From: Natronorubrum halophilum
GTDB lineage: Archaea; Halobacteriota; Halobacteria; Halobacteriales; Natrialbaceae
Assembly: GCF_003670115.1 (NCBI RefSeq)
Contig: NZ_QQTY01000005.1
Span: 1-64,000 of the forward strand
DNA: 64,000 nucleotides
Direction of reading: 5' to 3'
The translations under genes were made by a program, and so were the position numbers. This document shows positions 1-64,000 of this stretch, one piece after another (position 1 is the first letter of the stretch; every line of letters starts with the position of its first letter). The notes under the pieces were generated by a model that worked only from the letters and a program-made list of their open reading frames with translations, made no database searches and was not told where the DNA came from.

Positions 1-1
1 G

Positions 2-90
2 ACCGGAGCGCTGCAGGCGCTCCGGTAGACCTGAAAAGGCCGATCGGTGCGAGGTCGCGAAGCGACCTCGAAGCGAAGCGGCGAAGCCGC
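2..90. repeat. Cluster of three strong hairpins downstream of fttA
   Basis: Three perfect stem-loops follow one another. Stem 2-11/17-26 has 10 bp and a 5-base loop. Stem 50-58/62-70 has 9 bp and a GAA loop. Stem 78-82/86-90 has 5 bp and a GAA loop. They lie beyond the stop codon of the minus-strand fttA gene, so they could be 3' UTR structure or a termination or RNA-processing region. No gene is seen here. Confidence 0.6.
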
Positions 91-126
91 GGAGCGAGGC
101 CTGCCAGGGCTCACCGAGGGCTTTCT

Positions 127-2064
127 TTAGAGGAACCGGAACGTCTCGAGGTTCTTCGGCGCGAAGGTCCGCATGTCGAAGTCGTGGTACAGCGCGCTCG
201 AGAGATCCTGCGTGGAGCGTTCGTCGCCGTGAACGCAGAGCACTTTCTCGGGGCGCGGGTTCATCGTTTTGACGAAGTTCTCGAGGCCGGCGCGGTCGGC
301 GTGGCCGGAGAAACCGTCGACGGTTTCGACGTTCATGTTCAGCGAGAGGGTGCCGCGACCGTTGCTGTTAGAGCCCATCGCACCGACCTCGCTGGTCGGG
401 ATTTCGTCCCAGCCGTTCTGGATGCGTCGACCGAGGGTTCCCTGGGCCTGGTAGCCGACGAAGACGAGCGTCGAGTCCGGGTCGGGGCCGATGTGGCCGA
501 GCCAGGACATGATCGGCCCGCCGGTGACCATCCCGGACGTCGAGAGGATGATACAGGGGTCGCCGTCGGCGACCTCCTGTCGCTCTTCCTCGCCGGCGTC
601 GATGTGGTTGAACTCCTCGGCGAGGAACGGGTTCTCGTCCTCGTGGAAGATCCGGTCCCGGAGGTTGTCGCGGAGGTACTCTGGGTAGGTCGTGTGGATC
701 GCAGTCGCCTCCCAGATCATGCCGTCGAGGTGGACCGGCATCTCGGGAATTTTACCGTTGCGCATCGCCTCCTCGAGGACGAGCATGATCTCCTGTGACC
801 GACCGACGGCGAAGGCGGGAATAACGACCTTGCCGCCCCGATCGTAGGTCTCCTGAATGACCTTCGTCAAGTTCTTCTCGGAGTCTTTCTGGTCGGTCTG
901 GTAATCGTTGCGACCGCCGTAGGTCGACTCGAGGACGAGGGTCTCGACGCGCGGGAAGTCGTTGACGGCACCGTTGAACAGGCGGGTATCGTCGTAGTGA
1001 ATGTCGCCGGAGAACGCGACGTTGTAGAGGCCGTCCCCGATGTGGAAGTGCGAGACGGCCGAGCCGAGGATGTGGCCCGCGTTGTGGAAGGTGAGCTTGA
1101 CGTCCGGCGCGATGTCCGTCACGTCGCCGTACTCGAGCGGGATGCAGTGTTTGATCGCCTCGCGAACCTGTTCTGACTCGTACGGTGGCGCGCGCCCTTC
1201 CTTGGCGGCGACGTCGAGGTAGTCGAGCGTGAGCAGGCCCATCAGGTCACGCGTCGGCTCGGTGCAGTATATGGGGCCGTCGTAGCCGTACTTGAACAGG
1301 AGCGGGATGAGCGCGGAGTGGTCCAGGTGGGCGTGGGTGAGCACGACCGCGTCGATCGTCTGGGGACCGGCACCGAGCGCTTCCGGTGCGTGGAGGTAGG
1401 GTACCTCGCCCTCTGCACCGGGCTTGTCACCGCAGTCGACGAGGATCCGCGTTTCCGGCGTCGAGAGGATAAACGAGGCGCGGCCGACCTCTCGGCAACA
1501 GCCCAGCGTGGTGATCCGGACGTACTCGTCGTCGGACATCTCCTCGCGGTGGATCTGCCGGCCGACCTTCTCCAAGATATCTCGCCGTTCGTCGCGTTCT
1601 TGCTTCAGGAAGCTCCGGACGTTCGAGACCGTCGAGGACTCGATCGGGGGCGTGCGGACGACTTCGGGCGTCCAGCCAACGTTTTTGGTAATATCACGGA
1701 GGGTCGAGCCGTGGCGGCCGATAACCATGCCGGGCTTTTCGGCCTCGATGACGACCTCGCCGGTGTCGGCGTGGAAGTCGAGGTCGGTCACCCCCGCTTC
1801 TTCGGGGATGACGCCCATAATCTCTTCGCGGGCCTCTTCGGGCCGCGAGAGGACGCTCGGGTCCGGTCGGACGGTGATCCGCTTGCGAAGTTTACTCGCG
1901 AGTTTCCGAATGAGATCGCCCTTCTGGGCGAACTTCTTCGGATCGCGCGTGTAGACCACCAGTTCGGGGCCTTCGTATTTCACCGAGGAGACCGAGATAT
2001 CGCTCGGTAGCTCGCTCGTGATCTCTGCTTTCAAGTCGTCGAGTTGCTGCTCTACAGTACTCAT
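127..2064 (-). CDS. fttA: aCPSF1/FttA beta-CASP ribonuclease and transcription termination factor
   Basis: This is a 645-residue KH-domain plus metallo-beta-lactamase/beta-CASP protein of the archaeal CPSF1 family, which cleaves nascent RNA and terminates transcription. Two KH-like modules occupy the N-terminal third (GMVIGRHG motif). They are followed by the metal-binding HAHLDH motif and further beta-lactamase and beta-CASP motifs (SGDIHYDD, STYGG, STSGM, SGHADR). The open frame extends 47 codons upstream, but the start beginning MSTVEQQLDDL matches the usual family start and length, so ATG 2064 is chosen. It is a single-gene unit with structured DNA after the stop. Identity is very secure. 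Confidence 0.96.
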   Translation of the reverse strand: MSTVEQQLDDLKAEITSELPSDISVSSVKYEGPELVVYTRDPKKFAQKGDLIRKLASKLRKRITVRPDPSVLSRPEEAREEIMGVIPEEAGVTDLDFHADTGEVVIEAEKPGMVIGRHGSTLRDITKNVGWTPEVVRTPPIESSTVSNVRSFLKQERDERRDILEKVGRQIHREEMSDDEYVRITTLGCCREVGRASFILSTPETRILVDCGDKPGAEGEVPYLHAPEALGAGPQTIDAVVLTHAHLDHSALIPLLFKYGYDGPIYCTEPTRDLMGLLTLDYLDVAAKEGRAPPYESEQVREAIKHCIPLEYGDVTDIAPDVKLTFHNAGHILGSAVSHFHIGDGLYNVAFSGDIHYDDTRLFNGAVNDFPRVETLVLESTYGGRNDYQTDQKDSEKNLTKVIQETYDRGGKVVIPAFAVGRSQEIMLVLEEAMRNGKIPEMPVHLDGMIWEATAIHTTYPEYLRDNLRDRIFHEDENPFLAEEFNHIDAGEEERQEVADGDPCIILSTSGMVTGGPIMSWLGHIGPDPDSTLVFVGYQAQGTLGRRIQNGWDEIPTSEVGAMGSNSNGRGTLSLNMNVETVDGFSGHADRAGLENFVKTMNPRPEKVLCVHGDERSTQDLSSALYHDFDMRTFAPKNLETFRFL

Positions 2065-2344
2065 AATCGCCAATTGTGGCTTGCGTGAACTCGCCGCCGA
2101 GGGGCGAAGACGTCCAGCCGACAGTCTGCGGTCGGATACCGAGTTCGAGATCCAAACGGCAGCGGTCGAATCTCGGTGGTAAAGGGCGATGTCTTCGTGA
2201 GACAACGCCAGTCAGATGTTGTCCAGTATCCCAGACCATTGCATCGTGCCGTATTGTGACGAACACGCCCCCAGGTCGGTTATCCTGGTTCGTGCGGGAA
2301 GATTCCAGGGAGAACCCGCTTATTCGACGCTATTCTTTGCGTCG

Positions 2345-2350
2345 TATATA
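2345..2350 (+). promoter_or_regulatory. TATA box for the gene at 2394
   Basis: TATATA at 2345-2350 would place transcription start near 2373. That gives a short leader of about 20 bases carrying a G-rich stretch just before ATG 2394. Confidence 0.5.
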
Positions 2351-2393
2351 AGCCTTCGCAAAAAGCAGGACCGTGGAGCACGAAGTGGGGGGT

Positions 2394-2876
2394 ATGCAGC
2401 TAACACCAAACCGCGTCGTCACGGAGCGAAACTGGGTCGCAGAGCGATCTGAGACCGTCGTCCCGATAATCAACGGTGTTCGCGACGATCTCGGCGACAT
2501 TTTCGACACCGACGTCGATCACGTTACCGAATCGCAGTATCTCGAGGAAGTCGATGCCGTCTTCGCCGACGGCGATGTGGCCGTCAACGTCGCCGCGATG
2601 GTCGCGATCCTCCGGACGCTCGACGTCGAGGGCGACTATCCGGGCTTCGTCGTCGACGAACTCCTCGGTCGAGAACTGGCCGCGACGATCGCCGGCACCC
2701 AGCCCCTGCGGACGCTCGGCGAGGCGACCTTCCACTACGCGGATCTGCAGGTACACGGGAGCGAAGACGAGAACGCGGGCGTCGACGACTGCGAGGCGGC
2801 GCTCGCGGCCGGTTTTCAGGAACGGCTCCCCGGATGGAACTGGACCGAGCGCGAGAGTCCGTTCAGCGTCGAGTGA
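2394..2876 (+). CDS. Conserved-looking haloarchaeal hypothetical protein
   Basis: The product is an acidic soluble protein of about 160 residues with no signal peptide or membrane segment and no motif I recognise. ATG 2394 (MQLTPNRVV) is preferred over the upstream GTG at 2373, because 2373 lies about where transcription should begin from the TATA box at 2345. Acidic composition and codon use are typical of a real haloarchaeal gene. It is convergent with the lipoprotein gene at 2891. The function is unknown. Confidence 0.7.
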   Translation: MQLTPNRVVTERNWVAERSETVVPIINGVRDDLGDIFDTDVDHVTESQYLEEVDAVFADGDVAVNVAAMVAILRTLDVEGDYPGFVVDELLGRELAATIAGTQPLRTLGEATFHYADLQVHGSEDENAGVDDCEAALAAGFQERLPGWNWTERESPFSVE

Positions 2877-2890
2877 GCGGCGGAGCCCGA

Positions 2891-3526
2891 TCAGGCGCTC
2901 GAGTCGGTGTCGTTCGCAGACTCGGAATCGGTATCGTTCGCGGACGCGGAATCGCCGTCGTCGGATTCGGTGTCGTTTCCTTCCTCCGGCGGTTCGTCGT
3001 CCGGTTCGGGTTCAGCCTCGGGGGCAGGCTGCTCCTGTGCCTGAAGCGCCGCCGCGTACTCTTCGCCGGGAAGAAGCCCGTCTGCGTCGCCGTCTCGAAG
3101 CGTGTCGAGTAGTCTCCCGTCGTCTCCCTCGAGCAGGAATGCGCCCCGTTCGCCGATTCCGGCTTCGATCGAGATGTCGTCCTCGTCCGCTATTTTCGAT
3201 TCGAACTCCACCGAATACGACATGAACAGGTCCCCCTGTCGCTCTCGCAACTCCGCCTGGGCTTCCTGCCGATCGAGCTCCTCGTTCTCGACTTCGGTCA
3301 TGATTTCCTGCTCGATAGCGTCGAGCTCTTCCCGAGACGGCTGGACGAACGCCGTGATCCCGGCTTCGGGGTCGATGTCCGGCTCGGAACCCACGTCGAG
3401 TTCGTCGCTCGAGTCGCTGTTTGAGTTGCCGTCCGAAACGTCGAATTGGCCACAGCCGGCGAGCGACGCCGTGGCGCCGACACCGGTAAGCGTGAGAACG
3501 CGACGACGAGTTGGATCGGGGGTCAT
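2891..3526 (-). CDS. Tat-exported lipoprotein with an EF-hand-like calcium loop
   Basis: The 211-residue product begins with a twin-arginine type signal (TRRRVLTLTG) and a lipobox (LAGC, Cys about 25), so it should be anchored outside the membrane. Near residue 145 the segment DGDADGLLPGEE fits the canonical 12-residue EF-hand loop (D1, D3, D5, G6, L8, E12). The C-terminus is a low-complexity acidic tail repeating SANDTDS. This suggests a calcium-binding surface protein, but the physiological role is unknown. It is divergent from nucS. Confidence 0.8.
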   Translation of the reverse strand: MTPDPTRRRVLTLTGVGATASLAGCGQFDVSDGNSNSDSSDELDVGSEPDIDPEAGITAFVQPSREELDAIEQEIMTEVENEELDRQEAQAELRERQGDLFMSYSVEFESKIADEDDISIEAGIGERGAFLLEGDDGRLLDTLRDGDADGLLPGEEYAAALQAQEQPAPEAEPEPDDEPPEEGNDTESDDGDSASANDTDSESANDTDSSA

Positions 3527-3642
3527 CGTACCCGTGATTCACGGACGGGCGCGAATAAATCCTCGTGATACACGCTCGGTTCTCGCAACGTACGATCGGT
3601 CGCAACCGATCGCAGGTCGCCGCGAACCTCGGTCCGGACCGC

Positions 3643-3648
3643 TTTTAT
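3643..3648 (+). promoter_or_regulatory. TATA box of nucS supporting a leaderless GTG start
   Basis: TTTTAT at 3643-3648 is centred about 28 bases before GTG 3673, the spacing expected when transcription begins at the start codon. It also means the 36 extra codons upstream of 3673 lie outside the transcript. Confidence 0.55.
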
Positions 3649-3672
3649 TCGCCCGATGGCTATCTCGTCGCA

Positions 3673-4443
3673 GTGACGTCCGGCACACCATCCACGAACT
3701 CCTCGCAGGCCATTACCCTCGAGCAGCCATCCCTCGAGGACGCCCGCGAGGCCATCGCCGACGGAATCGAGCGCGAGGCGCTCGTCACGATTTTCGGCCG
3801 CTGTGCGGTCGACTACGAGGGGCGCGCCTCGAGCACCCTCGAGGCCGGCGACCGCCACGTCATGCTCAAACCCGACGGTGCGACGCTGGTCCACACCGAC
3901 GAGGGCCAGCAGCCGGTCAACTGGCAGCCGCCGGGCTGTGAACACGACGTCTTCTGCGACGCGGCGGACGACGACGGCGAGCGCGCGCTGGTACTCGAGA
4001 GCGTTCGGTCGACGCCGGACGAGCGACTCCGCGTCCGTTTTCAGCGGATTCTGCAAGTCTCTACGTTCTCCGGCTCCGACGAGAACGACCTCGCGCTCTC
4101 GGGATCCGAGGAGGACCTTCGCCGACGGATCCTCGAGGACCCCGACCTGCTCGAGGCGGGGTTTACCCCGCTCGCGACGGAACGCGACACGGCCGCGGGT
4201 GCCATCGACATCTACGGCGAGGACGCGGCGGGGCGGACGGTCGTCGTCGAACTCAAGCGTCGCCGCGTCGGCCCCGACGCGGTAAGCCAGCTACGGCGGT
4301 ACGTCGACGCCCTGGGGCGCGACCTCCACGCCGACGCGTCGGTGCGCGGGATTCTGGTCGCCCCCTCGGTGACCGACCGCGCCGACCGGCTGCTCGTCGA
4401 CCACGGCTTAGAGTTCGTCCCGCTCGAGCCGATCGGTGAGTGA
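3673..4443 (+). CDS. nucS: Endonuclease NucS (EndoMS), mismatch-specific
   Basis: The 256-residue NucS/EndoMS protein cuts both strands at mismatches. An N-terminal dimerisation/DNA-binding domain (ITLEQPSLEDAREAI, then a CEHDVFC-like strand) precedes the RecB-like nuclease core. The core contains GFTPLATERDTAAGAIDI and VVVELKRR, which supply the D-ExK catalytic residues. GTG 3673 is preferred because of the TATA box spacing and usual family length; the frame is open for 36 more codons upstream. It runs convergently towards mutS, with 227 bp between the two stop codons. Confidence 0.93.
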   Translation: MTSGTPSTNSSQAITLEQPSLEDAREAIADGIEREALVTIFGRCAVDYEGRASSTLEAGDRHVMLKPDGATLVHTDEGQQPVNWQPPGCEHDVFCDAADDDGERALVLESVRSTPDERLRVRFQRILQVSTFSGSDENDLALSGSEEDLRRRILEDPDLLEAGFTPLATERDTAAGAIDIYGEDAAGRTVVVELKRRRVGPDAVSQLRRYVDALGRDLHADASVRGILVAPSVTDRADRLLVDHGLEFVPLEPIGE

Positions 4444-4670
4444 CCGAGTCGGCCACTGGAACTTCGCTCACTGCCGGAACACCGACGACCCGAAGCGAAC
4501 CAACAGCAACAGATCCACGTCCTGAAGAACGCCGCGCTGTTCGGTTCCGTCCTCGCGTTCCCGAAGATTGGCCGGCGCGAGGAACGAGCTGCCGTATCGG
4601 GTGCGGTTCTCTCGAGAAGTTCGCTGAGGGCGCGTGTCTCAGTGGTGCAATTCGTCGGTCCTCTTGGCGT

Positions 4671-7454
4671 TCACTCCTCGAGCAGCCGTTTCAGCCGATC
4701 CAGCTCCGTCAGGGCCTCGACGGGCGTGAGGTGTGCGAGGTCGAGCGCGCGAAGTTCGGCGGCGACGTCGGTCGGGGTATCCCCGCCGTCAGCGGTCGCT
4801 GGACCGGTGACCGCCGAATCGTCGGTTACGTTCGCGTCTCGCTCGCCGGCGGTATCGCCCCGAGACGGATCGTCCCCGGCGGCTCCGTCGACTAGTTCCC
4901 TCGAGCGTTCGACGACCGGTTCGGGAACCCCCGCGGCGGTCGCGACTTCGACGCCGTACGATCCCGTCGCCGCGCCGGGGACGATCTCGTGGTGGAAGAC
5001 GACCTCCTCGTCCTCCTGTCCGACCTCGAAGTGGAGCGTGAACGCCGTCTCGAGGTCGTCCGCGAGTTCGGTCAGGGGGTGGTGGTGGGTCGCAAAGAGC
5101 GTCGTCGCGCCGACCCGATCGTGGATGTGTTCGATGATCGCTCGCGCGATCGCGAGGCCGTCGGCCGTCGAGGTTCCGCGGCCGACCTCGTCCAGCAGGA
5201 CCAGCGAGCGTCCGTCGGCTTCCCGAAGGATGGTCGCGAGTTCGTCCATCTCGACCATGAACGTCGATCGCCCGCCCGCGATGTCGTCGCTCGCGCCGAC
5301 ACGGGTGAAGATCCGATCGACGGGCGTCAGCCTGGCCGAGCGAGCGGGGACAAAACTGCCGACCTGCGCGAGCAGGACGATCTGGGCCACCTGCCGCATG
5401 TACGTCGACTTCCCGGACATGTTCGGCCCCGTGATGACCGCCAGTCGTCGGTCGTCCGTCAACCGGGCGTCGTTGGGGACGAACGACTCCTGCGTTCGCT
5501 CGACGACGGGGTGGCGACCGCCCTTGATGTCGATCTCGAGGGAAGCGTCGCCGTCGGGACCGGCACCGCCGTTACGCCCATCGCGTTCGAGCATCTCGGG
5601 CCGACAGTAATCGTACTGCGCGGCGACGGTCGCGAGCGAGACGAGGGCGTCGAGCGTCGCGAGCGCCTCGGCGAGTCCCTGCACCCGCTCGACCTCCTCG
5701 GCGATGTCTCGTCGGACGTCACAGAAGAGTTCGTACTCGCGCTCGTCGGCCCGTTCCTCTGCACCGACGATCTCGTCCTCGCGCTCTTTGAGCTCCGGCG
5801 TGACGAACCGTTCGGAGTTTTTGAGGGTCTGTCGGCGCTCGTAGTCGTCCGGCACCGCCTCGAGGTTCGGGTTCGTCACCTCGATGTAGTAGCCGTGGAC
5901 CGAGTTGTAGCCGACTTTTAGCGAGCCGACGCCGGTGCGCTCGCGCTCGCGATCCTCGAGATCGTCGATCCACCGTTTGCCGTCGCGGGCGGTCGTCCGG
6001 AGGGTGTCCAGATCGTCGTCGTAGCCTTCGGCGATGATCCCGCCCTCGGTGATCTCGATCGGCGGATCGGTCACGATCGCGTCCTCGATCAGTTCCCGGA
6101 CGTCGACGAGCGGATCGAGGGCGGCGTGCAGTTCCCGAAGCCGCTCGCACTCGGCCCCGGAGAGTTGATCGCGAACGTCCGGAACGACGGCCAACGTTTC
6201 GCGAAGCGAGCGCAGGTCTCGCGCGTTCGCCCGCTCGCGAGAGATGCGACCGATCAGCCGCTCTAAGTCGTACACGTCTCGCAACAGATCGTGGAGTTCC
6301 TCCCGACGCTGCACGCCAGCCGTCAGTTCCTCGACGGCGTCGAGCCGGGACTCGATTCTGACCGGCTCGAGCAGCGGCCGCCGGATCCAGTCGCGGAGTT
6401 TCCGACTGCCCAGTGCACAGGCCGTCTCGTCGAGCACGCCGACGAGCGTCGCGTCTTCGCTCCCGGTGACGGCCCGCGGTTCGAACAACTCGAGGCTCCG
6501 CAGGGCGACGGCGTCGAGCAGGAGGTACTCGCGGGGATCGTAGCGGGTGAGGTGCGTGATGTACTCGAGGCGGGCACCGTCGCTGTCGGCTCCGGCTTCG
6601 TCGCGGTCGCCGCCCGTATCGATTTCGTCGCGGTCGCCGTCGAGCGTCGCGTCGCGCTCGCCTTCGTGCTCGCCGCCCCGGACGTACTCGGCGTAGGAGA
6701 GCAGCGCGCCACAGGCCCGAATCTCGGCGTCGCTGGCGAGCAGCGCGTCGGGATTGCGGAAGTATCGCGAGACCGTTTCGCCGGCGTGATCGCGATCGAA
6801 CGCCGCCGCCTCGAACGGCGTCACCATACAGCGCTCGGGAAAGAGCGCTGCGGACGCGTTCGGGCCGACGACCGCCTCCGCGGGGTCGAACCGGCTCACC
6901 TCGTCGGCGATAGCCTCGCTCGAGGTCGAACTCGTCGCGAGGAAGTCGCCGGTCGAGACGTCGAGCAGGGCGAGCGCGAGTCCCGAGTCGTCGTCGGGTC
7001 CCGTCGTGGAGCCGTTCCCGCGGGCCACCGCGGCGACGAAGTTGTTGTCGTCGCTCGCCAGCAACTCGTCCTCGGTGAGCGTCCCGGGCGTGATCACGCG
7101 CGTGACCGCGCGCTCGACGACGCCGGACGACTCGCCGGGTTCTTCGACCTGATCCGCGACGGCGACTCGGTAGCCCGACTCGAGCAACGTCTGGATGTAC
7201 GACTCGGCGTTGTCGATCGGAATCCCGGCCATCGGGTACTCGCCGGTGCTGTCCTCGCGACTGGTCAGCGCGATCTCGAGCAGCCGCGCGGTGCGTTCGG
7301 CGGCCCCGCAGAAGGTTTCGTAGAAGTCGCCCACCTGAAAGAGGACGATCGCGTCGTCGTAGCGGGCACAGAGGTCGTGGTACTGACGCATCATCGGCGT
7401 CAGCTCGTCGTGTCTCTCGGCCATCTTTTCGGGAGGGCCAAGCGCCGGATCCAT
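4671..7454 (-). CDS. mutS: DNA mismatch repair protein MutS
   Basis: The 927-residue MutS1-type mismatch recognition ATPase has all expected parts. The N-terminal mismatch-binding motif is [10 protein letters not shown]. Connector, lever and clamp domains follow, then the Walker A box GPNMSGKST, Walker B segment [12 protein letters not shown], and the FATHHH region. A poorly conserved acidic linker sits before a short C-terminal segment ending in [10 protein letters not shown]. The family usually starts near [12 protein letters not shown], so Met11 (7424) is an alternative start. mutL is not in the window. The neighbour nucS encodes a second, unrelated mismatch endonuclease. Confidence 0.96.
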
Positions 7455-7622
7455 ATGCAGAACCCGCCGTCGAATGCGGAAATAGCTTGCTGGATCGACC
7501 GCGCCGAACCGCTCGAGCCGTCGGCATCAGCGCCGGCGGACGACTGAGGACGGTACGTTTTCGGCGTCGAATCGAAACGGATCCGGGAACGGTCTCCGTT
7601 TCCGTCGAAGCACGTACGGACG

Positions 7623-7961
7623 TTACTGCAGCGATTCGTCGGTTTCGTAGTACCGTTCGGCGTGCGCACGACAGCCGGGATTAAACGCAGCGTCACATGA
7701 GGGGCAGCGATACTCGGCCTCGAGGTATTCTGGGACGGTGAGTTCGGTTTCACAGGCGCCACACAGGACCGACGGCTCGTCGAAGCGGTCTCGAGGCCAC
7801 GGACTCGCGTCGTGGTCCGTCACCGCCTCGTGACACCGATAACAGGGATAGTACTGCTCGCAGCAGGCGAATTTGAAGGCGACGACGTCGAGGTCGGTGT
7901 GGTAGTGAGCGCACCGAGTATCTGAACCGACGTCGACGCCGCGAACGGGCGTTTCGGACAC
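7623..7961 (-). CDS. CHY-type zinc finger protein
   Basis: The product has 112 residues from GTG 7961 (VSETPVRGVDV). It shows the CHY zinc-finger pattern: CAHYHTDLDVVAFKFACC, YPCYRCHEA, CGACETEL and CPSCDAAFNPGC, together supplying around a dozen Cys/His ligands. The open frame continues upstream without the character of this domain, and homologues begin near this GTG. It is a cytosolic zinc protein of unknown partner. It lies downstream of gvpO but 193 bp away, so operon membership is doubtful. Confidence 0.85.
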   Translation of the reverse strand: MSETPVRGVDVGSDTRCAHYHTDLDVVAFKFACCEQYYPCYRCHEAVTDHDASPWPRDRFDEPSVLCGACETELTVPEYLEAEYRCPSCDAAFNPGCRAHAERYYETDESLQ

Positions 7962-8154
7962 GGTGAGTGGGTGAATCGACGGTCGGACGCCCCTTCGAGG
8001 TTGTGGTTCGGGACGGGAGCCGATCGTCGACAGAAGCGTCAGCGGGGCCAGCGGACGTGAGTGGCCTAATCCCGGCGGCCCCGTGAGTGAGACGGCCGCT
8101 CGCGTCGCGACTCGAGCGGCCGCGATCGGGCCGGTCGCGACACGGGTGCGTTCG

Positions 8155-8694
8155 CTACTCGAACGCCGCCGTGTCGCCGCGGCGGTAGCGGTCGAGTCGG
8201 CGGTAGCCGTGGACGGTCGCGCCGTCGTCCAGTTCGATCTCGTAGCGGCCGATGATGTCCTGGGTGTCGGGAACGGCTCGCCGTTCGACGACTTCGACAA
8301 CCGCACGCCAGCCGTCCTCAGTCGGAGCGATTTCGCTGACGGCGTCGAACTCCCTGCCGATGAGTTCGCCCGCCGTCGACCGGACCCGTTGTCGAACGGC
8401 GAGGACGCCTTCGATCTCGTCGTGATCGGTTTCGACGTCCGCATCGACGTCGTCGGGGTCCGACTTCTCTTCGGCGGTCATGTCGGCCGAGAGGTCTCGG
8501 CTCCGGGTTTCGTCGGTCGCCTGTTCGTCTTGTTCTTGTTCGTTTTCGGCTGTTTGACTGTCACTCACGGTTGAATCACTCTCATCGTGTTGGTAGCAAA
8601 AGCCGTCGTCTCGGGCTGGCCGTGAACAGCGCTCGCCGTCCTCGGTAAGCGCCTTGCACTGCTCCGCTGATTGCTGTGTATCGGCTTCAGCCAT
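8155..8694 (-). CDS. gvpO: Gas vesicle protein GvpO with N-terminal zinc-knuckle extension
   Basis: The C-terminal half (about residues 95-175) is classical GvpO, with GWRAVVEVVERRAVPDTQD and GRYEIELDD leading to YRRLDRYRRGD. GvpO is an accessory protein needed for gas vesicle formation in haloarchaea. Preceding it is a long acidic linker and an unusual N-terminal module with Cys13, Cys23, Cys33 and His36 (C-x9-C-x9-C-x2-H), a compact zinc-knuckle pattern. The 179-residue length exceeds the roughly 120 residues of Halobacterium GvpO. It lies 81 bp downstream of gvpN on the same strand. Confidence 0.93.
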   Translation of the reverse strand: MAEADTQQSAEQCKALTEDGERCSRPARDDGFCYQHDESDSTVSDSQTAENEQEQDEQATDETRSRDLSADMTAEEKSDPDDVDADVETDHDEIEGVLAVRQRVRSTAGELIGREFDAVSEIAPTEDGWRAVVEVVERRAVPDTQDIIGRYEIELDDGATVHGYRRLDRYRRGDTAAFE

Positions 8695-8775
8695 TGGCTT
8701 GAATTGGAACCTGTTATCGTTTCGTCGCTGGATTGCTGTGCTGGTATCGCGTGGCTGGACTCTGTCTCGACCGCG

Positions 8776-9813
8776 TCAGAGCGAGTCGGCGATCTGCGTC
8801 CGTAGCTGGGAGACGTCTTCGGGACCTTCGCCGGCGATCTTCGGCGAGAGAACGTCCGTGAAGACGTCTGCCAGCAGTTCGTCGTCGAACTGTCCGCTCT
8901 CGTGATCGCCGTTTTGCGTCCCGTCGAAGACGGCGAGCCCCTTTGCGGCCGTGATCGCCGCTCGCGTCCCGACGACCACGTCGAGTTCGTCGCGAAGCGC
9001 TCGCGTCGTCTCGACGATCACCTCGATGTCTTCCGCCGACATATCGACGTGGGACCGAACGATCTCGCGTTCGGTCTCGCCGTCGTAGTAGTCGATGTGA
9101 ACGCCGACGAACCGATCGAGTAGCGCATCCTGTTGTCGGTGGACGCCGGCGTACTCGACGTCGTTCGAGGTCAGTATCGCCCGAAACTCGGGGTGGACGT
9201 CGATCGATCGATCCTCGCCGCGCTTGCCCGGTCGCTCGAGGACGCCTTCCTCGAAGACCGAGAGCAAGACGTTGTGGGCGGAGGGATCGCTGCGCGAGAA
9301 CTCGTTGTAGACGAGCGTCGCGCCCTCTCTGACGGCGACCGAGAGCGGGTTGTCGACCCAGCGCTCGCGGACGATCTCCGTCTGTTTGCTGACGCCGCCG
9401 ACGAACTGGTCGTTTTCCTTGTATCGCTCCCCGCCGGCGTGGGCACCGACGAGCGCGGCCGTGTCGACGGACTCGTCTCCGTTGAGCCAGACGACCGGAC
9501 GGCCGCGCTCGGCGGCTGCCGACAGCGCAAGCGCAGTCTTCCCACAGCCCGTCGGGCCGATCAGGTGGACCGGCTGATCCGCTTCGAGCCAGCCGTTGAT
9601 CCGGTCTCGGAGCGACGCAACGGCATCCGTCTCGACGAACGGCTCCGGAGCGACCGCTTCCGGGGCGGAGAGTGGACTATCGCCGTTCTTCTCGCCCGTT
9701 TTCGACGTTTTTCGGGCCAGTTCTTTCTTCGCTCGTCGCCCCTCTTTCTCCGAACGGTCGGTCGTGATCTTTCTTCCTCTGACCTTGCGCTTGCGGGAAG
9801 AATCGTCGGCCAT
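8776..9813 (-). CDS. gvpN: Gas vesicle AAA+ ATPase GvpN
   Basis: This 345-residue MoxR-like AAA+ ATPase is required for enlargement of gas vesicles to full size. A basic, charged N-terminal region of about 45 residues precedes the Walker A box GPTGCGKTAL. A Walker-B-type strand (TLVYNEFSRSDP) and sensor-type segment (AILTSNDVEYAG) follow. It starts 6 bp after gvpA ends and is therefore in one transcription unit with it; gvpC, which often sits between gvpA and gvpN, is absent here. Confidence 0.95.
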   Translation of the reverse strand: MADDSSRKRKVRGRKITTDRSEKEGRRAKKELARKTSKTGEKNGDSPLSAPEAVAPEPFVETDAVASLRDRINGWLEADQPVHLIGPTGCGKTALALSAAAERGRPVVWLNGDESVDTAALVGAHAGGERYKENDQFVGGVSKQTEIVRERWVDNPLSVAVREGATLVYNEFSRSDPSAHNVLLSVFEEGVLERPGKRGEDRSIDVHPEFRAILTSNDVEYAGVHRQQDALLDRFVGVHIDYYDGETEREIVRSHVDMSAEDIEVIVETTRALRDELDVVVGTRAAITAAKGLAVFDGTQNGDHESGQFDDELLADVFTDVLSPKIAGEGPEDVSQLRTQIADSL

Positions 9814-9819
9814 GAAGTG

Positions 9820-10107
9820 TTATTCGGCGGATTGCGGTGACGATTCCGGACGCGGTTCGACCTCGAGCTCTTCGAGTTCTTCGAGGTCGCCCTCGGCCGT
9901 CGCTTGCTCAATTTTTGCGATCTCCTCCGCGTAGTGGAGGAAGGTGTCGACCGAGGCGACGACGACGCGGGCCTCGATCGTCAGCAGTTCGATTCCGACG
10001 ACCGAAACCCGGGCCCAGACGTCGATGACGACGCCTTTGTCGAGGATACGATCCAGTACCTCTGCGAGACTCGAGGAATCGGGTCTTCGTCCTGATGGTG
10101 CTGCCAT
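9820..10107 (-). CDS. gvpA: Gas vesicle major structural protein GvpA
   Basis: The 95-residue protein forms the ribbed gas vesicle wall. The core ([20 protein letters not shown], then [19 protein letters not shown] and [12 protein letters not shown]) is almost identical to canonical GvpA. The N-terminus carries a short extra stretch (MAAPSGRRP) and the C-terminus a Glu-rich tail. It is first in the minus-strand gvpA-N-O unit and divergent from gvpF across 376 bp. Confidence 0.97.
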
Positions 10108-10483
10108 GATACACTGGTGGATTTATTCCCACTTCGTAACACGGCTTGCGCTGCGATTGCAAGCCGCTCCCGTAACCCGGTGGGACGTCGCGGACTGCGC
10201 CTGCAAGCATCATCATAACCCGTCGCGCTGTGAAATCTTCAGTGACGAGTTCCTCGAGTATCCGCGGACGGTCCTCCGGGTCGGAAATCGGCTCGGATAC
10301 CGCCGACGGTAATCGACAGTCAGTTCCAATGATATCCGTTCGATCGATACGTCTCGTGGCCAGTGACGAATCGCGCCCGCGTTCGCGGGCACAAACAGCG
10401 CCATCGCCGACTGAAGCCGTCGCCGTACTACGGGAGTCGAACGTCCCGCCGACGCGGGATGCCGGACTCGAGGTGGTCGGACG
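10108..10483. promoter_or_regulatory. Divergent gvpA / gvpF promoter region
   Basis: These 376 bp separate the two gas vesicle transcription units and hold no convincing gene. A 7-bp inverted repeat, GGCTTGC at 10143-10149 and GCAAGCC at 10159-10165, lies 36-58 bp upstream of the gvpA start. It is a plausible regulator site for the gvpA promoter. I do not see gvpD or gvpE here or elsewhere in the window. Confidence 0.5.
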
Positions 10484-11107
10484 ATGACGAACCGGTACGT
10501 CTACGGCGTCATGACCGACGAGCCGATCGAGTTCGAAACCGACGCCGTCGGCGGAGAAACGCAGGTCTACACGATCTCGCACCGTCGTCTCAGCGCCGTC
10601 GTCTCTGACATCGATACCACCGATCCCGAGGAAACCGACGAGGACGCTCAGCGCCACGACGACGTCCTTCGGGAGATCATGGACCGCGACGGCGGTCGCA
10701 CCATCGTGCCGATGCAGTTCGGAATGGCCTTCGAGAGCGATCGAGCCCTGAAGAACGTCCTCCGCGGCGCCAGACCGGCGTTCCGGCGCGCGATAAACGA
10801 TATCGAGGGCCGGATCGAGCTCGGTCTCAAGGTCGTTCGCGAGGAGGACGCCGACGTCGACGCGGACGCGATCGAAGAGGCCGTCGCGGACACGCTCGAG
10901 CCGATCGCCGCCCAGTCGGTGCCCAACGACCTGTTCAGCGATCGACTCGTGCTCAATCGTTCGTACCTCGTCGAACGCGACGAACGCGAGGCGTTCGACG
11001 ACGCGGTCGCCGAACTCGAGGAAACGCACGACGACCTCATCTTCCGGTACACGGGACCGTTCGCCCCGTACAGCTTCGTCGACGTCAAAATCGGAGCCCA
11101 ACGCTAA
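10484..11107 (+). CDS. gvpF: Gas vesicle protein GvpF
   Basis: This 207-residue GvpL/GvpF family protein is an accessory factor that binds GvpA during early assembly. The N-terminal strand NRYVYGVMTDEPI, the segment RTIVPMQFGMAFES and the C-terminal RYTGPFAPYSFVDVKIG are family hallmarks. It opens the plus-strand operon; its stop is 2 bp before the gvpG start, indicating translational coupling. Confidence 0.95.
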   Translation: MTNRYVYGVMTDEPIEFETDAVGGETQVYTISHRRLSAVVSDIDTTDPEETDEDAQRHDDVLREIMDRDGGRTIVPMQFGMAFESDRALKNVLRGARPAFRRAINDIEGRIELGLKVVREEDADVDADAIEEAVADTLEPIAAQSVPNDLFSDRLVLNRSYLVERDEREAFDDAVAELEETHDDLIFRYTGPFAPYSFVDVKIGAQR

Positions 11108-11109
11108 CC

Positions 11110-11364
11110 ATGTTCATCCTCGACGACCTCCTGATCCGGCCGTTCGTCGGCATCGTAGACACGCTGCACACGATGGCGATCAGTGAGATGTACGATATCG
11201 AGGCGCTCGAGGACGAACTCAAGGAGAACCAGTTGCTGTACGAACTCGGCGAACGCTCCGACGAGGAGTACCGGCGACGCAAGGACGAACTCGAGGCCGA
11301 GCTCGAGATCGCCCGCGACGTTCACGAACGACTCGCGAGCGGCCGCGTGGAGGTGAAAAGCTAA
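11110..11364 (+). CDS. gvpG: Gas vesicle protein GvpG
   Basis: The 84-residue GvpG family protein has an N-terminal hydrophobic stretch (MFILDDLLIRPFVGIVDTL) followed by a charged, probably coiled-coil segment (YDIEALEDELKENQLLYEL and EEYRRRKDELEAELEIA). It is an accessory protein essential for vesicle formation in haloarchaea. Its stop overlaps the gvpH start by one base. Confidence 0.94.
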   Translation: MFILDDLLIRPFVGIVDTLHTMAISEMYDIEALEDELKENQLLYELGERSDEEYRRRKDELEAELEIARDVHERLASGRVEVKS

Positions 11365-11939
11365 TGATACCAGACGATTCCGAACCGAACGACCGACGGG
11401 ACGAACCGGCCGACGAGAACCACTGGCTCTCGAGCCTCTTATCGGCCCTGCAGTGGCTCGAAGACGACTCGGTGTCGGGACGAAAGCGAACCGATCGGAC
11501 GGTTCTCGATTACGATATCTCGGTTCGAACGGGGGAGTCCCTGGACGACCAGACGCAGTTCGACCGACGGTCGGATACCGGCGACGACCGCGACCGCATC
11601 GATCACGATCGCCCCCGAACGCGACGGTACCGGCCCTCGTCGACCGCGCCGTCGGATGATCATCACCTGACGACGCGAGAAGCCGACGACGAGATGCTCG
11701 TCACTGCCGACGTCACCGGCACCGATCCGGACGACGTCACCGTCGGGTTCGACGAGACGATGCTCGTCATCGCCGTCTCCGGTCGCGAAATCGATCGAGT
11801 CGACGTTCCGTGGCGCGATCGAACGGCCGAAGCGACGATCAAGAACGGGATACTCTCCGTCCGGGTCACTCCGAACGAAGACGACCCTGAAGGTGACGAA
11901 GCGGCGAACGCGGACCCCGACGCGGAGGACGACCGATGA
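11364..11939 (+). CDS. gvpH: Gas vesicle protein GvpH, Hsp20-like
   Basis: The product has 191 residues. The N-terminal half is hydrophilic and poorly conserved. The C-terminal part (DDEMLVTADVTGTDPDDVTV, MLVIAVSGREIDRVDVPW and AEATIKNGILSVRV) is an alpha-crystallin/Hsp20-like beta-sandwich, in agreement with the chaperone-like role of GvpH in stabilising vesicles. It overlaps gvpI by four bases. Confidence 0.93.
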   Translation: MIPDDSEPNDRRDEPADENHWLSSLLSALQWLEDDSVSGRKRTDRTVLDYDISVRTGESLDDQTQFDRRSDTGDDRDRIDHDRPRTRRYRPSSTAPSDDHHLTTREADDEMLVTADVTGTDPDDVTVGFDETMLVIAVSGREIDRVDVPWRDRTAEATIKNGILSVRVTPNEDDPEGDEAANADPDAEDDR

Positions 11940-12841
11940 GCGACGACAGCGCCGATTCCTTCGAAACGCTGCTCGAGGACGCGACGGAGAGTCTCGATCG
12001 ACTCGAGGACTCCCTCGGCGGCGTCGAGCAACTCGACGACCTCGACGACAGTATCGTCGAGTCGGTGCTCGGTGACGTCGAGACGCTCGCGAACGTCCTC
12101 ACGGAGACCGACGAGTTGCTCGAGGAGATCGATTTTAGCGATCTTCCCGACGCCGTCGACGGCGACGAACTCCTCGAGGCGATCGAAACCGGCGAGATTC
12201 CGGACGTACTCGCGGACGAAGACGCGGGTGCGACGGATCTCGTCGACTTCACGCAACTCTTTCGGGCGATCGATCTGCTCTCCGCCTGGGACGCGACGGA
12301 TCTCACCGATCTGTGGCAGGAAACGCGCGAACTCGAGGACGCGGTCGACGACCTCGACGATGGGGAGGACGCGGGGATGGTCGAAGATGCGATCTCGGAT
12401 GTCGCGGACGACGACGGCGACGGCGACTTGATCGGCGACGACGACGATGACCTGATCGAGATGGATGCGGCCGACGCGAAGGAGGCGCTCGGCGATATCG
12501 ACGTCGCGGAGGATCCAGAGGCGTATCAGGTTGCCATCCAGCAGCAGGCGATGGAAGGAATCGACGCCTTCCGGGAGGCGCTGCTCGAGACCCACGAGAA
12601 GTTCGAACGGCTCTACGAGTTCAACCGCGAGAAGATGCGCCGGCAGGATACCAGCACGAGCTCGCGGAACCCGACCGCGGCGTCGACGATCCAGACCGAT
12701 CGCCGCGACCTCGGTGGGGGGGGCCGTCACTCAACGGTGCCCCAGGAAGTCAAACTCTCGACGGCGCCCAGCCGAAAGCGCATCTACGGGCGTCGATTCG
12801 AGATCGAACGGGAGAAAAAACGGAGGTCCAACAATGAGTGA
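11936..12841 (+). CDS. gvpI: GvpI-position protein with large acidic N-terminal region
   Basis: The 301-residue protein occupies the gvpI slot between gvpH and gvpJ. Residues 1-190 are extremely acidic and probably helical (repeated LEDATESLDRLEDSL-type heptads and a DDDGDGDLIGDDDDD run). The last 50 residues are basic, with the stretch HSTVPQEVKLSTAPSRKRIY and then GRRFEIEREKKRR, resembling the basic tail expected of GvpI. It is about twice the size of Halobacterium GvpI, so it may be a GvpI fused to an acidic coiled domain. The gene name rests mainly on position and tail. Confidence 0.65.
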   Translation: MSDDSADSFETLLEDATESLDRLEDSLGGVEQLDDLDDSIVESVLGDVETLANVLTETDELLEEIDFSDLPDAVDGDELLEAIETGEIPDVLADEDAGATDLVDFTQLFRAIDLLSAWDATDLTDLWQETRELEDAVDDLDDGEDAGMVEDAISDVADDDGDGDLIGDDDDDLIEMDAADAKEALGDIDVAEDPEAYQVAIQQQAMEGIDAFREALLETHEKFERLYEFNREKMRRQDTSTSSRNPTAASTIQTDRRDLGGGGRHSTVPQEVKLSTAPSRKRIYGRRFEIEREKKRRSNNE

Positions 12842-12944
12842 TCCACTACAGCACACGGCCGAGCGACGCCGAGTGAGCCAGACGACCGATTCGATCGCGG
12901 AGCCGGGACGGGCCGGCAAGGGAGGTGATCGCCGTGGTCGATGA
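12834..12944 (+). CDS. Small ORF of 36 codons bridging gvpI and gvpJ
   Basis: ATG 12834 lies inside the end of gvpI and is preceded by GGAGGT at 12822-12827, a good ribosome binding site. The peptide begins MSDPLQHTAERRR, ends at TGA 12944 and overlaps the gvpJ start by 11 bases. The MSDP start resembles the N-terminus of Halobacterium GvpJ. It may be a coupled leader ORF, or the original gvpJ N-terminus separated from the rest by a reading-frame change. It was found by reading the junction; function unknown. Confidence 0.45.
   Translation: MSDPLQHTAERRRVSQTTDSIAEPGRAGKGGDRRGR
12921..12930 (+). promoter_or_regulatory. gvpJ: Perfect Shine-Dalgarno sequence deciding the gvpJ start
   Basis: GGAGGTGATC is a full complement of the archaeal 16S rRNA 3' end. 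It is placed 3 bases before GTG 12934 and overlaps the alternative GTG at 12925. It therefore argues that translation of gvpJ begins at 12934. Confidence 0.75.
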
Positions 12945-13509
12945 CTTCCAGCCGAGCCGGCAGAAGGCCGACCTCGCGGAGGTCGTCGAGATGCTGCTCG
13001 ACAAGGGTATCGTCATCAACGCCGACATCGCCGTCTCGATCGGCGACACGCAACTGCTCGGCGTCCAGGTCCGGGCTGCGATCGCCTCCTTCGAAACCGC
13101 GGCGAAGTACGGCCTCGAGTTCCCCGAGGGGACCGACATGCGACGCGTCGCCGCGGCGGTCGACGAGCCAGAACTCGCGGAGATAGACCGGCCGAAGCCG
13201 CCGATCGATCCGACGCGGGGCGTCAACGTCACGCCCGACGAACGGTACGCGGACGAGACGCGCGAGGAGTTTTCGGACGAGGACGGCGAGAGCGGTGACT
13301 CGAGCGAGAACGACGACCAGTCCGAGCGAGGAACCGAACACATCGGCGCACGGCCGAATCCGGATCGACCGACGAGCGGCGGATTCGACCTGCTCAGCGA
13401 CGAGACGGAGTCCGCGGACGACAGTGCGGACGCGGGCGACGGGACCGACGCCGAGGACGACGAAAACAACGCCGGTGAAACCACGGACGCGGAGGTCGAG
13501 GACGAATGA
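12934..13509 (+). CDS. gvpJ: Gas vesicle protein GvpJ with long acidic tail
   Basis: This 191-residue member of the GvpA/J/M family is a minor accessory or structural protein thought to act in nucleating vesicles. The conserved core is at residues 10-75: [40 protein letters not shown] and [11 protein letters not shown]. Beyond it is a roughly 110-residue highly acidic, Ser/Asp/Glu-rich tail, making it much longer than the roughly 115 residues of the Halobacterium protein. The start at GTG 12934 is chosen from the exact ribosome binding site at 12921-12930. It overlaps gvpK by four bases. Confidence 0.93.
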
Positions 13510-13850
13510 GCCAGATCGACGTCGGCGACGGTGAGGACGCGCGACAGGGGCTGATCACCCTCGTCATCACCGTCGTCGAGATCCTGATCGACGCCCTCGA
13601 GCGCGAGGCGGTTCGGCGCATGGAGTCGGGGAACCTGGCCGACGAGGAGATCGAACGGCTCGGCCAGCAACTCGCGACGATCGAGGACGAGATCGAACAG
13701 CTCAAAGACGACGAGGGGATCGAGGACGGCGTCGACGACCTTCGCGGCGACCTGGACGGACTGGTCAACGACGCGATCGAACAACTCCACGGCGACCCGA
13801 ACGTCACCCACGCGCCCGGGTACTCCGTCTTCGGAGGTGACGAGGAATGA
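13506..13850 (+). CDS. gvpK: Gas vesicle protein GvpK
   Basis: The 114-residue GvpK family protein is recognised from [20 protein letters not shown] and [13 protein letters not shown], followed by a predicted coiled coil ([20 protein letters not shown]). It is an accessory gas vesicle assembly factor. It overlaps its neighbours gvpJ and gvpL by four bases each. Confidence 0.94.
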
Positions 13851-14758
13851 GTTCCGATCAACTCGACGATATCGAGGACCTCGACGACATCGAAGACGCC
13901 GTCGATCAGGCGGACGTCCCCGAAATCGACGAGGGGCGATACCTCTACTGTATCGTTCGGGCCGACGCCGGCGACACGCTCGAGACGACCGGGGTCGACG
14001 GCGAACCCGTCTCGGTCGTCGTCGAGGACGGCATCGGCGCGGTCGTCCACGAATGCGACGGGATCTACGACTCGGCGGATCTCACGGAGATCAGACGCTG
14101 GCTCGTCCGCCACCAGGTGGTCGTCGACGAGGCCGGCGAGGCCTTCGGCACGCCGATCCCGTTCCAGTTCGATACGATCCTCCAGAGCGACGACGACGGC
14201 GTTCGCGAGTGGCTTCGATCGGAGTCCGGCATGCTCGAGCGAGCGCTATCGGGGCTCGCGGACCACTGGGAGTACCGCGTCGAGGTCGTCGAAACCGACC
14301 CGATCAGCGACGACGCGCTGATCGAACGCGACGAGCGACTGAGCGAACTCGACGATCGGATCGGCGACTCCGAGGAGGGGACGGCCTTCCTGCTCGAGAA
14401 GAAATTCGAGCAACGGCTCACGGAACTGCGGGCGGCGCGTCGCGAGTCAATCACGGCCGACCTTCAGGACCGTCTCGACGAGCACGCACGGGAGGTTCAC
14501 TCCCTCGAGCGCTCACCCAGTGCGTCGCTCTCGGACGAGATGGCCAACGAGGCGGACGCGGCGAGCGACGGCGAAACGCTCTCCCGACTCACGCTGCTCG
14601 CTCACGAGGACGACGAAGGGGCGATCGGATCCGTGCTCGACGACGTGGCGGCACACGACGGACTGGAGGTCAGATTCACGGGCCCCTGGCCGCCGTACAC
14701 GTTCGCACCGGAACTGGGCGGTGACGAGGAGTCAGCGGGCGCACAGACACAGTCATGA
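13847..14758 (+). CDS. gvpL: Gas vesicle protein GvpL
   Basis: This 303-residue GvpL/GvpF family protein is larger than the GvpF encoded at 10484. An acidic lead of about 25 residues precedes [13 protein letters not shown]. Middle segments include [12 protein letters not shown] and a coiled region, and the C-terminus has [16 protein letters not shown], matching the family signature. GvpL is reported to contact several other accessory Gvp proteins and may act as an assembly scaffold. Four-base overlaps tie it to gvpK and gvpM. Confidence 0.94.
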
Positions 14759-15114
14759 GACCACAAAAAAACGAAGAGACGTTCGTCGACGTACTCGACG
14801 TACTGCTCCGGGATGGGGCGATCTTGCGCGCGGACGTCATCGTCTCGGTCGCGGAGATACCGCTCGTGGGGGTCAAACTCACGGCGGCCATCGCCGGCAT
14901 GGAGACGATGAACGAGTACGGCCTCTTCGAGGAGTGGGATATCGAACGCCGGCGGACGGCGATCACCCGTCGCCAGCACAACCAACCCGGTCAACGGGAG
15001 AAACGTCTCCGTCGGCAGCGAGAACGCGACCGGAATCGCGAGTTCGACGGTCTCGACGAGATCACGGTCGACCCCGATCGGGATCGAGACCAGGGCGACG
15101 AGAAGTCGGCGTGA
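14755..15114 (+). CDS. gvpM: Gas vesicle protein GvpM
   Basis: The 119-residue product is the third GvpA/J/M-family member of the locus. The core spans FVDVLDVLLRDGAILRADVI and the VSVAEIPLVGVKLTAAIAGM region. The C-terminal 45 residues are basic and Arg-rich, unlike the acidic tail of GvpJ. It is the last gene of the plus-strand gas vesicle operon. Confidence 0.94.
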   Translation: MRPQKNEETFVDVLDVLLRDGAILRADVIVSVAEIPLVGVKLTAAIAGMETMNEYGLFEEWDIERRRTAITRRQHNQPGQREKRLRRQRERDRNREFDGLDEITVDPDRDRDQGDEKSA

Positions 15115-15202
15115 ACGGGCGGTTGAGAAACCAGCACACGGAACGAGGCGCTCGAGCGGGCGAATCGGCCTTTTCCTCAACTCTGTCGATACCGGCGTGC
15201 TG

Positions 15203-15418
15203 TCAAGCGAACTTCGGTCGTTCCGTCGTGAGTTCGACGTCGCCGGTGACGGTCTCCTTGTCCCGATCCTCGTCGTAGATGTACTGGCCGTCTCCTCCGC
15301 AGAGCGTACACTCGTAGGTCTCGGAGATCTCGTTGATCATCTCTCCATCCTCGAAGTAGACGCGGCTCTGGGTGATCTGCAAGAATTGGGCAGTCTCGCA
15401 GTTACAGCAGGTGATCAT
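15203..15418 (-). CDS. Small haloarchaeal zinc-ribbon protein
   Basis: The 71-residue protein has two CxxC pairs, one near the N-terminus (CCNCETAQF) and one in the middle (YECTLCGGDG), typical of a zinc ribbon. No membrane segment is present. It is convergent with gvpM, which ends 88 bp away. Small ribbons of this type are common in haloarchaea; no function can be assigned. Confidence 0.75.
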   Translation of the reverse strand: MITCCNCETAQFLQITQSRVYFEDGEMINEISETYECTLCGGDGQYIYDEDRDKETVTGDVELTTERPKFA

Positions 15419-15791
15419 ACTCGACCGGTGGCGACGATCGGTTGTAGTTATCCGGCTTGTAACCGAAAGCGCGAGTAGACTATGGATTTCTTACCGTTCA
15501 GCCGGTTCTCCGTGACGAATCGGGTTCTCGCGAGAGCGCGTTGTACCAGGGTACGGCAAAGACGGGCGGAGTAAACGGTACATAACCGCACGATAGCGTT
15601 CGAATGTTTCCGAGCCGTCAGTACCGGATTAGCCGCCGAAAAACGGCCGGCGGTTCGTCGGTTCGCCGCGTTATTCGCTCACTTCTCGCGGGGGAATCGC
15701 CCCGATTCGTCGTTCAAATCGAGCGCCGTTCGGGGTGGACGATCGATCACGTCTCGCGTCGAAACGTCCGCCTGCCAGCGCGATTGTACAG
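15419..15791. other. Intergenic region without recognisable gene
   Basis: This 373-bp stretch between the zinc-ribbon gene and the oxidoreductase gene contains the upstream region of the former and the downstream region of the latter. Short frames are present but look like composition artefacts, and I see no clear RNA gene or repeat. Confidence 0.4.
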
Positions 15792-16808
15792 TCAGCTTTC
15801 GGGCGCGACTCGAACCCGGTCCCCGGTTCGAGCGGACTCGTACGCTGCCGCCGTCAGCGCCGTCACCCGGAGGGCGTCTCGAGCGGTCGCCGGCGGTTCG
15901 GTCCCCGTTTGAACGCTTTCGAGGAAGGCCTCGGCCCGGGACTGTTCGACGCGAAAGTCGACGTACGGGCTGTACTCGCCGGCGTCGGAATCGATCTCGA
16001 AGACCTCCCGCGGTCCCCACTGTGTCCCCTCGAGGTAGACGGCTCCGTCGTCGTCCCAGCAGTGGATGTGTTCGCGGACCGCCGGGGCGTCGCCGTGAAA
16101 CGAGAACGTCCCGGTCGCCCCGTTCGTAAACCGGACGTCGAGGTGCGCTCGTCGGTCGACCCGCTCCTGGTCGTCGTGAAAGTCCATGCTGGCGGCGACG
16201 GACTCCGGCTCGAGCCCGGTCGTCCAGAGCACGCCGTCGAGGACGTGACTCCCGGTATCGAACAGAAATCCGCCCCCGGAGAGGTTGGGATCGAGTCGCC
16301 ACGTTCCCCTCGAGTCGTCGATCCAATCCTGCGTGATCGACGCGGTCAGCCAGTTCGGCGACCCGTCGGTAAAGCGCTTCCTAGCGGTTCGAAACGCCGT
16401 TTGCAGGTGGCGCTGATAGCCAACCATCAGCGTCTGTTGGCTCCGTTCCGCCCGGTCAGTCAGGTCTCGTGCGTGCTCGAGATCGGTCGCGAGCGGCTTA
16501 TCACAGTAGACGTGACAGTCGTGTTCGAGCGCGTCGACGACCTGCTCGTAGTGAAGCGTGTGGGGCGTTCCGACGAGGACGGCGTCGAGCGGTTCGTCCT
16601 CGAGCATCGCCGCGTAGTCGGTGTACTGGCGCTCACGCGTTACGCCGAACTCGGCACCCGCTTCCGCGAGTCGATCCGTCTCGAGATCACATATCGCCCG
16701 GACGGTCGCATCCGGATGCCGGTGAAACTGTCCGCCGACGGTCGTCCCGATGTATCCCAGTCCGACGATACCGATCTGTACTGACCGCTCGGAACTATCC
16801 TCGTGCAT
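15792..16808 (-). CDS. Gfo/Idh/MocA family oxidoreductase
   Basis: The 338-residue NAD(P)-dependent dehydrogenase has a Rossmann fold starting at residue 11 (IGIVGLGYIGTTVGGQF). The family active-site Lys lies in CDKPLATDLEHA, and a C-terminal alpha/beta domain carries GGGFLFDTGSHVLDGVLW. Substrates in this family are usually sugars, inositols or sugar phosphates; haloarchaeal xylose dehydrogenase is of this type, but no specific substrate can be read here. The start MHEDSSERS gives the normal length. Confidence 0.88.
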   Translation of the reverse strand: MHEDSSERSVQIGIVGLGYIGTTVGGQFHRHPDATVRAICDLETDRLAEAGAEFGVTRERQYTDYAAMLEDEPLDAVLVGTPHTLHYEQVVDALEHDCHVYCDKPLATDLEHARDLTDRAERSQQTLMVGYQRHLQTAFRTARKRFTDGSPNWLTASITQDWIDDSRGTWRLDPNLSGGGFLFDTGSHVLDGVLWTTGLEPESVAASMDFHDDQERVDRRAHLDVRFTNGATGTFSFHGDAPAVREHIHCWDDDGAVYLEGTQWGPREVFEIDSDAGEYSPYVDFRVEQSRAEAFLESVQTGTEPPATARDALRVTALTAAAYESARTGDRVRVAPES

Positions 16809-17445
16809 GAACTACTAGAGGAGAGACACGCCCATCACTGTGGGGGTGTCACAGGCAAGGCCTCGACCTGACACTTTCCGTGAACGACGATATCGAGTTC
16901 GGGCGGCCGCTGTCGATCGGATACTGTCAGTATCCGTCGTTGTGTGATTCGTCGCGAACGGTCCGACGAAGTACGTCACAGGCTACCACCCGACAGCTAG
17001 CGGTTCGAAGGGGGAACCAACCGGTCCTCAGCCACGCCCTGTCGTCGGGTTAGCGGCTGCCTGTCAGCGGTGGGCCGACGCTATCGCCGCCCAAACGGCT
17101 GCATAACAATGGGTGGGACGTGCATCGTTGCAGGTGCGGGGATCAAACGCCCCGTCGGGTACACGCTCCAATAGACCACGACGCGCTGATTGCGTGCGTT
17201 CGTGCCCGGATCGCTCGCAAGTGGACTCGCCCCCGCTTCGAGTTAGCTCATGTCTCTCACGCCAGGGCGGGCTCCCGCCCCCGCCCAGGTTATCAACCCT
17301 GACTCGTCCCCACATCGTGGCTGCAGTCCCTGTCAGGACGGGACGAGTCAGGTATCCTGTCACCGAATCGTCCGTCGCGAGCCCCGAGAGAGGGAAACAC
17401 GCGTTCTACGGGTCGAATCGATCGAGCGCTGAGAGAGAGTGCCGA
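16809..17445. other. Gene-free region with several palindromes, possible insertion-element remnant
   Basis: I find no convincing gene in these 637 bp. It contains a perfect palindrome at 16919-16935 (GGATACTG-T-CAGTATCC), a GC-rich hairpin around 17266-17287 (GGGCGGG/CCCGCCC), and a 13-bp perfect inverted repeat CCTGACTCGTCCC (17298-17310) with GGGACGAGTCAGG (17340-17352). The density of structure resembles the end of a decayed IS200/IS605-type element, but no transposase sequence is recognisable. Confidence 0.4.
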
Positions 17446-18507
17446 TCAGAACTCGGTGATGACGGGAATGCCGACCGTCTCGTACTCGTCCATCGATCCC
17501 AGCGTCTCCGGCAGTTCGTCGAGCGAGAGCGTCTCGCCGATGATCTTGCCCGGCTCGAGCGTTCCCTGTGCGATCAGGTTGAACAGTTCCTCGTACCGGA
17601 CGAGCGGCATGCCGAAGGAGCCGTGGAAGTCGATCTCCTGCATCGTCATGATATCGACGGGCAGGTCGACCTGCCCCCGTTCCTCGCCGGTCGTCAGGCC
17701 GACCTGAACGTGACTACCCCGTGTTCCGAGACTGTTGACCGAGTTCCGGCAGGTCTCGGCGATACCCAGCGCGTCGATCGAGACGTCAGCGCCGCCGCCG
17801 GTGATCGTTTTGACTTCCCGCGGGGCGCTGTCGACGTCGGCTCCGTTGATCGTCTCGACGGCACCGAGTTCCGCCGCTCGCTCGAGTTTGGCGTCGAGGA
17901 CGTCGATCGCGATCGGGTGTGCGCCGAGCGCCTGCGCGATGTGGATCGCCGAGAGGCCGACGCCGCCACAGCCGTGGACAGCCACCCAGTCGCCGGGTCG
18001 GAGGTCGGCCCGGTCGGCCAGCGCGTGGTAGGCGGTCATGAACCGACAGCCGAGACCGGCCATCTCGGAAAAATCGACGTTTTCGGGCAGTTTGACGCAG
18101 TTGAAGTCGGCTTCGCGGACCGGGAACGCTTCCGCGAACGCGCCCTGGGAGTACTCCGAGAGGCCGAGCGGAAGAACCGACTCGCAGTTGTTCGCACGCC
18201 CCTCGCGACAGTGCGGACAGGTGCCGTCGCCGAGGTGGAACGGAACGGCGACCCGGTCGCCCTCCTCGAGCGTCTCGACGTCGTCACCGACTTCGGAGAC
18301 GATTCCGGCGGGCTCGTGCCCGAGAATCTGTCCCTCCGGGACGCCCGCTCCGATCCAGCTCCAGTCACCCTGCCAGGCGTGCCAGTCGCTGCGACAGACC
18401 CCACACGCTTCGGTCTCCACGACGACCTGATCCGGCCCCGGCTCCGGATACGCCACGTCCTCGATCTCGAGCGGTTCTCCGTGTTCGTCGATGACGGCTG
18501 CTCGCAT
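17446..18507 (-). CDS. Zinc-dependent alcohol dehydrogenase (MDR family)
   Basis: The 353-residue medium-chain dehydrogenase shows CGVCRSDWH (catalytic zinc Cys), GHEPAGIV, the structural zinc motif CPHCREGRANNC and the Rossmann segment VHGCGGVGLSAIHIA. The start MRAAVIDEHGEPL at 18507 is chosen over the frame start 12 codons upstream because it matches the family N-terminus. It should oxidise an alcohol or reduce an aldehyde with NAD(P). It is divergent from the aldehyde oxidoreductase homologue at 18744. Confidence 0.9.
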   Translation of the reverse strand: MRAAVIDEHGEPLEIEDVAYPEPGPDQVVVETEACGVCRSDWHAWQGDWSWIGAGVPEGQILGHEPAGIVSEVGDDVETLEEGDRVAVPFHLGDGTCPHCREGRANNCESVLPLGLSEYSQGAFAEAFPVREADFNCVKLPENVDFSEMAGLGCRFMTAYHALADRADLRPGDWVAVHGCGGVGLSAIHIAQALGAHPIAIDVLDAKLERAAELGAVETINGADVDSAPREVKTITGGGADVSIDALGIAETCRNSVNSLGTRGSHVQVGLTTGEERGQVDLPVDIMTMQEIDFHGSFGMPLVRYEELFNLIAQGTLEPGKIIGETLSLDELPETLGSMDEYETVGIPVITEF

Positions 18508-18743
18508 GTACCCGTGATTCCGCTGGCTGCTACAAAAGTTCATGAGATATAAGAGAGCAGGAAACGTGTAAGCGGTTTATTTCGGCTCGAGCGAGCAGGT
18601 CTCCGTCTCCGATCACGAGTTGCGTGTCCGTTCTCGAGCCGGGCGACGAGTCGCCGGTAACGCCTCCGCGCCGCCGATATCGACCTCAGCGACTATCGCA
18701 CCGGGGAACCGTTAAAGGTCGCACACCGCGTACGCGATACCTA

Positions 18744-20567
18744 ATGTCTCGGCAGTACCCGACGCGCGTTCTCCGGGCCGATCTCTCGTCCGGGACCGTC
18801 ACCAGCGGGCGGGTTCCGGAGGCGTGGCTCGAGCGGTACGTCGGCGGAAAGGGGATCGGAGCCAGATTCCTCTACGAGGAACTCGAGGCCGGGACGGACC
18901 CGCTGTCGGCCGAGAACGTCCTGTGTTTCGCGGTCGGCCCGGTGACGGGGTCGATGCCGGGTGAAGCGAAATACGCGGCGATCACGAAGTCGCCGCTGAC
19001 CGGGACCTTTCTCGACTCCTACAGCGGCGGGTCGTTCCCGAAGCGGCTCGCGGGATCGCTGGGGGATCACCTCGGCATCCTCGTCACGGGACGCGCCGAC
19101 GAAGCGGTCGTCCTCTCGGTCGCCGACGGAAGTGCGACGATCGAATCCGCGGACGAACTTCGGGGTGCGGACGCCGAGACGACCTGCGAGGCGTTTCCCG
19201 ACGCCGGGGTCGCCTGTATCGGCCCCGCCGGCGAGCACCAGGTCCAGTACGCGACCATCGCCGCCGACGGCGGGGCCCACCACGCCGGCCGGGGCGGTGC
19301 CGGCGCGGTCATGGGCTCGAAACGGCTCAAGGCGGTCGTCGCCCGCGGAGAGGGACCGACGGGACTCGAGGAGATCCGAGAACGCTACGAGCGGCGAGTA
19401 GCCGAGAGCGAGACCGGCCGCTGGCACGCCGCAAGCGCGACGGTGGAGACGATCGACTTCGCGGACGAAGTCGGCGTCCTCCCGACGCGGGGCTGGCAGG
19501 ACGGGCGGTTCGACGGCGCGTCGGAACTCGGGATCGAAGCAGTTCGCGAACGGGCGTCCGAGCGCGAACGGAACGACGACGCCGTCCCCGGCGGCTTCCG
19601 CGTCGAGGGCGACGCGGGCGAGAGCGTCCCCCGCGGCGCGACGCCGATCGTGCTCGGGGCGGGGCTGGGGATCGACGATTTCGACGCCGTGGCCGCGCTC
19701 GGTGCGACCTGTGACCGACTCGGAATCGACGTGATCACCGCGGGCAACGCGGTGGCCTGGGCGGTCCGGGCGAGCCAGGAGGGGCTGCTCGAGCGAGCGC
19801 TCTCCTTCGGCGACGACGAGGCCGCTCGAGAGCTGATTCAGCAGATCGCGACCCGCGAGACGTCGCTCGGCGACGCGCTCGCCGACGGCATCGAGGCGGC
19901 GGCCGCCGCGTTCGGCGACGAGGACCTCATCCCGATGGTCAAAGGGATGGACTGCTCGTCGTACGATCCCCGCGGTGCCGAGACGATGGCGCTCGCGTAC
20001 GCGACCAGCGACCGCGGCGCTTGCCATCGTCGCGCGCGCCCGGTCGAGTCCGAAGCACTCGGACGACCGTGGCCGAGCGACCGCGCCCGCGTCGCCGCCG
20101 TCGCGGGCGAGCAGAACCGACGGGCCGTCCTCTGGAGCCTGATCGCCGACGACGTCCTCGAGGACGCCCTCACGGACGATCTCGGTGCCGAGTGGCTCGC
20201 CGCGGTCGGCCGCGAGTACGACCGGTCCGAACTGGCGACCGTCGGCGAACGGATCTGGACCCTGGTTCGACTGTTCAACGTGCGCGAGGGGTTCACCCGA
20301 GAGGACGATGCGCTCCCCCCGGCGCTGCTCGAGCCACAGGCCGACGCCGACGGCACGGACAACGGACTCGATCCGGAACGCTTCGACGCGCTGCTCGACG
20401 CTTACTACCGATATCGGGGCTGGGACGAAGCGGGACGGCCGACTCGGGAGACGATTCGGCGACTCGGACTCGAGTCGGTCGTCGACGAGGAGACGCCGGT
20501 TCCCGAGGACGACGGTTCGACGGGCGGGACGCGACCCGGAGCCGCCCGCGGAGGTGACCGACGATGA
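18744..20567 (+). CDS. Aldehyde:ferredoxin oxidoreductase homologue lacking cluster cysteines
   Basis: The 607-residue protein is homologous to tungsten-dependent AOR enzymes. The N-terminal pterin-binding domain has GGKGIGARFLYEEL and GRGGAGAVMGSKRLKAVVA. The C-terminal domains contain GLGIDDFDAVAALGATCDRL, YDPRGAETMALAYATSDRGA and the following CH. The [4Fe-4S] motif expected just before residue 300 (CxxCxxxC) is replaced by DDAVPGGFRVEGD, and the fourth ligand region (normally a Cys in a DxLGLC-like motif) reads IADDVLED. The enzyme may therefore lack the cluster or have lost redox function. ATG 18744 follows a TTAAAG box near 18712. Confidence 0.88.
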   Translation: MSRQYPTRVLRADLSSGTVTSGRVPEAWLERYVGGKGIGARFLYEELEAGTDPLSAENVLCFAVGPVTGSMPGEAKYAAITKSPLTGTFLDSYSGGSFPKRLAGSLGDHLGILVTGRADEAVVLSVADGSATIESADELRGADAETTCEAFPDAGVACIGPAGEHQVQYATIAADGGAHHAGRGGAGAVMGSKRLKAVVARGEGPTGLEEIRERYERRVAESETGRWHAASATVETIDFADEVGVLPTRGWQDGRFDGASELGIEAVRERASERERNDDAVPGGFRVEGDAGESVPRGATPIVLGAGLGIDDFDAVAALGATCDRLGIDVITAGNAVAWAVRASQEGLLERALSFGDDEAARELIQQIATRETSLGDALADGIEAAAAAFGDEDLIPMVKGMDCSSYDPRGAETMALAYATSDRGACHRRARPVESEALGRPWPSDRARVAAVAGEQNRRAVLWSLIADDVLEDALTDDLGAEWLAAVGREYDRSELATVGERIWTLVRLFNVREGFTREDDALPPALLEPQADADGTDNGLDPERFDALLDAYYRYRGWDEAGRPTRETIRRLGLESVVDEETPVPEDDGSTGGTRPGAARGGDRR

Positions 20568-20644
20568 CTGACCGGCTCGATCTGGCCGTCGAGTCGCTCC
20601 CGGTGGTGCTCTCCGGATTCTCGTCGGGCACGGGACCAGACTAA
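20564..20644 (+). CDS. Tiny ORF overlapping the end of the AOR-like gene
   Basis: ATG 20564 overlaps the preceding stop by four bases and is preceded by GGAGGTGA at 20550-20557. It reads 26 codons (starts MTDRLDLAVESLP) to TAA 20644. Coupling and ribosome binding site suggest real translation. The stop is followed, in another frame, by a further protein-like stretch (about 20640-20760). The ORF could therefore be the front of a broken small gene such as a MoaD-like partner; this is a guess. Confidence 0.35.
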   Translation: MTDRLDLAVESLPVVLSGFSSGTGPD

Positions 20645-21442
20645 TCGACTTCTACAACTCCCGGTCGGTCGACGCGCCCTTCGTCGCCTCCCATGGCCTG
20701 CTCGAGACCGTCTTCGCGACGCCCTCTCGAGCGCCCGCGAATCACTCTGCATCGACCGGTGCCGGCTGGAGAGCGATCTGACAGGCAGAAAAATAACAAA
20801 TCCTAGCCAGTGAAATTCTATAGACATAATTTGCCGTGCCGTAATGGATCACGTATCGAGAGATATTGCCGCTCGTTTTCCTATAGGGCGTAATTAGGCC
20901 GTTTCTGTGTGACATTGTTGGAGACGAATCAGTCTCCGATCGTCCCGATAGCTTAAAACTGATAACTGCCATTATCGGACTATATAGGGCTAAAGAACCA
21001 TCTTCTGTATTCGAGATCTCTCGTGAACTGAGGGACGCCGAAAATATACGATTACTGTGTATTCCGGCTATATCAATACTACTTGATAATAGGTGGTCGG
21101 TCGATTCGGCCTTCGCTCTCGCCTCGAGTTCGTTCGCCCGGCTTACCGCTCGTGACCCGCCGCATCCCTGCTCTCGACTCGGCATGCGTTCACTCGCCCT
21201 CCGTTCTCACGCGCTCGACGATGTCGGAGCGAAACTACTCGGACCGATCCGCCGGATGATGGGTCGAGTGTCGATCGCTACTTCGCGCCCCTCGAGGCGC
21301 GAAACGTCGGGTCAATGCCGTCTCGAGAATCGACCGAGACGGTTCGCGAACCCGACGCGAAGCGACCAGATCACTTTCTTCCACAACGTTGTAGTCGACT
21401 GCTTTGTTGTACATTTACAATGTTGTATGTGAATGCCTCGAT
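20645..21442. other. Long AT-richer intergenic region, possible decayed gene
   Basis: From about 20780 to 21090 base composition drops to clearly AT-rich, unlike the flanks. A plus-strand frame stays open from 20887 to 21432 and, between about 20915 and 21080, reads protein-like (SLKLITAIIGLYRAKEPSSV) but has no good start codon. An opposing minus-strand frame is open across 20742-21185. Neither has recognisable homology or haloarchaeal codon use, so this looks like foreign or decaying DNA. The last 60 bp hold the operator-like boxes of the next gene. Confidence 0.4.
21383..21426 (+). promoter_or_regulatory. Paired ACAAYGTTGT boxes before the acyl-CoA dehydrogenase gene
   Basis: ACAACGTTGT at 21383-21392 is a perfect 10-bp palindrome and ACAATGTTGT at 21417-21426 is a one-base variant 34 bp further on. 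Between and overlapping them is TTGTACATTTACAA (5-bp inverted arms). The second box ends 16 bp before ATG 21443, so it should overlap the core promoter or start site. A bound repressor would block transcription. Confidence 0.5.
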
Positions 21443-22693
21443 ATGGAGTACCACGACTCCGAGAAAGCGAACGAGGTCGCCGGGCGCGTAGAGGATTTCC
21501 TGGAGGAAGTCGTCCTTCCCCGCGAACGCGAGGCGCTCGCGACGGGCGAGCGGATCACGATGGACGAGATCGAAGGCTTCTGGGAGGAAGCCAAAGAGCG
21601 CGACCTGTTCGCGCCGCAGGTTCCCGAGGAGTACGGCGGCCAGGGCCTCGACTTCAGCGACATGCTGCCGTCGTTCGAGCAGGTCGGCCGGTCGCTCATA
21701 GGCGCGCTCGCGATCCGCGCGAACGCCCCGCAGGAGGGGAACATGCACACCTTAGAGATGGTGGGTACCGAAGAGCAGAAAGAGGAGTACTTGCGCCCGC
21801 TCGTTCAGGGCGAGATCTCCTCGGCGTTCGCGATGACCGAGCCCAAACAGGGCGGCGGCTCGGATCCGAAGATGCTCCAGAGTACGGCCGTCAAAGACGG
21901 CGACGAGTGGGTCATCAACGCCCACAAGTGGTGGACGTCCGACGGCCTCGATGCCGATTTCTATCTGACGATGGTCCGGACCGATCTGGACGCCCACCCC
22001 TACTCCGGAACGTCGATCATCCTCGTCCCGGCCGACGCCGACGGCGTCGACGTCGTACGCAACATCCCCCACGTCGGCGGCCACGGCATCACCGAACGCG
22101 AGGGCGGTCACGCCGAGGTGAAGTTCGACGACGTCCGCGTCCCCGTCGAGAACACGATCGGCGAGGAAAACGACGGGTTCCAGATCGCACAGATGCGACT
22201 CGGCGGCGGCCGACTCACCCACTGCATGCGCTACTCGGGGATGGCCGAGCGGTCGCTCGACGTCGCGAAGGCCTACCTCAGCGAGCGCGAGGCCTTCGGC
22301 ACGACGCTCGAGGAGAAACAGGCGCTGCGCCACCGGATCGCGGACGCCGAAACGCGCCTGCACGCGGCACGCTGTATGGTCCGTCACGCCGCGCGCGAAC
22401 TCGACCGTAGCGACGCCCGCATCGAGGTCGCGATGGCCAAGATGTTCACCGCGAACGTCACCCAGGATACCATCGACCTCGCGCTGCAGTGTTGTGGCGG
22501 CAACGGCATCGGGAAGGATCTCCCGATCGCACACTTCTACGAGAACGTCCGCGCGTTCCGCATCGTCGACGGGGCCGACGAAGTCCACCGCCGCTCGATC
22601 GCCCGCTGGGCCTTCGAGGACGTCGACGAAACGGAGATCGAGAACGCGCTGCAGTTCGACGAGGGCCTGCGCATCGACGCGTTGGACGAGTAG
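21443..22693 (+). CDS. Acyl-CoA dehydrogenase
   Basis: The 416-residue FAD enzyme catalyses alpha,beta-dehydrogenation of an acyl-CoA. Family segments are VPEEYGGQGLDFSDMLP, AFAMTEPKQGGGSDPKML, AHKWWTSDG, GGGRLTHCMR and LQCCGGNGIGKD, followed by YENVRAFRIVDGADEVHRR. The start MEYHDSEKAN (21443) is preferred to a frame start 13 codons upstream that would lie in the promoter palindromes. It is the first of several beta-oxidation genes in this region. Confidence 0.93.
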   Translation: MEYHDSEKANEVAGRVEDFLEEVVLPREREALATGERITMDEIEGFWEEAKERDLFAPQVPEEYGGQGLDFSDMLPSFEQVGRSLIGALAIRANAPQEGNMHTLEMVGTEEQKEEYLRPLVQGEISSAFAMTEPKQGGGSDPKMLQSTAVKDGDEWVINAHKWWTSDGLDADFYLTMVRTDLDAHPYSGTSIILVPADADGVDVVRNIPHVGGHGITEREGGHAEVKFDDVRVPVENTIGEENDGFQIAQMRLGGGRLTHCMRYSGMAERSLDVAKAYLSEREAFGTTLEEKQALRHRIADAETRLHAARCMVRHAARELDRSDARIEVAMAKMFTANVTQDTIDLALQCCGGNGIGKDLPIAHFYENVRAFRIVDGADEVHRRSIARWAFEDVDETEIENALQFDEGLRIDALDE

Positions 22694-22779
22694 CCTCGAG
22701 CCTCGAGCGGCGTTCTCCGGAGGTAACCAGTCCTTTGCATGCCGTGAAATTTTCCGTCCCTATACCTTCAGTATCATCT

Positions 22780-22950
22780 ATGCCTGGATTGATTCAGCGA
22801 ACGGCACGGGCGATCGATGATATGTGGCAGTCGATCTGGCACGGATCAAGTCGCGCCGAGAAAGTCGTAATCGCCATCGTACTTCTGGTCACCGGATTGG
22901 CCATTCCGGTGATCCCGATCGTCTGGATCGCCCGGATTATCGCCAACTAA
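22780..22950 (+). CDS. Small single-span membrane protein
   Basis: The 56-residue product starts MPGLIQRTARAIDDMWQSIW and contains one strong hydrophobic helix (VVIAIVLLVTGLAIPVIPIV). A TATA-like CTATACC about 20 bases upstream suggests a leaderless or nearly leaderless message. It lies between the acyl-CoA dehydrogenase and thiolase genes. Function unknown. Confidence 0.6.
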   Translation: MPGLIQRTARAIDDMWQSIWHGSSRAEKVVIAIVLLVTGLAIPVIPIVWIARIIAN

Positions 22951-23079
22951 TACACGGCGCAGCGGGGCGAGATACGCGCTCAGCACGACCGGTGAAATCC
23001 ATCTCCGTGTGAGGGTTTCGCCAAGGTCATCGTGTGTGAACTCGGACAGGTCGGAACGGCAACCCCGTCTCGCCCGACC

Positions 23080-24249
23080 CTACACTCGTTCGATGATCGT
23101 CGCGACGCCCTGCCCGAAGCCGACGCACATCGTCGAGAGCCCCCGGTCCTGCCCGCTCCGCTCGAGTTCGTGAGCCAACTTCGTTAGCAGCGCCGCGCCG
23201 GTTGCGCCCAGCGGATGGCCGTGGGCGATCGCGCCGCCGTTGACGTTGACGGCCTCCCAGGAGACGCCGGTCTCCTCGAGCCACGCGCCCACGACCGAGG
23301 CGAACGCCTCGTTGACCTCGAACAGATCGATCTCCTCGATATCTATGCCGGCCTTCTCGAGGACCCCCTCGGTCGCCGGAATCGGTCCCGTGAGCATCGT
23401 GACGGGGTCGACGCCGACGACTTCCGTTTGAACGATTCGGGCCATGGGCTCCCAGCCGTGTTCCTCGGCGGCCGCCTCGCTCGCGATCAGCAGCGCCGAC
23501 GAGCCGTCGACGATCCCCGAGGAGTTGCCGGGATGGTGGACGCCCTCGCCTTCCTGGCGGAAGGACAGCGGAAGGTTCGACAGCGTCTCGAGGTCGGTAG
23601 CCGGCCGCGGGTGTTCGTCCTGCTCGACGCGCACCCGCTCCCCGTCGAATTCGGTTTCGACGGGAACGATCTGGTCGTCGTACCGATCCTCATCCCAGGC
23701 GTCGCCCCATCGGCGCTGGGAGTCGACGGCGAGTTCGTCGAGTTCCTCGCGCGTGAAGTCGTAGTTCTCGGCGATGCGTTCGGCCCCCTCTCCCTGGTGG
23801 GTCAACTCGTCGAAGTGCTCGAAGTAGGTGTCCGTAACGGCGCTCTTACCGTCCACGCCGTCGGCCCCGTCGGAGCCCATCGGGACGCGGGTCATGTGTT
23901 CGACCCCGCCCGCGATCAGCACGTCGTGTTGACCCGCCATCACGTTCGCCGCCGCGAAGTTGACCGCCTGCTGGCCGGAGCCACACATCCGGTTGAGCTG
24001 GACGCCGGGAACGGTATCGCCCCAGCCCGCGATCATCGGTGCGAGTCGGCCGATGTTGAGCCCCTGCTCGTCGATCGGCGTCACGCAGCCGTAGATAACG
24101 TCCTCGATCGTCTCGGGCTCGAAATCGGTGCGCGTTCGGAGCGCCTCGAGCGGTTTCGCCGCCAGATCCTGCGGGTGCGTGTCGCGGAACGAGCCGTCCC
24201 GCTTGCCGAAGGGCGTCCGGACCGCATCGACGATGACTGCGTTGTTCAT
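23080..24249 (-). CDS. Acetyl-CoA C-acyltransferase (thiolase)
   Basis: The 389-residue thiolase performs the last step of beta-oxidation or the reverse condensation. The nucleophilic Cys89 lies in NRMCGSGQQAV. The His motif is in GGAIAHGHPLGATGAAL and the second Cys in STMCVGFGQGVATI. Length and start (MNNAVIVDAVRTPFG) are standard. It is transcribed divergently from the enoyl-CoA hydratase gene. Confidence 0.95.
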   Translation of the reverse strand: MNNAVIVDAVRTPFGKRDGSFRDTHPQDLAAKPLEALRTRTDFEPETIEDVIYGCVTPIDEQGLNIGRLAPMIAGWGDTVPGVQLNRMCGSGQQAVNFAAANVMAGQHDVLIAGGVEHMTRVPMGSDGADGVDGKSAVTDTYFEHFDELTHQGEGAERIAENYDFTREELDELAVDSQRRWGDAWDEDRYDDQIVPVETEFDGERVRVEQDEHPRPATDLETLSNLPLSFRQEGEGVHHPGNSSGIVDGSSALLIASEAAAEEHGWEPMARIVQTEVVGVDPVTMLTGPIPATEGVLEKAGIDIEEIDLFEVNEAFASVVGAWLEETGVSWEAVNVNGGAIAHGHPLGATGAALLTKLAHELERSGQDRGLSTMCVGFGQGVATIIERV

Positions 24250-24453
24250 GGGCCTCCTAAGACAACGAGCGTGATAGGATTTCTGCTCGAGCGCGCTCGA
24301 CGGACGTCGCCGATCGAGAGACCGGCGAGGACGACGGTGGTAGGTAACGCGACGGTCAGCGCGCGGATCGGCTCGAGTTCGCGGTCACCGACGGCTCCCG
24401 ATTCGCCGCCGCCGATCCAGACGTTATTTGGTGATCGATCGTGATCGTCAGCC

Positions 24454-25251
24454 ATGGACGAAGATTTCGACACGGTCATGGTGGAATTCGACGACGAAAC
24501 CGGCGTGGGAACGGTCACGATGAACCGCCCGGACGCGCTCAACGCGCTCAACGGCCAACTCAGGGACGATATCGTTGCGGGGCTCCGGCGACTCGAGGCC
24601 GAAAACGAAGCGGCGGAGGGCGTCGCCTTGCGAGCCGTCGTGCTCGAGGGGGCCGGTGAGAAAGCCTTCTGTGCCGGCGCGGACGTCGGCGGCTTCTCGT
24701 CGGATTCGGCCGGGGCGTCCTCCGAGCCGTCCCACTACGAGTTCATCAGGGAGTTTCCGGTGCCCGTGATCGCGAAGATCGACGGCTACTGTCTGGGCGG
24801 CGGCCTCGAGACCGCGCTCGCGTGTGACTTCCGGCTGGCGAGCGAGGGCAGCGCCGTCGGCTTTCCGGAAGTCAATCTGGGGATCTTCCCCGGTGCCGGC
24901 GGCGTCCAGTACGTCACGAAACTGGCCGGCCCCGCCGTCGCCAAGGAACTGGCGATGACCGGCGACCACATCTCGGCGGAGCGCGCCGCCGACGAGGGGA
25001 TCATCAACCACGTCTACGCCGATGACGAGTTCGAAGACGCGGTCGACGAGTTCGTCACCGACCTCGCGGGACAGGCACCGCTGGCTATCCAGGCGATCAA
25101 ACAGTCGGCCGCTATGGCCGTCCAGACGGGGCTGAACGAGGGAGTTGCCTACGACGGACAGCTCTTCGCGGAGCTCCTGCAGACCGACGATCACGCGGAA
25201 GGAGCCGCCGCGTTCGGCGAGGATCGAGATCCGGAGTTCCAGGGCAAGTAA
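24454..25251 (+). CDS. Enoyl-CoA hydratase/isomerase family protein
   Basis: The 265-residue crotonase-fold protein hydrates enoyl-CoA in fatty acid breakdown. The oxyanion-hole motifs are AFCAGADVGGFS and CLGGGLETALACDFRLAS, and GFPEVNLGIFPGAGG carries the usual catalytic-region glutamate. A TATA-like TTATTTGG about 30 bases upstream of ATG 24454 points to a leaderless transcript. Confidence 0.93.
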   Translation: MDEDFDTVMVEFDDETGVGTVTMNRPDALNALNGQLRDDIVAGLRRLEAENEAAEGVALRAVVLEGAGEKAFCAGADVGGFSSDSAGASSEPSHYEFIREFPVPVIAKIDGYCLGGGLETALACDFRLASEGSAVGFPEVNLGIFPGAGGVQYVTKLAGPAVAKELAMTGDHISAERAADEGIINHVYADDEFEDAVDEFVTDLAGQAPLAIQAIKQSAAMAVQTGLNEGVAYDGQLFAELLQTDDHAEGAAAFGEDRDPEFQGK

Positions 25252-25789
25252 CCGCTCAGAACGGACGATCCACGGATTGCGTCGGGCCGGCGACTGGCCC
25301 GTCCGACCGATACGGGTCCTACTGGTCCACGTGAGGTGGCGCGCGCTGTCGATCGGAACCGAGCGAAAGCGAGGGACGATCGACGACACTGCGCGAGGGA
25401 TGAGCGAGCGACTGGAAGGAGCGAGTGAATCGGCTGGGGAGGGCGTGGAGATTAATATTGCCGGCGCGAGTGGCGTGTAACAGACAGTTTGTTTATTCGC
25501 GCTGGCGGCTATGCATACCGCCTCCTCTCCAACCGATTCACTCGCACGTCATCGAACCGCGGTTCGGCGGTGACGAGCCACGGCACAGCGCGCGCCACCA
25601 CACGCGGATCGGTCGTTCCACGCTCTGGCTCTCGACCGAGTGGACCGTCTCTCGGCCGGACGAATCAGCCGTCACGAGGCATCCCGAAGAAAGACCGGCG
25701 ACGCCACGGTAACAACTGCAACGAGTTCCACACCGATCGCACAGCCATCGCGCGATCAAGTGTGCGGTGACTTGCAGCGGCTCCTCCAG
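25252..25789. other. Gene-free region between enoyl-CoA hydratase and truncated dehydrogenase genes
   Basis: These 538 bp hold no supported gene. The centre (25421-25545) is a long palindrome described separately. The right part lies where the missing C-terminal coding of the neighbouring 3-hydroxyacyl-CoA dehydrogenase would be expected, yet shows no similarity to that domain when read in the three minus-strand frames. Confidence 0.45.
25421..25545. repeat. MITE-like 125-bp element with 22-bp terminal inverted repeats
   Basis: The left arm 25421-25442 (begins GCGAGTGAATCGG) and right arm 25524-25545 are inverted repeats matching at 20 of 22 positions. Pairing continues imperfectly inwards, including GCGCGA/TCGCGC, so the whole element could fold into one long hairpin. 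It has no coding capacity. It could be a miniature transposable element or a structured RNA. Confidence 0.55.
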
Positions 25790-26524
25790 TCACCACTCCT
25801 CGCCGACTCCGCGCAGCGAGAACGGGCCGACGGGGAGGTTGTACCCTTCCTCGAGCGCCGTATCGACCTGCTCTTCCGTCGCGATGCCTTCGTCGACGAT
25901 CTGTTGGGCCTCCTCGCGCATCGCCGCGTGACACCGGTTGGCGATAAAGCCGTAGGAGCCCGGATCGTCGTCGATGGTGACGCTCGTCTTCCCGAGTTCG
26001 TCGACCAGTTCTTCGGCGCGCTCGACGACCGCCGCGTCGGTCTCGGGCGCTTGCACGATTTCGACCATCGACATGATCGGGACCGGGTTGAAAAAGTGCA
26101 TCACCGCGACGCGGGAGGGATCCGAGACCGCGTTCGCGATCGAGGTTACCGAAAAACCGCTCGTGTTCGAGTACAGCGGCTGGTCGTCGGTCGCGTCGTC
26201 CAAGTCGCGGAACACCTGTCCCTTGATCGCGAGGGTTTCGGTGACCGCCTCGAGGACGAACTCGGTGCCGTCGGTCGCGGCGTCGAGATCCGTCGTGAAC
26301 GACAGCCGCTCGAGCACCGCGTCTTTCTCCGCTTCGGAGAGGTAACCGCCCTCGACGGCGTCCTCGAGGCCGTAGTTTCCGGAGACGACCCGGTCGCGGG
26401 CCTCCGCGGCCAGCTCGTCGTTGAGTTCGCGAACGCGGACGTCGTAGCCGGCTCGCGCGAGGACCTGTGCAATTCCGGCACCCATAACGCCGCCGCCGAC
26501 GACGGCTGCTGATCGCTGTGCCAT
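25790..26524 (-). CDS. 3-hydroxyacyl-CoA dehydrogenase, C-terminally short
   Basis: The product has 244 residues from MAQRSAAVVGGG. It carries the NAD-binding motif VVGGGVMGAGIAQVLARAGY, the segment YSNTSGFSVTSIANAVSDPS, the catalytic His region VMHFFNPVPIMSMVEIV and DDDPGSYGFIANRCHAAM. Typical single-domain enzymes have about 285 residues, ending in a helical dimerisation region with KVRAGKLG and a GEGFY-like end. Here the protein stops at FSLRGVGEEW soon after the GYNLP motif. It may be truncated by rearrangement, or be a naturally short variant. Start 26524 is preferred over the frame start five codons upstream. Confidence 0.82.
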   Translation of the reverse strand: MAQRSAAVVGGGVMGAGIAQVLARAGYDVRVRELNDELAAEARDRVVSGNYGLEDAVEGGYLSEAEKDAVLERLSFTTDLDAATDGTEFVLEAVTETLAIKGQVFRDLDDATDDQPLYSNTSGFSVTSIANAVSDPSRVAVMHFFNPVPIMSMVEIVQAPETDAAVVERAEELVDELGKTSVTIDDDPGSYGFIANRCHAAMREEAQQIVDEGIATEEQVDTALEEGYNLPVGPFSLRGVGEEW

Positions 26525-26567
26525 GGACTCACAACTCACTCGGGATCCGATAATAGTTTCGATCGGC

Positions 26568-27857
26568 TCAGTCCGCCTTCGCGGCGGTTGTCGTGACGTC
26601 GGGGTTCCGCAACAGGGGAACGGAGACGATCAGCAGGCAGCTACAGACCAGCGCAGCGCAGAGAACGTAGGTCAGTCGGTAGCCGAACCAGATGTCGACG
26701 GCGGGAATCGCGATCAGCGGACCGAGGCTCAGTCCGATATCGCCCAGCACGTTGTAGACGCCGCCCATTCGCCCGAGTTCGTCCCCCGGCGTGAGATCAC
26801 CCAGGATTGCGAGCATCGCGGGCGCAGCGGCACCCATCCCCACGCCGATCAACACGAGCGCGGCGAACAGTGCTTCGATCGTCGGAACGTACGCGATGAG
26901 CAAGAACCCCGCTGTCATCGACAGAAACGCGGGGACCGTCAGCAGGGTCCGGTCGCTGATCATATCCGAAACTCGCCCGGTGAGAACCGTCGTTCCGCCC
27001 ATCGTGAGGACACCGACCCCCATCACGAGACCGCTGATACCGGCGGCCTCGAGGACGGAGAGTTCGAGCCCGTGGAAACTCGCGTAGCGTGCGAGCGTCG
27101 CCAGGATGATGCCGCCCCACAGAAATCGGACGGTGAAGTTCCCGAAGCCGATCAGGAGGACGGTCGGACGGCCGCGAAGCAGCATCGGGAGTTCTCGTAA
27201 CTTCGCCGACTCAGTGTCGGCACCGCCGTGAACGTCCGGCAGGACGATGGTGGCGACGGTACCGGCGATCAGGGCGAGTATCCCGGCGGCGAAAAAGGCC
27301 GCCTGCATGCTCGCAATATCGGTCAACACGCCCCCGACGACGAGCCCCGTGGGAAAGCCAAGCGACTGACCCCCGCGCATGTAGCCGACCCAGCGGCCCC
27401 GATTGTTCGACGTCGTTACGTACGTGATCGTCGCGAACGCGCCGATAAACACGAACGCGCTCCCGATCCCCCAGAACAGCCGCGACAACACGAACACGAG
27501 ACCCGGAAGCGATACCTCACCGAATCCGGGGATCGTTCCGAGGATGTGCGGCGGCGTGTGTAATCCGACGATGTACCCGAACGGTGCGAACGCCTGCGTG
27601 TAGAGTCCGACGATCATCGGCTTTCGCGCGCCGACGCGATCGATGATCGTCCCGGCCGGCGTGTTCATGAACAGCCGCGCGATACGGTTGGCCGAAAGGA
27701 TCACGCTGAGCGTGATCGCACTGATCACCAGGGTCTCATCGAGAAGCGGCAGCGTTGGGAACGCGACGCCGGTCGCCACGCCGCCGAAGAAGATTCCGGC
27801 GATGACCGCGAGAGCGATGGTCCTAATTTCGCCGGGCGAATACGTGTCGTCGGTCAT
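26568..27857 (-). CDS. Major facilitator superfamily transporter
   Basis: The 429-residue protein has about 12 predicted transmembrane helices. It includes the cytoplasmic loop 2-3 motif region RLFMNTPAGTIIDRVGARKP and a second-half counterpart GRVSDMISDRTLL, characteristic of MFS permeases. Substrate unknown; its position among fatty-acid genes suggests export or uptake of a related compound but is weak evidence. Confidence 0.88.
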   Translation of the reverse strand: MTDDTYSPGEIRTIALAVIAGIFFGGVATGVAFPTLPLLDETLVISAITLSVILSANRIARLFMNTPAGTIIDRVGARKPMIVGLYTQAFAPFGYIVGLHTPPHILGTIPGFGEVSLPGLVFVLSRLFWGIGSAFVFIGAFATITYVTTSNNRGRWVGYMRGGQSLGFPTGLVVGGVLTDIASMQAAFFAAGILALIAGTVATIVLPDVHGGADTESAKLRELPMLLRGRPTVLLIGFGNFTVRFLWGGIILATLARYASFHGLELSVLEAAGISGLVMGVGVLTMGGTTVLTGRVSDMISDRTLLTVPAFLSMTAGFLLIAYVPTIEALFAALVLIGVGMGAAAPAMLAILGDLTPGDELGRMGGVYNVLGDIGLSLGPLIAIPAVDIWFGYRLTYVLCAALVCSCLLIVSVPLLRNPDVTTTAAKAD

Positions 27858-28029
27858 CGAAGGTGCCTATCCGTTTCGCTCGCTGCGTGTTCAACGTTCT
27901 GTTCGCCGTCCACAGTGCGTCTCGAGTTCGATCGAGTGGCTGCGGTATTTCCGCGAGCGAGATCAATACCAGCACTCGAGGTGAGACGGTGGTCTCCCGG
28001 ACCACGACGACCTCCCCGTCGTCGGTTCG

Positions 28030-29652
28030 TCATTCAGACACGTACGCCTCCCGGAACTCGGCTTGTAACACCGTCTTCCGAACCTTCCCGCTCCCGGTTT
28101 TCGGGAGCTCCTCGCGAACCTCGACGTACCGCGGATGCTTGTACGGTGCGAGTTCGCCGAGGACGTACTCCTCGACGTCGCCCTCGCTGAGCGTCACCCC
28201 CGCTCTGGGAACGACGGCAGCGGCCACGGTTTCGCCGCGTCGTTCGTCAGGCACGCCGAAGACCGCCGCCTCGAGCACTGCCGAGTGGTCGTAAAGCGTA
28301 TCCTCGATTTCGCGGGGATAGACGTTATACCCCGCCGTGAGGATCATTTCCTTCGACCGGCCCTTGATGTAGTGGTAGTTGTCCGCGTCGCGGGAGGCGA
28401 TGTCTCCGGTCCGGAAGAACCTCCCGGAAGACGAGTCCTCCGTCCCCCCGCTCGCACTGCTCGCGGGGGCGTCCTCGGTGAACGCCGCCTCGTTCGCTTC
28501 GGGATTCTTGTAGTACCCTTTCATCACCTGCGGGCCGGCGACGAGGAGTTCACCTTCCTCACCGATATCGACTACCTCGCCCCGGTCGTCGACGATTTTC
28601 GATCGCGTATGGCCGATCGGCTGACCGATACTGCCGGGTCGATTGCCGAGCGTCGACCAGCGGACGGTGTGCGTCGCCGCCGTCGTCTCGGTGAGTCCGT
28701 ACCCCTCCGAGAGCGACGCGTCGAACGTTTCCTCGAACTCCCGTTGAACCGGTCTCGGCAGTTTGTCACCGCCTTGGCCGGCACGGATCAACGTCTCGAG
28801 GTCGTACGCGTCGGCGTCGTAGGCCTCGAGCAAGTCACTGAACATGGTCGCAACGCCCACGAACGCGGGAATCTCGTGTTCGTCGAGCAGTTCGAGGACG
28901 CGCCCTGGGTCCCACTGGTCGGGCCGCAGCAGGTGCAGCGTTCGGCCAGCACACAGCGAGGACAGCATCTGAAGCAACCCGGTGATGTGGTACATTGGAA
29001 GGATGATGAGCGAATCGCCCCTCACGGGGCTCGCACTGTAACTCGAGACGCTGTTTGCGATCTGGACCCGGAAGTTGCGGTGGGTGAGAAGCACGCCCTT
29101 TGGGTCGCCGGTCGTTCCCGACGTGTACGGCTGGAGTAGGATGTCGTCGTCCGTCCGCTCAGCGAGTCCCCCGTCGCCATCGCTGGCGAGTGTGGGAAGC
29201 GACTCGTGGCTACTCTCGGCGGCGGTGGTGACGACCTCGGCCTCGAGGTCGGTGATCGCGCTCGTGACGTGTTCGTCGGCGTCGCCGGCGACGACGACGG
29301 CCTTCGAATCGGCGTGATCGACCTGGTACTCGATTTCGCGTCGTCGATAGGCCGGATTCAGCGGACTCGCGACGATGCCGCTTCGACAGCACGCCCAGAT
29401 GACCGCACAGAAGTCGATGCTGTTCGGAATGTAGACGCAGACGCGGTCGCCGGCCTCGAGACCGTACCCGCGAAACCCGCGCACGTACTGGTCGACGAGG
29501 TCGTCGAACTCCCGGTACGTGACCGTCTCACCGGCGTGTTCGATCGCAACCTGCTCCGGCTGTTCGGCTATCGATCTGTCCAGCAACCGAGCGACGTTTC
29601 CGTCGTACGGCGGCTCGAAAAGCGTCTCCGCCGGGACGAGTTCGAGGTTCAT
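28030..29652 (-). CDS. AMP-dependent acyl-CoA synthetase
   Basis: The 540-residue ANL-family ligase activates a carboxylic acid with ATP and CoA. The phosphate-binding motif is QPYTSGTTGDPKGVLLTHRN. Adenylate-binding motifs include GYGLTETTAATH and FFRTGDIASRD, and the hinge to the C-terminal domain is KGRSKEMILTAGYNVYPREI. The C-terminal catalytic lysine is in PKTGSGKVRKTVL. It probably feeds the neighbouring beta-oxidation enzymes with a fatty or aromatic acyl-CoA. Confidence 0.93.
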   Translation of the reverse strand: MNLELVPAETLFEPPYDGNVARLLDRSIAEQPEQVAIEHAGETVTYREFDDLVDQYVRGFRGYGLEAGDRVCVYIPNSIDFCAVIWACCRSGIVASPLNPAYRRREIEYQVDHADSKAVVVAGDADEHVTSAITDLEAEVVTTAAESSHESLPTLASDGDGGLAERTDDDILLQPYTSGTTGDPKGVLLTHRNFRVQIANSVSSYSASPVRGDSLIILPMYHITGLLQMLSSLCAGRTLHLLRPDQWDPGRVLELLDEHEIPAFVGVATMFSDLLEAYDADAYDLETLIRAGQGGDKLPRPVQREFEETFDASLSEGYGLTETTAATHTVRWSTLGNRPGSIGQPIGHTRSKIVDDRGEVVDIGEEGELLVAGPQVMKGYYKNPEANEAAFTEDAPASSASGGTEDSSSGRFFRTGDIASRDADNYHYIKGRSKEMILTAGYNVYPREIEDTLYDHSAVLEAAVFGVPDERRGETVAAAVVPRAGVTLSEGDVEEYVLGELAPYKHPRYVEVREELPKTGSGKVRKTVLQAEFREAYVSE

Positions 29653-30025
29653 ACGGTCGATAATTTGTTGATAACCCTGAAAAGCGTATGGTTGCTGGTA
29701 ACAACGCGCAATAGAGACGGGGCATCCGTGATGGAATTACTCCGGCCGTGGCGTTCCCGTGATCGTCATCGTCTCTCTGACAAAGTATTCGCTGATATCG
29801 CCGACTTCGACGAGTTCTACGGATCGAGGCCGTCGTTTCGCTGCCACCGTGGTTCTGATACCCGTTCTACGGGACACGAGAGCAACCGTGAGGAATACGC
29901 TTATGAAACTCGTCACGAAACCCTACCGGAAATGGATCGAAACCGGCCCGAAGGGAAACCCCGCGTGGGGACGGCGGATCGTCAGAACGGCTCATCGCGA
30001 CGCTCGCTCGCCCGAGGTGAATCCC
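29653..30025. other. Divergent upstream region of acyl-CoA synthetase and MaoC genes
   Basis: These 373 bp lie between divergently transcribed genes. Just upstream of the synthetase gene there are short AT-rich tracts and a GTTG/CAAC imperfect dyad around 29690-29705. The plus-strand frame of the MaoC gene is open through most of the right part (possible ATG 29903), but that extension is basic and unlike the family N-terminus. Confidence 0.4.
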
Positions 30026-31027
30026 GTGCCGAATAAGCCGCTGGCCGAACTCGAGGGGATGATCGGCGACTCGCGGGTCACCGTCGAGGGATTTCGGATC
30101 GAGGCGGGCAAGGTCGAGGAGTTCGCCCGAGCGATCACCGATCCGAACCCGGTGTTCCGGGACGAAACCGTCGCTCGAGAACGCGGGTTCAATGACATCC
30201 CCGCGCCGCCGACGTATCCGCGCGTCAGTCGGTTCCCGCGGTATCGGCCCGACGACCTCGAGGGGTACGGCTTCGACCTCGGGTTTCAGCCCGAGTACGT
30301 CCTCCACGGCGAGCAGGCCTACGAGTACGAGCGTCCGCTGCAGGTCGGCGACGTCCTCACGGGCACGACCACGCTGGTCGAGGTCTTCCAGCGCGACGGC
30401 GGCCGCGGCGGGACGATGACCTTCGCCGTCTACGAGACGGCATACCGGGACGAGAGCGGTGACCTCGTGCTCACCGACCGTGCGACCGCCATCGAAACGT
30501 CCGGTGCCGTCCAGGACGACGAGGACGACAGCAGCGACTCGAGCGCCGACGCCGAGGAGGCAGATACCGCAGCCAACGGGGGGACGGTACCCATCGCCGA
30601 GGACGTCTCCACGGTCCGCTCCATCGACGAGGTCGAGGTCGGCGATACCGGACCAACGGTCGTCGTCAAGGACCTCGAGCGAAAGCACTTCGTCAAGTAC
30701 GCCGGCGCAAGCGGGGACTTCAATCCGATCCACTACGACGAGCCCTACGCCCGCGCCACGGGCAATGAGAGCGTCTTCGGGCAGGGAATGTTCACGGCCG
30801 GCGTCGCGTCCCGGGTCGTCACCGACTGGTTCGAACTCGAGTCGATCGAGTCGTTCGGCGTCCGCTTCCGGTCGCAGGTCTTCCCCGGCGATTCGATCGT
30901 CGGAACGGGTGAGATCGTCGACGACGAGTCCGACGACGGACGCGTCGAAGTTGACCTCGAGGCGACGAACCAGCGCGGCGAGACGCTGCTCACCGGGTCG
31001 GCGACGGCGTCGCTGACCGACGACTGA
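30026..31027 (+). CDS. Double-hotdog MaoC-type enoyl-CoA hydratase
   Basis: The 333-residue product contains two hotdog folds. The N-terminal MaoC-like half is LAELEGMIGDSRVTVEGF through YEYERPLQVGDVLTG. After an acidic linker near residue 170, the C-terminal half carries the hydratase motif KYAGASGDFNPIHYDEPYA with the Asp/His dyad. It is a likely (R)-specific hydratase for acyl-CoA metabolism. GTG 30026 is chosen because GAGGTGA at 30014-30020 is an ideal ribosome binding site and homologues begin here; ATG 29903 is the alternative. Confidence 0.86.
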   Translation: MPNKPLAELEGMIGDSRVTVEGFRIEAGKVEEFARAITDPNPVFRDETVARERGFNDIPAPPTYPRVSRFPRYRPDDLEGYGFDLGFQPEYVLHGEQAYEYERPLQVGDVLTGTTTLVEVFQRDGGRGGTMTFAVYETAYRDESGDLVLTDRATAIETSGAVQDDEDDSSDSSADAEEADTAANGGTVPIAEDVSTVRSIDEVEVGDTGPTVVVKDLERKHFVKYAGASGDFNPIHYDEPYARATGNESVFGQGMFTAGVASRVVTDWFELESIESFGVRFRSQVFPGDSIVGTGEIVDDESDDGRVEVDLEATNQRGETLLTGSATASLTDD

Positions 31028-31404
31028 GCGGGGGCTCGATCCCCTCGGTACGGGCGGTACTCCGTCCCAGGATGGGGGACCTCGAGCGATCGGTCTCGGC
31101 CGGGGCCGATACTGCGCGTCGAACCGTCGGCGATGCGATGGCGCGTGGACGAGCGGACGTCGTCGTCATCGCCGACACGTCCATAGAAGTCCTCGAACGG
31201 GGAACCGTCGATTTCGGCCTCCTCGAGCAGCGACGGCTCCTCGAGATCCGGATGCTCCGAGCGTCTGTTCGATGAGCGACCGGTTACGTCCGTGTGACGT
31301 ATGCACAGGATATGTGAACGCTATCCGCGACGTCGTCCACGCGAGCGTCGATCTCGCTCCCGGCACCCATAGCTATTTACGCTGGGCGGTAACAACCGTT
31401 ACAT
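31028..31404. other. Intergenic region with leaderless promoter at its right end
   Basis: No supported gene lies in these 377 bp. TATTTA at 31374-31379 is about 28 bases before ATG 31405. Directly downstream lies GTAACAACCGTTAC, a short inverted repeat, which could be a regulator site at the transcription start. Confidence 0.45.
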
Positions 31405-31686
31405 ATGAGGGGAGAGACGACGAGGCAGGCCTCGGAGGATGCCAGTCTGAAAGATATCCGTACGGCGTCGGACGCGGTGGAGAAGCCCCCGATGTCGGTG
31501 GCCCTCGAGAAAATTCAAGAACGGTGGCAAACCGCCGGTTCCATCGTCGTGCTGGCAGTCACCAGCGTTCTGCTGTACCGCGTCGACGGCTACCTCTCGA
31601 TCGACGCGCAAGTGTTCGGCGGGATCACCATCCTCCTGCTAATCTACTTCCTCGTGACGCTCCGATCGGACGTCCGCATGGAGTGA
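31405..31686 (+). CDS. Small two-span membrane protein
   Basis: The 93-residue product has a charged N-terminal 45 residues followed by two hydrophobic helices (AGSIVVLAVTSVLLY and VFGGITILLLIYFLV). The start is supported by the TATA box at 31374-31379, consistent with a leaderless message. No homology is recognised; it precedes an RDD-family gene by 94 bp. Confidence 0.7.
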   Translation: MRGETTRQASEDASLKDIRTASDAVEKPPMSVALEKIQERWQTAGSIVVLAVTSVLLYRVDGYLSIDAQVFGGITILLLIYFLVTLRSDVRME

Positions 31687-31780
31687 GCGCGGTCGAGGCC
31701 GACCCTCGGCGTCGGTGGAGGGCAGGTATTTTGTGCAGCCGTGTGAATGATTCCGCCATGAACGGCGGGGCGGTGACACC

Positions 31781-32356
31781 GTGATCGACTGGAAACTGGA
31801 CGGGTTCCTGCCGACCCGAAGGCAACCGGCGCCGGAACTGGAGACCGCGAGCGACCGCGACGTGGTGCTCGCCCGCGGCGCTGCGGCGGCGATCGATCTG
31901 TTCATCTGTTACGTCCTGATCGAGTTTCCGGTGATCTACGCGTTGAGCACGGTGTTCAGCGAACCCTACGAGGCGCTCGGGGGGTACGTCGTCGCCCTGT
32001 CGCTGCTCGTGCTCCTGCCGATCTACGCCACCTACTCGTTCGTCCTCGAGTGGCGGTACGGCCGGACGCCGGGAAAGGTCAACCGCGGCCTGCTGGTCGT
32101 CATGGCGGACGGGCGTCCGTGCACCTACCGCGCCAGCGCCGTGCGAAACCTCTTTCTGTACGTCGATCTGCTCGGCGTCCCGCCGCTCGTGATCGGGTTC
32201 GCGGCGGCGCTGGCGACGGACGGCCGTCGCCTCGGCGACCACGTTGGCGGAACGATCGTCGTTCGCTCGACGGCACCGACGGATCGCGACGGGGCGGTCT
32301 CGGCCGATATGAACACGAATGCGGCCGCTCGAGCGGACGGCGCACGCGAAAACTAA
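31781..32356 (+). CDS. RDD family membrane protein
   Basis: The 191-residue protein has the RDD family layout. The motif Arg-Gly-Ala-Ala-Ala-Ala-Ile-Asp appears at about residue 32, with three to four transmembrane segments. The conserved WRYGRTPGKVNRGLLVV loop and DGRRLGDHVGGTIVV end are present. RDD proteins are integral membrane proteins of largely unknown or ion-transport function. The start is GTG 31781. Confidence 0.85.
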   Translation: MIDWKLDGFLPTRRQPAPELETASDRDVVLARGAAAAIDLFICYVLIEFPVIYALSTVFSEPYEALGGYVVALSLLVLLPIYATYSFVLEWRYGRTPGKVNRGLLVVMADGRPCTYRASAVRNLFLYVDLLGVPPLVIGFAAALATDGRRLGDHVGGTIVVRSTAPTDRDGAVSADMNTNAAARADGAREN

Positions 32357-32372
32357 TCGTCGTGGTCGAAAC

Positions 32373-33458
32373 TTAGGCGATCCTGACGCCGGTGTCGGCG
32401 TCGAACAGCCGAATGTACTCGGACTGAAAGACGAGCCCGTACGCTTCGCCGTTGCCCTCGAAGTCCGGGCCGGTGACGACGACGACCTCGCCGAACTCCG
32501 TCTCGAAGAAGCTGTGGGTCGCGTCGCCCAGGGGCTCGTCCAGCAGGTGCCTCGCCGGGATACCCGCCTCGGAGTCGTCGCTGACGGTGATGTACTGCGG
32601 TCGGAGGCCGACGCGGATGTCGTCGCCGTCCCACCCTTCGAGGCCCTCGCGGCCGAACTCGTACTCGTAACTACCGACCACCAGCTCGGCGGTCCCGTTG
32701 ACGGCCCTCACGTTCCCGTCGAAGAACTGCGTCGACGGCTGGCCGATGAACTGGCTGACGAACTCCGAGCGCGGCTCGTCGTAAATCTCCTTCGGCGGGG
32801 CGACCTGGGCCAGTTTGCCGTCGTTGATGACCGCAACGCGGTCGGACATCGTCATCGCCTCCTCCTGGTCGTGGGTCACGTACAGCGTTGGACAGCCGAT
32901 CTCGTCGGTCACCTTCTCGATGACCGGCCGTAGCTCGGCCTTGAGCTTGGCGTCCAGATCCGACATGGGTTCGTCGAACAGGAAGACCTCCGGATCGCGC
33001 ACGAGCGAGCGGCCGAGCGCGACGCGCTGTTGTTGCCCGCCGGAGAGCTCGGAGGGCATCTTCTCGAGTTGGTCGGTTATCTGGAGCAACTCCGAAGCCT
33101 CTCGGACGCGGGCGATGCGCTCCTCTCGCGAGAACCCGACGATCTTGAGGCCGTAAGCCATGTTCTCCTGGACGCTCATGTGAGGGTAGAGCGCGATGTC
33201 CTGAAAGAGCAACGCGATGTTGCGCTCCTGAACCGGCGTCTCCGTTACGTCGCGGTCGCCGAAGTGGATCTTGCCGCTCGTCGGCGTGTTCAGCCCTGCG
33301 ACGCACCGAAGCGTCGTCGTCTTTCCGCAGCCCGAAGGTCCCACCAGCGTCACGAACTCGCCGTCGGCGATGGTCAGGTTCACGTCGTCGACTGCAACGA
33401 TTTCGTTACCCGATTCCTCGTACACTTTAGTCAGGTTCTGGATCTCGATGTCTGGCAT
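32373..33458 (-). CDS. Sugar ABC transporter ATP-binding protein (MalK/UgpC type)
   Basis: The 361-residue CUT1-family ATPase has the Walker A box GPSGCGKTTT, Q-loop, ABC signature LSGGQQQR, Walker B VFLFDEPMSDLD and the H-loop VTHDQEEA. Residues from about 235 form the MalK-type regulatory OB/TOBE domain (VGLRPQYITVS). It energises the two permeases and binding protein encoded just upstream on the same strand. Confidence 0.94.
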   Translation of the reverse strand: MPDIEIQNLTKVYEESGNEIVAVDDVNLTIADGEFVTLVGPSGCGKTTTLRCVAGLNTPTSGKIHFGDRDVTETPVQERNIALLFQDIALYPHMSVQENMAYGLKIVGFSREERIARVREASELLQITDQLEKMPSELSGGQQQRVALGRSLVRDPEVFLFDEPMSDLDAKLKAELRPVIEKVTDEIGCPTLYVTHDQEEAMTMSDRVAVINDGKLAQVAPPKEIYDEPRSEFVSQFIGQPSTQFFDGNVRAVNGTAELVVGSYEYEFGREGLEGWDGDDIRVGLRPQYITVSDDSEAGIPARHLLDEPLGDATHSFFETEFGEVVVVTGPDFEGNGEAYGLVFQSEYIRLFDADTGVRIA

Positions 33459-33504
33459 ATGTTGTTGTGTCTCGTGGGTGTTAGTTATCGTTCAGTATCC
33501 GATC

Positions 33505-34377
33505 TCAGAGGGCTCTGACCTGGAACCCCTTCAGCAGGTAGCTCTGCATGAAGTAGGCGAACAGCAGCGGTGGCAGCGTCATGGCCAGCGAGATCGCCAT
33601 CAGGTAGGCGTCCGGCAGGAACTGGGCCTGTCCCATCGCCCGGAGGATGCCGGGTGCAAACGTCGTGGTGTCGGTCGACGGCAGGAGAATCTGTGCGAAC
33701 GTAAAGTCGTTCCAGGCGAGTGCGAAGGCGAACAGGGCCGCGGCGATGATCGCCGGCCGGCACTGGGGTATGACGACGTCGCGAAAGCCCCGCCAGCGCG
33801 AGGCTCCGTCGACCCACGCGGCTTCCTCGTGGGCCTCTGGGATCGTCATAATGTACTTCCACATCAGCCACACCGCGAAGGGCATCGAGACGGCCGATAG
33901 TGCGATAATGAGCCCGACGCGGGTTCCGAGCAACCCGATGGACCGCCAGATCTGGTAGAGCGGAATGCCGATGACGATGGGACTGAACAGATACCCGATC
34001 AGGAGGATCCGCGCGAAGTGTTCCTTGTACGGGAAGTTCAGTCGCGCGAGGCCATAGCCGGCGATCAGCGAAACGATGACGACCGTCACGATGGTGCCGA
34101 TGGCCACCACGACCGTATTGAACATGTAGGTGTACATCCGCGGGTCTGTTAGCACCGTGAAATTACCGAACGTGAATATTTCGGGGGTGGGGAAGACGGT
34201 AACGCCGTCCTCGACGACCCTGTACTCGGTGAAAGCGAGCTGGGTCATCCAGTAGATCGGCCAGGCACCGACGAGCACGATGATCGCGGTGCTGACGAGC
34301 TTTAGCCGCTCGAAAACTCGAGTTTCACCGTCGTAGGAGAGGCCGAACAGGCCGCCCGGTGGGTCGTTCTGGCTCAT
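33505..34377 (-). CDS. Sugar ABC transporter permease (MalG type)
   Basis: The 290-residue inner-membrane permease has six predicted helices. The EAA loop contacting the ATPase reads EEAAWVDGASRWRGFRDVV. Its start overlaps the stop of the upstream MalF-type gene by four bases, so the two are translationally coupled. Confidence 0.93.
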   Translation of the reverse strand: MSQNDPPGGLFGLSYDGETRVFERLKLVSTAIIVLVGAWPIYWMTQLAFTEYRVVEDGVTVFPTPEIFTFGNFTVLTDPRMYTYMFNTVVVAIGTIVTVVIVSLIAGYGLARLNFPYKEHFARILLIGYLFSPIVIGIPLYQIWRSIGLLGTRVGLIIALSAVSMPFAVWLMWKYIMTIPEAHEEAAWVDGASRWRGFRDVVIPQCRPAIIAAALFAFALAWNDFTFAQILLPSTDTTTFAPGILRAMGQAQFLPDAYLMAISLAMTLPPLLFAYFMQSYLLKGFQVRAL

Positions 34378-35327
34378 GCTGTCGTTTCCACCTCCTCGCT
34401 CGGGTTGAAGATCATGAAGTAGCCGATCGCCCCCGCGAGCAGGAACAGGAACATGACGATGGCGATCGCGTTGGCGAGCCCGTAGGCTTGATTGGTGTAG
34501 ACGGTCTTGTAGGCCAGTACTGGGAGCGTGGTCGTCGAGTTACCGGGGCCGCCCTGCGTGAGCTGCCAGATGATATCGAACTTGTTGAACATGAAGATCG
34601 ACCGGAGCAGGACGACGACCAGGATGATCCCGACGAGACGCGGGAGCGTGATGTCCCGGAACATCTGCCATCGGTTCGCACCGCACACCTTTGCCGCCTC
34701 GTAGAATCGATCGGGAATCGCGCGCAGCTGTGCGAGCGTGAAGATGGTGACGAAGACGCTGAACTTCCAGCTGCCGATCAGGATCAAAAACGGCATGGCC
34801 CACTCCCGGGACCCCAGCGGGGCCTCGCGAGCGCCCCACAGGCCGAACCACTCGGCACCCATCATCTGGAACACGCCACCAGCCGGGTCGAACACTCGTA
34901 GCGCCACCAGCGAGACGATGATCGTCGGGATCAGGTAGGCCGTAAAGACCACCGCAGTCAAGAGCTTCTGTCCGCGGGTGATGCGGTTGAGTACGACCGC
35001 CATCCAGAGGCCGACGGTGAGCTGAATGAGCGTGCTGCCGACCATGTAGACGAGTCCCCGCCACAGCGACCCCCAGAACGTGGTGATGTTCAGGACCTCG
35101 TAGTAGTTGTCGAGGCCGACCCACTCCCACTCCGGATTGAGCGTGTGGATGTCGTGTAACGACGCCCAGAACGCGAAGGCGATGGGGAGCACCGCGATGA
35201 GTAAGTACAGTATGACGACGGGGAGAACGGTCCCGATCCCGACGACGGTCTCTCGTTGTATGGGCAACTCGTCCCACGGGATGTACGCCGTGCGAGGTCG
35301 AAACGATTCTCTAGGTTCACCGGCCAT
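34374..35327 (-). CDS. Sugar ABC transporter permease (MalF type)
   Basis: The 317-residue permease has six predicted helices and the EAA loop YEAAKVCGANRWQMFRDITL. It pairs with the MalG-type permease encoded immediately downstream. The gap of 103 bp to the binding-protein gene upstream is compatible with one operon. Confidence 0.93.
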   Translation of the reverse strand: MAGEPRESFRPRTAYIPWDELPIQRETVVGIGTVLPVVILYLLIAVLPIAFAFWASLHDIHTLNPEWEWVGLDNYYEVLNITTFWGSLWRGLVYMVGSTLIQLTVGLWMAVVLNRITRGQKLLTAVVFTAYLIPTIIVSLVALRVFDPAGGVFQMMGAEWFGLWGAREAPLGSREWAMPFLILIGSWKFSVFVTIFTLAQLRAIPDRFYEAAKVCGANRWQMFRDITLPRLVGIILVVVLLRSIFMFNKFDIIWQLTQGGPGNSTTTLPVLAYKTVYTNQAYGLANAIAIVMFLFLLAGAIGYFMIFNPSEEVETTA

Positions 35328-35430
35328 GTATCGGTTCCTCGATAGCCATGTATGTTAATCCCACGGTCATTCGCAAACGGTTCGTTCCGCGCCGAACGCG
35401 GTCAAGTGGGGTCGTCGTGCCCGCAGTCGA

Positions 35431-36840
35431 CTATCCGAACTGCTCCTGGGCGTTCGCAAACTCTTCCTCGAGCCGACCGAGTCCCCACTCGTAGGCTTCG
35501 TCCACGGTCATCGAATCGGTGACCACGTTGTTGACCATCTCGCCGTAGAACCACTGGCGTTGCATGTACAGCGACTCGGGCGAGGAGATGTTGGCCTCGT
35601 CGACGCTGCCGTAGTGGTTGCCCCAGATCTCGTCCTGGCAGTACTGAAGCTTCTCGAGCAGGTGGGGATGGGCCTGGAAGATGCCCTGATTCTGAAACGC
35701 GTCGGACGCCAGCACGTCGGCGTAGGTCGGCAGGAACCGACCCGGATCCGCCTCGTAGAATTGCACGGTCCGCTCCATGCTGTCGGCGTAGAGCCACTCG
35801 AACCACTCCGTGGCATCCGCCGTGTTGTCGCCGCCCGAGAAGATGTGGTAGCCGTCCGGGGCCGGGGCGCTCAGCCAGTTCTCGTCCGTGTCGATCCCGT
35901 CCCAGGTCGGGTACGCCTTGACCTGAGTAGCTTCGGCTAGCCCGCGCAGGGGATCGCTGTCCTGGGCCTCGGCCGTGAGCGCGGTGACGCCGACCGGCCA
36001 GGCGTTGAGGTGATAACACTGGGCGTACTGGCCCTGTACCCACTGGCTGAGCGACTCGGACCAGCCGATGCCGGTCGGGTCGGGCGAGTACTCGGAGAGA
36101 TCTTTCATGTACTGCAGAACCGTCGTCACCTCCTCTTCGGGGAAGTGAACCTCGAGTTCTTCGCGCGCCTCCGAGTCCTTCCAGCGGAGACCGATGCCGG
36201 AGACGCCGGCACTCGCGAGGAGGACCAGGAATTCGTCCTGGCTCTTGCCCGTCGGCATCCCGGCTAGGCCATACCCTCGCGTATCGACGTCCGACTCGTC
36301 GATAACCCGGGCGTTGTCGAGAACGTCCTGGAACGTTTCCGGTTCCTCCAGCCCGAGCTCCTCGTAGACGTCCGCCCGATACTGGAAGTTCGAGACGTAG
36401 AGCCCGTGGGGGATCTGGTAAATATCGTCCCCCTCACCGAGGAAGGCGTCGGTATTGATCTCTCCGTTGACCTCCTCGATCGACCCGACGACGTCGTTGA
36501 CGGTTTCGAGTTGGCCGGTTTCCCAGATGTCGGCCACCTGATCGAACGTCGAGGTGTTCGCATCCGGCGGGTCGCCCGCCTGGATCAGCCGAGCGAGACG
36601 ACCTTCCTGCGTGCCGGACATCCCGCCCTCTTCGATGTTCATGCTGGCGTCGGTCTCGTCCTCGAACTCCGACTCGAGCTCTCCCCAGAGGGACTCCCAC
36701 TGGTCGTTGTAGTAATCCGTGATGAAGTGGACGTCCTCGTCACTACCGCCGCCACCGCCGATACAGCCCGCTATCGCCGTCGCAATTCCCACACCGGTTC
36801 CCGTGAGTACCCGTCGTCTGCCGATAGCATTCCGTGTCAT
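35431..36840 (-). CDS. Sugar ABC transporter substrate-binding lipoprotein
   Basis: The 469-residue extracellular solute-binding protein (family 1) has a Tat lipoprotein signal (GRRRVLTGTGVG then AIAGC, with a glycine-rich spacer) and the usual two-lobe body. It is the first gene of the sugar-import operon and captures the sugar outside the membrane. Ligand identity cannot be read from sequence. Its promoter carries an operator-like palindrome. Confidence 0.93.
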   Translation of the reverse strand: MTRNAIGRRRVLTGTGVGIATAIAGCIGGGGGSDEDVHFITDYYNDQWESLWGELESEFEDETDASMNIEEGGMSGTQEGRLARLIQAGDPPDANTSTFDQVADIWETGQLETVNDVVGSIEEVNGEINTDAFLGEGDDIYQIPHGLYVSNFQYRADVYEELGLEEPETFQDVLDNARVIDESDVDTRGYGLAGMPTGKSQDEFLVLLASAGVSGIGLRWKDSEAREELEVHFPEEEVTTVLQYMKDLSEYSPDPTGIGWSESLSQWVQGQYAQCYHLNAWPVGVTALTAEAQDSDPLRGLAEATQVKAYPTWDGIDTDENWLSAPAPDGYHIFSGGDNTADATEWFEWLYADSMERTVQFYEADPGRFLPTYADVLASDAFQNQGIFQAHPHLLEKLQYCQDEIWGNHYGSVDEANISSPESLYMQRQWFYGEMVNNVVTDSMTVDEAYEWGLGRLEEEFANAQEQFG

Positions 36841-36871
36841 TCGTGATCAAGGCACACCGTACAGAATAAGA

Positions 36872-36892
36872 GGTTGGACCAACCATATAAAT
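36872..36892 (-). promoter_or_regulatory. TATA box and adjoining palindrome of the sugar transporter operon
   Basis: On the minus strand TTTATAT (36885-36891) is a strong TATA box. The 13-base palindrome GGTTGGACCAACC (36872-36884) follows it directly, between the box and the expected start near 36863. A protein bound there would block transcription. The remaining 350 bp up to the gene at 37245 show no supported gene. Confidence 0.6.
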
Positions 36893-37244
36893 CTTCACCA
36901 TTTTTCCAACGGTTTATCGGATCATCACCGATAGTTATCATACTGCGTCTCCACACGATGCATCGTCCCTCGGGACGGGACGACAGAACCGACCCCCCGA
37001 ATCCAGTGACCCCTCGTGAGCAAACCGCGTCGTCGGTCACTCACGGGGCGGAAGAAGGCGAGCGGAGAATCACTCGCGAGTATCCCACTACGGAGCGGCG
37101 AATCGCCGCTCGAACGGTGATCGCGGACCGTACTGTTTTATCAGTATCGCCCCAAGGCATGCGTATGCTGCCTCGTATCCGCTGTCACCGACCGAGAATC
37201 GCTGCACGCGTCCGACGCGAACCCGAGTACGAGGATCGCAATCT

Positions 37245-38180
37245 ATGACCGTTGTCGTAACGCCGTACGTTTTCGAGCAGGGCGGGCCGCTTCTGGTCGA
37301 CGAGATTCGCCAGCGCCGTCCCGACATCGACCTCGAGCGCTCCGACGAGGAGGGCGTTCTCGAGGCGGTCGCCGACGCCGAAATCGTCGTGACCGGCAGA
37401 CTCCCGGAGGACGTGCTGGCCGCCGCCGACGACCTGCGCTGGGTACAAGCGCTCAGCGCGGGAACGGACGCCTACGATCACGACGCGCTCGCCGAGCGCG
37501 GTGTGGCGCTAACGACCGTATCGGGCATCCACGCACGGCCGGTCGCCCAGCAGGTGATGGGATATCTGTTTCACTTCGAACGGCGGTTCGATCGCGCGAT
37601 CGCCCAACGACGCAACCGAGAGTGGGAGCGCTACGTCGCCGGCGAACTCGGCGACCGGACGGTCGGCATCGTCGGCGTCGGTGCCATCGGCTCGCAGATC
37701 GCCGAATACTGCACCGCGTTCGGTGCCCGAACCGTCGGCGTCAAACGCGATCCGACCGATGCGCCGGCGACGCTGGACGCCGTCTACGGACCCGCGGATC
37801 TCGAGCGCGTTCTCGCTAAGAGCGATTACCTCGTACTCGCCTGTCCGTTGACCGACGAGACGCGGGGGTTGATCGACGCCGATGCGCTGGCGACAGTGTC
37901 CGATGAGTCGGTTCTCGTCAATATTTCACGTGGTGGCGTCGTCGACCAGCGAGCACTCGAGGTGGCGCTCGAGACAGACGAACTCCGCGGTGCTGCGCTG
38001 GACGTTTTCGAGGAGGAACCGCTCCCCGAGGACTCGCCGCTGTGGGATCACGACAACGTGCTCGTGACTCCCCACGTCGCCGGGGCGACGCCGCACTACT
38101 GGAGGCGGTGTGCCGACGTCTTCGTCCGGAACTACGATCGGTTTTTCGAGGGCGCGGACCTCGAGAACCGGGTCGTCTGA
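37245..38180 (+). CDS. D-2-hydroxyacid dehydrogenase family protein
   Basis: The 311-residue NAD-dependent enzyme has the Rossmann motif VGIVGVGAIGSQIAEY and the arginine in NISRGGVVDQRAL. The C-terminal catalytic His is in NVLVTPHVAGATPHYW. It is likely to reduce a 2-keto acid or oxidise a 2-hydroxy acid; the exact substrate is not determined. It is divergent from the sugar transporter operon. Confidence 0.92.
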   Translation: MTVVVTPYVFEQGGPLLVDEIRQRRPDIDLERSDEEGVLEAVADAEIVVTGRLPEDVLAAADDLRWVQALSAGTDAYDHDALAERGVALTTVSGIHARPVAQQVMGYLFHFERRFDRAIAQRRNREWERYVAGELGDRTVGIVGVGAIGSQIAEYCTAFGARTVGVKRDPTDAPATLDAVYGPADLERVLAKSDYLVLACPLTDETRGLIDADALATVSDESVLVNISRGGVVDQRALEVALETDELRGAALDVFEEEPLPEDSPLWDHDNVLVTPHVAGATPHYWRRCADVFVRNYDRFFEGADLENRVV

Positions 38181-38205
38181 GACGGTCGGGTCGTCTCCCG
38201 TTCGA

Positions 38206-39204
38206 TCACAGTGATGCCTTTCTGGCGGCGTACTCCCGGACGCCGTCGTGCTCCACGTACTCGATCCGCTCTCGTCGTTCTAACGTCCCGAGCGCGCCCA
38301 ACGTATCGAGAAGCTGTGCCGGATGCCGAACCTCACCGACTCGATTGCGGGTGAGTTCCATCGGTGTCGCGGGGCCGATAGTCACGACGGCCTCGAGCGT
38401 GTCAGCCGTGAGGGACTGGAGTTCGTTGCGCGTGTGCTCGATGGCCCGCTCGGAGTCCGTAAAGACGGGGCCGTGACCCGGAAACACGCGATCGAACGAG
38501 CGGCCCTCGAGTCGGTCCATCGCCTCGTGGAACGCGTCTACGGCCTCGTAGGCACCGTAGTCGATCCCGACGTGGATCGCTCCGGGCCGAAACGGTTCGA
38601 TGAGCGCGTCGCCGCTGAAGAGGATCCGCTGATCGCCGACCGTCACCGCGAGGCTGGCGTGGTGGATCTGATGGCCCGGCGTGTGGACGGGTTCGAACTC
38701 GAGCCCTGCGGCTTCGAACGAGTCGCCGAACTCGAAGCCGACGGCGTCGGTCGGTTCGAGCAGTTGCCGGTTTCGGCGCAGCGAGTCCTGCGCGCGTTCG
38801 ATCTCGCGTTCGATCGCTTCGCCTCGGTAGCCCGCGGACACACCGATGTCGCGGACGCCGTTGGCTAGGTCGTCCGGATCGCGCTCGAGTTGTTCGAGCA
38901 CCGCCGACGGTGCGTACACCGTCGCACCGGCCTCGCGAAGCAGCGGCACCTGCCCGATGTGGTCGCTGTGTGGGTGGGTGACGACGGCTGCGTTGACATC
39001 ACCCAGTTCGTACCCCTGCACTGCCAGCCCGTCCCGGATCGTCGTCTCGGCTCGTTCGTCGGGGTTTCCGGTGTCGATGACGATCGGATCCGGGGTTTCA
39101 ATCACGTACGCGGCGGCGTGTTTGGGCGGCCACTCGATGTCGAAGTCCAGGCGCGTGATCTGCACCGGGAGCGGTCCCGCTGCACGATCTGTCGGGTCGC
39201 TCAT
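38206..39204 (-). CDS. MBL-fold metallo-hydrolase
   Basis: The 332-residue metallo-beta-lactamase-fold protein has the zinc motif VTHPHSDHIGQVPLL. Downstream ligands are in HTPGHQIHHASL, LFSGDALI and FPGHGPVF. A C-terminal helical region resembles the winged-helix extension seen in hydrolases of the LACTB2/glyoxalase II group. The stop lies 25 bp from the convergent dehydrogenase stop. It is separated by 4 bp from the acyl-CoA dehydrogenase gene upstream, so the two probably share a transcript. Confidence 0.9.
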   Translation of the reverse strand: MSDPTDRAAGPLPVQITRLDFDIEWPPKHAAAYVIETPDPIVIDTGNPDERAETTIRDGLAVQGYELGDVNAAVVTHPHSDHIGQVPLLREAGATVYAPSAVLEQLERDPDDLANGVRDIGVSAGYRGEAIEREIERAQDSLRRNRQLLEPTDAVGFEFGDSFEAAGLEFEPVHTPGHQIHHASLAVTVGDQRILFSGDALIEPFRPGAIHVGIDYGAYEAVDAFHEAMDRLEGRSFDRVFPGHGPVFTDSERAIEHTRNELQSLTADTLEAVVTIGPATPMELTRNRVGEVRHPAQLLDTLGALGTLERRERIEYVEHDGVREYAARKASL

Positions 39205-39208
39205 CGCT

Positions 39209-40456
39209 TCAGATGAGTTCCCGAGCGATCGTCCGCTTTTGGATCTCGTCGGTCCCCTCGAAGATGCGGAAGACGCGGGCCGAGCGGTAGTTGCGTTCGA
39301 TCGGGAGCTCTTTCATGAAGCCGGCACCGCCGTGAACCTGCATCGCGACGTCGGCCGCGTCGTTGGCGAGTTGCGCGCCGCGGAGTTTCGCCATCGATTC
39401 CTCCTTGCGAGCGCGTTCGCCGTTGTCCATCTTCCAGGCCGCGTACCGGTAGAGCTGACGGACCTGCTCGATGTCCGTTGCCAGCTCCGCGAGCTGGAAG
39501 GAAACGCCCTGTCGGTGACCGATCGGTTTGTCGAACGTCTCCCGGTCGCGGGCGTACTCGACCGACATATCGAGCAAATGTTGTGCGGTCCCGACGGAGC
39601 CCGCGGCGATGTTGATCCGCCCGCCGCCGATCCAGCTCATCGCCGACTGGAAGCCCCGACCGACCTCGCCGAGTACCTGCTCTTCGCCGACTCGACAGTC
39701 GTTGAAGTAGAGTTCGGAGTGGGTTCCGGGAGTCATTCCCATCGCGCGGTGGATCTTCCCGACCTCGAAACCGGGATTGTCCGCGTCTACGAGGAAACAG
39801 GTGATCCCCTCGAGGTCGCCGTCCTCGCCACTCGTTCGCGCGAAAACCATGACGAAATCGGCGTACGGGCCGTTCGTGATGTACACCTTCTGGCCGTTAA
39901 TAACCCACTCGTCGCCGTCCTCAGCGGCCGTGGTTTCCGAGGCGTCTGCCGGGCTCTGCTCGACTGAGTCCTTCTCCGCGCTGGTGTCCATGTAGTGGGC
40001 GTCACTGCCGTGACCCGGCTCGGTCAGCGCGAAGCAGGTCGTGATCTCGCCGTTCATCAACGGTTCGAGGTACTCCTCGCGTTGCTCCTCGTCACAGGCG
40101 AGCAGGATAGGGGTCGGTCCGCCGGCCCCGCCGAAGATGGCGCTGTGAAATCCCGGCGGCCGGTTCGACACGTGTTCGCCGACGATTGCGCGCGTGAGGA
40201 TATCAACGTCGCCTCCGCCAACCTCCTCCGGCATCGTCATCCCGTAGAAGCCCGCTTCGACCGATTTCTGGCGGATCGTCTCGACGATATCGCGGTATTC
40301 GGGTACCTGTCGGTGGTCCTCGTCGACGATATTCTTCTCGTAATCCTCGTTGAGGAACTGTTCGTGCTCGTTCTCGAGCGGCGCGACTTCCTGGTCGATG
40401 AAGTCGTCGAGTGCCCGATTGATCTGTGCGGCTTCGGACGGTTCGCGAAAGTCCAT
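39209..40456 (-). CDS. Acyl-CoA dehydrogenase
   Basis: The 415-residue FAD enzyme has GMTMPEEVGGGDVD, CFALTEPGHGSDAHYMDT, GQKVYITNGPYADF and MQVHGGAGFMKELPIERNYR, ending with the FRIFEGTDEIQKRTIAREL signature. An extra insert (about residues 155-180, Ser/Asp/Glu-rich) sits before the FAD strand. Upstream of the start an ACTTATG element near 40470-40480 may be the TATA box. It probably forms an operon with the downstream MBL hydrolase. Confidence 0.93.
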   Translation of the reverse strand: MDFREPSEAAQINRALDDFIDQEVAPLENEHEQFLNEDYEKNIVDEDHRQVPEYRDIVETIRQKSVEAGFYGMTMPEEVGGGDVDILTRAIVGEHVSNRPPGFHSAIFGGAGGPTPILLACDEEQREEYLEPLMNGEITTCFALTEPGHGSDAHYMDTSAEKDSVEQSPADASETTAAEDGDEWVINGQKVYITNGPYADFVMVFARTSGEDGDLEGITCFLVDADNPGFEVGKIHRAMGMTPGTHSELYFNDCRVGEEQVLGEVGRGFQSAMSWIGGGRINIAAGSVGTAQHLLDMSVEYARDRETFDKPIGHRQGVSFQLAELATDIEQVRQLYRYAAWKMDNGERARKEESMAKLRGAQLANDAADVAMQVHGGAGFMKELPIERNYRSARVFRIFEGTDEIQKRTIARELI

Positions 40457-40602
40457 AGCCTATATGACAGAACGCGACACATAAGTGTTACCGTACCTCA
40501 CGGGCCTGCTGCGGAGCGGTATGCGCTCGTTCGCCGAAGCGTTCGGGACGACGCTGTTCAATAGAGCAGAACAATTATGACACTCTACCGGTAATCTGTC
40601 GT

Positions 40603-41379
40603 ATGGCAACACCGGACACGGATGAAGCGGACAGGGTCCAGGCGGTAGTAAAGTCCCTCGACGTCCTCGAGGCGCTCTGGCAGGCGGAAGGCGCTGGGGT
40701 GACCGAGTTGACCGAGCGCACGGGACTGGCGAAGAGTACGGTCCACGCACACCTGACGACACTCCGTTCGAAGGGGTACGTCGTGCAAGACGGCGACGAA
40801 TACCGACTGAGCCTTCGGTTTCTCTCGTTCGGTGAGCACGTGAAACACGCAGAGCCGCTATACGCGGCCGCAAAGGCCCCCATCGAGGATCTCGCAAATC
40901 AAACTGGCGAACGAGTACTCTGTTCAACCGAGCAGAACGGTCTCGGAACCGTTATTCGCGCCTGTGATGGTGATCGGTCGGTCACCTCGAGCATCGACGT
41001 CGGGACACCGACGTACCTTCACTGTTCGGCCGGCGGAAAGGCGATACTCGCTCACTTCGACGACGGGAAGATTGATCGGATCATCGCAAGTTGGGGGCTC
41101 CCCGCATTTACCGACGAAACGATCACGGACCGGGAGACGCTCATCGCGGAACTCGAGGAGATCCGCGAGACGGGAATCGCGTACAACCACGGCGAGTACT
41201 TGCCCGGAATCAGCGCCATCGGCGCACCGATACTCGACAACGATGGGGCCGTCTACGGTGCCGTCACTATCGTTGGCCCCCAACACCGTCTCGAAACCGA
41301 GTGGGAACACGACGAGTTGCAAAATCAACTCCTCTCCACCGCGAACACGATCGAAGTAAACCTGCTGTTCGCGGAGTAA
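40603..41379 (+). CDS. IclR family transcriptional regulator
   Basis: The 258-residue regulator has an N-terminal winged helix-turn-helix (residues about 10-70: VKSLDVLEALWQAEGAGVTE, LTERTGLAKSTVHAHLTTLR). Its C-terminal IclR effector domain includes YLHCSAGGKAILAHFDDG, GEYLPGISAIGAPILDNDG and YGAVTIVG. TTATGA about 27 bases before ATG 40603 suggests a leaderless gene. It is divergent from the acyl-CoA dehydrogenase gene and upstream of the GH3 gene; the gap to the latter contains three copies of a conserved palindrome and may be its target. Confidence 0.93.
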   Translation: MATPDTDEADRVQAVVKSLDVLEALWQAEGAGVTELTERTGLAKSTVHAHLTTLRSKGYVVQDGDEYRLSLRFLSFGEHVKHAEPLYAAAKAPIEDLANQTGERVLCSTEQNGLGTVIRACDGDRSVTSSIDVGTPTYLHCSAGGKAILAHFDDGKIDRIIASWGLPAFTDETITDRETLIAELEEIRETGIAYNHGEYLPGISAIGAPILDNDGAVYGAVTIVGPQHRLETEWEHDELQNQLLSTANTIEVNLLFAE

Positions 41380-41524
41380 GGGACTCGCGCGGGGCACTCG
41401 TTACTGCGTTCGGTCGGGCTGAACGGACGAATTCGTTCCGTCGGCGGATTATCTGTGCAATGCTCCGGCGAGACGGTGTTTCACCGCGATTTCGCGTGTT
41501 TGCAGACGCGGAACGGCGTTCGTA

Positions 41525-41544
41525 TTACAAACATACGATTGTAA
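41525..41544. promoter_or_regulatory. Conserved 20-bp palindromic motif, copy 1
   Basis: TTACAAACATACGATTGTAA fits the consensus TTACANNCRTAYNNNTGTAA shared by four sites in this window. Its arms TTACAA/TTGTAA are fully complementary. It lies 145 bp after the IclR gene stop. Confidence 0.7.
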
Positions 41545-41646
41545 GGGGGTGGTTTCCGTCGATCGCTCGGCGGTGAGAGAGTCGCAGGGCGCTCGTTCAT
41601 ACCTCCAACGGGATCCGACCTTCGCGCCGGCGGGCGTACCGATTTA

Positions 41647-41666
41647 TTACATTCGTATGTGTGTAA
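41647..41666. promoter_or_regulatory. Conserved 20-bp palindromic motif, copy 2
   Basis: TTACATTCGTATGTGTGTAA fits the shared consensus and overlaps a TATA-like TTTATTA (41643-41649). A protein bound here would occlude that promoter. Confidence 0.7.
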
Positions 41667-41980
41667 CGGAAGCGTCGATGGATCTAGAGTTCTCCCGTCC
41701 TCCGGCACGAGGGGACGACACACCGAACGGATGTCGTCAGCGACGTTGACGACGAGATCCGCATTGCCAGCGACGTTGACTACAGCCCGTAACGTCGGTA
41801 GCTGCACCAGTGACGGATACGGGTTCCAGTGTGAGCCGAATCGAACGAGCGTCGGACTGAATCGAGTTCGACAGAGCATGACCAACTGGTAGCGACACCA
41901 GTCACCATTTCACACGGGTAGAACGATGTTATCTATTGGCGAACAATCCTTGTGATATACTCTCACTGTACAACTGAGTT

Positions 41981-42000
41981 TTACAAGCATACTTCTGTAA
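41981..42000. promoter_or_regulatory. Conserved 20-bp palindromic motif, copy 3
   Basis: TTACAAGCATACTTCTGTAA fits the shared consensus. It is 445 bp upstream of the GH3 start and about 25 bp after a GATATACT TATA-like element. Confidence 0.7.
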
Positions 42001-42444
42001 GCGCGGTTTCGATAACCGAAACGCCCTACTCGGCAAATTTCGTGCGTATCACGGTCCGAAACCGAGAGACTCGCTGGTAAACGGAGGCGAACCGTTTGCC
42101 GCGGGTAATCACCCGAGAACCGGTAGCTGTGGTGTGTGAACCCGACTCACTGCACGAGCCTCGATCAGTTCATTTGGTAGTGATATTACGGTAGCGTTCT
42201 CTATAAGCGAACATGTAGGTAGCAGTACAGACATGTAATTCGTCGATAGGGAACCGGTCGAGACCGGACATGGAGGGTGACCCGTCCTCGGACGGGTAGT
42301 GGAGGTCGTGACAGCGACGGTCTACTCGCCGCTCGAGCGAGCCCTACTGTCGACTCCGGGACCAGAGATCCGACGAGCGGAAGAGAACCGGCGTAGCGGA
42401 CCCAGTCCGAATCATTAAGACTCTGGATTGTGAGGTGCCACTTG

Positions 42445-44775
42445 ATGGAAACTAGTCCAAACCGCGGCGTCGCCGAGACGCCGGCCGAGCGGCGCGTAGC
42501 GAACCTCCTCGAGGAGATGACGCTCGAAGAGAAGGCGGCACAACTCGGTTCCGCGAACGCGAACAAACTCCTGGATAGCGACGGTGAACTCGACGAGGAT
42601 GCCGTTAGAGAGCATCTTTCGACCGGTATCGGACACCTAACTCGCATCGGTGGAGAGGGGGGATTGTCCCCGTCAGAGGCGGCCGAACGGACGAACGAAC
42701 TTCAGACGTATCTTCAGGAGGAAACGCGTCTCGGAATCCCAGCCGTTCCCCACGAGGAGTGCCTCAGCGGGTATATGGGACCGGAGGGCACGACGTTCCC
42801 GCAGATGATCGGAATGGCGAGCACGTGGTCGCCCGACCTCCTCGAAACGGTCACTGATACCATTCGCGACCAGTTAGCGGCCATCGGAACCACGCACGCG
42901 CTGTCTCCGGTCCTCGACGTCGCCCGCGACCTCCGGTGGGGCCGCGTCGAGGAGACGTTCGGCGAGGACCCGTATCTGGTCGCAGCGATGGCCTGTGGCT
43001 ACGTCGACGGGCTTCAAAGAGACGCTGACGGCGTCACTGCCACACTCAAACACTTCGTCGGTCACAGCGCCGGTGAGGGCGGGAAGAACCGGAGTTCGGT
43101 CAACCTCGGACGGCGCGAACTCCGCGAGACGCACATGTTCCCCTTCGAAGCGGCGATCCGAACGGCGGACGCCGAGTCGGTCATGAACGCCTATCACGAC
43201 ATCGACGGAGTCCCGTGTGCCAGCGACGAGTGGCTCCTGACCGACGTGCTCCGTGGCGAGTGGGGGTTCGACGGGACGGTCGTCTCCGACTACTACAGCG
43301 TCGAGTTCCTCCGGAGCGAACACGGCGTCGCCGCGGACGAACGCGAGGCGGGCGTCGCGGCCCTCGAGGCCGGCATCGACGTCGAACTCCCCTACACGGA
43401 CTGCTACGGCGAGCACCTCGTGGACGCCGTCGAGGCCGGCGAACTCGCCGAGGAGACGCTCGACGAGGCGGTTCGTCGCGTCCTCAGCGCCAAGGCACGG
43501 AACGGGCTTCTCGACGATCCGACGGTCGATCCCGATGCGGCGTCGGAGCCGTTCGGCACCGACGAGGCGCGGGACCTCACCACGCGCGCCGCCCGCGAGT
43601 CGATGACGCTCCTGAAAAACGACGACGAGTTGCTCCCGCTGATCGGCGAGGAGACGGACGCCGTCGCGGTCGTCGGTCCGAAAGCCGACGACGCCCAGGA
43701 GCTCATGGGCGACTACGCGTACCCCGCCCACTACCCCGAGGAGGAGGTCGAGTTCGAGGCGACGACGCCGCTTGACGCCGTCCGCGAGCGAAGTGACGAG
43801 TGCGGGTTCGAGGTGCTCCACGAGCGAGGCTGTACGACCACCGGCCCGGAGACGGACGAGTTCGACGCGGCCGCGGACGCCGCCGCAACTGCGGACGTCG
43901 CCCTCGCGTTCGTCGGCGCGCGCTCCGCCGTCGACTTCTCGGATTCGGACAAAGAGCGGATCAACAAGCCAAGCGTCGCCACCAGCGGTGAGGGCTGCGA
44001 CGTGGTCGATCTGGGGCTCCCCGGCGTCCAGCGCGACCTCGTCGAACGCGTACACGAGACGGGGACGCCGGTCGTGGTCGTCGTCGTGAGCGGCAAACCC
44101 CACTCCCTCGAGTGGATCGCGCGGGAAGTTCCGGCCGTCGTGCAGGCGTGGCTCCCCGGCGAACGTGGCGGCGACGGCATCGCTGACGTCCTGTTCGGCG
44201 AACACAACCCCGGCGGGCACCTTCCCGTCTCCATCCCGCGAACGGTCGGACAGCTCCCGGTCCACTACAACCGGAAGCCCAACACCGCAAACGAGGAGTA
44301 CGTCTACACGGAGAGCGCCCCGCTCTACCCCTTCGGCCACGGGCTGAGTTACACCGACTTCGAGTACGGCAATCTCTCGCTGTCGACCGACGAACTCCCG
44401 CCGGCCGGGACGATCACCGCGAACGTGACCGTCGAAAACACTGGCGACACTGCGGGCGACGACGTCGTTCAGCTGTACGCGAGTGCGGAGAACCCCGATC
44501 AGGCTCGCCCGGTTCAGGAACTCGTCGGGTTCGAACGCGTCTCCCTCGAGCCGGGCGAGGCGAAGCGGGTCAGTTTCGAGGTCGACGCCTCGCAACTCGC
44601 CTACCACGACCGGGACTTCGACCTGACCGTCGAAGAGGGACCCTACGAGTTCCGCGTCGGCCACTCGGCAGCCGACATCGCCGCGACCGCCGCCTTCGAG
44701 GTGGCCGGAACGAAGGAAGTACCGCGGACCAGCCGGACGTACTTCACCGAGACTGACGTCGCGAACGTCGAGTAA
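42445..44775 (+). CDS. Glycoside hydrolase family 3 beta-glycosidase
   Basis: The 776-residue GH3 enzyme is a probable beta-xylosidase or beta-glucosidase. The first domain has LGIPAVPHEECLSGYM, the substrate-binding KHFVGH at 202-207, and the nucleophile Asp282 in TVVSDYYSVEF. The second alpha/beta domain (VGPKADDAQELMGDYAYP) and a C-terminal fibronectin-III-like domain (YPFGHGLSYTDFEY onward) follow. No signal peptide is seen, so it acts in the cytoplasm on imported oligosaccharides. ATG 42445 is set by GAGGTG at 42432-42437. Confidence 0.94.
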   Translation: METSPNRGVAETPAERRVANLLEEMTLEEKAAQLGSANANKLLDSDGELDEDAVREHLSTGIGHLTRIGGEGGLSPSEAAERTNELQTYLQEETRLGIPAVPHEECLSGYMGPEGTTFPQMIGMASTWSPDLLETVTDTIRDQLAAIGTTHALSPVLDVARDLRWGRVEETFGEDPYLVAAMACGYVDGLQRDADGVTATLKHFVGHSAGEGGKNRSSVNLGRRELRETHMFPFEAAIRTADAESVMNAYHDIDGVPCASDEWLLTDVLRGEWGFDGTVVSDYYSVEFLRSEHGVAADEREAGVAALEAGIDVELPYTDCYGEHLVDAVEAGELAEETLDEAVRRVLSAKARNGLLDDPTVDPDAASEPFGTDEARDLTTRAARESMTLLKNDDELLPLIGEETDAVAVVGPKADDAQELMGDYAYPAHYPEEEVEFEATTPLDAVRERSDECGFEVLHERGCTTTGPETDEFDAAADAAATADVALAFVGARSAVDFSDSDKERINKPSVATSGEGCDVVDLGLPGVQRDLVERVHETGTPVVVVVVSGKPHSLEWIAREVPAVVQAWLPGERGGDGIADVLFGEHNPGGHLPVSIPRTVGQLPVHYNRKPNTANEEYVYTESAPLYPFGHGLSYTDFEYGNLSLSTDELPPAGTITANVTVENTGDTAGDDVVQLYASAENPDQARPVQELVGFERVSLEPGEAKRVSFEVDASQLAYHDRDFDLTVEEGPYEFRVGHSAADIAATAAFEVAGTKEVPRTSRTYFTETDVANVE

Positions 44776-44858
44776 CGACGCGGACTGTCGGTGTCCCTAC
44801 CGGTACGTCTGGTAGCACAACCCGCACGTATTTACCCTCCGGTGCGTACCACACGTCC

Positions 44859-45767
44859 ATGACGAAGGACTCGCCAGTGCCGCTCGACGGAGTCGCTCTC
44901 GAGTCGATAACCCGCGCTGACATCGACGACGCGGAGCTACGTGCGGCCCTCTCCTCATCGGACCCGCTGGTCCGACGGCGAGGCGTCGAAGTCTGTGAAA
45001 CGCTCGCCGAGGAGGGGGTCGACGCCGTGCGCCCGGTCCTCGACGAGGTCGCGTCGCTCGCCAACGACGACAACGCCGCGATCGCGCTGCGTGCGATCAC
45101 CGTCCTCAGGACCGTCGTCGAACGCGATCCGGCGGCGCTCGAGGGGCGGCTGACCACCCTTGTCAGCACTGCTGGCGCAGAGATCGTGGACGTACAGCTG
45201 ACCGGCTCGAGCGTCCTTGCCACGCTCGTCGTCGAACGTCCCGATCTCGTTGCACCGTACGTACGGCGGGTGATCGAAGGGATTCGAGCCACCGAGCCCG
45301 ATCCGGAGAGCGAAGACCTCAGCGACGTGGTAACCGACGAGGTGACCCGGCGCACGATACGGGATCACGAGGACGAAGAGCGCAAACGCCGAATCTCCGC
45401 CCGTCACACGCTGAGTAACGTCGTCGTTGCCGCTATCGAATCGGAGCCCCGGTCGGCGGTCGACGCCGTCGACGAACTCGTCACGCTGCTGGACGACGCG
45501 TATCCGGCCGTCTCCGGCGGCGCGATCGACGCGCTCGCCGAACTGGCGGCGGAGAAGCCGGAGGCCGTCGCCCCGGCGAGCGACCGGCTGGTCGACCGTC
45601 TCGACGACGATAGCGTCTCCGTGCGTGCGCGTGCCGTTCGAGCGCTCGGCCACCTCGGGGACGACGCCGCCGTGCCGAAGCTTCGAGAAGTCGCTGCGGC
45701 GGACGCCAACGAAGACGTTCGAGAGCTCGCGACCGAGACCGCGAACTTCCTCGCCGACGCGTCGTAA
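44859..45767 (+). CDS. HEAT-repeat protein
   Basis: The 302-residue acidic protein is built of helical HEAT repeats, clearest at residues 30-130 (LVRRRGVEVCETLAEEGVDA; NAAIALRAITVLRTVVERDP) and 200-300 (SVSVRARAVRALGHLGDDAA). It would be a cytosolic scaffold or adaptor. TATTTA about 28 bases before ATG 44859 suggests a leaderless transcript. It lies between the two glycoside hydrolase genes but no functional link can be read. Confidence 0.83.
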   Translation: MTKDSPVPLDGVALESITRADIDDAELRAALSSSDPLVRRRGVEVCETLAEEGVDAVRPVLDEVASLANDDNAAIALRAITVLRTVVERDPAALEGRLTTLVSTAGAEIVDVQLTGSSVLATLVVERPDLVAPYVRRVIEGIRATEPDPESEDLSDVVTDEVTRRTIRDHEDEERKRRISARHTLSNVVVAAIESEPRSAVDAVDELVTLLDDAYPAVSGGAIDALAELAAEKPEAVAPASDRLVDRLDDDSVSVRARAVRALGHLGDDAAVPKLREVAAADANEDVRELATETANFLADAS

Positions 45768-45841
45768 TCACGACGCTTTACGAACGGCGCGAACGCGCCG
45801 TCTTCGGGTCCGGGTCGAGAACTGGCACCGAGCGAGCCGGC

Positions 45842-46075
45842 TCAGTCGTCCATCGCGCGTTTCGTGCAGTACCAGTACGTCACGCTGAAGAAGACGAACG
45901 CTCCGACCACGAGAACGATGTCGATGAGGAGGATGAGAAACGCCTCGTCGCCCGGTTCGACGAACGCGGCCGAGAGCGCGAGGAGGAGTCCCGACGCGAT
46001 CAACAGCGCGAGGATGACCTTCATCTGCTCGCGCTGAGCGGCGACGAGGTCGAGCAGCGTCGAGGTTTTCGACAT
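45842..46075 (-). CDS. Small two-span membrane protein
   Basis: The product has 77 residues from MSKTSTLLDLVAAQREQMK. Two hydrophobic helices (VILALLIASGLLLAL and AFLILLIDIVLVVGAFVFF) are separated by a short acidic loop. The longer upstream frame is Arg-rich and in front of an AT-rich promoter-like stretch (AAAAATTTATCG near 46100), so the start at 46075 is preferred. It sits immediately downstream of the GH67 gene. Function unknown. Confidence 0.7.
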   Translation of the reverse strand: MSKTSTLLDLVAAQREQMKVILALLIASGLLLALSAAFVEPGDEAFLILLIDIVLVVGAFVFFSVTYWYCTKRAMDD

Positions 46076-46128
46076 GGTGTGTGGATGGAGAACACACGTG
46101 AAAAATTTATCGATGATCGTAGAGCCGG

Positions 46129-48198
46129 CTACCCGTCTCGAGCGCGCCCGCGCTCGTCGGGGATGCCCGAGTGCTCGCGGAAGTACGCGGTGAGCACGTC
46201 CCGCCACCGCTCGGCCTGCGCGACCTGTTCGCCGAACCGCTCGGCGACGTGGCGGTACCGCCGCTCATCGACGCGTCCCTCGAGCGAGCGCCACCGTTCC
46301 CGGAGCCGCTCGACTTCTTCGACGCCCGCGAAGCAGTTGTCGTAGAGCCGCTGGACGACGGTCGTCCCGTCCTCGAGTTCGTGGTCCCAGGGGAGGTGGT
46401 GGAAGAAGAGAAGGAACTTCTCGGGGCACGTTTCCACGGAGCCGTAGCGCTCGGCGACCGGCTCGCGGTACTGCGTGACGTAGCCGCTCCCGCTTTCGGT
46501 TCGGTCGACGCCGATCCCGTCCTCGCTCGCGCCGTGATAGCCGGGCCACTCCGCCGGCGACGGGTAGTAGTGGTTCTCGAGGTACTCCTCGCCGTTGTGC
46601 ATCATGTGCATGAGTCCGAGGCCCCCGGTCTCGTAGTCGACGCAGGCCTCCCACGAGTCGTGGAGGATCTCGGTGACGGTGTCGACGACGTCTGCGTCGT
46701 CGTCGAACGTCTGTCGGACCCACTCGCGGGTGATCGCCTCGGCGGAGCGGTCGGGGTCCCAGGCCGCGCGACCGAAGGCGTAGAGGTTCGACTGAGAGAG
46801 GTAGTGTCCGGTCCAGTTGTAGTCCTCACCGACGTTGCCGACGCCGACGACGCCCTCACCGTCGCCGTGGAAGAGCGAACTCACCGGGGTCCCCTCGCCG
46901 TCCGCGTGCGTGTCGAACTCGAGAACCTCTTTCCACATCGGGAGGTGGGAGGTCGCGTGGACGCCCTGTCCAGTGTACTCCTGGGTGATCTGTAACTCGA
47001 GTCCGAGGTCCGTCTCCGGCATCGCGCCGAACAGCGTCGACGCGGGCTCGCGGGGCTGGAAGTCGATCGGACCGTTCTTGATCTGGACGGTGACGTTGTC
47101 GGCGAACTCGCCGTCTAGCGGTTCGAACGTGTCGTAGGCCTGTACCGCCCGGTCCTCGTGCGAGCCGTAGACGAAGGCGCGCCACCAGACGCGCCCGCCG
47201 TGGGGCTCCACCGCCTGTGCGATCGCGTTCGCTCCGTCCACGTGATCGCGGTCGTAGTCGTAGGGACCGGGCTGTCCCTCCGAGTCGGCCTTGATCAGAA
47301 AGCCGCCGAAATCCGGAACGAGGTCGTAGATCTCGTCGGCTTTCGCCCGCCACCATTCGCGGACGCCTTCGTCTACCGGATCGGCGGTATCGAGGTCGCC
47401 GACGAGCATCGGAGACGCGAAGTTGACCGAGAGGTACGGCCGAATCCCGTACCGGCGAAACAGCGACGCGAGCCCGGTGAGGTCCTCGAGCCGCCGCGAC
47501 TCGAGCAGTTGCCATCCCTCGAACGCGTCGAACGCGGCGTTCGCGCTCGCCCGCGGGGGTTTCGTCGTGTTGACGTTGTTGAGGACGATCCCGTTGATCC
47601 CGACGGAGGCCAACAAGCGGGCGTAGTCCTCGTATCGCGACCGGAGGTCGGGTAATCGTTCCCAGTCGAAGATCGACTCGCCGGCGTACCCCCGTTCGAC
47701 GGATCGGTGAAAGGGCGTGTCCCACTGATTCAGCAGCCGGTTCGCGTACGCCGGCTCCTCGCGAACGTCGAGGTCGTCGATCGGTTCGCCGACGCTGAGC
47801 AGTCGGAGGAGGTGGAACGTGCCGTACACCAGCCCCCGATCAGTTGGCGCGGTGACGACGAGACAGTCCGTGCCGTTCCAGGTGACCGATCGGACGAGAA
47901 ACCCCCCGGCCTCGAGATCGGCGACATCGTCGTCCGGAACCGACTCGGCGATCATCGCCATGTCGTCCGGCGTACCGATGGCGAGGAACCCGTCGACCGT
48001 CGTCGGCGGATGCTGCCAGAGGTGGGACTCCTCCGCGAGTAGTCCGGGCAGCGCCCGCCGGAGTTCGTCCCGGATCGCGCCGCACTTGGGTGACTTTTCG
48101 GCGACGTACGCGTGTCTACACCGTCGTCGGTATGAGGCGAGTCGGTCGTCGTCCGCGACGCGCTCGTACCGGAGCCAGCAGTCGTCGTACTGATTCAT
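46129..48198 (-). CDS. Glycoside hydrolase family 67 alpha-glucuronidase
   Basis: The 689-residue GH67 enzyme removes (4-O-methyl-)glucuronic acid from the non-reducing end of xylo-oligosaccharides. Catalytic residues can be placed: Glu307 in KADSEGQPGP (acid), and Asp379 in KNGPIDF with Glu407 in QITQEYTG (base pair), the latter two 28 residues apart as in characterised bacterial enzymes. Hallmarks RLLNQWDTPFHRSVERGYAG and GLGLMHMMHNGEEYLENHYY are present. No signal peptide is seen, so action is intracellular. It is divergent from the oligosaccharide-importer operon. Confidence 0.95.
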   Translation of the reverse strand: MNQYDDCWLRYERVADDDRLASYRRRCRHAYVAEKSPKCGAIRDELRRALPGLLAEESHLWQHPPTTVDGFLAIGTPDDMAMIAESVPDDDVADLEAGGFLVRSVTWNGTDCLVVTAPTDRGLVYGTFHLLRLLSVGEPIDDLDVREEPAYANRLLNQWDTPFHRSVERGYAGESIFDWERLPDLRSRYEDYARLLASVGINGIVLNNVNTTKPPRASANAAFDAFEGWQLLESRRLEDLTGLASLFRRYGIRPYLSVNFASPMLVGDLDTADPVDEGVREWWRAKADEIYDLVPDFGGFLIKADSEGQPGPYDYDRDHVDGANAIAQAVEPHGGRVWWRAFVYGSHEDRAVQAYDTFEPLDGEFADNVTVQIKNGPIDFQPREPASTLFGAMPETDLGLELQITQEYTGQGVHATSHLPMWKEVLEFDTHADGEGTPVSSLFHGDGEGVVGVGNVGEDYNWTGHYLSQSNLYAFGRAAWDPDRSAEAITREWVRQTFDDDADVVDTVTEILHDSWEACVDYETGGLGLMHMMHNGEEYLENHYYPSPAEWPGYHGASEDGIGVDRTESGSGYVTQYREPVAERYGSVETCPEKFLLFFHHLPWDHELEDGTTVVQRLYDNCFAGVEEVERLRERWRSLEGRVDERRYRHVAERFGEQVAQAERWRDVLTAYFREHSGIPDERGRARDG

Positions 48199-48293
48199 CG
48201 AGATACGCTCGAGTCGTCGCGGGCGACCGGTAAAACGGTAGTGGTCGATCGCGTGTCCGATCGTGGCTCGTACTCCGAACGACCACAGCGCGT

Positions 48294-48328
48294 AAGCCGA
48301 GCGATTAAAATTGTTTATCGCTCGGCTT
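48294..48328. promoter_or_regulatory. Perfect 12-bp inverted repeat between divergent GH67 and importer genes
   Basis: AAGCCGAGCGAT (48294-48305) and ATCGCTCGGCTT (48317-48328) are exact reverse complements separated by 11 AT-rich bases. The structure lies about 55 bp upstream of the GH67 TATA-like box (48231-48237) and 37 bp upstream of the importer TATA box (48366-48371). It is well placed to control both. As it is between two gene starts, a terminator is unlikely. Confidence 0.65.
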
Positions 48329-48398
48329 GCTTTGATCTAACTAGTGACGAATATGTATCACAATGTTTATTAGCAACTATGGTTATGATTCCCACGTC

Positions 48399-50132
48399 AT
48401 GGGATCTGATAGCGGCCCGAACGACTACAGCGATGTGCTCAGTCGTCGGGACATGTTAACGGTGGCAGGGGCATCCGGTATCGCCGCACTCGCCGGCTGT
48501 GTCGGTGGGAATACGTCGGAAGAGGGAACGTTCGTCAACGCGTACACCGGCAATCCGAACGATCTTCACTTCAACACGTCGGGAATCCAGAACTATCGAT
48601 GGCCCGCGGGGCGATCGGTGTTCGCTCCGTTCCTGAAGTACTCGTTCAGCGAGGACGAGTTCCTCCTCGGGGCGCTCGACGACCTCGACTTGCAGGTCGA
48701 AGAACAGGAAGTGACGCTCACGTTCCGCGACGATCTGACGTGGGACGACGGGGACGAGTGGACGACCGACGACCTCGACGTCCAGCTCCAGTTGGCGGAG
48801 ATGACCGGCAGTTCGATTTGGGGATATCTCGATGACTACGAGATCGTCGACGAGAAGACCGCACGCCTGCTGCTCTCCGGGCCGACGAACCCGCGGATCA
48901 TCCAGTTCGAACTCACGAACTTCTTCGTCGATACGAAAGCGGACGTCCACGAACAGTTCCTGGACCAGGACGAGTCGGAGTTCCTCCGGTGGGCCTGGGA
49001 GGATCCCGTTGCCAGCGGGCCCTTCTCGTTCGTGAGCAAGGACCGACAGGCGTTCGAGTTCGAGCCAAATTCCGAGTTCTACAACGCTGATAACGTCAAC
49101 ATCGAGAAGTTCATGATCGAGGACTACGGCGGGAACAACGCCCAGCACCAGGCGCTCATCTCGGGTGAGGACGTCGACGCCGCACCGAGCCTGTTCGCAC
49201 CGCCGGAGACCGTCGACCAGTTCCCGGACCACGTCGTCGAGGTCAAGATTCCGGCCAAGTGGGGCTACGGTATCGTGTTCAATCACGACGACCCACACTT
49301 CGGACAGCGAGCGGTGCGACAGGCGGTCGCACACGTCATCAACCGGCAGAATATCGTCGACAACGCCGGTCCGCGGTCGAAGTTCGTGACGCCGTCGCCC
49401 TGCGGTATCGCGCCCAAGGATCAGGAGTACTGGCTCGACGATTGGCAGGACGACTTCGAGACCTACGGCGCCGACGAGAGTCAGACGGACGAGGCGACCC
49501 AACTGCTCGAGGACGCCGGATACACGCTGGAAGGTGAAACCTGGCAGGACTCCGATGGCGACACCATCGGCGGGGATTATTACTCGCCCGCGGGATGGAC
49601 GGACTGGAAGACCATGACGGACACCGTCGTCGATCAACTGAACGACTTCGGTTTCGACTTCTCGGTCAGCACGAGCTCGACGAACGACTGGTTCAATCAG
49701 TACTCCAATAGCAACTTCTCGATGGGGAGCCTCTACTGGCTGCCCGGCGGATCGCGGTCGTCGTTCCCGTACTTCCCGCTGCGCTACCAGCTATGGGAGG
49801 AGGAGATCGGCGGCGGTCACAACTACCGGGAGAAGGCCCAATCCGAGCAGACGATTCCCGGCAGAGATGGCGAAGAAATGTCGCTCACCCCGCTCGATGT
49901 GGTCGACCAGATCGCACAGCAACCGAACGACGAGGAGGCGCGGCCGTACGTCCAGGAGGCGGCGTGGCACAACCACATCGAACTTCCGTTCCTCGGACTC
50001 GTGTCCAAGCACGAGCAATCCTGGGTGACGGACGACGACTGGACGATCGCCGACGAGGACAGCCCCAACCGGCAGGTGAAGTGGCCACAGTTCTGGTGGC
50101 CCCACGAGGGCGAACTGCAGTACAACGGCTGA
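48399..50132 (+). CDS. ABC transporter substrate-binding lipoprotein (SBP family 5)
   Basis: The 577-residue binding protein of the oligopeptide/oligosaccharide (Opp/Dpp) class carries a twin-arginine lipoprotein signal (SRRDMLTVAGASG then AALAGC). Conserved features include TFRDDLTWDDGDEWT, GPFSFVSKDRQAFEFEPN and the VRQAVAHVINRQNIV helix. TTTATT at 48366-48371 is about 30 bases before ATG 48399, favouring this start over the frame start at 48363. The neighbouring GH67 gene suggests aldouronic or xylo-oligosaccharides as ligand. Confidence 0.93.
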   Translation: MGSDSGPNDYSDVLSRRDMLTVAGASGIAALAGCVGGNTSEEGTFVNAYTGNPNDLHFNTSGIQNYRWPAGRSVFAPFLKYSFSEDEFLLGALDDLDLQVEEQEVTLTFRDDLTWDDGDEWTTDDLDVQLQLAEMTGSSIWGYLDDYEIVDEKTARLLLSGPTNPRIIQFELTNFFVDTKADVHEQFLDQDESEFLRWAWEDPVASGPFSFVSKDRQAFEFEPNSEFYNADNVNIEKFMIEDYGGNNAQHQALISGEDVDAAPSLFAPPETVDQFPDHVVEVKIPAKWGYGIVFNHDDPHFGQRAVRQAVAHVINRQNIVDNAGPRSKFVTPSPCGIAPKDQEYWLDDWQDDFETYGADESQTDEATQLLEDAGYTLEGETWQDSDGDTIGGDYYSPAGWTDWKTMTDTVVDQLNDFGFDFSVSTSSTNDWFNQYSNSNFSMGSLYWLPGGSRSSFPYFPLRYQLWEEEIGGGHNYREKAQSEQTIPGRDGEEMSLTPLDVVDQIAQQPNDEEARPYVQEAAWHNHIELPFLGLVSKHEQSWVTDDDWTIADEDSPNRQVKWPQFWWPHEGELQYNG

Positions 50133-50166
50133 GCCACCGATACGATTCCGTTTTAATATCACTAAA

Positions 50167-51165
50167 ATGAACTATTACTTCAAACGGACGCTACAAATTC
50201 CGTTGATTCTCGTCGCAGTGGCGACGCTCACCTTCGGACTGATCCGGCTGCTTCCCGGCGGTCCGTTCACGCAGTTGCGGATCGAACTCCTCCAGCAGGG
50301 GGTCCCCGCCGAGCAGGTCGACGCGCGTATCGAGGCACTGCAGAACATCAGACCTGACGCACCGCTCTGGCAACAGTACATCGATTATATGATCGGCGTC
50401 CTCCAGTTGGATCTGGGCCAGTCGATCTCGCTCAACGAACCGGTCATTTCAGTGATCGCTCGAGCGCTCCCCTGGACCGTCTTCCTCGTCGTGGTGTCCA
50501 CAATACTGATGTTCATCGTCGGCGTGTTGCTCGGCGCAATCCAGGCGTACTGGGAAGGCTCGCGGTTCGACCAGATCGCATCGGGCGGCTCGATCTTCCT
50601 GATGTCGGTCCCCTACTACATCTTCGCCGTGATCTTCCTGTTCTTCCTGGCGTTCCAGCTTCGTTGGTTCCCGACCGGGAACGCCGTCGCTCGAGGTCTC
50701 GACGCCTCGCAGCCCCTCCAGTACTTCTCGAGCGTGCTCTACCACGCCGCGCTCCCGATCCTGGCGTTTACGATCGGTGGGATCGGATCGACGGCGCTCA
50801 ACATGCGCGGGAACGGCATTCAGGTGCTCGGCGAGGAGTACGTCGAAGTCGCCAGACTGCGCGGTCTCTCCGACGGCCGGATCGCCACCCGGTACGTCGC
50901 CAAGAACGCCATCCTCCCGATGTATACGGGGCTCCTCCTGTTGATCGGGTTCCGACTCGGGGGGACCGTGGTGCTCGAGGAGATCTTCTCGTATCCCGGT
51001 CTGGGCTACTACATGATCGAGGCGGTCGAGGCGAACGATTACCCGCTGATGATGGGGTGCTTCCTGGTCATCACGGCTACGCTCGTCGTCGCGGTCTACA
51101 TCGCGGACCTGACGTACGGATTGATCGATCCGCGTATCAGTGCAGGTGAGTCAGATGAGTACTGA
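50167..51165 (+). CDS. ABC transporter permease (DppB/OppB type)
   Basis: The 332-residue inner-membrane permease begins NYYFKRTLQIPLILVAVATL. It has six predicted helices and the EAA loop EEYVEVARLRGLSDGRIATR, then FSYPGLGYYMIEAV. It is second in the importer operon and overlaps the next permease start by 11 bases. Confidence 0.94.
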   Translation: MNYYFKRTLQIPLILVAVATLTFGLIRLLPGGPFTQLRIELLQQGVPAEQVDARIEALQNIRPDAPLWQQYIDYMIGVLQLDLGQSISLNEPVISVIARALPWTVFLVVVSTILMFIVGVLLGAIQAYWEGSRFDQIASGGSIFLMSVPYYIFAVIFLFFLAFQLRWFPTGNAVARGLDASQPLQYFSSVLYHAALPILAFTIGGIGSTALNMRGNGIQVLGEEYVEVARLRGLSDGRIATRYVAKNAILPMYTGLLLLIGFRLGGTVVLEEIFSYPGLGYYMIEAVEANDYPLMMGCFLVITATLVVAVYIADLTYGLIDPRISAGESDEY

Positions 51166-52168
51166 ACCCGATGCCGCCGACGGCATCGACTGGCGTTCGG
51201 AGACGTCGGACGTCGAGATGAGTCGCCGCGACCGACTGAACGAGTTCTACGAACAGAAGCTCTACGTGCCAGCCGCCGTCGCGTGGTCCGACAGGCGGAC
51301 TCGTCTCGGGGTCCTCATCCTGAGCGTCTACCTCCTCATGGCGGTCGTCGATCTGCTCGGGCTCTGGCGCGATGCCAGTACGAATCAGGCCGAGCGGTTC
51401 CTCAGGCCGTTCGAGAACATGTCGTATCCGCTCGGGACGACCAACTCGGGGACGGATCTGCTGGCCCTGATCATCGACTCGACGCCGTTCATCCTCCAGA
51501 TGGTGCTCGCGGGCGGGGTGTGGGCGACCACCCTCGCAGTCATAGTAGGCACCGTCTCGGGGTACAAGGGCGGCACGATAGACACCGTCATCACGGCAAT
51601 CTCCGACTTCTTCATGGCGATCCCGGGCCTACCGCTCGTCATCGTCCTGGCCATCGCGTTGAGTCCGGAGAACCCGCTTCTCCTCGGGGTCGTCCTGACG
51701 ATCAACTACTGGGCCGGGCTGGGTCGTTCGATCCGGTCACAGGTCCTCTCGATCCGAGAGGAGAGCTACATCGAAGCCTCCCGTACGATGGGCACGGGTT
51801 CGGTTCGTATCATCATCAAGGACGTGCTGCCGAACATCATGCCGTACGTGATGGTCAACTTCGTGCTGGCTGCACGCTACACGATCTTCGCGTCCGTCGG
51901 GTTGTACTTCATCGGCGTGTTGCCCTACACGGGACAGAATTGGGGCGTTACATTGAATAACGGGTACGAGCAAGGCGGCCTGTTCTCGATGGATGCCTTC
52001 CACTGGCTCCTCGTCCCGATCATCGCCATCGTCGGGCTGGCCTTCGGGCTCGTCCTGCTGAGCCAGGGAATGGACCGGATCTTCAACCCCCGCGTCCGGA
52101 CCCGTCTCACCGGCGAATCCGAGTCCATCGAGGAGGAAGAAACCGACACGACGACGGAGATGATATAA
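51155..52168 (+). CDS. ABC transporter permease (DppC/OppC type)
   Basis: The 337-residue permease has an N-terminal cytoplasmic stretch with a long first helix (LGVLILSVYLLMAVVDLLGL) and the loop ESYIEASRTMGTGSVRIIIK followed by DVLPNIMPYVMV. ATG 51155 is chosen because AGGTGA at 51144-51149 precedes it. It overlaps the ATPase gene by one base. Confidence 0.94.
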   Translation: MSTEPDAADGIDWRSETSDVEMSRRDRLNEFYEQKLYVPAAVAWSDRRTRLGVLILSVYLLMAVVDLLGLWRDASTNQAERFLRPFENMSYPLGTTNSGTDLLALIIDSTPFILQMVLAGGVWATTLAVIVGTVSGYKGGTIDTVITAISDFFMAIPGLPLVIVLAIALSPENPLLLGVVLTINYWAGLGRSIRSQVLSIREESYIEASRTMGTGSVRIIIKDVLPNIMPYVMVNFVLAARYTIFASVGLYFIGVLPYTGQNWGVTLNNGYEQGGLFSMDAFHWLLVPIIAIVGLAFGLVLLSQGMDRIFNPRVRTRLTGESESIEEEETDTTTEMI

Positions 52169-54390
52169 TGGCTACCGACAGCACACCCAGCGATCGAGTC
52201 GTATCACCGGAGACCGTCGAAGATCCGATCTTCGAGATCCGAAACACGAGCGTCACCTACAACGAGGGCAAAACGCGCGTCCTCGAGAACGTCAACGTCA
52301 GCATCGAGCGAAACGAAGTCCTCGGTATCGTCGGCGAGAGCGGGAGCGGCAAGTCGATGTTCGCCTCCGCACTGCTCGATGCCATTCCCGATCCCGGCGT
52401 CCTCACTGGGCAGATCACGTACAACCGGCAGGACGGATCGTCGGTCGACCTCCTCGAGTTGAGCGACGAGGAACTCAGACAGTTCCGCTGGGAGGAGGTG
52501 TCGATGGTGTTTCAGGGCGCGATGAGTTCGTTCAATCCGACGATGAAGGTCGGGGCTCACTTCACGGAGACGCTCAAGGCCCACGACAAGAACGTCCCGG
52601 AGGGACTCGAGTTCGCCCGCGAACTCCTCGAGAACCTCTATCTCGAGCCCGAGCGGGTTCTCGACGCGTATCCCCACGAACTCTCCGGCGGGATGCAACA
52701 GCGGGCCTTGATCGCGTTGAGTATGGTCCTGGATCCGGAGGTGCTGGTGATGGACGAGCCGACGGCCGCGCTCGACTTGCTGATGCAGCGGTCGATTCTG
52801 ACGTTGCTCGACGACTTGCAGAGCGAGTACGATCTGACGATCGTCTTCATCACCCACGACCTGCCGCTGGTCGCGTCGCTCGCCGATCGAATGGCGATCA
52901 TCTACGCGTTCCAGTTCGCCGAGATCGGGCCGCGCGACGACATCATCGGAAACTCCGCTCACCCGTACACGCGGAAGCTGTTGAACGCGACGCCGAACAT
53001 CGATGCGCCGCTCGGGGAGATGCAGCCCATCCCGGGCGAAGGTCCCGCTCCGGTGAACCTCCCGTCCGGGTGCCGGTTCGAACCGCGGTGTCCGCTCGCA
53101 ACGGAAGAGTGTCGGACTAACGATCCGCCGTTAGCCACGGTCGATGGGGACGACACCGCTCACCGGTCGGCGTGTCACCACCGGGAGCAAGCCCGCGAAG
53201 AGATCGAGCTCAATTTCGGCAAGACGAGCGACGACTTCGAGGATACCGCTCCCGCCGAACCGGCGGAACCGGCTGCGAGAACACGCCACGAAGAGCCGGT
53301 CGGGACGCCGCTCCTCTCGCTCACCGACGTCGAGGTCCACTTCGAGGAGCAACAGGGTCTGCTCGAGCGGTTCACCGAAGACCCCCGCGTCGTCCGAGCG
53401 GTCGACGGGGTCTCGCTCGATATCGAAGAACAGGATCTCGTCTGTCTCCTCGGCGAAAGCGGCTGCGGGAAGACGACGCTGGGGAAGACGATGATCGGCC
53501 TCCAGCAGCCGACCGGCGGCTCGATCGAGTACCGCGGCCAGGATATCTGGGAGGCGAAAGAAGGTGGCGGCGAGATTCCGTACGACGACATCCGGTCGGC
53601 GCTCCAGATCATCCACCAGGATCCGGGGAGCGCGCTTAACCCCAACCGGCGCATCGTCAACATTCTCACGGAGCCGCTGCGGCACACTCATCCGAACATC
53701 AACCAGACCGAACGCCGGAGTCGGATGCACTCCCTGCTCGAGCGCATCGGCATGACCCCGGCCGACGAGTTCCTCGATCGGTACCCTCATCAGCTCTCGG
53801 GCGGCGAGAAGCAACGCGTTGCCCTCGCTCGCGCATTGCTGATGAATCCGGACGCGATCCTCGCCGACGAGGCTATCAGCGCGGTCGACGTCTCGTTGCG
53901 TATCGAGATCATGGACCTGATGTTGGAACTGCAGGAGGAGTTCGAAACCTCGTTCCTCTTCATCTCCCACGACCTCTCGAACGCGCGGTACTTCGCCGAA
54001 CACGGCGACGGTCGGATCGCCGTGATGTACCTCGGTGAGATCGTCGAGATCGGTACCGCGGAGCGGCTCATTCACGACCCTCGCCATCCGTACACCGAGG
54101 TGCTCCGATGGGCGACGCCGGATCTGGACCTCGACTCGACGGAGGCCAGCGAGCCGCCGCTCAGAGAGGTCGACGTTCCTAACCCGGTCGATCCGCCCTC
54201 GGGCTGCCGGTTCCACACGCGCTGTCCGGTCGCCCGCGAGGCCTGTCGAGAGGAGCACCCGACGCTTCGAGAGGTCGACGACGCGGACGGGAAGGCCGCG
54301 TGCTTCCGCGAGGATCCGAACCACGAGTACTGGGACAGCGATCCCCTCGACGGGGCCGTCGAGACGCGCGAAGAGATCGCGGAAACCTGA
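52168..54390 (+). CDS. Fused double ABC ATPase (DppD-DppF type)
   Basis: The 740-residue protein contains two complete nucleotide-binding domains. The first has Walker A GESGSGKSM, signature LSGGMQQR, Walker B VLVMDEPTAALD and a first Cys-rich oligopeptide-ABC tail (CRFEPRCPLATEEC). After a linker near residue 370, the second has GESGCGKTTL, signature LSGGEKQR, ILADEAISAVD and a second tail (CRFHTRCPVAREAC). Both tails match the oligopeptide/dipeptide ABC C-terminal module. Usually these are two genes; here one polypeptide would form the ATPase pair. It completes the importer operon. Confidence 0.95.
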   Translation: MATDSTPSDRVVSPETVEDPIFEIRNTSVTYNEGKTRVLENVNVSIERNEVLGIVGESGSGKSMFASALLDAIPDPGVLTGQITYNRQDGSSVDLLELSDEELRQFRWEEVSMVFQGAMSSFNPTMKVGAHFTETLKAHDKNVPEGLEFARELLENLYLEPERVLDAYPHELSGGMQQRALIALSMVLDPEVLVMDEPTAALDLLMQRSILTLLDDLQSEYDLTIVFITHDLPLVASLADRMAIIYAFQFAEIGPRDDIIGNSAHPYTRKLLNATPNIDAPLGEMQPIPGEGPAPVNLPSGCRFEPRCPLATEECRTNDPPLATVDGDDTAHRSACHHREQAREEIELNFGKTSDDFEDTAPAEPAEPAARTRHEEPVGTPLLSLTDVEVHFEEQQGLLERFTEDPRVVRAVDGVSLDIEEQDLVCLLGESGCGKTTLGKTMIGLQQPTGGSIEYRGQDIWEAKEGGGEIPYDDIRSALQIIHQDPGSALNPNRRIVNILTEPLRHTHPNINQTERRSRMHSLLERIGMTPADEFLDRYPHQLSGGEKQRVALARALLMNPDAILADEAISAVDVSLRIEIMDLMLELQEEFETSFLFISHDLSNARYFAEHGDGRIAVMYLGEIVEIGTAERLIHDPRHPYTEVLRWATPDLDLDSTEASEPPLREVDVPNPVDPPSGCRFHTRCPVAREACREEHPTLREVDDADGKAACFREDPNHEYWDSDPLDGAVETREEIAET

Positions 54391-54487
54391 GCGCCGCCGC
54401 TCGCTCGGATCGATACGCCTGCGGATCGCGAGGACGCTCCGGCCCGCGACAACACTATTATTACGCGAGCGACTGTAATCTGCACTG

Positions 54488-54856
54488 ATGACACGATACA
54501 CGCCGGAATGTGCGAACGGAACGCTCTTTCTCGTCGCCGAGGGCGATCGATTCGAGGTCGGAGCGGTCGACGACATCGTGGACGCGGTCGGCGGCGACGT
54601 GCACTCGATCGAGTACGATCAGAAACAGCAGACGCAGCCGTGGCTGGAAACCGAGGACGGGGTGCTCGAGATCGACGTTCGCGAGGTGGTGACGACGCTG
54701 CCCCACACCGGAGAGCTCGTGTCGGAGCTCCGCGAGTACGATACGGAAACCGACCGGTACGGGCTCCCCAGACGATCGGTCGAGTTCGCTGATCGGCTCG
54801 TCGATATCCTCGAGCAACAGGGGACGCAAACGTCGGCTAACGGCGGACAACAGTAA
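54488..54856 (+). CDS. Haloarchaeal hypothetical protein
   Basis: The 122-residue acidic soluble protein begins MTRYTPECANGTLFLVAEGD. No motif or membrane segment is recognised. CTATTATT about 30 bases before ATG 54488 would give a leaderless message. It follows the importer operon by 97 bp with its own promoter, so it is probably independent. Confidence 0.7.
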   Translation: MTRYTPECANGTLFLVAEGDRFEVGAVDDIVDAVGGDVHSIEYDQKQQTQPWLETEDGVLEIDVREVVTTLPHTGELVSELREYDTETDRYGLPRRSVEFADRLVDILEQQGTQTSANGGQQ

Positions 54857-55893
54857 CTGGCGCCGGAGCGGCTCGCCGAGGATTATGCTCGTCGGCGGCG
54901 AGTTCGCACATCGGTTAGACCTGCGGAACGGTCCGCCGTCGGTAGGCGACTGTCGCGAGAATCCTCGCGCCTGATTCGTCGCTCGTGGTGGTCTCACTCG
55001 GCAATCGTCTACTTGCAGATCGAGGCCATTACAGGCGTATACTTGTAATGCTTGATCGATCGTGATCGACGATCGGTCCCTCGCCGGGCCACGACTTCCG
55101 CGTTCGTTGGATCGGGTCCGAACCCGGACCCGTACACGTACGCCGCCGAAATTCACCCCGTCCTCGTTTCAGTACCGGCGTCCGGTCTCGGCGCTACTTG
55201 CACTCTCGATTGCGCGCGCGTTCGATCGTCCAATCGAGACGGTTGTGGATGGACGGTGATATCGGGAACCAATAAGTCAATAGTATGTCTTATCTGATTT
55301 CATCCCCATAATACGTCATACTATCCTTCGGAATAATACTCGACTATATTGGTCGGACCGCTATTTGAGCGATTGATCTTTGAGGAGCTTTCTGTGTTCG
55401 TACACGGGCGATTTGATACAGATCGATTCTGGATTCAGGTAGTGGCGAACGGCATCGTGGGGACGAATACGGCATCTCGAAATCACTCTCGAAACCCGCT
55501 TATAAACGCTGATATCGTCGCTTTGTGGGAGATAAAACTGAGTTTATAGTAGCTGCCCACCTACCACTCGAATTTTCGAACATACCAGTATTGAATATTG
55601 CATTCAAAACAGAGATATATTGGTTGGAAGTGTACAATGAGCATCGTCGAGCCGACAGCGTGGATAGTACTCGACTGAAAGATATCGGCGCCGCGATCAG
55701 CATCAAGAACCCGTCCCGACCCATACTATCGCGGCGGACGAAGCGGTCGATTCAGTTCGAACGACGACCCGAATCGTGAGATTTCCGTCTCTCGCACGGA
55801 CGAGTTTGTGGCCGCGATTGTCTCCAGCCCCGTTAATTCGCGCACAATGCTGGCAATTCGATTAATGTCCGTCTGTCCCTAACGAATCGATCG
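54857..55893. other. 1.04-kb region with AT-rich segment and no firm gene
   Basis: The left third holds motif copy 4 (55029-55048). From about 55250 to 55760 the DNA is AT-rich relative to the flanks. A short inverted repeat ATAGTATG/CATACTAT lies near 55280-55325. An 84-codon plus-strand frame at 55525-55779 (starts MGDKTEFIVAAHLPLEFSN) and a 66-codon one at 55349-55549 look like protein remnants but have no recognisable relatives. Probably decayed or foreign DNA. Confidence 0.4.
55029..55048. promoter_or_regulatory. Conserved 20-bp palindromic motif, copy 4
   Basis: TTACAGGCGTATACTTGTAA fits the consensus of the three sites at 41.5-42.0 kb. No recognised gene starts nearby. It lies about 640 bp beyond the importer operon, so the four copies bracket the hemicellulose gene cluster. 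Confidence 0.65.
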
Positions 55894-56037
55894 ATGGGGG
55901 TAGTTACTCGGCTCCGACTGCTCGTGGGTGACGACGGGGAGCTCTACGAGTGTCGAAACTGCGGCGGTAAATTCGACCATGACTGCGAGGCGTGTCCGAC
56001 CTGTGGCTCGAGTGAAATCGCACACTACGAATTCTGA
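55894..56037 (+). CDS. 47-residue zinc-ribbon protein
   Basis: ATG 55894 to TGA 56037 encodes a tiny protein with two CxxC knuckles, YECRNCGGKF and ACPTCGSSE, flanked by acidic residues and ending HYEF. This is a rubredoxin-like or zinc-ribbon fold typical of haloarchaeal microproteins. It is too short for routine gene calls. It lies 93 bp upstream of msrA. Confidence 0.72.
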   Translation: MGVVTRLRLLVGDDGELYECRNCGGKFDHDCEACPTCGSSEIAHYEF

Positions 56038-56130
56038 ACCGGGCTCTCCCCGCGAACGACTCGCTGCGTTCGCGCGTCTCTCGAGCGGTCGGAGCGAAGC
56101 ACGCATCCCTCGGCGGACCGTCGTTCGGGT

Positions 56131-56802
56131 ATGGGACACTCGGATCGAGACGTCGCGGAGCCATCGGTGCTCGAACGCAGTGCGAACGGCGTCCCGCCGA
56201 GCGAAACGGAGACGGCGACGTTCGGCATGGGCTGTTTCTGGGGTCCCGACGCGCGCTTCGGCGCGATGGAGGGGGTGGTTCGAACCCGCGTCGGCTACGC
56301 CGGCGGGACGGCGTCGGATCCGAGTTACTACTCGCTCGGGGACCACACCGAGGTCGTACAGGTCGAGTACGATCCGAGCGAACTGAGCTACGACGATCTG
56401 CTCGAGGTCTGCTGGGCGAACCACGACTGGGCGTCCGCGGCACCGAAGCGGCAGTATCGCAGCGTCGTCCTCGCGCACGACGAGCACCAGCGCGTGGCTG
56501 CCGAGCGCCATCGAACGGCACTCGAGGAACGGACTGGCCGGTCGGCCGCGACCGATATCGAACCGCTCGACCGATTTTTCCTCGCCGAAGACTTCCACCA
56601 GAAGTACGAGCTCCGCTCGACGCCGGTCGTCGGCGACGAACTCGAGGACCGGTACGGGAACGACTTCGTGGACTCGACCGTCGTCGCACGGCTCAACGGC
56701 TTCGCGGCCGGCCACGGGGAGCCGACCCAGCGAAACGAGGTGCTGGCAGCGCTGGAACTCCCACCGATGGTGCTCTCGGAACTTCAACGGCGCTTCTGTT
56801 GA
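56131..56802 (+). CDS. msrA: Peptide methionine sulfoxide reductase MsrA
   Basis: The 223-residue enzyme reduces methionine-S-sulfoxide in oxidised proteins. The catalytic Cys35 is in the GCFWG signature. Family segments VRTRVGYAGGTASDPSYYSL, DHTEVVQVEYDPSELSYDDL and FFLAEDFHQKYELR follow. The N-terminal 30 residues are an acidic extension. A Cys near the C-terminus may act as resolving residue, but this is not certain. Confidence 0.92.
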   Translation: MGHSDRDVAEPSVLERSANGVPPSETETATFGMGCFWGPDARFGAMEGVVRTRVGYAGGTASDPSYYSLGDHTEVVQVEYDPSELSYDDLLEVCWANHDWASAAPKRQYRSVVLAHDEHQRVAAERHRTALEERTGRSAATDIEPLDRFFLAEDFHQKYELRSTPVVGDELEDRYGNDFVDSTVVARLNGFAAGHGEPTQRNEVLAALELPPMVLSELQRRFC

Positions 56803-56878
56803 CGGTGGTGTCTGCCGAGAGACGGTCGGCGACTCGCCACCGATTGCCCTTATTGTCCTTCGCCCTCGAAGGTCGGGT

Positions 56879-57286
56879 ATGGCTGACGATAGTCGATACA
56901 AGCTATTCGGCGTGTACGTTTCGGAGCCAGTTACCGACGCGCTCGAGGAGTACCTGTACGATACGGCCGGCGTCGTCGATCTGGAGGGCTACTTCGACAC
57001 GACGTCGGATCTAGTGCCCGTCGGTGATCCGGGTGCCGACGCGACCGACGAACTCGTTGCGGACGTACTCGAGGAGTTCGCGGCTCTGTACGATCGGGCC
57101 GACTTCGATGCCGCCGAGCGAGTCGCCCCCGACGCGTTCGATCTCGTTCACCTCGCCGCGAGACCACAGCAGGTGAGCGACATCCGCGAACGCTTCCGAG
57201 CCGCCAGCACGATTCAGGAGACGGACTCGCGAACGGTTCAGACCGCGATTCTGGCCGCGTACTTCGAGACTGACGTCGACGACTAG
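56879..57286 (+). CDS. Haloarchaeal hypothetical protein
   Basis: The 135-residue acidic soluble protein starts MADDSRYKLFGVYVSEPVT. It is predicted mostly helical after residue 55, with no catalytic motif or membrane segment recognised. CTTATT about 28 bases before the start would make it nearly leaderless. Function unknown. Confidence 0.72.
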   Translation: MADDSRYKLFGVYVSEPVTDALEEYLYDTAGVVDLEGYFDTTSDLVPVGDPGADATDELVADVLEEFAALYDRADFDAAERVAPDAFDLVHLAARPQQVSDIRERFRAASTIQETDSRTVQTAILAAYFETDVDD

Positions 57287-57350
57287 CGATCGCCCACTCT
57301 CGCGATAACGGGCTGCGCCACGCTCGAGCCGGTCGACTATCGCACGCCCG

Positions 57351-57800
57351 CTACGTCTCGGCGGTTCGCCGTTCGATCATCCCGAGTCCGATCCACGAAA
57401 TGACGACGTCTCCGTGCTGGTTGACTCCCTCGAGGAGACTGTCGACGTAGCCTCTCCTCGAGTCGCTCTTGGAGACGCGCTTGTTCACGACTTCGGTTCG
57501 AATAGAGAGCGTATCGCCGGGTTTGACGGGTTGTTTCCAGCGGAGTTCGTCCACACCGCGGGCACCCATGCTGGCCCGGTCCTGAATCGGACCGTCGGTG
57601 AGCAGCCGCATACAGATCGACGCGGTGTGCCAGCCGGATGCGACGAGTTCGCCGAACGCGGAGTCCTCGGCCGCGTCCGCATCGACGTGGAACGGCTGTG
57701 GATCGTACCGCTCGGCGAACTCGATGATCTCCGCTTTCGTGACGTGGTACTCGCCGAACTCCTGGCTGTCGCCGACCTCGATGTCCTCGTAGTATTGCAT
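57351..57800 (-). CDS. MaoC family dehydratase
   Basis: The 149-residue single hotdog-fold protein starts MQYYEDIEVGDSQEFG. The hydratase motif region reads FAERYDPQPFHVDADAAEDS, with the Asp and His of the catalytic dyad, then GELVASGWHTASICMRLL. It is probably an enoyl-CoA or mesaconyl-type hydratase; the exact substrate is unknown. Confidence 0.9.
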   Translation of the reverse strand: MQYYEDIEVGDSQEFGEYHVTKAEIIEFAERYDPQPFHVDADAAEDSAFGELVASGWHTASICMRLLTDGPIQDRASMGARGVDELRWKQPVKPGDTLSIRTEVVNKRVSKSDSRRGYVDSLLEGVNQHGDVVISWIGLGMIERRTAET

Positions 57801-57881
57801 AGTTCGGTACAGCGAGGTACGCGGTCAAGAGGTTACTGGAGACGGTACTGAAGAGTCGTTGTGGTGTCCCGAAGACGATAC

Positions 57882-58022
57882 TCAGGCTTCCTGCAAGTCG
57901 CGAATGCTCACCCAGTGATCCGGATACGCTGCCTCGTGGTCGCTGGCCTCGCTGTTCGCCGTGGGCCAATCAGCACACGCGCGCTCGAGGTCACAGCTGT
58001 CACAGTGCAGTTGGTATGACAT
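57882..58022 (-). CDS. 46-residue Cys-containing small protein
   Basis: Reading the minus strand from ATG 58022 to TGA 57882 gives MSYQLHCDSCDLERACADWP followed by an acidic helix-like end. The C-x2-C-x5-C arrangement with His6 could bind zinc. It is placed between the MaoC and TFB genes, both also on the minus strand. Confidence 0.55.
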   Translation of the reverse strand: MSYQLHCDSCDLERACADWPTANSEASDHEAAYPDHWVSIRDLQEA

Positions 58023-58092
58023 ACTCCACGTCCCACGGACGTCATCTTAAGCGTTCGTCACGGTCGTGCAAGCGCCACTGTACACGCCTGCG

Positions 58093-59058
58093 TCAGTTGT
58101 GAATGCCCATCGCGTCGATCTGCTCCTGGTATCGGTTTCGAATGGTGACCTCGGTCACTTGCGCGACGTCAGCGACTTCGTTCTGGGTCTTCTTTTCGTT
58201 GCAGAGGAGCGCACTCGCGTAGATCGCAGCCGCGGCGTATCCGGTCGGCGACTTCCCCGACAACATCCCCTGTTCGGCCGTCGTGTCGATGATTTCGTTG
58301 GCCTTCGCCTGGACCTCCTCGGAGAGTTCGAGTTCGGAACAGAAGCGGGGGACGTACTTCTTCGGATCGACGGGCTCCATCTCGAGGCTGAGTTCCTGCG
58401 CGATGTATCGATACGTGCGGCCGATCTCCATCCGTTCGACGCGCGAGACCGCCGCGACTTCGTCCAGCGATCGCGGGATCCCCTCCATGCGGCAGGCCGC
58501 GTACAGCGTACTCGTGGCAACGCCCTCGATCGAACGGCCGCGAATGAGGTCCTCGTCGAGCGCGCGTCGGTAGAGGACGCTCGCGACCTCGCGAACGGAC
58601 CGCGGAACGCCCAGCGCGGACGCCATCCGGTCGGTTTCGGAGAGTGCAAACTGGAGGTTTCGTTCCCCGGCGTCTTTCGTCCGGATTCGCTCTTGCCACT
58701 TCCGCAGTCGGTTCATCTGGCTTCGCTTGTCCGAGGAGAGCGACCGGCCGTAGGCGTCCTTGTTCTTCCAGTCGATCGTGGTGGTCAACCCCTTATCGTG
58801 CATCGTCTGGGTTGTCGGGGCTCCGACGCGGGATTTGCTGTCCCGCTCCGATTGGTTGAACGCCCGCCACTCCGGTCCGTGATCGATGGTTTCTTCCTCG
58901 AGAATCAACCCACAGTCCTCACAACTAATTTCGCTCTCATCCGAACTTCTGATGAGCGTACTCGAGTCGCATTCAGGACAGGTCCGAACGCCCTCGTTCT
59001 CGGTCGTTTCGGTCTCTGTCTGGTCATTACGCTCTTTCTGACGAGTGGGGCGTTTCAT
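58093..59058 (-). CDS. tfb: Transcription initiation factor TFB (TFIIB)
   Basis: The 321-residue general transcription factor bridges TBP and RNA polymerase. The N-terminal zinc ribbon uses Cys27, Cys30, Cys46 and Cys49. The B-finger/linker follows (GPEWRAFNQSERDSKSRVGA), then two cyclin-like repeats (from RNLQFALSETDRMASALGVP and from VPRFCSELELSEEVQAKANE) and the BRE-binding helix-turn-helix (VADVAQVTEVTIRNRYQEQI). Haloarchaea encode several TFB paralogues, so this copy need not be the only one. Confidence 0.96.
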   Translation of the reverse strand: MKRPTRQKERNDQTETETTENEGVRTCPECDSSTLIRSSDESEISCEDCGLILEEETIDHGPEWRAFNQSERDSKSRVGAPTTQTMHDKGLTTTIDWKNKDAYGRSLSSDKRSQMNRLRKWQERIRTKDAGERNLQFALSETDRMASALGVPRSVREVASVLYRRALDEDLIRGRSIEGVATSTLYAACRMEGIPRSLDEVAAVSRVERMEIGRTYRYIAQELSLEMEPVDPKKYVPRFCSELELSEEVQAKANEIIDTTAEQGMLSGKSPTGYAAAAIYASALLCNEKKTQNEVADVAQVTEVTIRNRYQEQIDAMGIHN

Positions 59059-59418
59059 CGGTCGATTGTAAAGAATCGCCCGAGCGAGTTAAACGCTGGG
59101 AGCCATCCTCGCGAATACCGGTGAAATCAATCCCCGAAACGACGCGATCGAAGCGACCGCTCTTTGCAGGTCAGTTTGGCCAACAAGATCTCGCGCGATG
59201 AACTCTTGAAATCGCTGCTTCGTGACTCAAGATCATCCCGCGAATGGGTGAATTGCTCCGTATTATCCAATTAATTCGTTCCTCGAATCAAACGTAATGG
59301 GTTGGAACGGATTCGAACTCCGCCGAGACGGGCTCGCTCCGCTGCGCGCGACTCGTCTAGTTCAAACCTACCCAACATAACGAATTTGCTGCTCGCGGAT
59401 TGCTCGCAGCAGAATCAG
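59059..59418. other. Intergenic region with tRNA-3'-end-like remnants
   Basis: These 360 bp contain the upstream region of tfb and, at 59299-59382, two facing fragments resembling tRNA 3' ends. On the minus strand a GTTCGAATCC T-loop is followed by CCAACCCA; on the plus strand AGTTCAAAC is followed by CCCAACA. They may be scars of elements that integrated in the neighbouring tRNA. No complete tRNA can be folded from them. Confidence 0.45.
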
Positions 59419-59493
59419 TGGGTTGGGACAGATTTGAACTGTCGACTTCCTCCGTGTGAAGGAGGTATCATAACCGGACTAGATCACCAACCC
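59419..59493 (-). tRNA. trnV: tRNA-Val (anticodon CAC)
   Basis: The 75-base minus-strand tRNA has acceptor GGGTTGG pairing with CCAACCC plus discriminator A. The anticodon arm is CTCC-TTCACAC-GGAG with anticodon CAC, and the T arm GACAG-TTCAAAT-CTGTC is perfect. CCA is not encoded. It reads GUG codons. Confidence 0.95.
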
Positions 59494-59533
59494 GCACGGA
59501 GTGATATCCGTGCGTTCAACTTAAGACTTCCTT

Positions 59534-59812
59534 TCACTGGTCGCTGGCGGGTTCGTGCGAACGACGCGCAGAAAGCGTCTCTCGAGCGCTCCCAGTCACC
59601 CCGTGAACCCGATCCGTAGCCTTCTGCTCGAGGGTCGTCAGGTCCTCGCGAACCGTGTGAAGACGACCCGATTCGGACTCCGATTCGGGTTCCCGGACGA
59701 CCAGCGTTCGAAGCCGCGTCGCGTAGGGCTCGAGCGTCTCGGTAACGCCGAGTTTCGCGTGTTCGCCGGCGCGCTTCAGGTAGTACCGGCTGTCGTGGAA
59801 GTGTTTGTTCAT
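59534..59812 (-). CDS. DUF7553-like small haloarchaeal protein
   Basis: The 92-residue hydrophilic, probably helical protein begins MNKHFHDSRYYLKRAGEHAK. This start is characteristic of a conserved haloarchaeal family; the second half is a Glu-rich coiled segment. No biochemical function is known. It lies 40 bp upstream of the tRNA-Val gene on the same strand. Confidence 0.8.
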   Translation of the reverse strand: MNKHFHDSRYYLKRAGEHAKLGVTETLEPYATRLRTLVVREPESESESGRLHTVREDLTTLEQKATDRVHGVTGSARETLSARRSHEPASDQ

Positions 59813-60328
59813 GTGGTCCTCTCACATGGAGAGGGCGGCAGCGAATATAGACCTTTCGCAGGCAACAGGAACGGAATCGCGTCCGATCACGTCGTCTTGA
59901 CGGAATCGATCAACGTCCGTGAGCACGCGAACATTCCCGAACGCAGCTCAGCAGCGATGCTTGCGGGCAACGCTACGTCGGTCGTCAGCGAAGTTTCCAG
60001 TCTCGAGGTCCCTTAGCCACGGCGTCGAAACCGCGCTCGAGCGAACTGTTATCGGGTACGACCGATCTCGCGCTCTCACCCGAGTGGTTCGTCGACACCT
60101 TCGAACCGGCGCGCGGAGACCGGAAACTCTCGAACCCGTGCCGGGACAGCGGGGTGGACATTCTTCCACGTCAGCCCTGACGAGTAAGGGCGGAGAGTTT
60201 CCATCGCAGTTGCTGCGTAGCAGCCAGCGATAGATATAACATTCTAGTCATATTTTGTGTTTAAAATGGAACATATACTGGCCGTCCGTTAAGAAGTTTT
60301 TATAAATATTCTCCCTAACTGATTAGAT
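59813..60328. other. Intergenic region with hairpins and a strong promoter
   Basis: These 516 bp carry no supported gene. Around 60156-60195 lie two adjacent hairpins, GTGGA/TCCAC and CGTCAG/CTGACG, followed by CCCTGACGAGTAAGGG. They look like a structured element or remnant. The final 100 bp are AT-rich and end in TATAAA at 60301-60306, 26 bases before GTG 60329. Confidence 0.45.
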
Positions 60329-60973
60329 GTGCTGATTGCTGAGTTTACGGTAAGCGAAATGATTCTTCACAGCACACTTAGCGCGTTTACTGACGTTCAT
60401 CTTTCGTACGAGGAGCTGTACCGAACTAAAAGCAGTGATATTCGCCTATTCTTTTGGATGGCTGGCGTCGATAGCGCCGCCTTTGAAACGGCCGTCGAGG
60501 ACGACCCGACGGTTACCGGCCTCCGTCGGCTGACCGCGAGCGATTCGATGTCGCTCTATCGAGTCGATTTTACGCCATACGGTCGCGACAGATCCACGTT
60601 TTCGAGGTGGAGCGAGGACGACGTCGTGTTGCTCGAGGCGGACGGAACCCACGACGGGTGGCAACTCCGCATGCGATTCCCCGATCGAGCGACGCTCATC
60701 GAGTATCGCGAGGCGTACACCGCCATGGACTGCCCGTTTTTCCTGCTGTCGCTCTACCGGGAAACGGATCCCGAACGAACGGGAGAGACGGCACTTACCT
60801 CGAGACAACGCGACGCGTTACTGACGGCGTACGAATCGGGCTATTTCGAAATCCCGCGGCGTCTCTCGCAGAAGAAACTCGGAGCGCAACTCGACGTTTC
60901 GTCTCAATCGATCTCCGAACGGCTACGTCGGGCGATTTCTGCGTTGATTGAATCGACGATACGACGAAACTAG
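60329..60973 (+). CDS. HTH-10 (Bat-type) transcriptional regulator
   Basis: The 214-residue haloarchaeal regulator has an N-terminal ligand or sensing domain, starting at LIAEFTVSEMILHSTL as in related proteins. The C-terminal bacterioopsin-activator-type HTH is LTSRQRDALLTAYESGYFEI then KKLGAQLDVSSQSISERLRR. The TATA box at 60301-60306 is spaced for transcription starting at GTG 60329, supporting this leaderless start rather than the first internal ATG. Confidence 0.9.
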   Translation: MLIAEFTVSEMILHSTLSAFTDVHLSYEELYRTKSSDIRLFFWMAGVDSAAFETAVEDDPTVTGLRRLTASDSMSLYRVDFTPYGRDRSTFSRWSEDDVVLLEADGTHDGWQLRMRFPDRATLIEYREAYTAMDCPFFLLSLYRETDPERTGETALTSRQRDALLTAYESGYFEIPRRLSQKKLGAQLDVSSQSISERLRRAISALIESTIRRN

Positions 60974-61037
60974 CACTTAAAACCCGGGCGGATCAGGTCG
61001 AACGCTCACCGGTTCATTCAGTAGATAACGAGGTGGT

Positions 61038-61361
61038 ATGAGAAAAACCAGCAGTCTCGATCTGATGTTCAAAGCACTCGCTGATCGCCGGCGTCGACGA
61101 GTCTGTCGTTACCTCGAGTCCCGGCAGTCTCCAGTCTCATCCGGCGACGTGGTGTCACATCTGTTTGCGGAATCACAGCACGCGGGTCCGTCACGCCAAA
61201 ATCTCGAAATTACCCTGCGGCACACGCACCTCCCGCTGTTGCACGACGCGAATATTATCGAGTACACTCGCTCGGCCGATCGCATCGAACCGGGGGAAAG
61301 CCTTCACACGACCGAACTAATCATCGAGATGATTTCCCAGGAGAGCGCCACCGTCGCCTGA
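61038..61361 (+). CDS. DUF7344 winged-helix protein
   Basis: The 107-residue protein starts with LDLMFKALADRRRRRVCRYL, a typical haloarchaeal DUF7344/ArsR-like winged-helix opening. Its recognition-helix region ends in the LRHTHLPLLHDANIIEYT motif. It is a probable DNA-binding regulator. It lies 64 bp after the HTH-10 gene on the same strand and may be cotranscribed. Confidence 0.85.
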   Translation: MRKTSSLDLMFKALADRRRRRVCRYLESRQSPVSSGDVVSHLFAESQHAGPSRQNLEITLRHTHLPLLHDANIIEYTRSADRIEPGESLHTTELIIEMISQESATVA

Positions 61362-61401
61362 CCTGAGTGGCGTTTCGCCTCGAGCCGCCTGGCGCGAACG
61401 G

Positions 61402-61935
61402 TTAGTACTGCGGTGACTCTTCCGGCTCGCCGTCGCGTTTGTTGACGACGCGACCGAACGTGAACAGTCCGTCCGAAAGTCGGTTGAGGTACTGAACCGT
61501 TTGTTCGTTGATCCGTTCCTCGGCGGCGAGTCCGACGGCTCGCCGCTCGGCGCGTCGACAGACCGTTCTGGCGTGGTGGAGTTGCGCGCCGTGTTCGCTC
61601 CCCGTCGGCAGGATAAAGGCGGTCAGGGGTTCGAGTTCGTCGTCGTAGTCGTCAATCCACGCTTCGACGGTTTCGACGTGTTCGGCGCGGATCGCCGGGT
61701 CGTCCTCGTCGGGGTCGGGATTAGCGAGGTCGGCCTGGACGACGTGGAGGTGGTTCTGAACCGAGCGCAACTGGTCGTCGATATCCTCGTGGCCGGTCGG
61801 TCGAATCGTCCCGATCAGCGCGTTGAGTTCGTCGACCGTCCCGTAGGCCTCGATGCGCGGACTGGTCTTCGAAACGCGGGTCATATCTCGGAGGTCCGTC
61901 CGTCCGTCGTCGCCGCGACCGGTGTAGATCGACAT
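61402..61935 (-). CDS. Cob(I)alamin adenosyltransferase (PduO type)
   Basis: The 177-residue enzyme transfers the adenosyl group of ATP to cob(I)alamin to form coenzyme B12. The ATP-binding N-terminus is YTGRGDDGRTDLRDMTRVSK. Conserved EAYGTVDELNALIG and CRRAERRAVGLAAEE segments follow, then NRLSDGLFTFGRVVN. Start ATG 61935 (MSIYTGRGDDG) fits the family; the frame continues upstream with no homology. Confidence 0.94.
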   Translation of the reverse strand: MSIYTGRGDDGRTDLRDMTRVSKTSPRIEAYGTVDELNALIGTIRPTGHEDIDDQLRSVQNHLHVVQADLANPDPDEDDPAIRAEHVETVEAWIDDYDDELEPLTAFILPTGSEHGAQLHHARTVCRRAERRAVGLAAEERINEQTVQYLNRLSDGLFTFGRVVNKRDGEPEESPQY

Positions 61936-62088
61936 ACCCGAATCGTCGGCCGGTGTGCACTTAACTGCTGTCGGGTCGGCTGCGGACGGTTTCCGCCAGT
62001 ACGAGCCCCCGAGTCGCTGCCTCGTCCCCATCTCGACCCGCGTACCGGAATCAGTATCTTCAACACGCGCCGCATCCAACGCCCGCGT

Positions 62089-62277
62089 ATGGCTATGGAA
62101 CTCGAACACGAGTGCCCCGACTGTGGAACGGAACGGACGTTCTACCGCGCCGCGAGCACGACGCTTCACCTCGGTACGAAAGTCAAGTGGCACTGTCCGG
62201 ACTGTGACTACGGCTTCGTTCGAATCAGCGACAACGGGACGGCCGTGGACTCGAGCCTCGAGACGGCATCCCAGTAA
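62089..62277 (+). CDS. 62-residue zinc-ribbon protein
   Basis: ATG 62089 begins MAMELEHECPDCGTERTFYR. A second knuckle WHCPDCDYGFVRI completes a four-Cys zinc ribbon, with an acidic, Ser-rich C-terminus. It is a conserved haloarchaeal small protein type of unknown function, divergent from the adenosyltransferase gene. Confidence 0.85.
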   Translation: MAMELEHECPDCGTERTFYRAASTTLHLGTKVKWHCPDCDYGFVRISDNGTAVDSSLETASQ

Positions 62278-62432
62278 CGTCGGACGAGGAGTCTTTCTAC
62301 GCCAACTCGAACGCCCAGCGGTCACTATCGCTGGTGGACCGTGAGAGGGAGTGGAACGAATTCTCTCGAGACGTTCACTGACCGTGTTTGGCTCGCCGAC
62401 CGATAGTACTGGTTCTCAGACCGTCTGCGCGC

Positions 62433-63953
62433 TCAGTTGTCCTCAAGCGCCTGCCACGACAGGCGGGGATTCCGGGCCGCGCTGGTTTGATCGATCCGTC
62501 GCGCCGTCGTTCGATCGGGGGCGGCCTCGAGCGTCTCGGTATCCTCCGATGCGACGGCGTTGAACGCGGCGGCGAGTCGATCGAGCGTGTCCTTGCTCTC
62601 GACCTCCGTCGGCTCGGTCATCAGCGCTTCGGGGACGATCTCGGGCCACTTGGTCGTCGGCGGGTGGACCCCGTAGTCGAGCATGCGCTTTGCGACGTCG
62701 GCCGCGTCCTGTTCGCCCGCGCTGGCGACGAACTCGTGGTGGAACGGTTCGTAGGGAACGTCGTAGCCGACCCGGCTCGCGAGGTAGTTCGCGTTGAGCA
62801 CCGCTTTCGCGCTGGCGTCGGTCAGCCCCGAATCGCCCAGCCGTGCGATGTAGGCGAAGGTCTTGACGAGGACGAGCCAGTTGCCCTGGAAGCCGTGGAC
62901 CTTGCCGATGGTGTGTTCGGGGTCGAAGCGTTCGTAGGTCGCTTCGCCGCTCTTGCTCGCGCCCCCTTCGCGCACTCGAGGTGCCGGCAGGAAGGGCGCA
63001 AGGTCTTCGACGACGCCGACCGGACCGGCACCGGGCCCGCCGCCGCCGTGGGGCGTCGCGAACGTCTTGTGGACGTTGTAGTGCATCACGTCGAAGCCCA
63101 TGTCGCCCGGCCGAGCGCGGCCGAGCAGGGCGTTCAAGTTCGCCCCGTCGTAGTAGAGCAGTCCGCCCACGTCGTGGACCATCTCGGCGATTTCCGTGAT
63201 GTCGCGCTCGAACAGGCCGAGCGTGTTCGGGTTCGTCAACATCAGCGCTGCCGTCCGCTCGGAGAGCGCAGCCTCGAGCGCCTCGAGATCGACTCGCCCG
63301 CTGTCGTCGCTGGGTAGCGAAACGACGTCGTAGCCGCCCAGCGCCGCGGTCGCGAAGTTCGTCCCGTGGGCGCTCTCGGGGATGATGACTTCGTCGCGGT
63401 GGTCCTCGCCGTTGTGCTCGTGGTAGGCCGCGGCGACGCGGATCCCGACGAACTCGCCGGCCGCGCCCGCGGGCGGCTGGAGCGTCACGGCGTCCATCCC
63501 GCCGATTCGGCCGAGGTAGTCCTGAAGCCGATACAGCAACTCGAGGGTGCCCTGGACCGACCGCTCCGAGCGGTCGGGGTGGACGGCCGCCGACGGGAGC
63601 GCCGCCACGTCCTCGGTGAACTTGGGGTTGTACTTCATCGTACAGGAGCCGAGCGGGTAGGGACCGCTGTCGATCCCGTAGATCATCTGAGAGAGGCGCG
63701 TGTAGTGGCGGGCCAGTTCGGGTTCGGACAGTTCGGGTAACTCGAGGGTGTCGCGAGTGAGGTCGTCGGGAAGCGGCGAATCGCCGTCGCCGGCACCGCC
63801 CGCGTCGCGACCGTCGCTCTCGCCGCCGATCTCGACTCGAGTCAGGTCCTTCTCGGAGAGCAGCGGCTCGTACTGGCCGTCCTCGACGTATCGGGCCTGA
63901 TCGTACCGGACTCGGTCGTCCGCAGACGGTTCGCCGGTCGGCTCTTCGGTCAT
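62433..63953 (-). CDS. gcvPB: Glycine dehydrogenase (decarboxylating) subunit 2
   Basis: The 506-residue PLP-dependent P-protein subunit of the glycine cleavage system decarboxylates glycine and passes the methylamine to the H protein. The PLP lysine is Lys296 in MHYNVHKTFATPHGGGGPGA. SGPYPLGSCTMKYNPK and PAGAAGEFVGI are further hallmarks. A Gly/Asp-rich insert (residues 42-65) is lineage-specific. The start overlaps the upstream gcvPA stop by four bases. Confidence 0.96.
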   Translation of the reverse strand: MTEEPTGEPSADDRVRYDQARYVEDGQYEPLLSEKDLTRVEIGGESDGRDAGGAGDGDSPLPDDLTRDTLELPELSEPELARHYTRLSQMIYGIDSGPYPLGSCTMKYNPKFTEDVAALPSAAVHPDRSERSVQGTLELLYRLQDYLGRIGGMDAVTLQPPAGAAGEFVGIRVAAAYHEHNGEDHRDEVIIPESAHGTNFATAALGGYDVVSLPSDDSGRVDLEALEAALSERTAALMLTNPNTLGLFERDITEIAEMVHDVGGLLYYDGANLNALLGRARPGDMGFDVMHYNVHKTFATPHGGGGPGAGPVGVVEDLAPFLPAPRVREGGASKSGEATYERFDPEHTIGKVHGFQGNWLVLVKTFAYIARLGDSGLTDASAKAVLNANYLASRVGYDVPYEPFHHEFVASAGEQDAADVAKRMLDYGVHPPTTKWPEIVPEALMTEPTEVESKDTLDRLAAAFNAVASEDTETLEAAPDRTTARRIDQTSAARNPRLSWQALEDN

Positions 63954-64000
63954 CGTGCCACCTCCGTAAACGCCGCGACGAACGGATCGAGTTTCTCGTC
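63950..64000 (-). CDS. gcvPA: Glycine dehydrogenase subunit 1, C-terminal end (partial)
   Basis: Only the last 16 codons are inside the window (minus-strand reading DEKLDPFVAAFTEVAR then stop). The residues match the usual C-terminal helix of the subunit 1 P-protein, and the ATGA overlap with gcvPB is the normal haloarchaeal arrangement. The rest lies beyond the right edge. Confidence 0.75.
   Translation of the reverse strand, partial: DEKLDPFVAAFTEVAR

Follow-up and report, generated by a model that had tools for sequence, protein, structure and literature searches.

An AOR-family gene and its surroundings

The window, a stretch of 64,000 nucleotides from Natronorubrum halophilum (contig NZ_QQTY01000005.1, positions 1 to 64,000), carries on its forward strand a gene for a protein with both domains of the aldehyde ferredoxin oxidoreductase (AOR) family (Table 1). 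The AFOR_N domain scored 207.3 bits and the AFOR_C domain scored 313.8 bits, and both scores exceeded the curated cut-offs (29.8 and 27, respectively). The AlphaFold model (pLDDT 92) predicted an AOR/FOR fold over the full length of the protein, and Foldseek matched this predicted structure to 1b25, 9mqx, 9g7j, and 1aor with TM scores of 0.88 to 0.91, formaldehyde ferredoxin oxidoreductase being the top match. By both its Pfam domains and its predicted fold, the window protein is a member of the AOR/WOR family.

A zinc alcohol dehydrogenase gene is adjacent to the AOR-family gene and is transcribed divergently from it. Upstream of the alcohol dehydrogenase gene, the window holds a run of gas-vesicle-like genes (positions 10484 to 15114; GvpF/L-type and GvpA/J-type by eye), which the window has in common with the closest lineage (loci L053 to L056). 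Downstream of the AOR-family gene, positions 21404 to 26539 hold genes that were assigned by eye to an acyl-CoA dehydrogenase, a thiolase, an enoyl-CoA hydratase, and a 3-hydroxyacyl-CoA dehydrogenase, that is, to a fatty-acid oxidation set.

Table 1. Features of the AOR-family locus and its flanks (PfAOR, P. furiosus AOR)
Feature	Positions in window	Strand	Basis
Zinc alcohol dehydrogenase, lineage-specific neighbour	17446..18543	-	Locus comparison
Cluster-less AOR-family protein P0001, 607 aa	18744..20567	+	ORF call, Pfam, alignment, AlphaFold
AFOR_N domain, residues 8-202	18765..19349	+	Pfam PF02730, E 2.5e-61
K76, where the clade usually has Arg (R in 76/80; PfAOR R76)	18969..18971	+	Alignment
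AFOR_C domain, residues 211-576	19374..20471	+	Pfam PF01314, E 2.4e-93
T233 (PfAOR T243, kept) and E235 (PfAOR V245)	19440..19448	+	Alignment
Stretch of the lost CxxCxxxC and PEYE motifs, RERNDDAVPGGFRVEGDAGESVPRGA; C288/291/295, Y312, and E313 absent	19563..19640	+	Alignment
First pterin motif CDRLGID (PfAOR 337-343), kept	19710..19730	+	Alignment
Y407 (PfAOR Y427) and H428 (PfAOR H448), kept, then R429-R430; R429 clade-specific	19962..20033	+	Alignment
Lost second pterin motif and fourth cysteine, WSLIADDV; D489 -> W464, C494 -> D469	20133..20156	+	Alignment
26-codon remnant, MTDRLDLAVESLPVVLSGFSSGTGPD*, resembles the start of DUF7124	20564..20644	+	Translation

Loss of the [4Fe-4S] ligands across a haloarchaeal clade

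In an alignment with P. furiosus AOR, the cluster ligands C288, C291, C295, and C494 corresponded to D278, a gap, G283, and D469 in the window protein, which bears out the first-pass annotation's claim that the [4Fe-4S] cysteine motif has been lost. Each of the other three AFOR_C proteins encoded in the N. halophilum genome has the four cluster cysteines. When relatives were searched for in 391 genomes of the class, and genomes holding only the sister clade described below were removed from the count, the protein was found in about 215 genomes, and close relatives were 58 to 80% identical (full-length, among the matches listed). A quick maximum-likelihood tree placed the cluster-less proteins in a monophyletic clade (support, 100); the first-pass annotation had suggested looking among haloarchaeal AOR homologues for just such a clade. 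The cluster cysteines were absent from all 80 aligned clade sequences, which came from about 50 haloarchaeal genera, and likewise from four further clade sequences on annotated plasmids, so that neither chance nor a sequencing artefact can account for their absence. The window protein has six cysteines (61, 148, 158, 323, 404, and 427), of which the clade conserves only C158, C323, and C427. The annotation had allowed that other conserved cysteines might occupy the cluster positions, but these three lie elsewhere and are present in cysteine-bearing AORs too; therefore, they are not substitutes for the cluster ligands and were rejected as alternatives.

The nearest neighbour of the clade in the tree was a cysteine-bearing haloarchaeal sister clade (L111, L113, and L115 to L117; 40 to 46% identity), the members of which are annotated as "aldehyde ferredoxin oxidoreductase family protein." Unlike the cluster-less clade, the sister clade retains CxxCxxxC, the fourth cysteine, Y312, and E313 (PfAOR numbering). 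Eight of the top matches outside the class, none of them more than 42% identical, were examined, and all eight had the four cysteines. No relative of the clade protein was found on viral contigs, and viral carriage was rejected. Among close pairs of clade proteins, dN/dS was 0.12 to 0.28, which indicated purifying selection. In Natrinema zhouii (L022, 9989 to 10510), a 173-aa remnant of the clade protein has an internal deletion that joins its start to its end, and its neighbours (an alcohol dehydrogenase, a 152-aa protein, and a DUF7124-like protein) are retained.

The altered region extends beyond the cluster, and the losses of Glu313 and Tyr312 had been missed by the first-pass annotation. 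Class I WORs carry two copies of a pterin-binding motif, DxxGL(D/C). The tungstopterin motifs had been described as intact; this was correct for the first motif and for Thr243, Tyr427, and His448 (PfAOR numbering), but the second motif, Glu313, and Tyr312 are lost. Thr243, Glu313, Tyr427, and His448 are the conserved second-shell residues of these enzymes (PMC12096430, PMC13328260), and Glu313 is the proposed proton acceptor or general base (PMC12096430). In the alignment, Glu313 was replaced by Ala, Gly, or Ser in 80 of 80 clade members and Tyr312 was replaced by Gly in every one, whereas T243, Y427, H448, and D343 were retained. The second pterin motif, DSAGLC in PfAOR (489 to 494), reads WSLIAD in the window protein and WSL[IV]xD clade-wide; position 489 is variable in cysteine-bearing AORs too. 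The Mg/phosphate-site segments are kept as DSY[SA]GG and HHAGRGG (the latter in 76/80), and since DSYSGG and HHAGRGG are also present in the cysteine-bearing sister clade, these segments are older than the loss of the cluster. Near-invariant residues on the cofactor side of the clade protein comprise T243, D338/D343, R430, R444, H448, and the Mg-site loops. Moreover, 14 sites that are near-invariant in the clade differ elsewhere, including E235, R297, G298, R429, W464, and D469. Glu occupies the E235 position, two residues C-terminal of Thr243, in 79 of the 80 aligned clade proteins and in none of five sister sequences. Judging from these residues, the pocket looks rebuilt rather than randomly decayed.

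Compared with the class I WOR/AOR enzymes (P. furiosus AOR, 1aor, and FOR, 1b25; Haloferax volcanii WOR83, 9q1t), the clade has both Pfam domains, a predicted full-length fold with TM scores of 0.88 to 0.91 to 1aor and 1b25, the first pterin motif, Thr243, Tyr427, His448, and a single-gene architecture in common. It differs from them in lacking the [4Fe-4S] ligands, Glu313, and Tyr312, in its altered second pterin motif, in its new invariant residues E235, R297, R429, W464, and D469, and in its genomic company of formate dehydrogenase and cofactor maturation genes. Altered ligands also occur in P. furiosus WOR4, in which one Cys is replaced by Gly and which has an Fe3S4 cluster and no known activity, and in WOR5/ASOR, in which the ligands are three Cys and one Asp (PMC12096430). 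Both of these proteins keep a cluster, whereas the clade is without all four ligands. As far as its sequence can be read, the clade protein is a protein of AOR fold that has kept most of the bis-MPT metal pocket and is unable to act as an aldehyde:ferredoxin oxidoreductase.

Formate dehydrogenase and cofactor genes in clade genomes

The recurrent neighbours of the clade gene are formate dehydrogenase (FDH) alpha subunits of at least four types, a TorD/NarJ-type chaperone, an HdrA-like multi-cluster protein, YqeC (TIGR03172, above its cut-off), MobA, FdhB, NrfD, and DUF7124. Genes for FDH, YqeC, MobA, TorD, FdhB, or HdrA-like proteins lay within about 8 to 12 kb in 33 of 47 clade loci (four of the 47 being annotated plasmids with wider flanks) and in 0 of 10 cysteine-bearing AOR loci; identical reference proteins were used on both sides, but they were drawn from clade loci, which gives some bias toward the clade. 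None of seven sister clade loci was near FDH, YqeC, MobA, or TorD genes. The window is among the 14 clade loci that are without such a neighbour, and in the N. halophilum genome YqeC, MobA, c37, and FdhA are clustered on a separate contig from the clade protein (L126, 6977 to 11615). One locus has, in order, the clade protein, FdhA, c37, MobA, YqeC, TupA-like, TupB-like, TupC-like, ModE-like, and MoeA, the last five having been assigned by eye from sequence. The DUF7124 gene lies directly 3' of the clade gene in 19 of 43 loci and is truncated in the window. Several genomes have C1-related neighbours, namely, a formamidase beside fdhF, formate-THF ligase, folP, and betaine-type FAD oxidoreductases.

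Small proteins were also observed in these surroundings. The c37 protein, a haloarchaeal protein of about 190 aa, is found repeatedly beside FdhA and MobA (L071, L079, and L126 at 8480 to 9043), and the N. halophilum contig with the YqeC-MobA-c37-FdhA cluster also encodes a small MoaD/ThiS-like protein (L126, 14677 to 14967). In 7 of 43 loci, a conserved protein of 130 to 150 aa (MELRVCxHCYxGTHGN...), which has no Pfam or NCBIfam match, is encoded close to either the clade protein or the HdrA-like protein; it is 135 aa long and upstream of the clade protein in L055 and was seen also in L053, L054, L058, L059, L061, and L063.

Co-occurrence across genomes pointed to the same genes. YqeC was present in 214 of 215 carrier genomes compared to 60 of 176 others (Fisher P = 8e-53, uncorrected for shared ancestry), and the single carrier without it (G362) is an 85% complete genome. 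An FDH-alpha-like match was present in all 215 carriers at E <= 1e-100 and in 202 of them at E <= 1e-200, the latter being a rough version of a stricter cut-off (284 genomes, compared to 289 by curated score). Few candidates were scored per genome, and none of these figures takes account of shared ancestry. The distribution was nested, with the clade protein within YqeC and YqeC within FDH; since 54 genomes have FDH and YqeC in the absence of the clade protein, the latter is not generally required for FDH. A single FdhA orthologue as obligate partner was rejected, as it was present in only 29 of 391 genomes. Class-wide, a strong FDH match was found in 255 of 274 genomes with YqeC and in 29 of 117 without it. 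Published discussion of YqeC treats it as an accessory to selenium-dependent hydroxylases, and its phenotype in C. difficile was not a clear one (PMC2276186, PMC11448449). In haloarchaea, it tracks formate dehydrogenase, also in the 54 genomes that lack the clade protein, and possibly has a role outside those hydroxylases. The clade gene shows both the genomic linkage to, and the co-occurrence with, client and cofactor genes by which an FDH accessory protein would be recognized (phylogeny uncorrected).

Possible roles of the clade protein

Since the cluster and the catalytic acid have been lost from a protein that is nevertheless selected intact and linked to FDH and cofactor genes, a new role is probable. 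The clade protein may be either a repurposed protein or a cofactor-bearing enzyme with another route for its electrons, the two readings given in the first-pass annotation. The clade protein is probably a former aldehyde-oxidizing enzyme that was turned to another task, and that task is perhaps the handling of a metal cofactor as a helper. Indeed, at a probability of roughly 0.4, we favour the reading that it is a bis-metal-MPT-binding accessory factor which would make or deliver the Mo/W cofactor of formate dehydrogenase. More tentatively, both catalysis and the cluster may have been given up for service as a scaffold or carrier of the bis-metal-MPT or bis-MGD of FDH, working with YqeC. As we infer its cofactor binding, its carrier or scaffold role, the order of the steps, and the client enzyme, the clade protein would, jointly with YqeC, hold the bis-metal-MPT intermediate (or finished bis-MGD) once MoeA has inserted the metal, either ahead of the MobA and TorD-type steps or while these take place; the client would be formate dehydrogenase, and the pathway would be common with YqeC and MobA. 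A functional analogue is proposed in the relay that includes FdhD, the fold of which is unrelated to the AOR fold. This MoeA1-MobB-MobA-FdhD relay accomplishes cofactor hand-over for W-formate dehydrogenase, and no AOR-like protein is described therein (PMC13197769).

E. coli YdhV, also of the AOR family, binds bis-Mo-MPT, and MobA can turn this ligand into bis-MGD in vitro (PMC9103625); the AOR fold is therefore able to hold this intermediate in a form usable by MobA. The class of YdhV has a labile [4Fe-4S] cluster, and YdhV itself has a Cys metal ligand and lacks the second-shell residues (PMC12096430); the clade is the reverse, with the second-shell T, Y, and H present. Several points count against the carrier reading. 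Such strict retention of T243, Y427, and H448 would be unnecessary in a protein that only carries the cofactor, and the invariant E235, R297, R429, and W464 look like a rebuilt active site rather than an emptied one. In addition, the clade protein is absent from 54 genomes that have FDH and YqeC, apo-YdhV showed no binding of bis-MGD (PMC9103625), and the 14 of 47 loci described above have no FDH or cofactor-gene neighbours.

The leading alternative, somewhat less probable, is that the clade protein is still a catalytic W/Mo-bis-MPT enzyme, its active site rebuilt for formate or C1 metabolism. E235 would stand in place of E313, an Arg-rich mouth would receive an anionic substrate, and the reaction would be either non-redox or a redox reaction in which the metal passes electrons directly to a partner, with no cluster between them. 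The strict conservation of T243, Y427, and H448, the 14 clade-specific near-invariant residues (E235, R297, R429, and W464 among them), the C1-handling neighbours in several genomes, and the best fold match of the predicted model to formaldehyde ferredoxin oxidoreductase are all consistent with such an enzyme, and YqeC could mature the clade protein's own cofactor. However, the clade protein has neither the proposed base, Glu313 (PMC12096430), nor the electron exit, and nucleotide attachment by MobA is unnecessary for a bis-MPT enzyme. Moreover, no C1 pathway gene is common to all loci, whereas FDH-like and YqeC genes are found in essentially all carriers.

It is unlikely that the clade protein is a pseudoenzyme that has ceased to bind the metal cofactor and serves a structural or regulatory purpose, such as pterin or metal sensing or acting as a protein partner of FDH or YqeC. 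The cluster, E313, and the second pterin motif have indeed been lost, but the near-invariant residues on the cofactor side and the full AOR fold predicted for the protein argue against this role. Less likely still is an ordinary aldehyde oxidoreductase with another electron route, which the first-pass annotation had tied to the neighbouring alcohol dehydrogenase through a shared aldehyde intermediate. The AOR fold and some second-shell residues are retained, and the alcohol dehydrogenase is indeed adjacent in the window; however, E313 and Y312 are lost clade-wide, and only 10 of 43 loci, chiefly those of the window's own lineage, have the alcohol dehydrogenase close to the clade protein. The proposed partnership was rejected as not conserved, and the zinc alcohol dehydrogenase is probably outside the system. 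A decaying pseudogene, as might be suggested by the loss of the adjoining DUF7124 gene, the unusual K76, and the deleted remnant in Natrinema zhouii, is most improbable and was rejected, because the open reading frame is intact, dN/dS relative to the closest relatives is 0.23 to 0.28, and the altered motifs are common to the whole clade.

The fold and the family were already known. The open literature searched (with most subscription papers and supplementary trees outside its scope) held no paper on a cluster-less AOR and nothing on DUF7124 and haloarchaeal FDH; neither an AOR clade free of cluster ligands nor a link of such a clade to YqeC and FDH was found there. Conserved and widespread but with no cluster ligand at all, the clade breaks the rule for a family under whose name, aldehyde ferredoxin oxidoreductase, it is annotated. 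The tight link to YqeC and FDH provides a concrete hypothesis on the assembly or delivery of the Mo/W cofactor in haloarchaea. If the scaffold or carrier reading of the clade protein is true, a new step in Mo/W cofactor maturation would be present in about half of haloarchaea, and YqeC would gain a role outside selenium-dependent hydroxylases.
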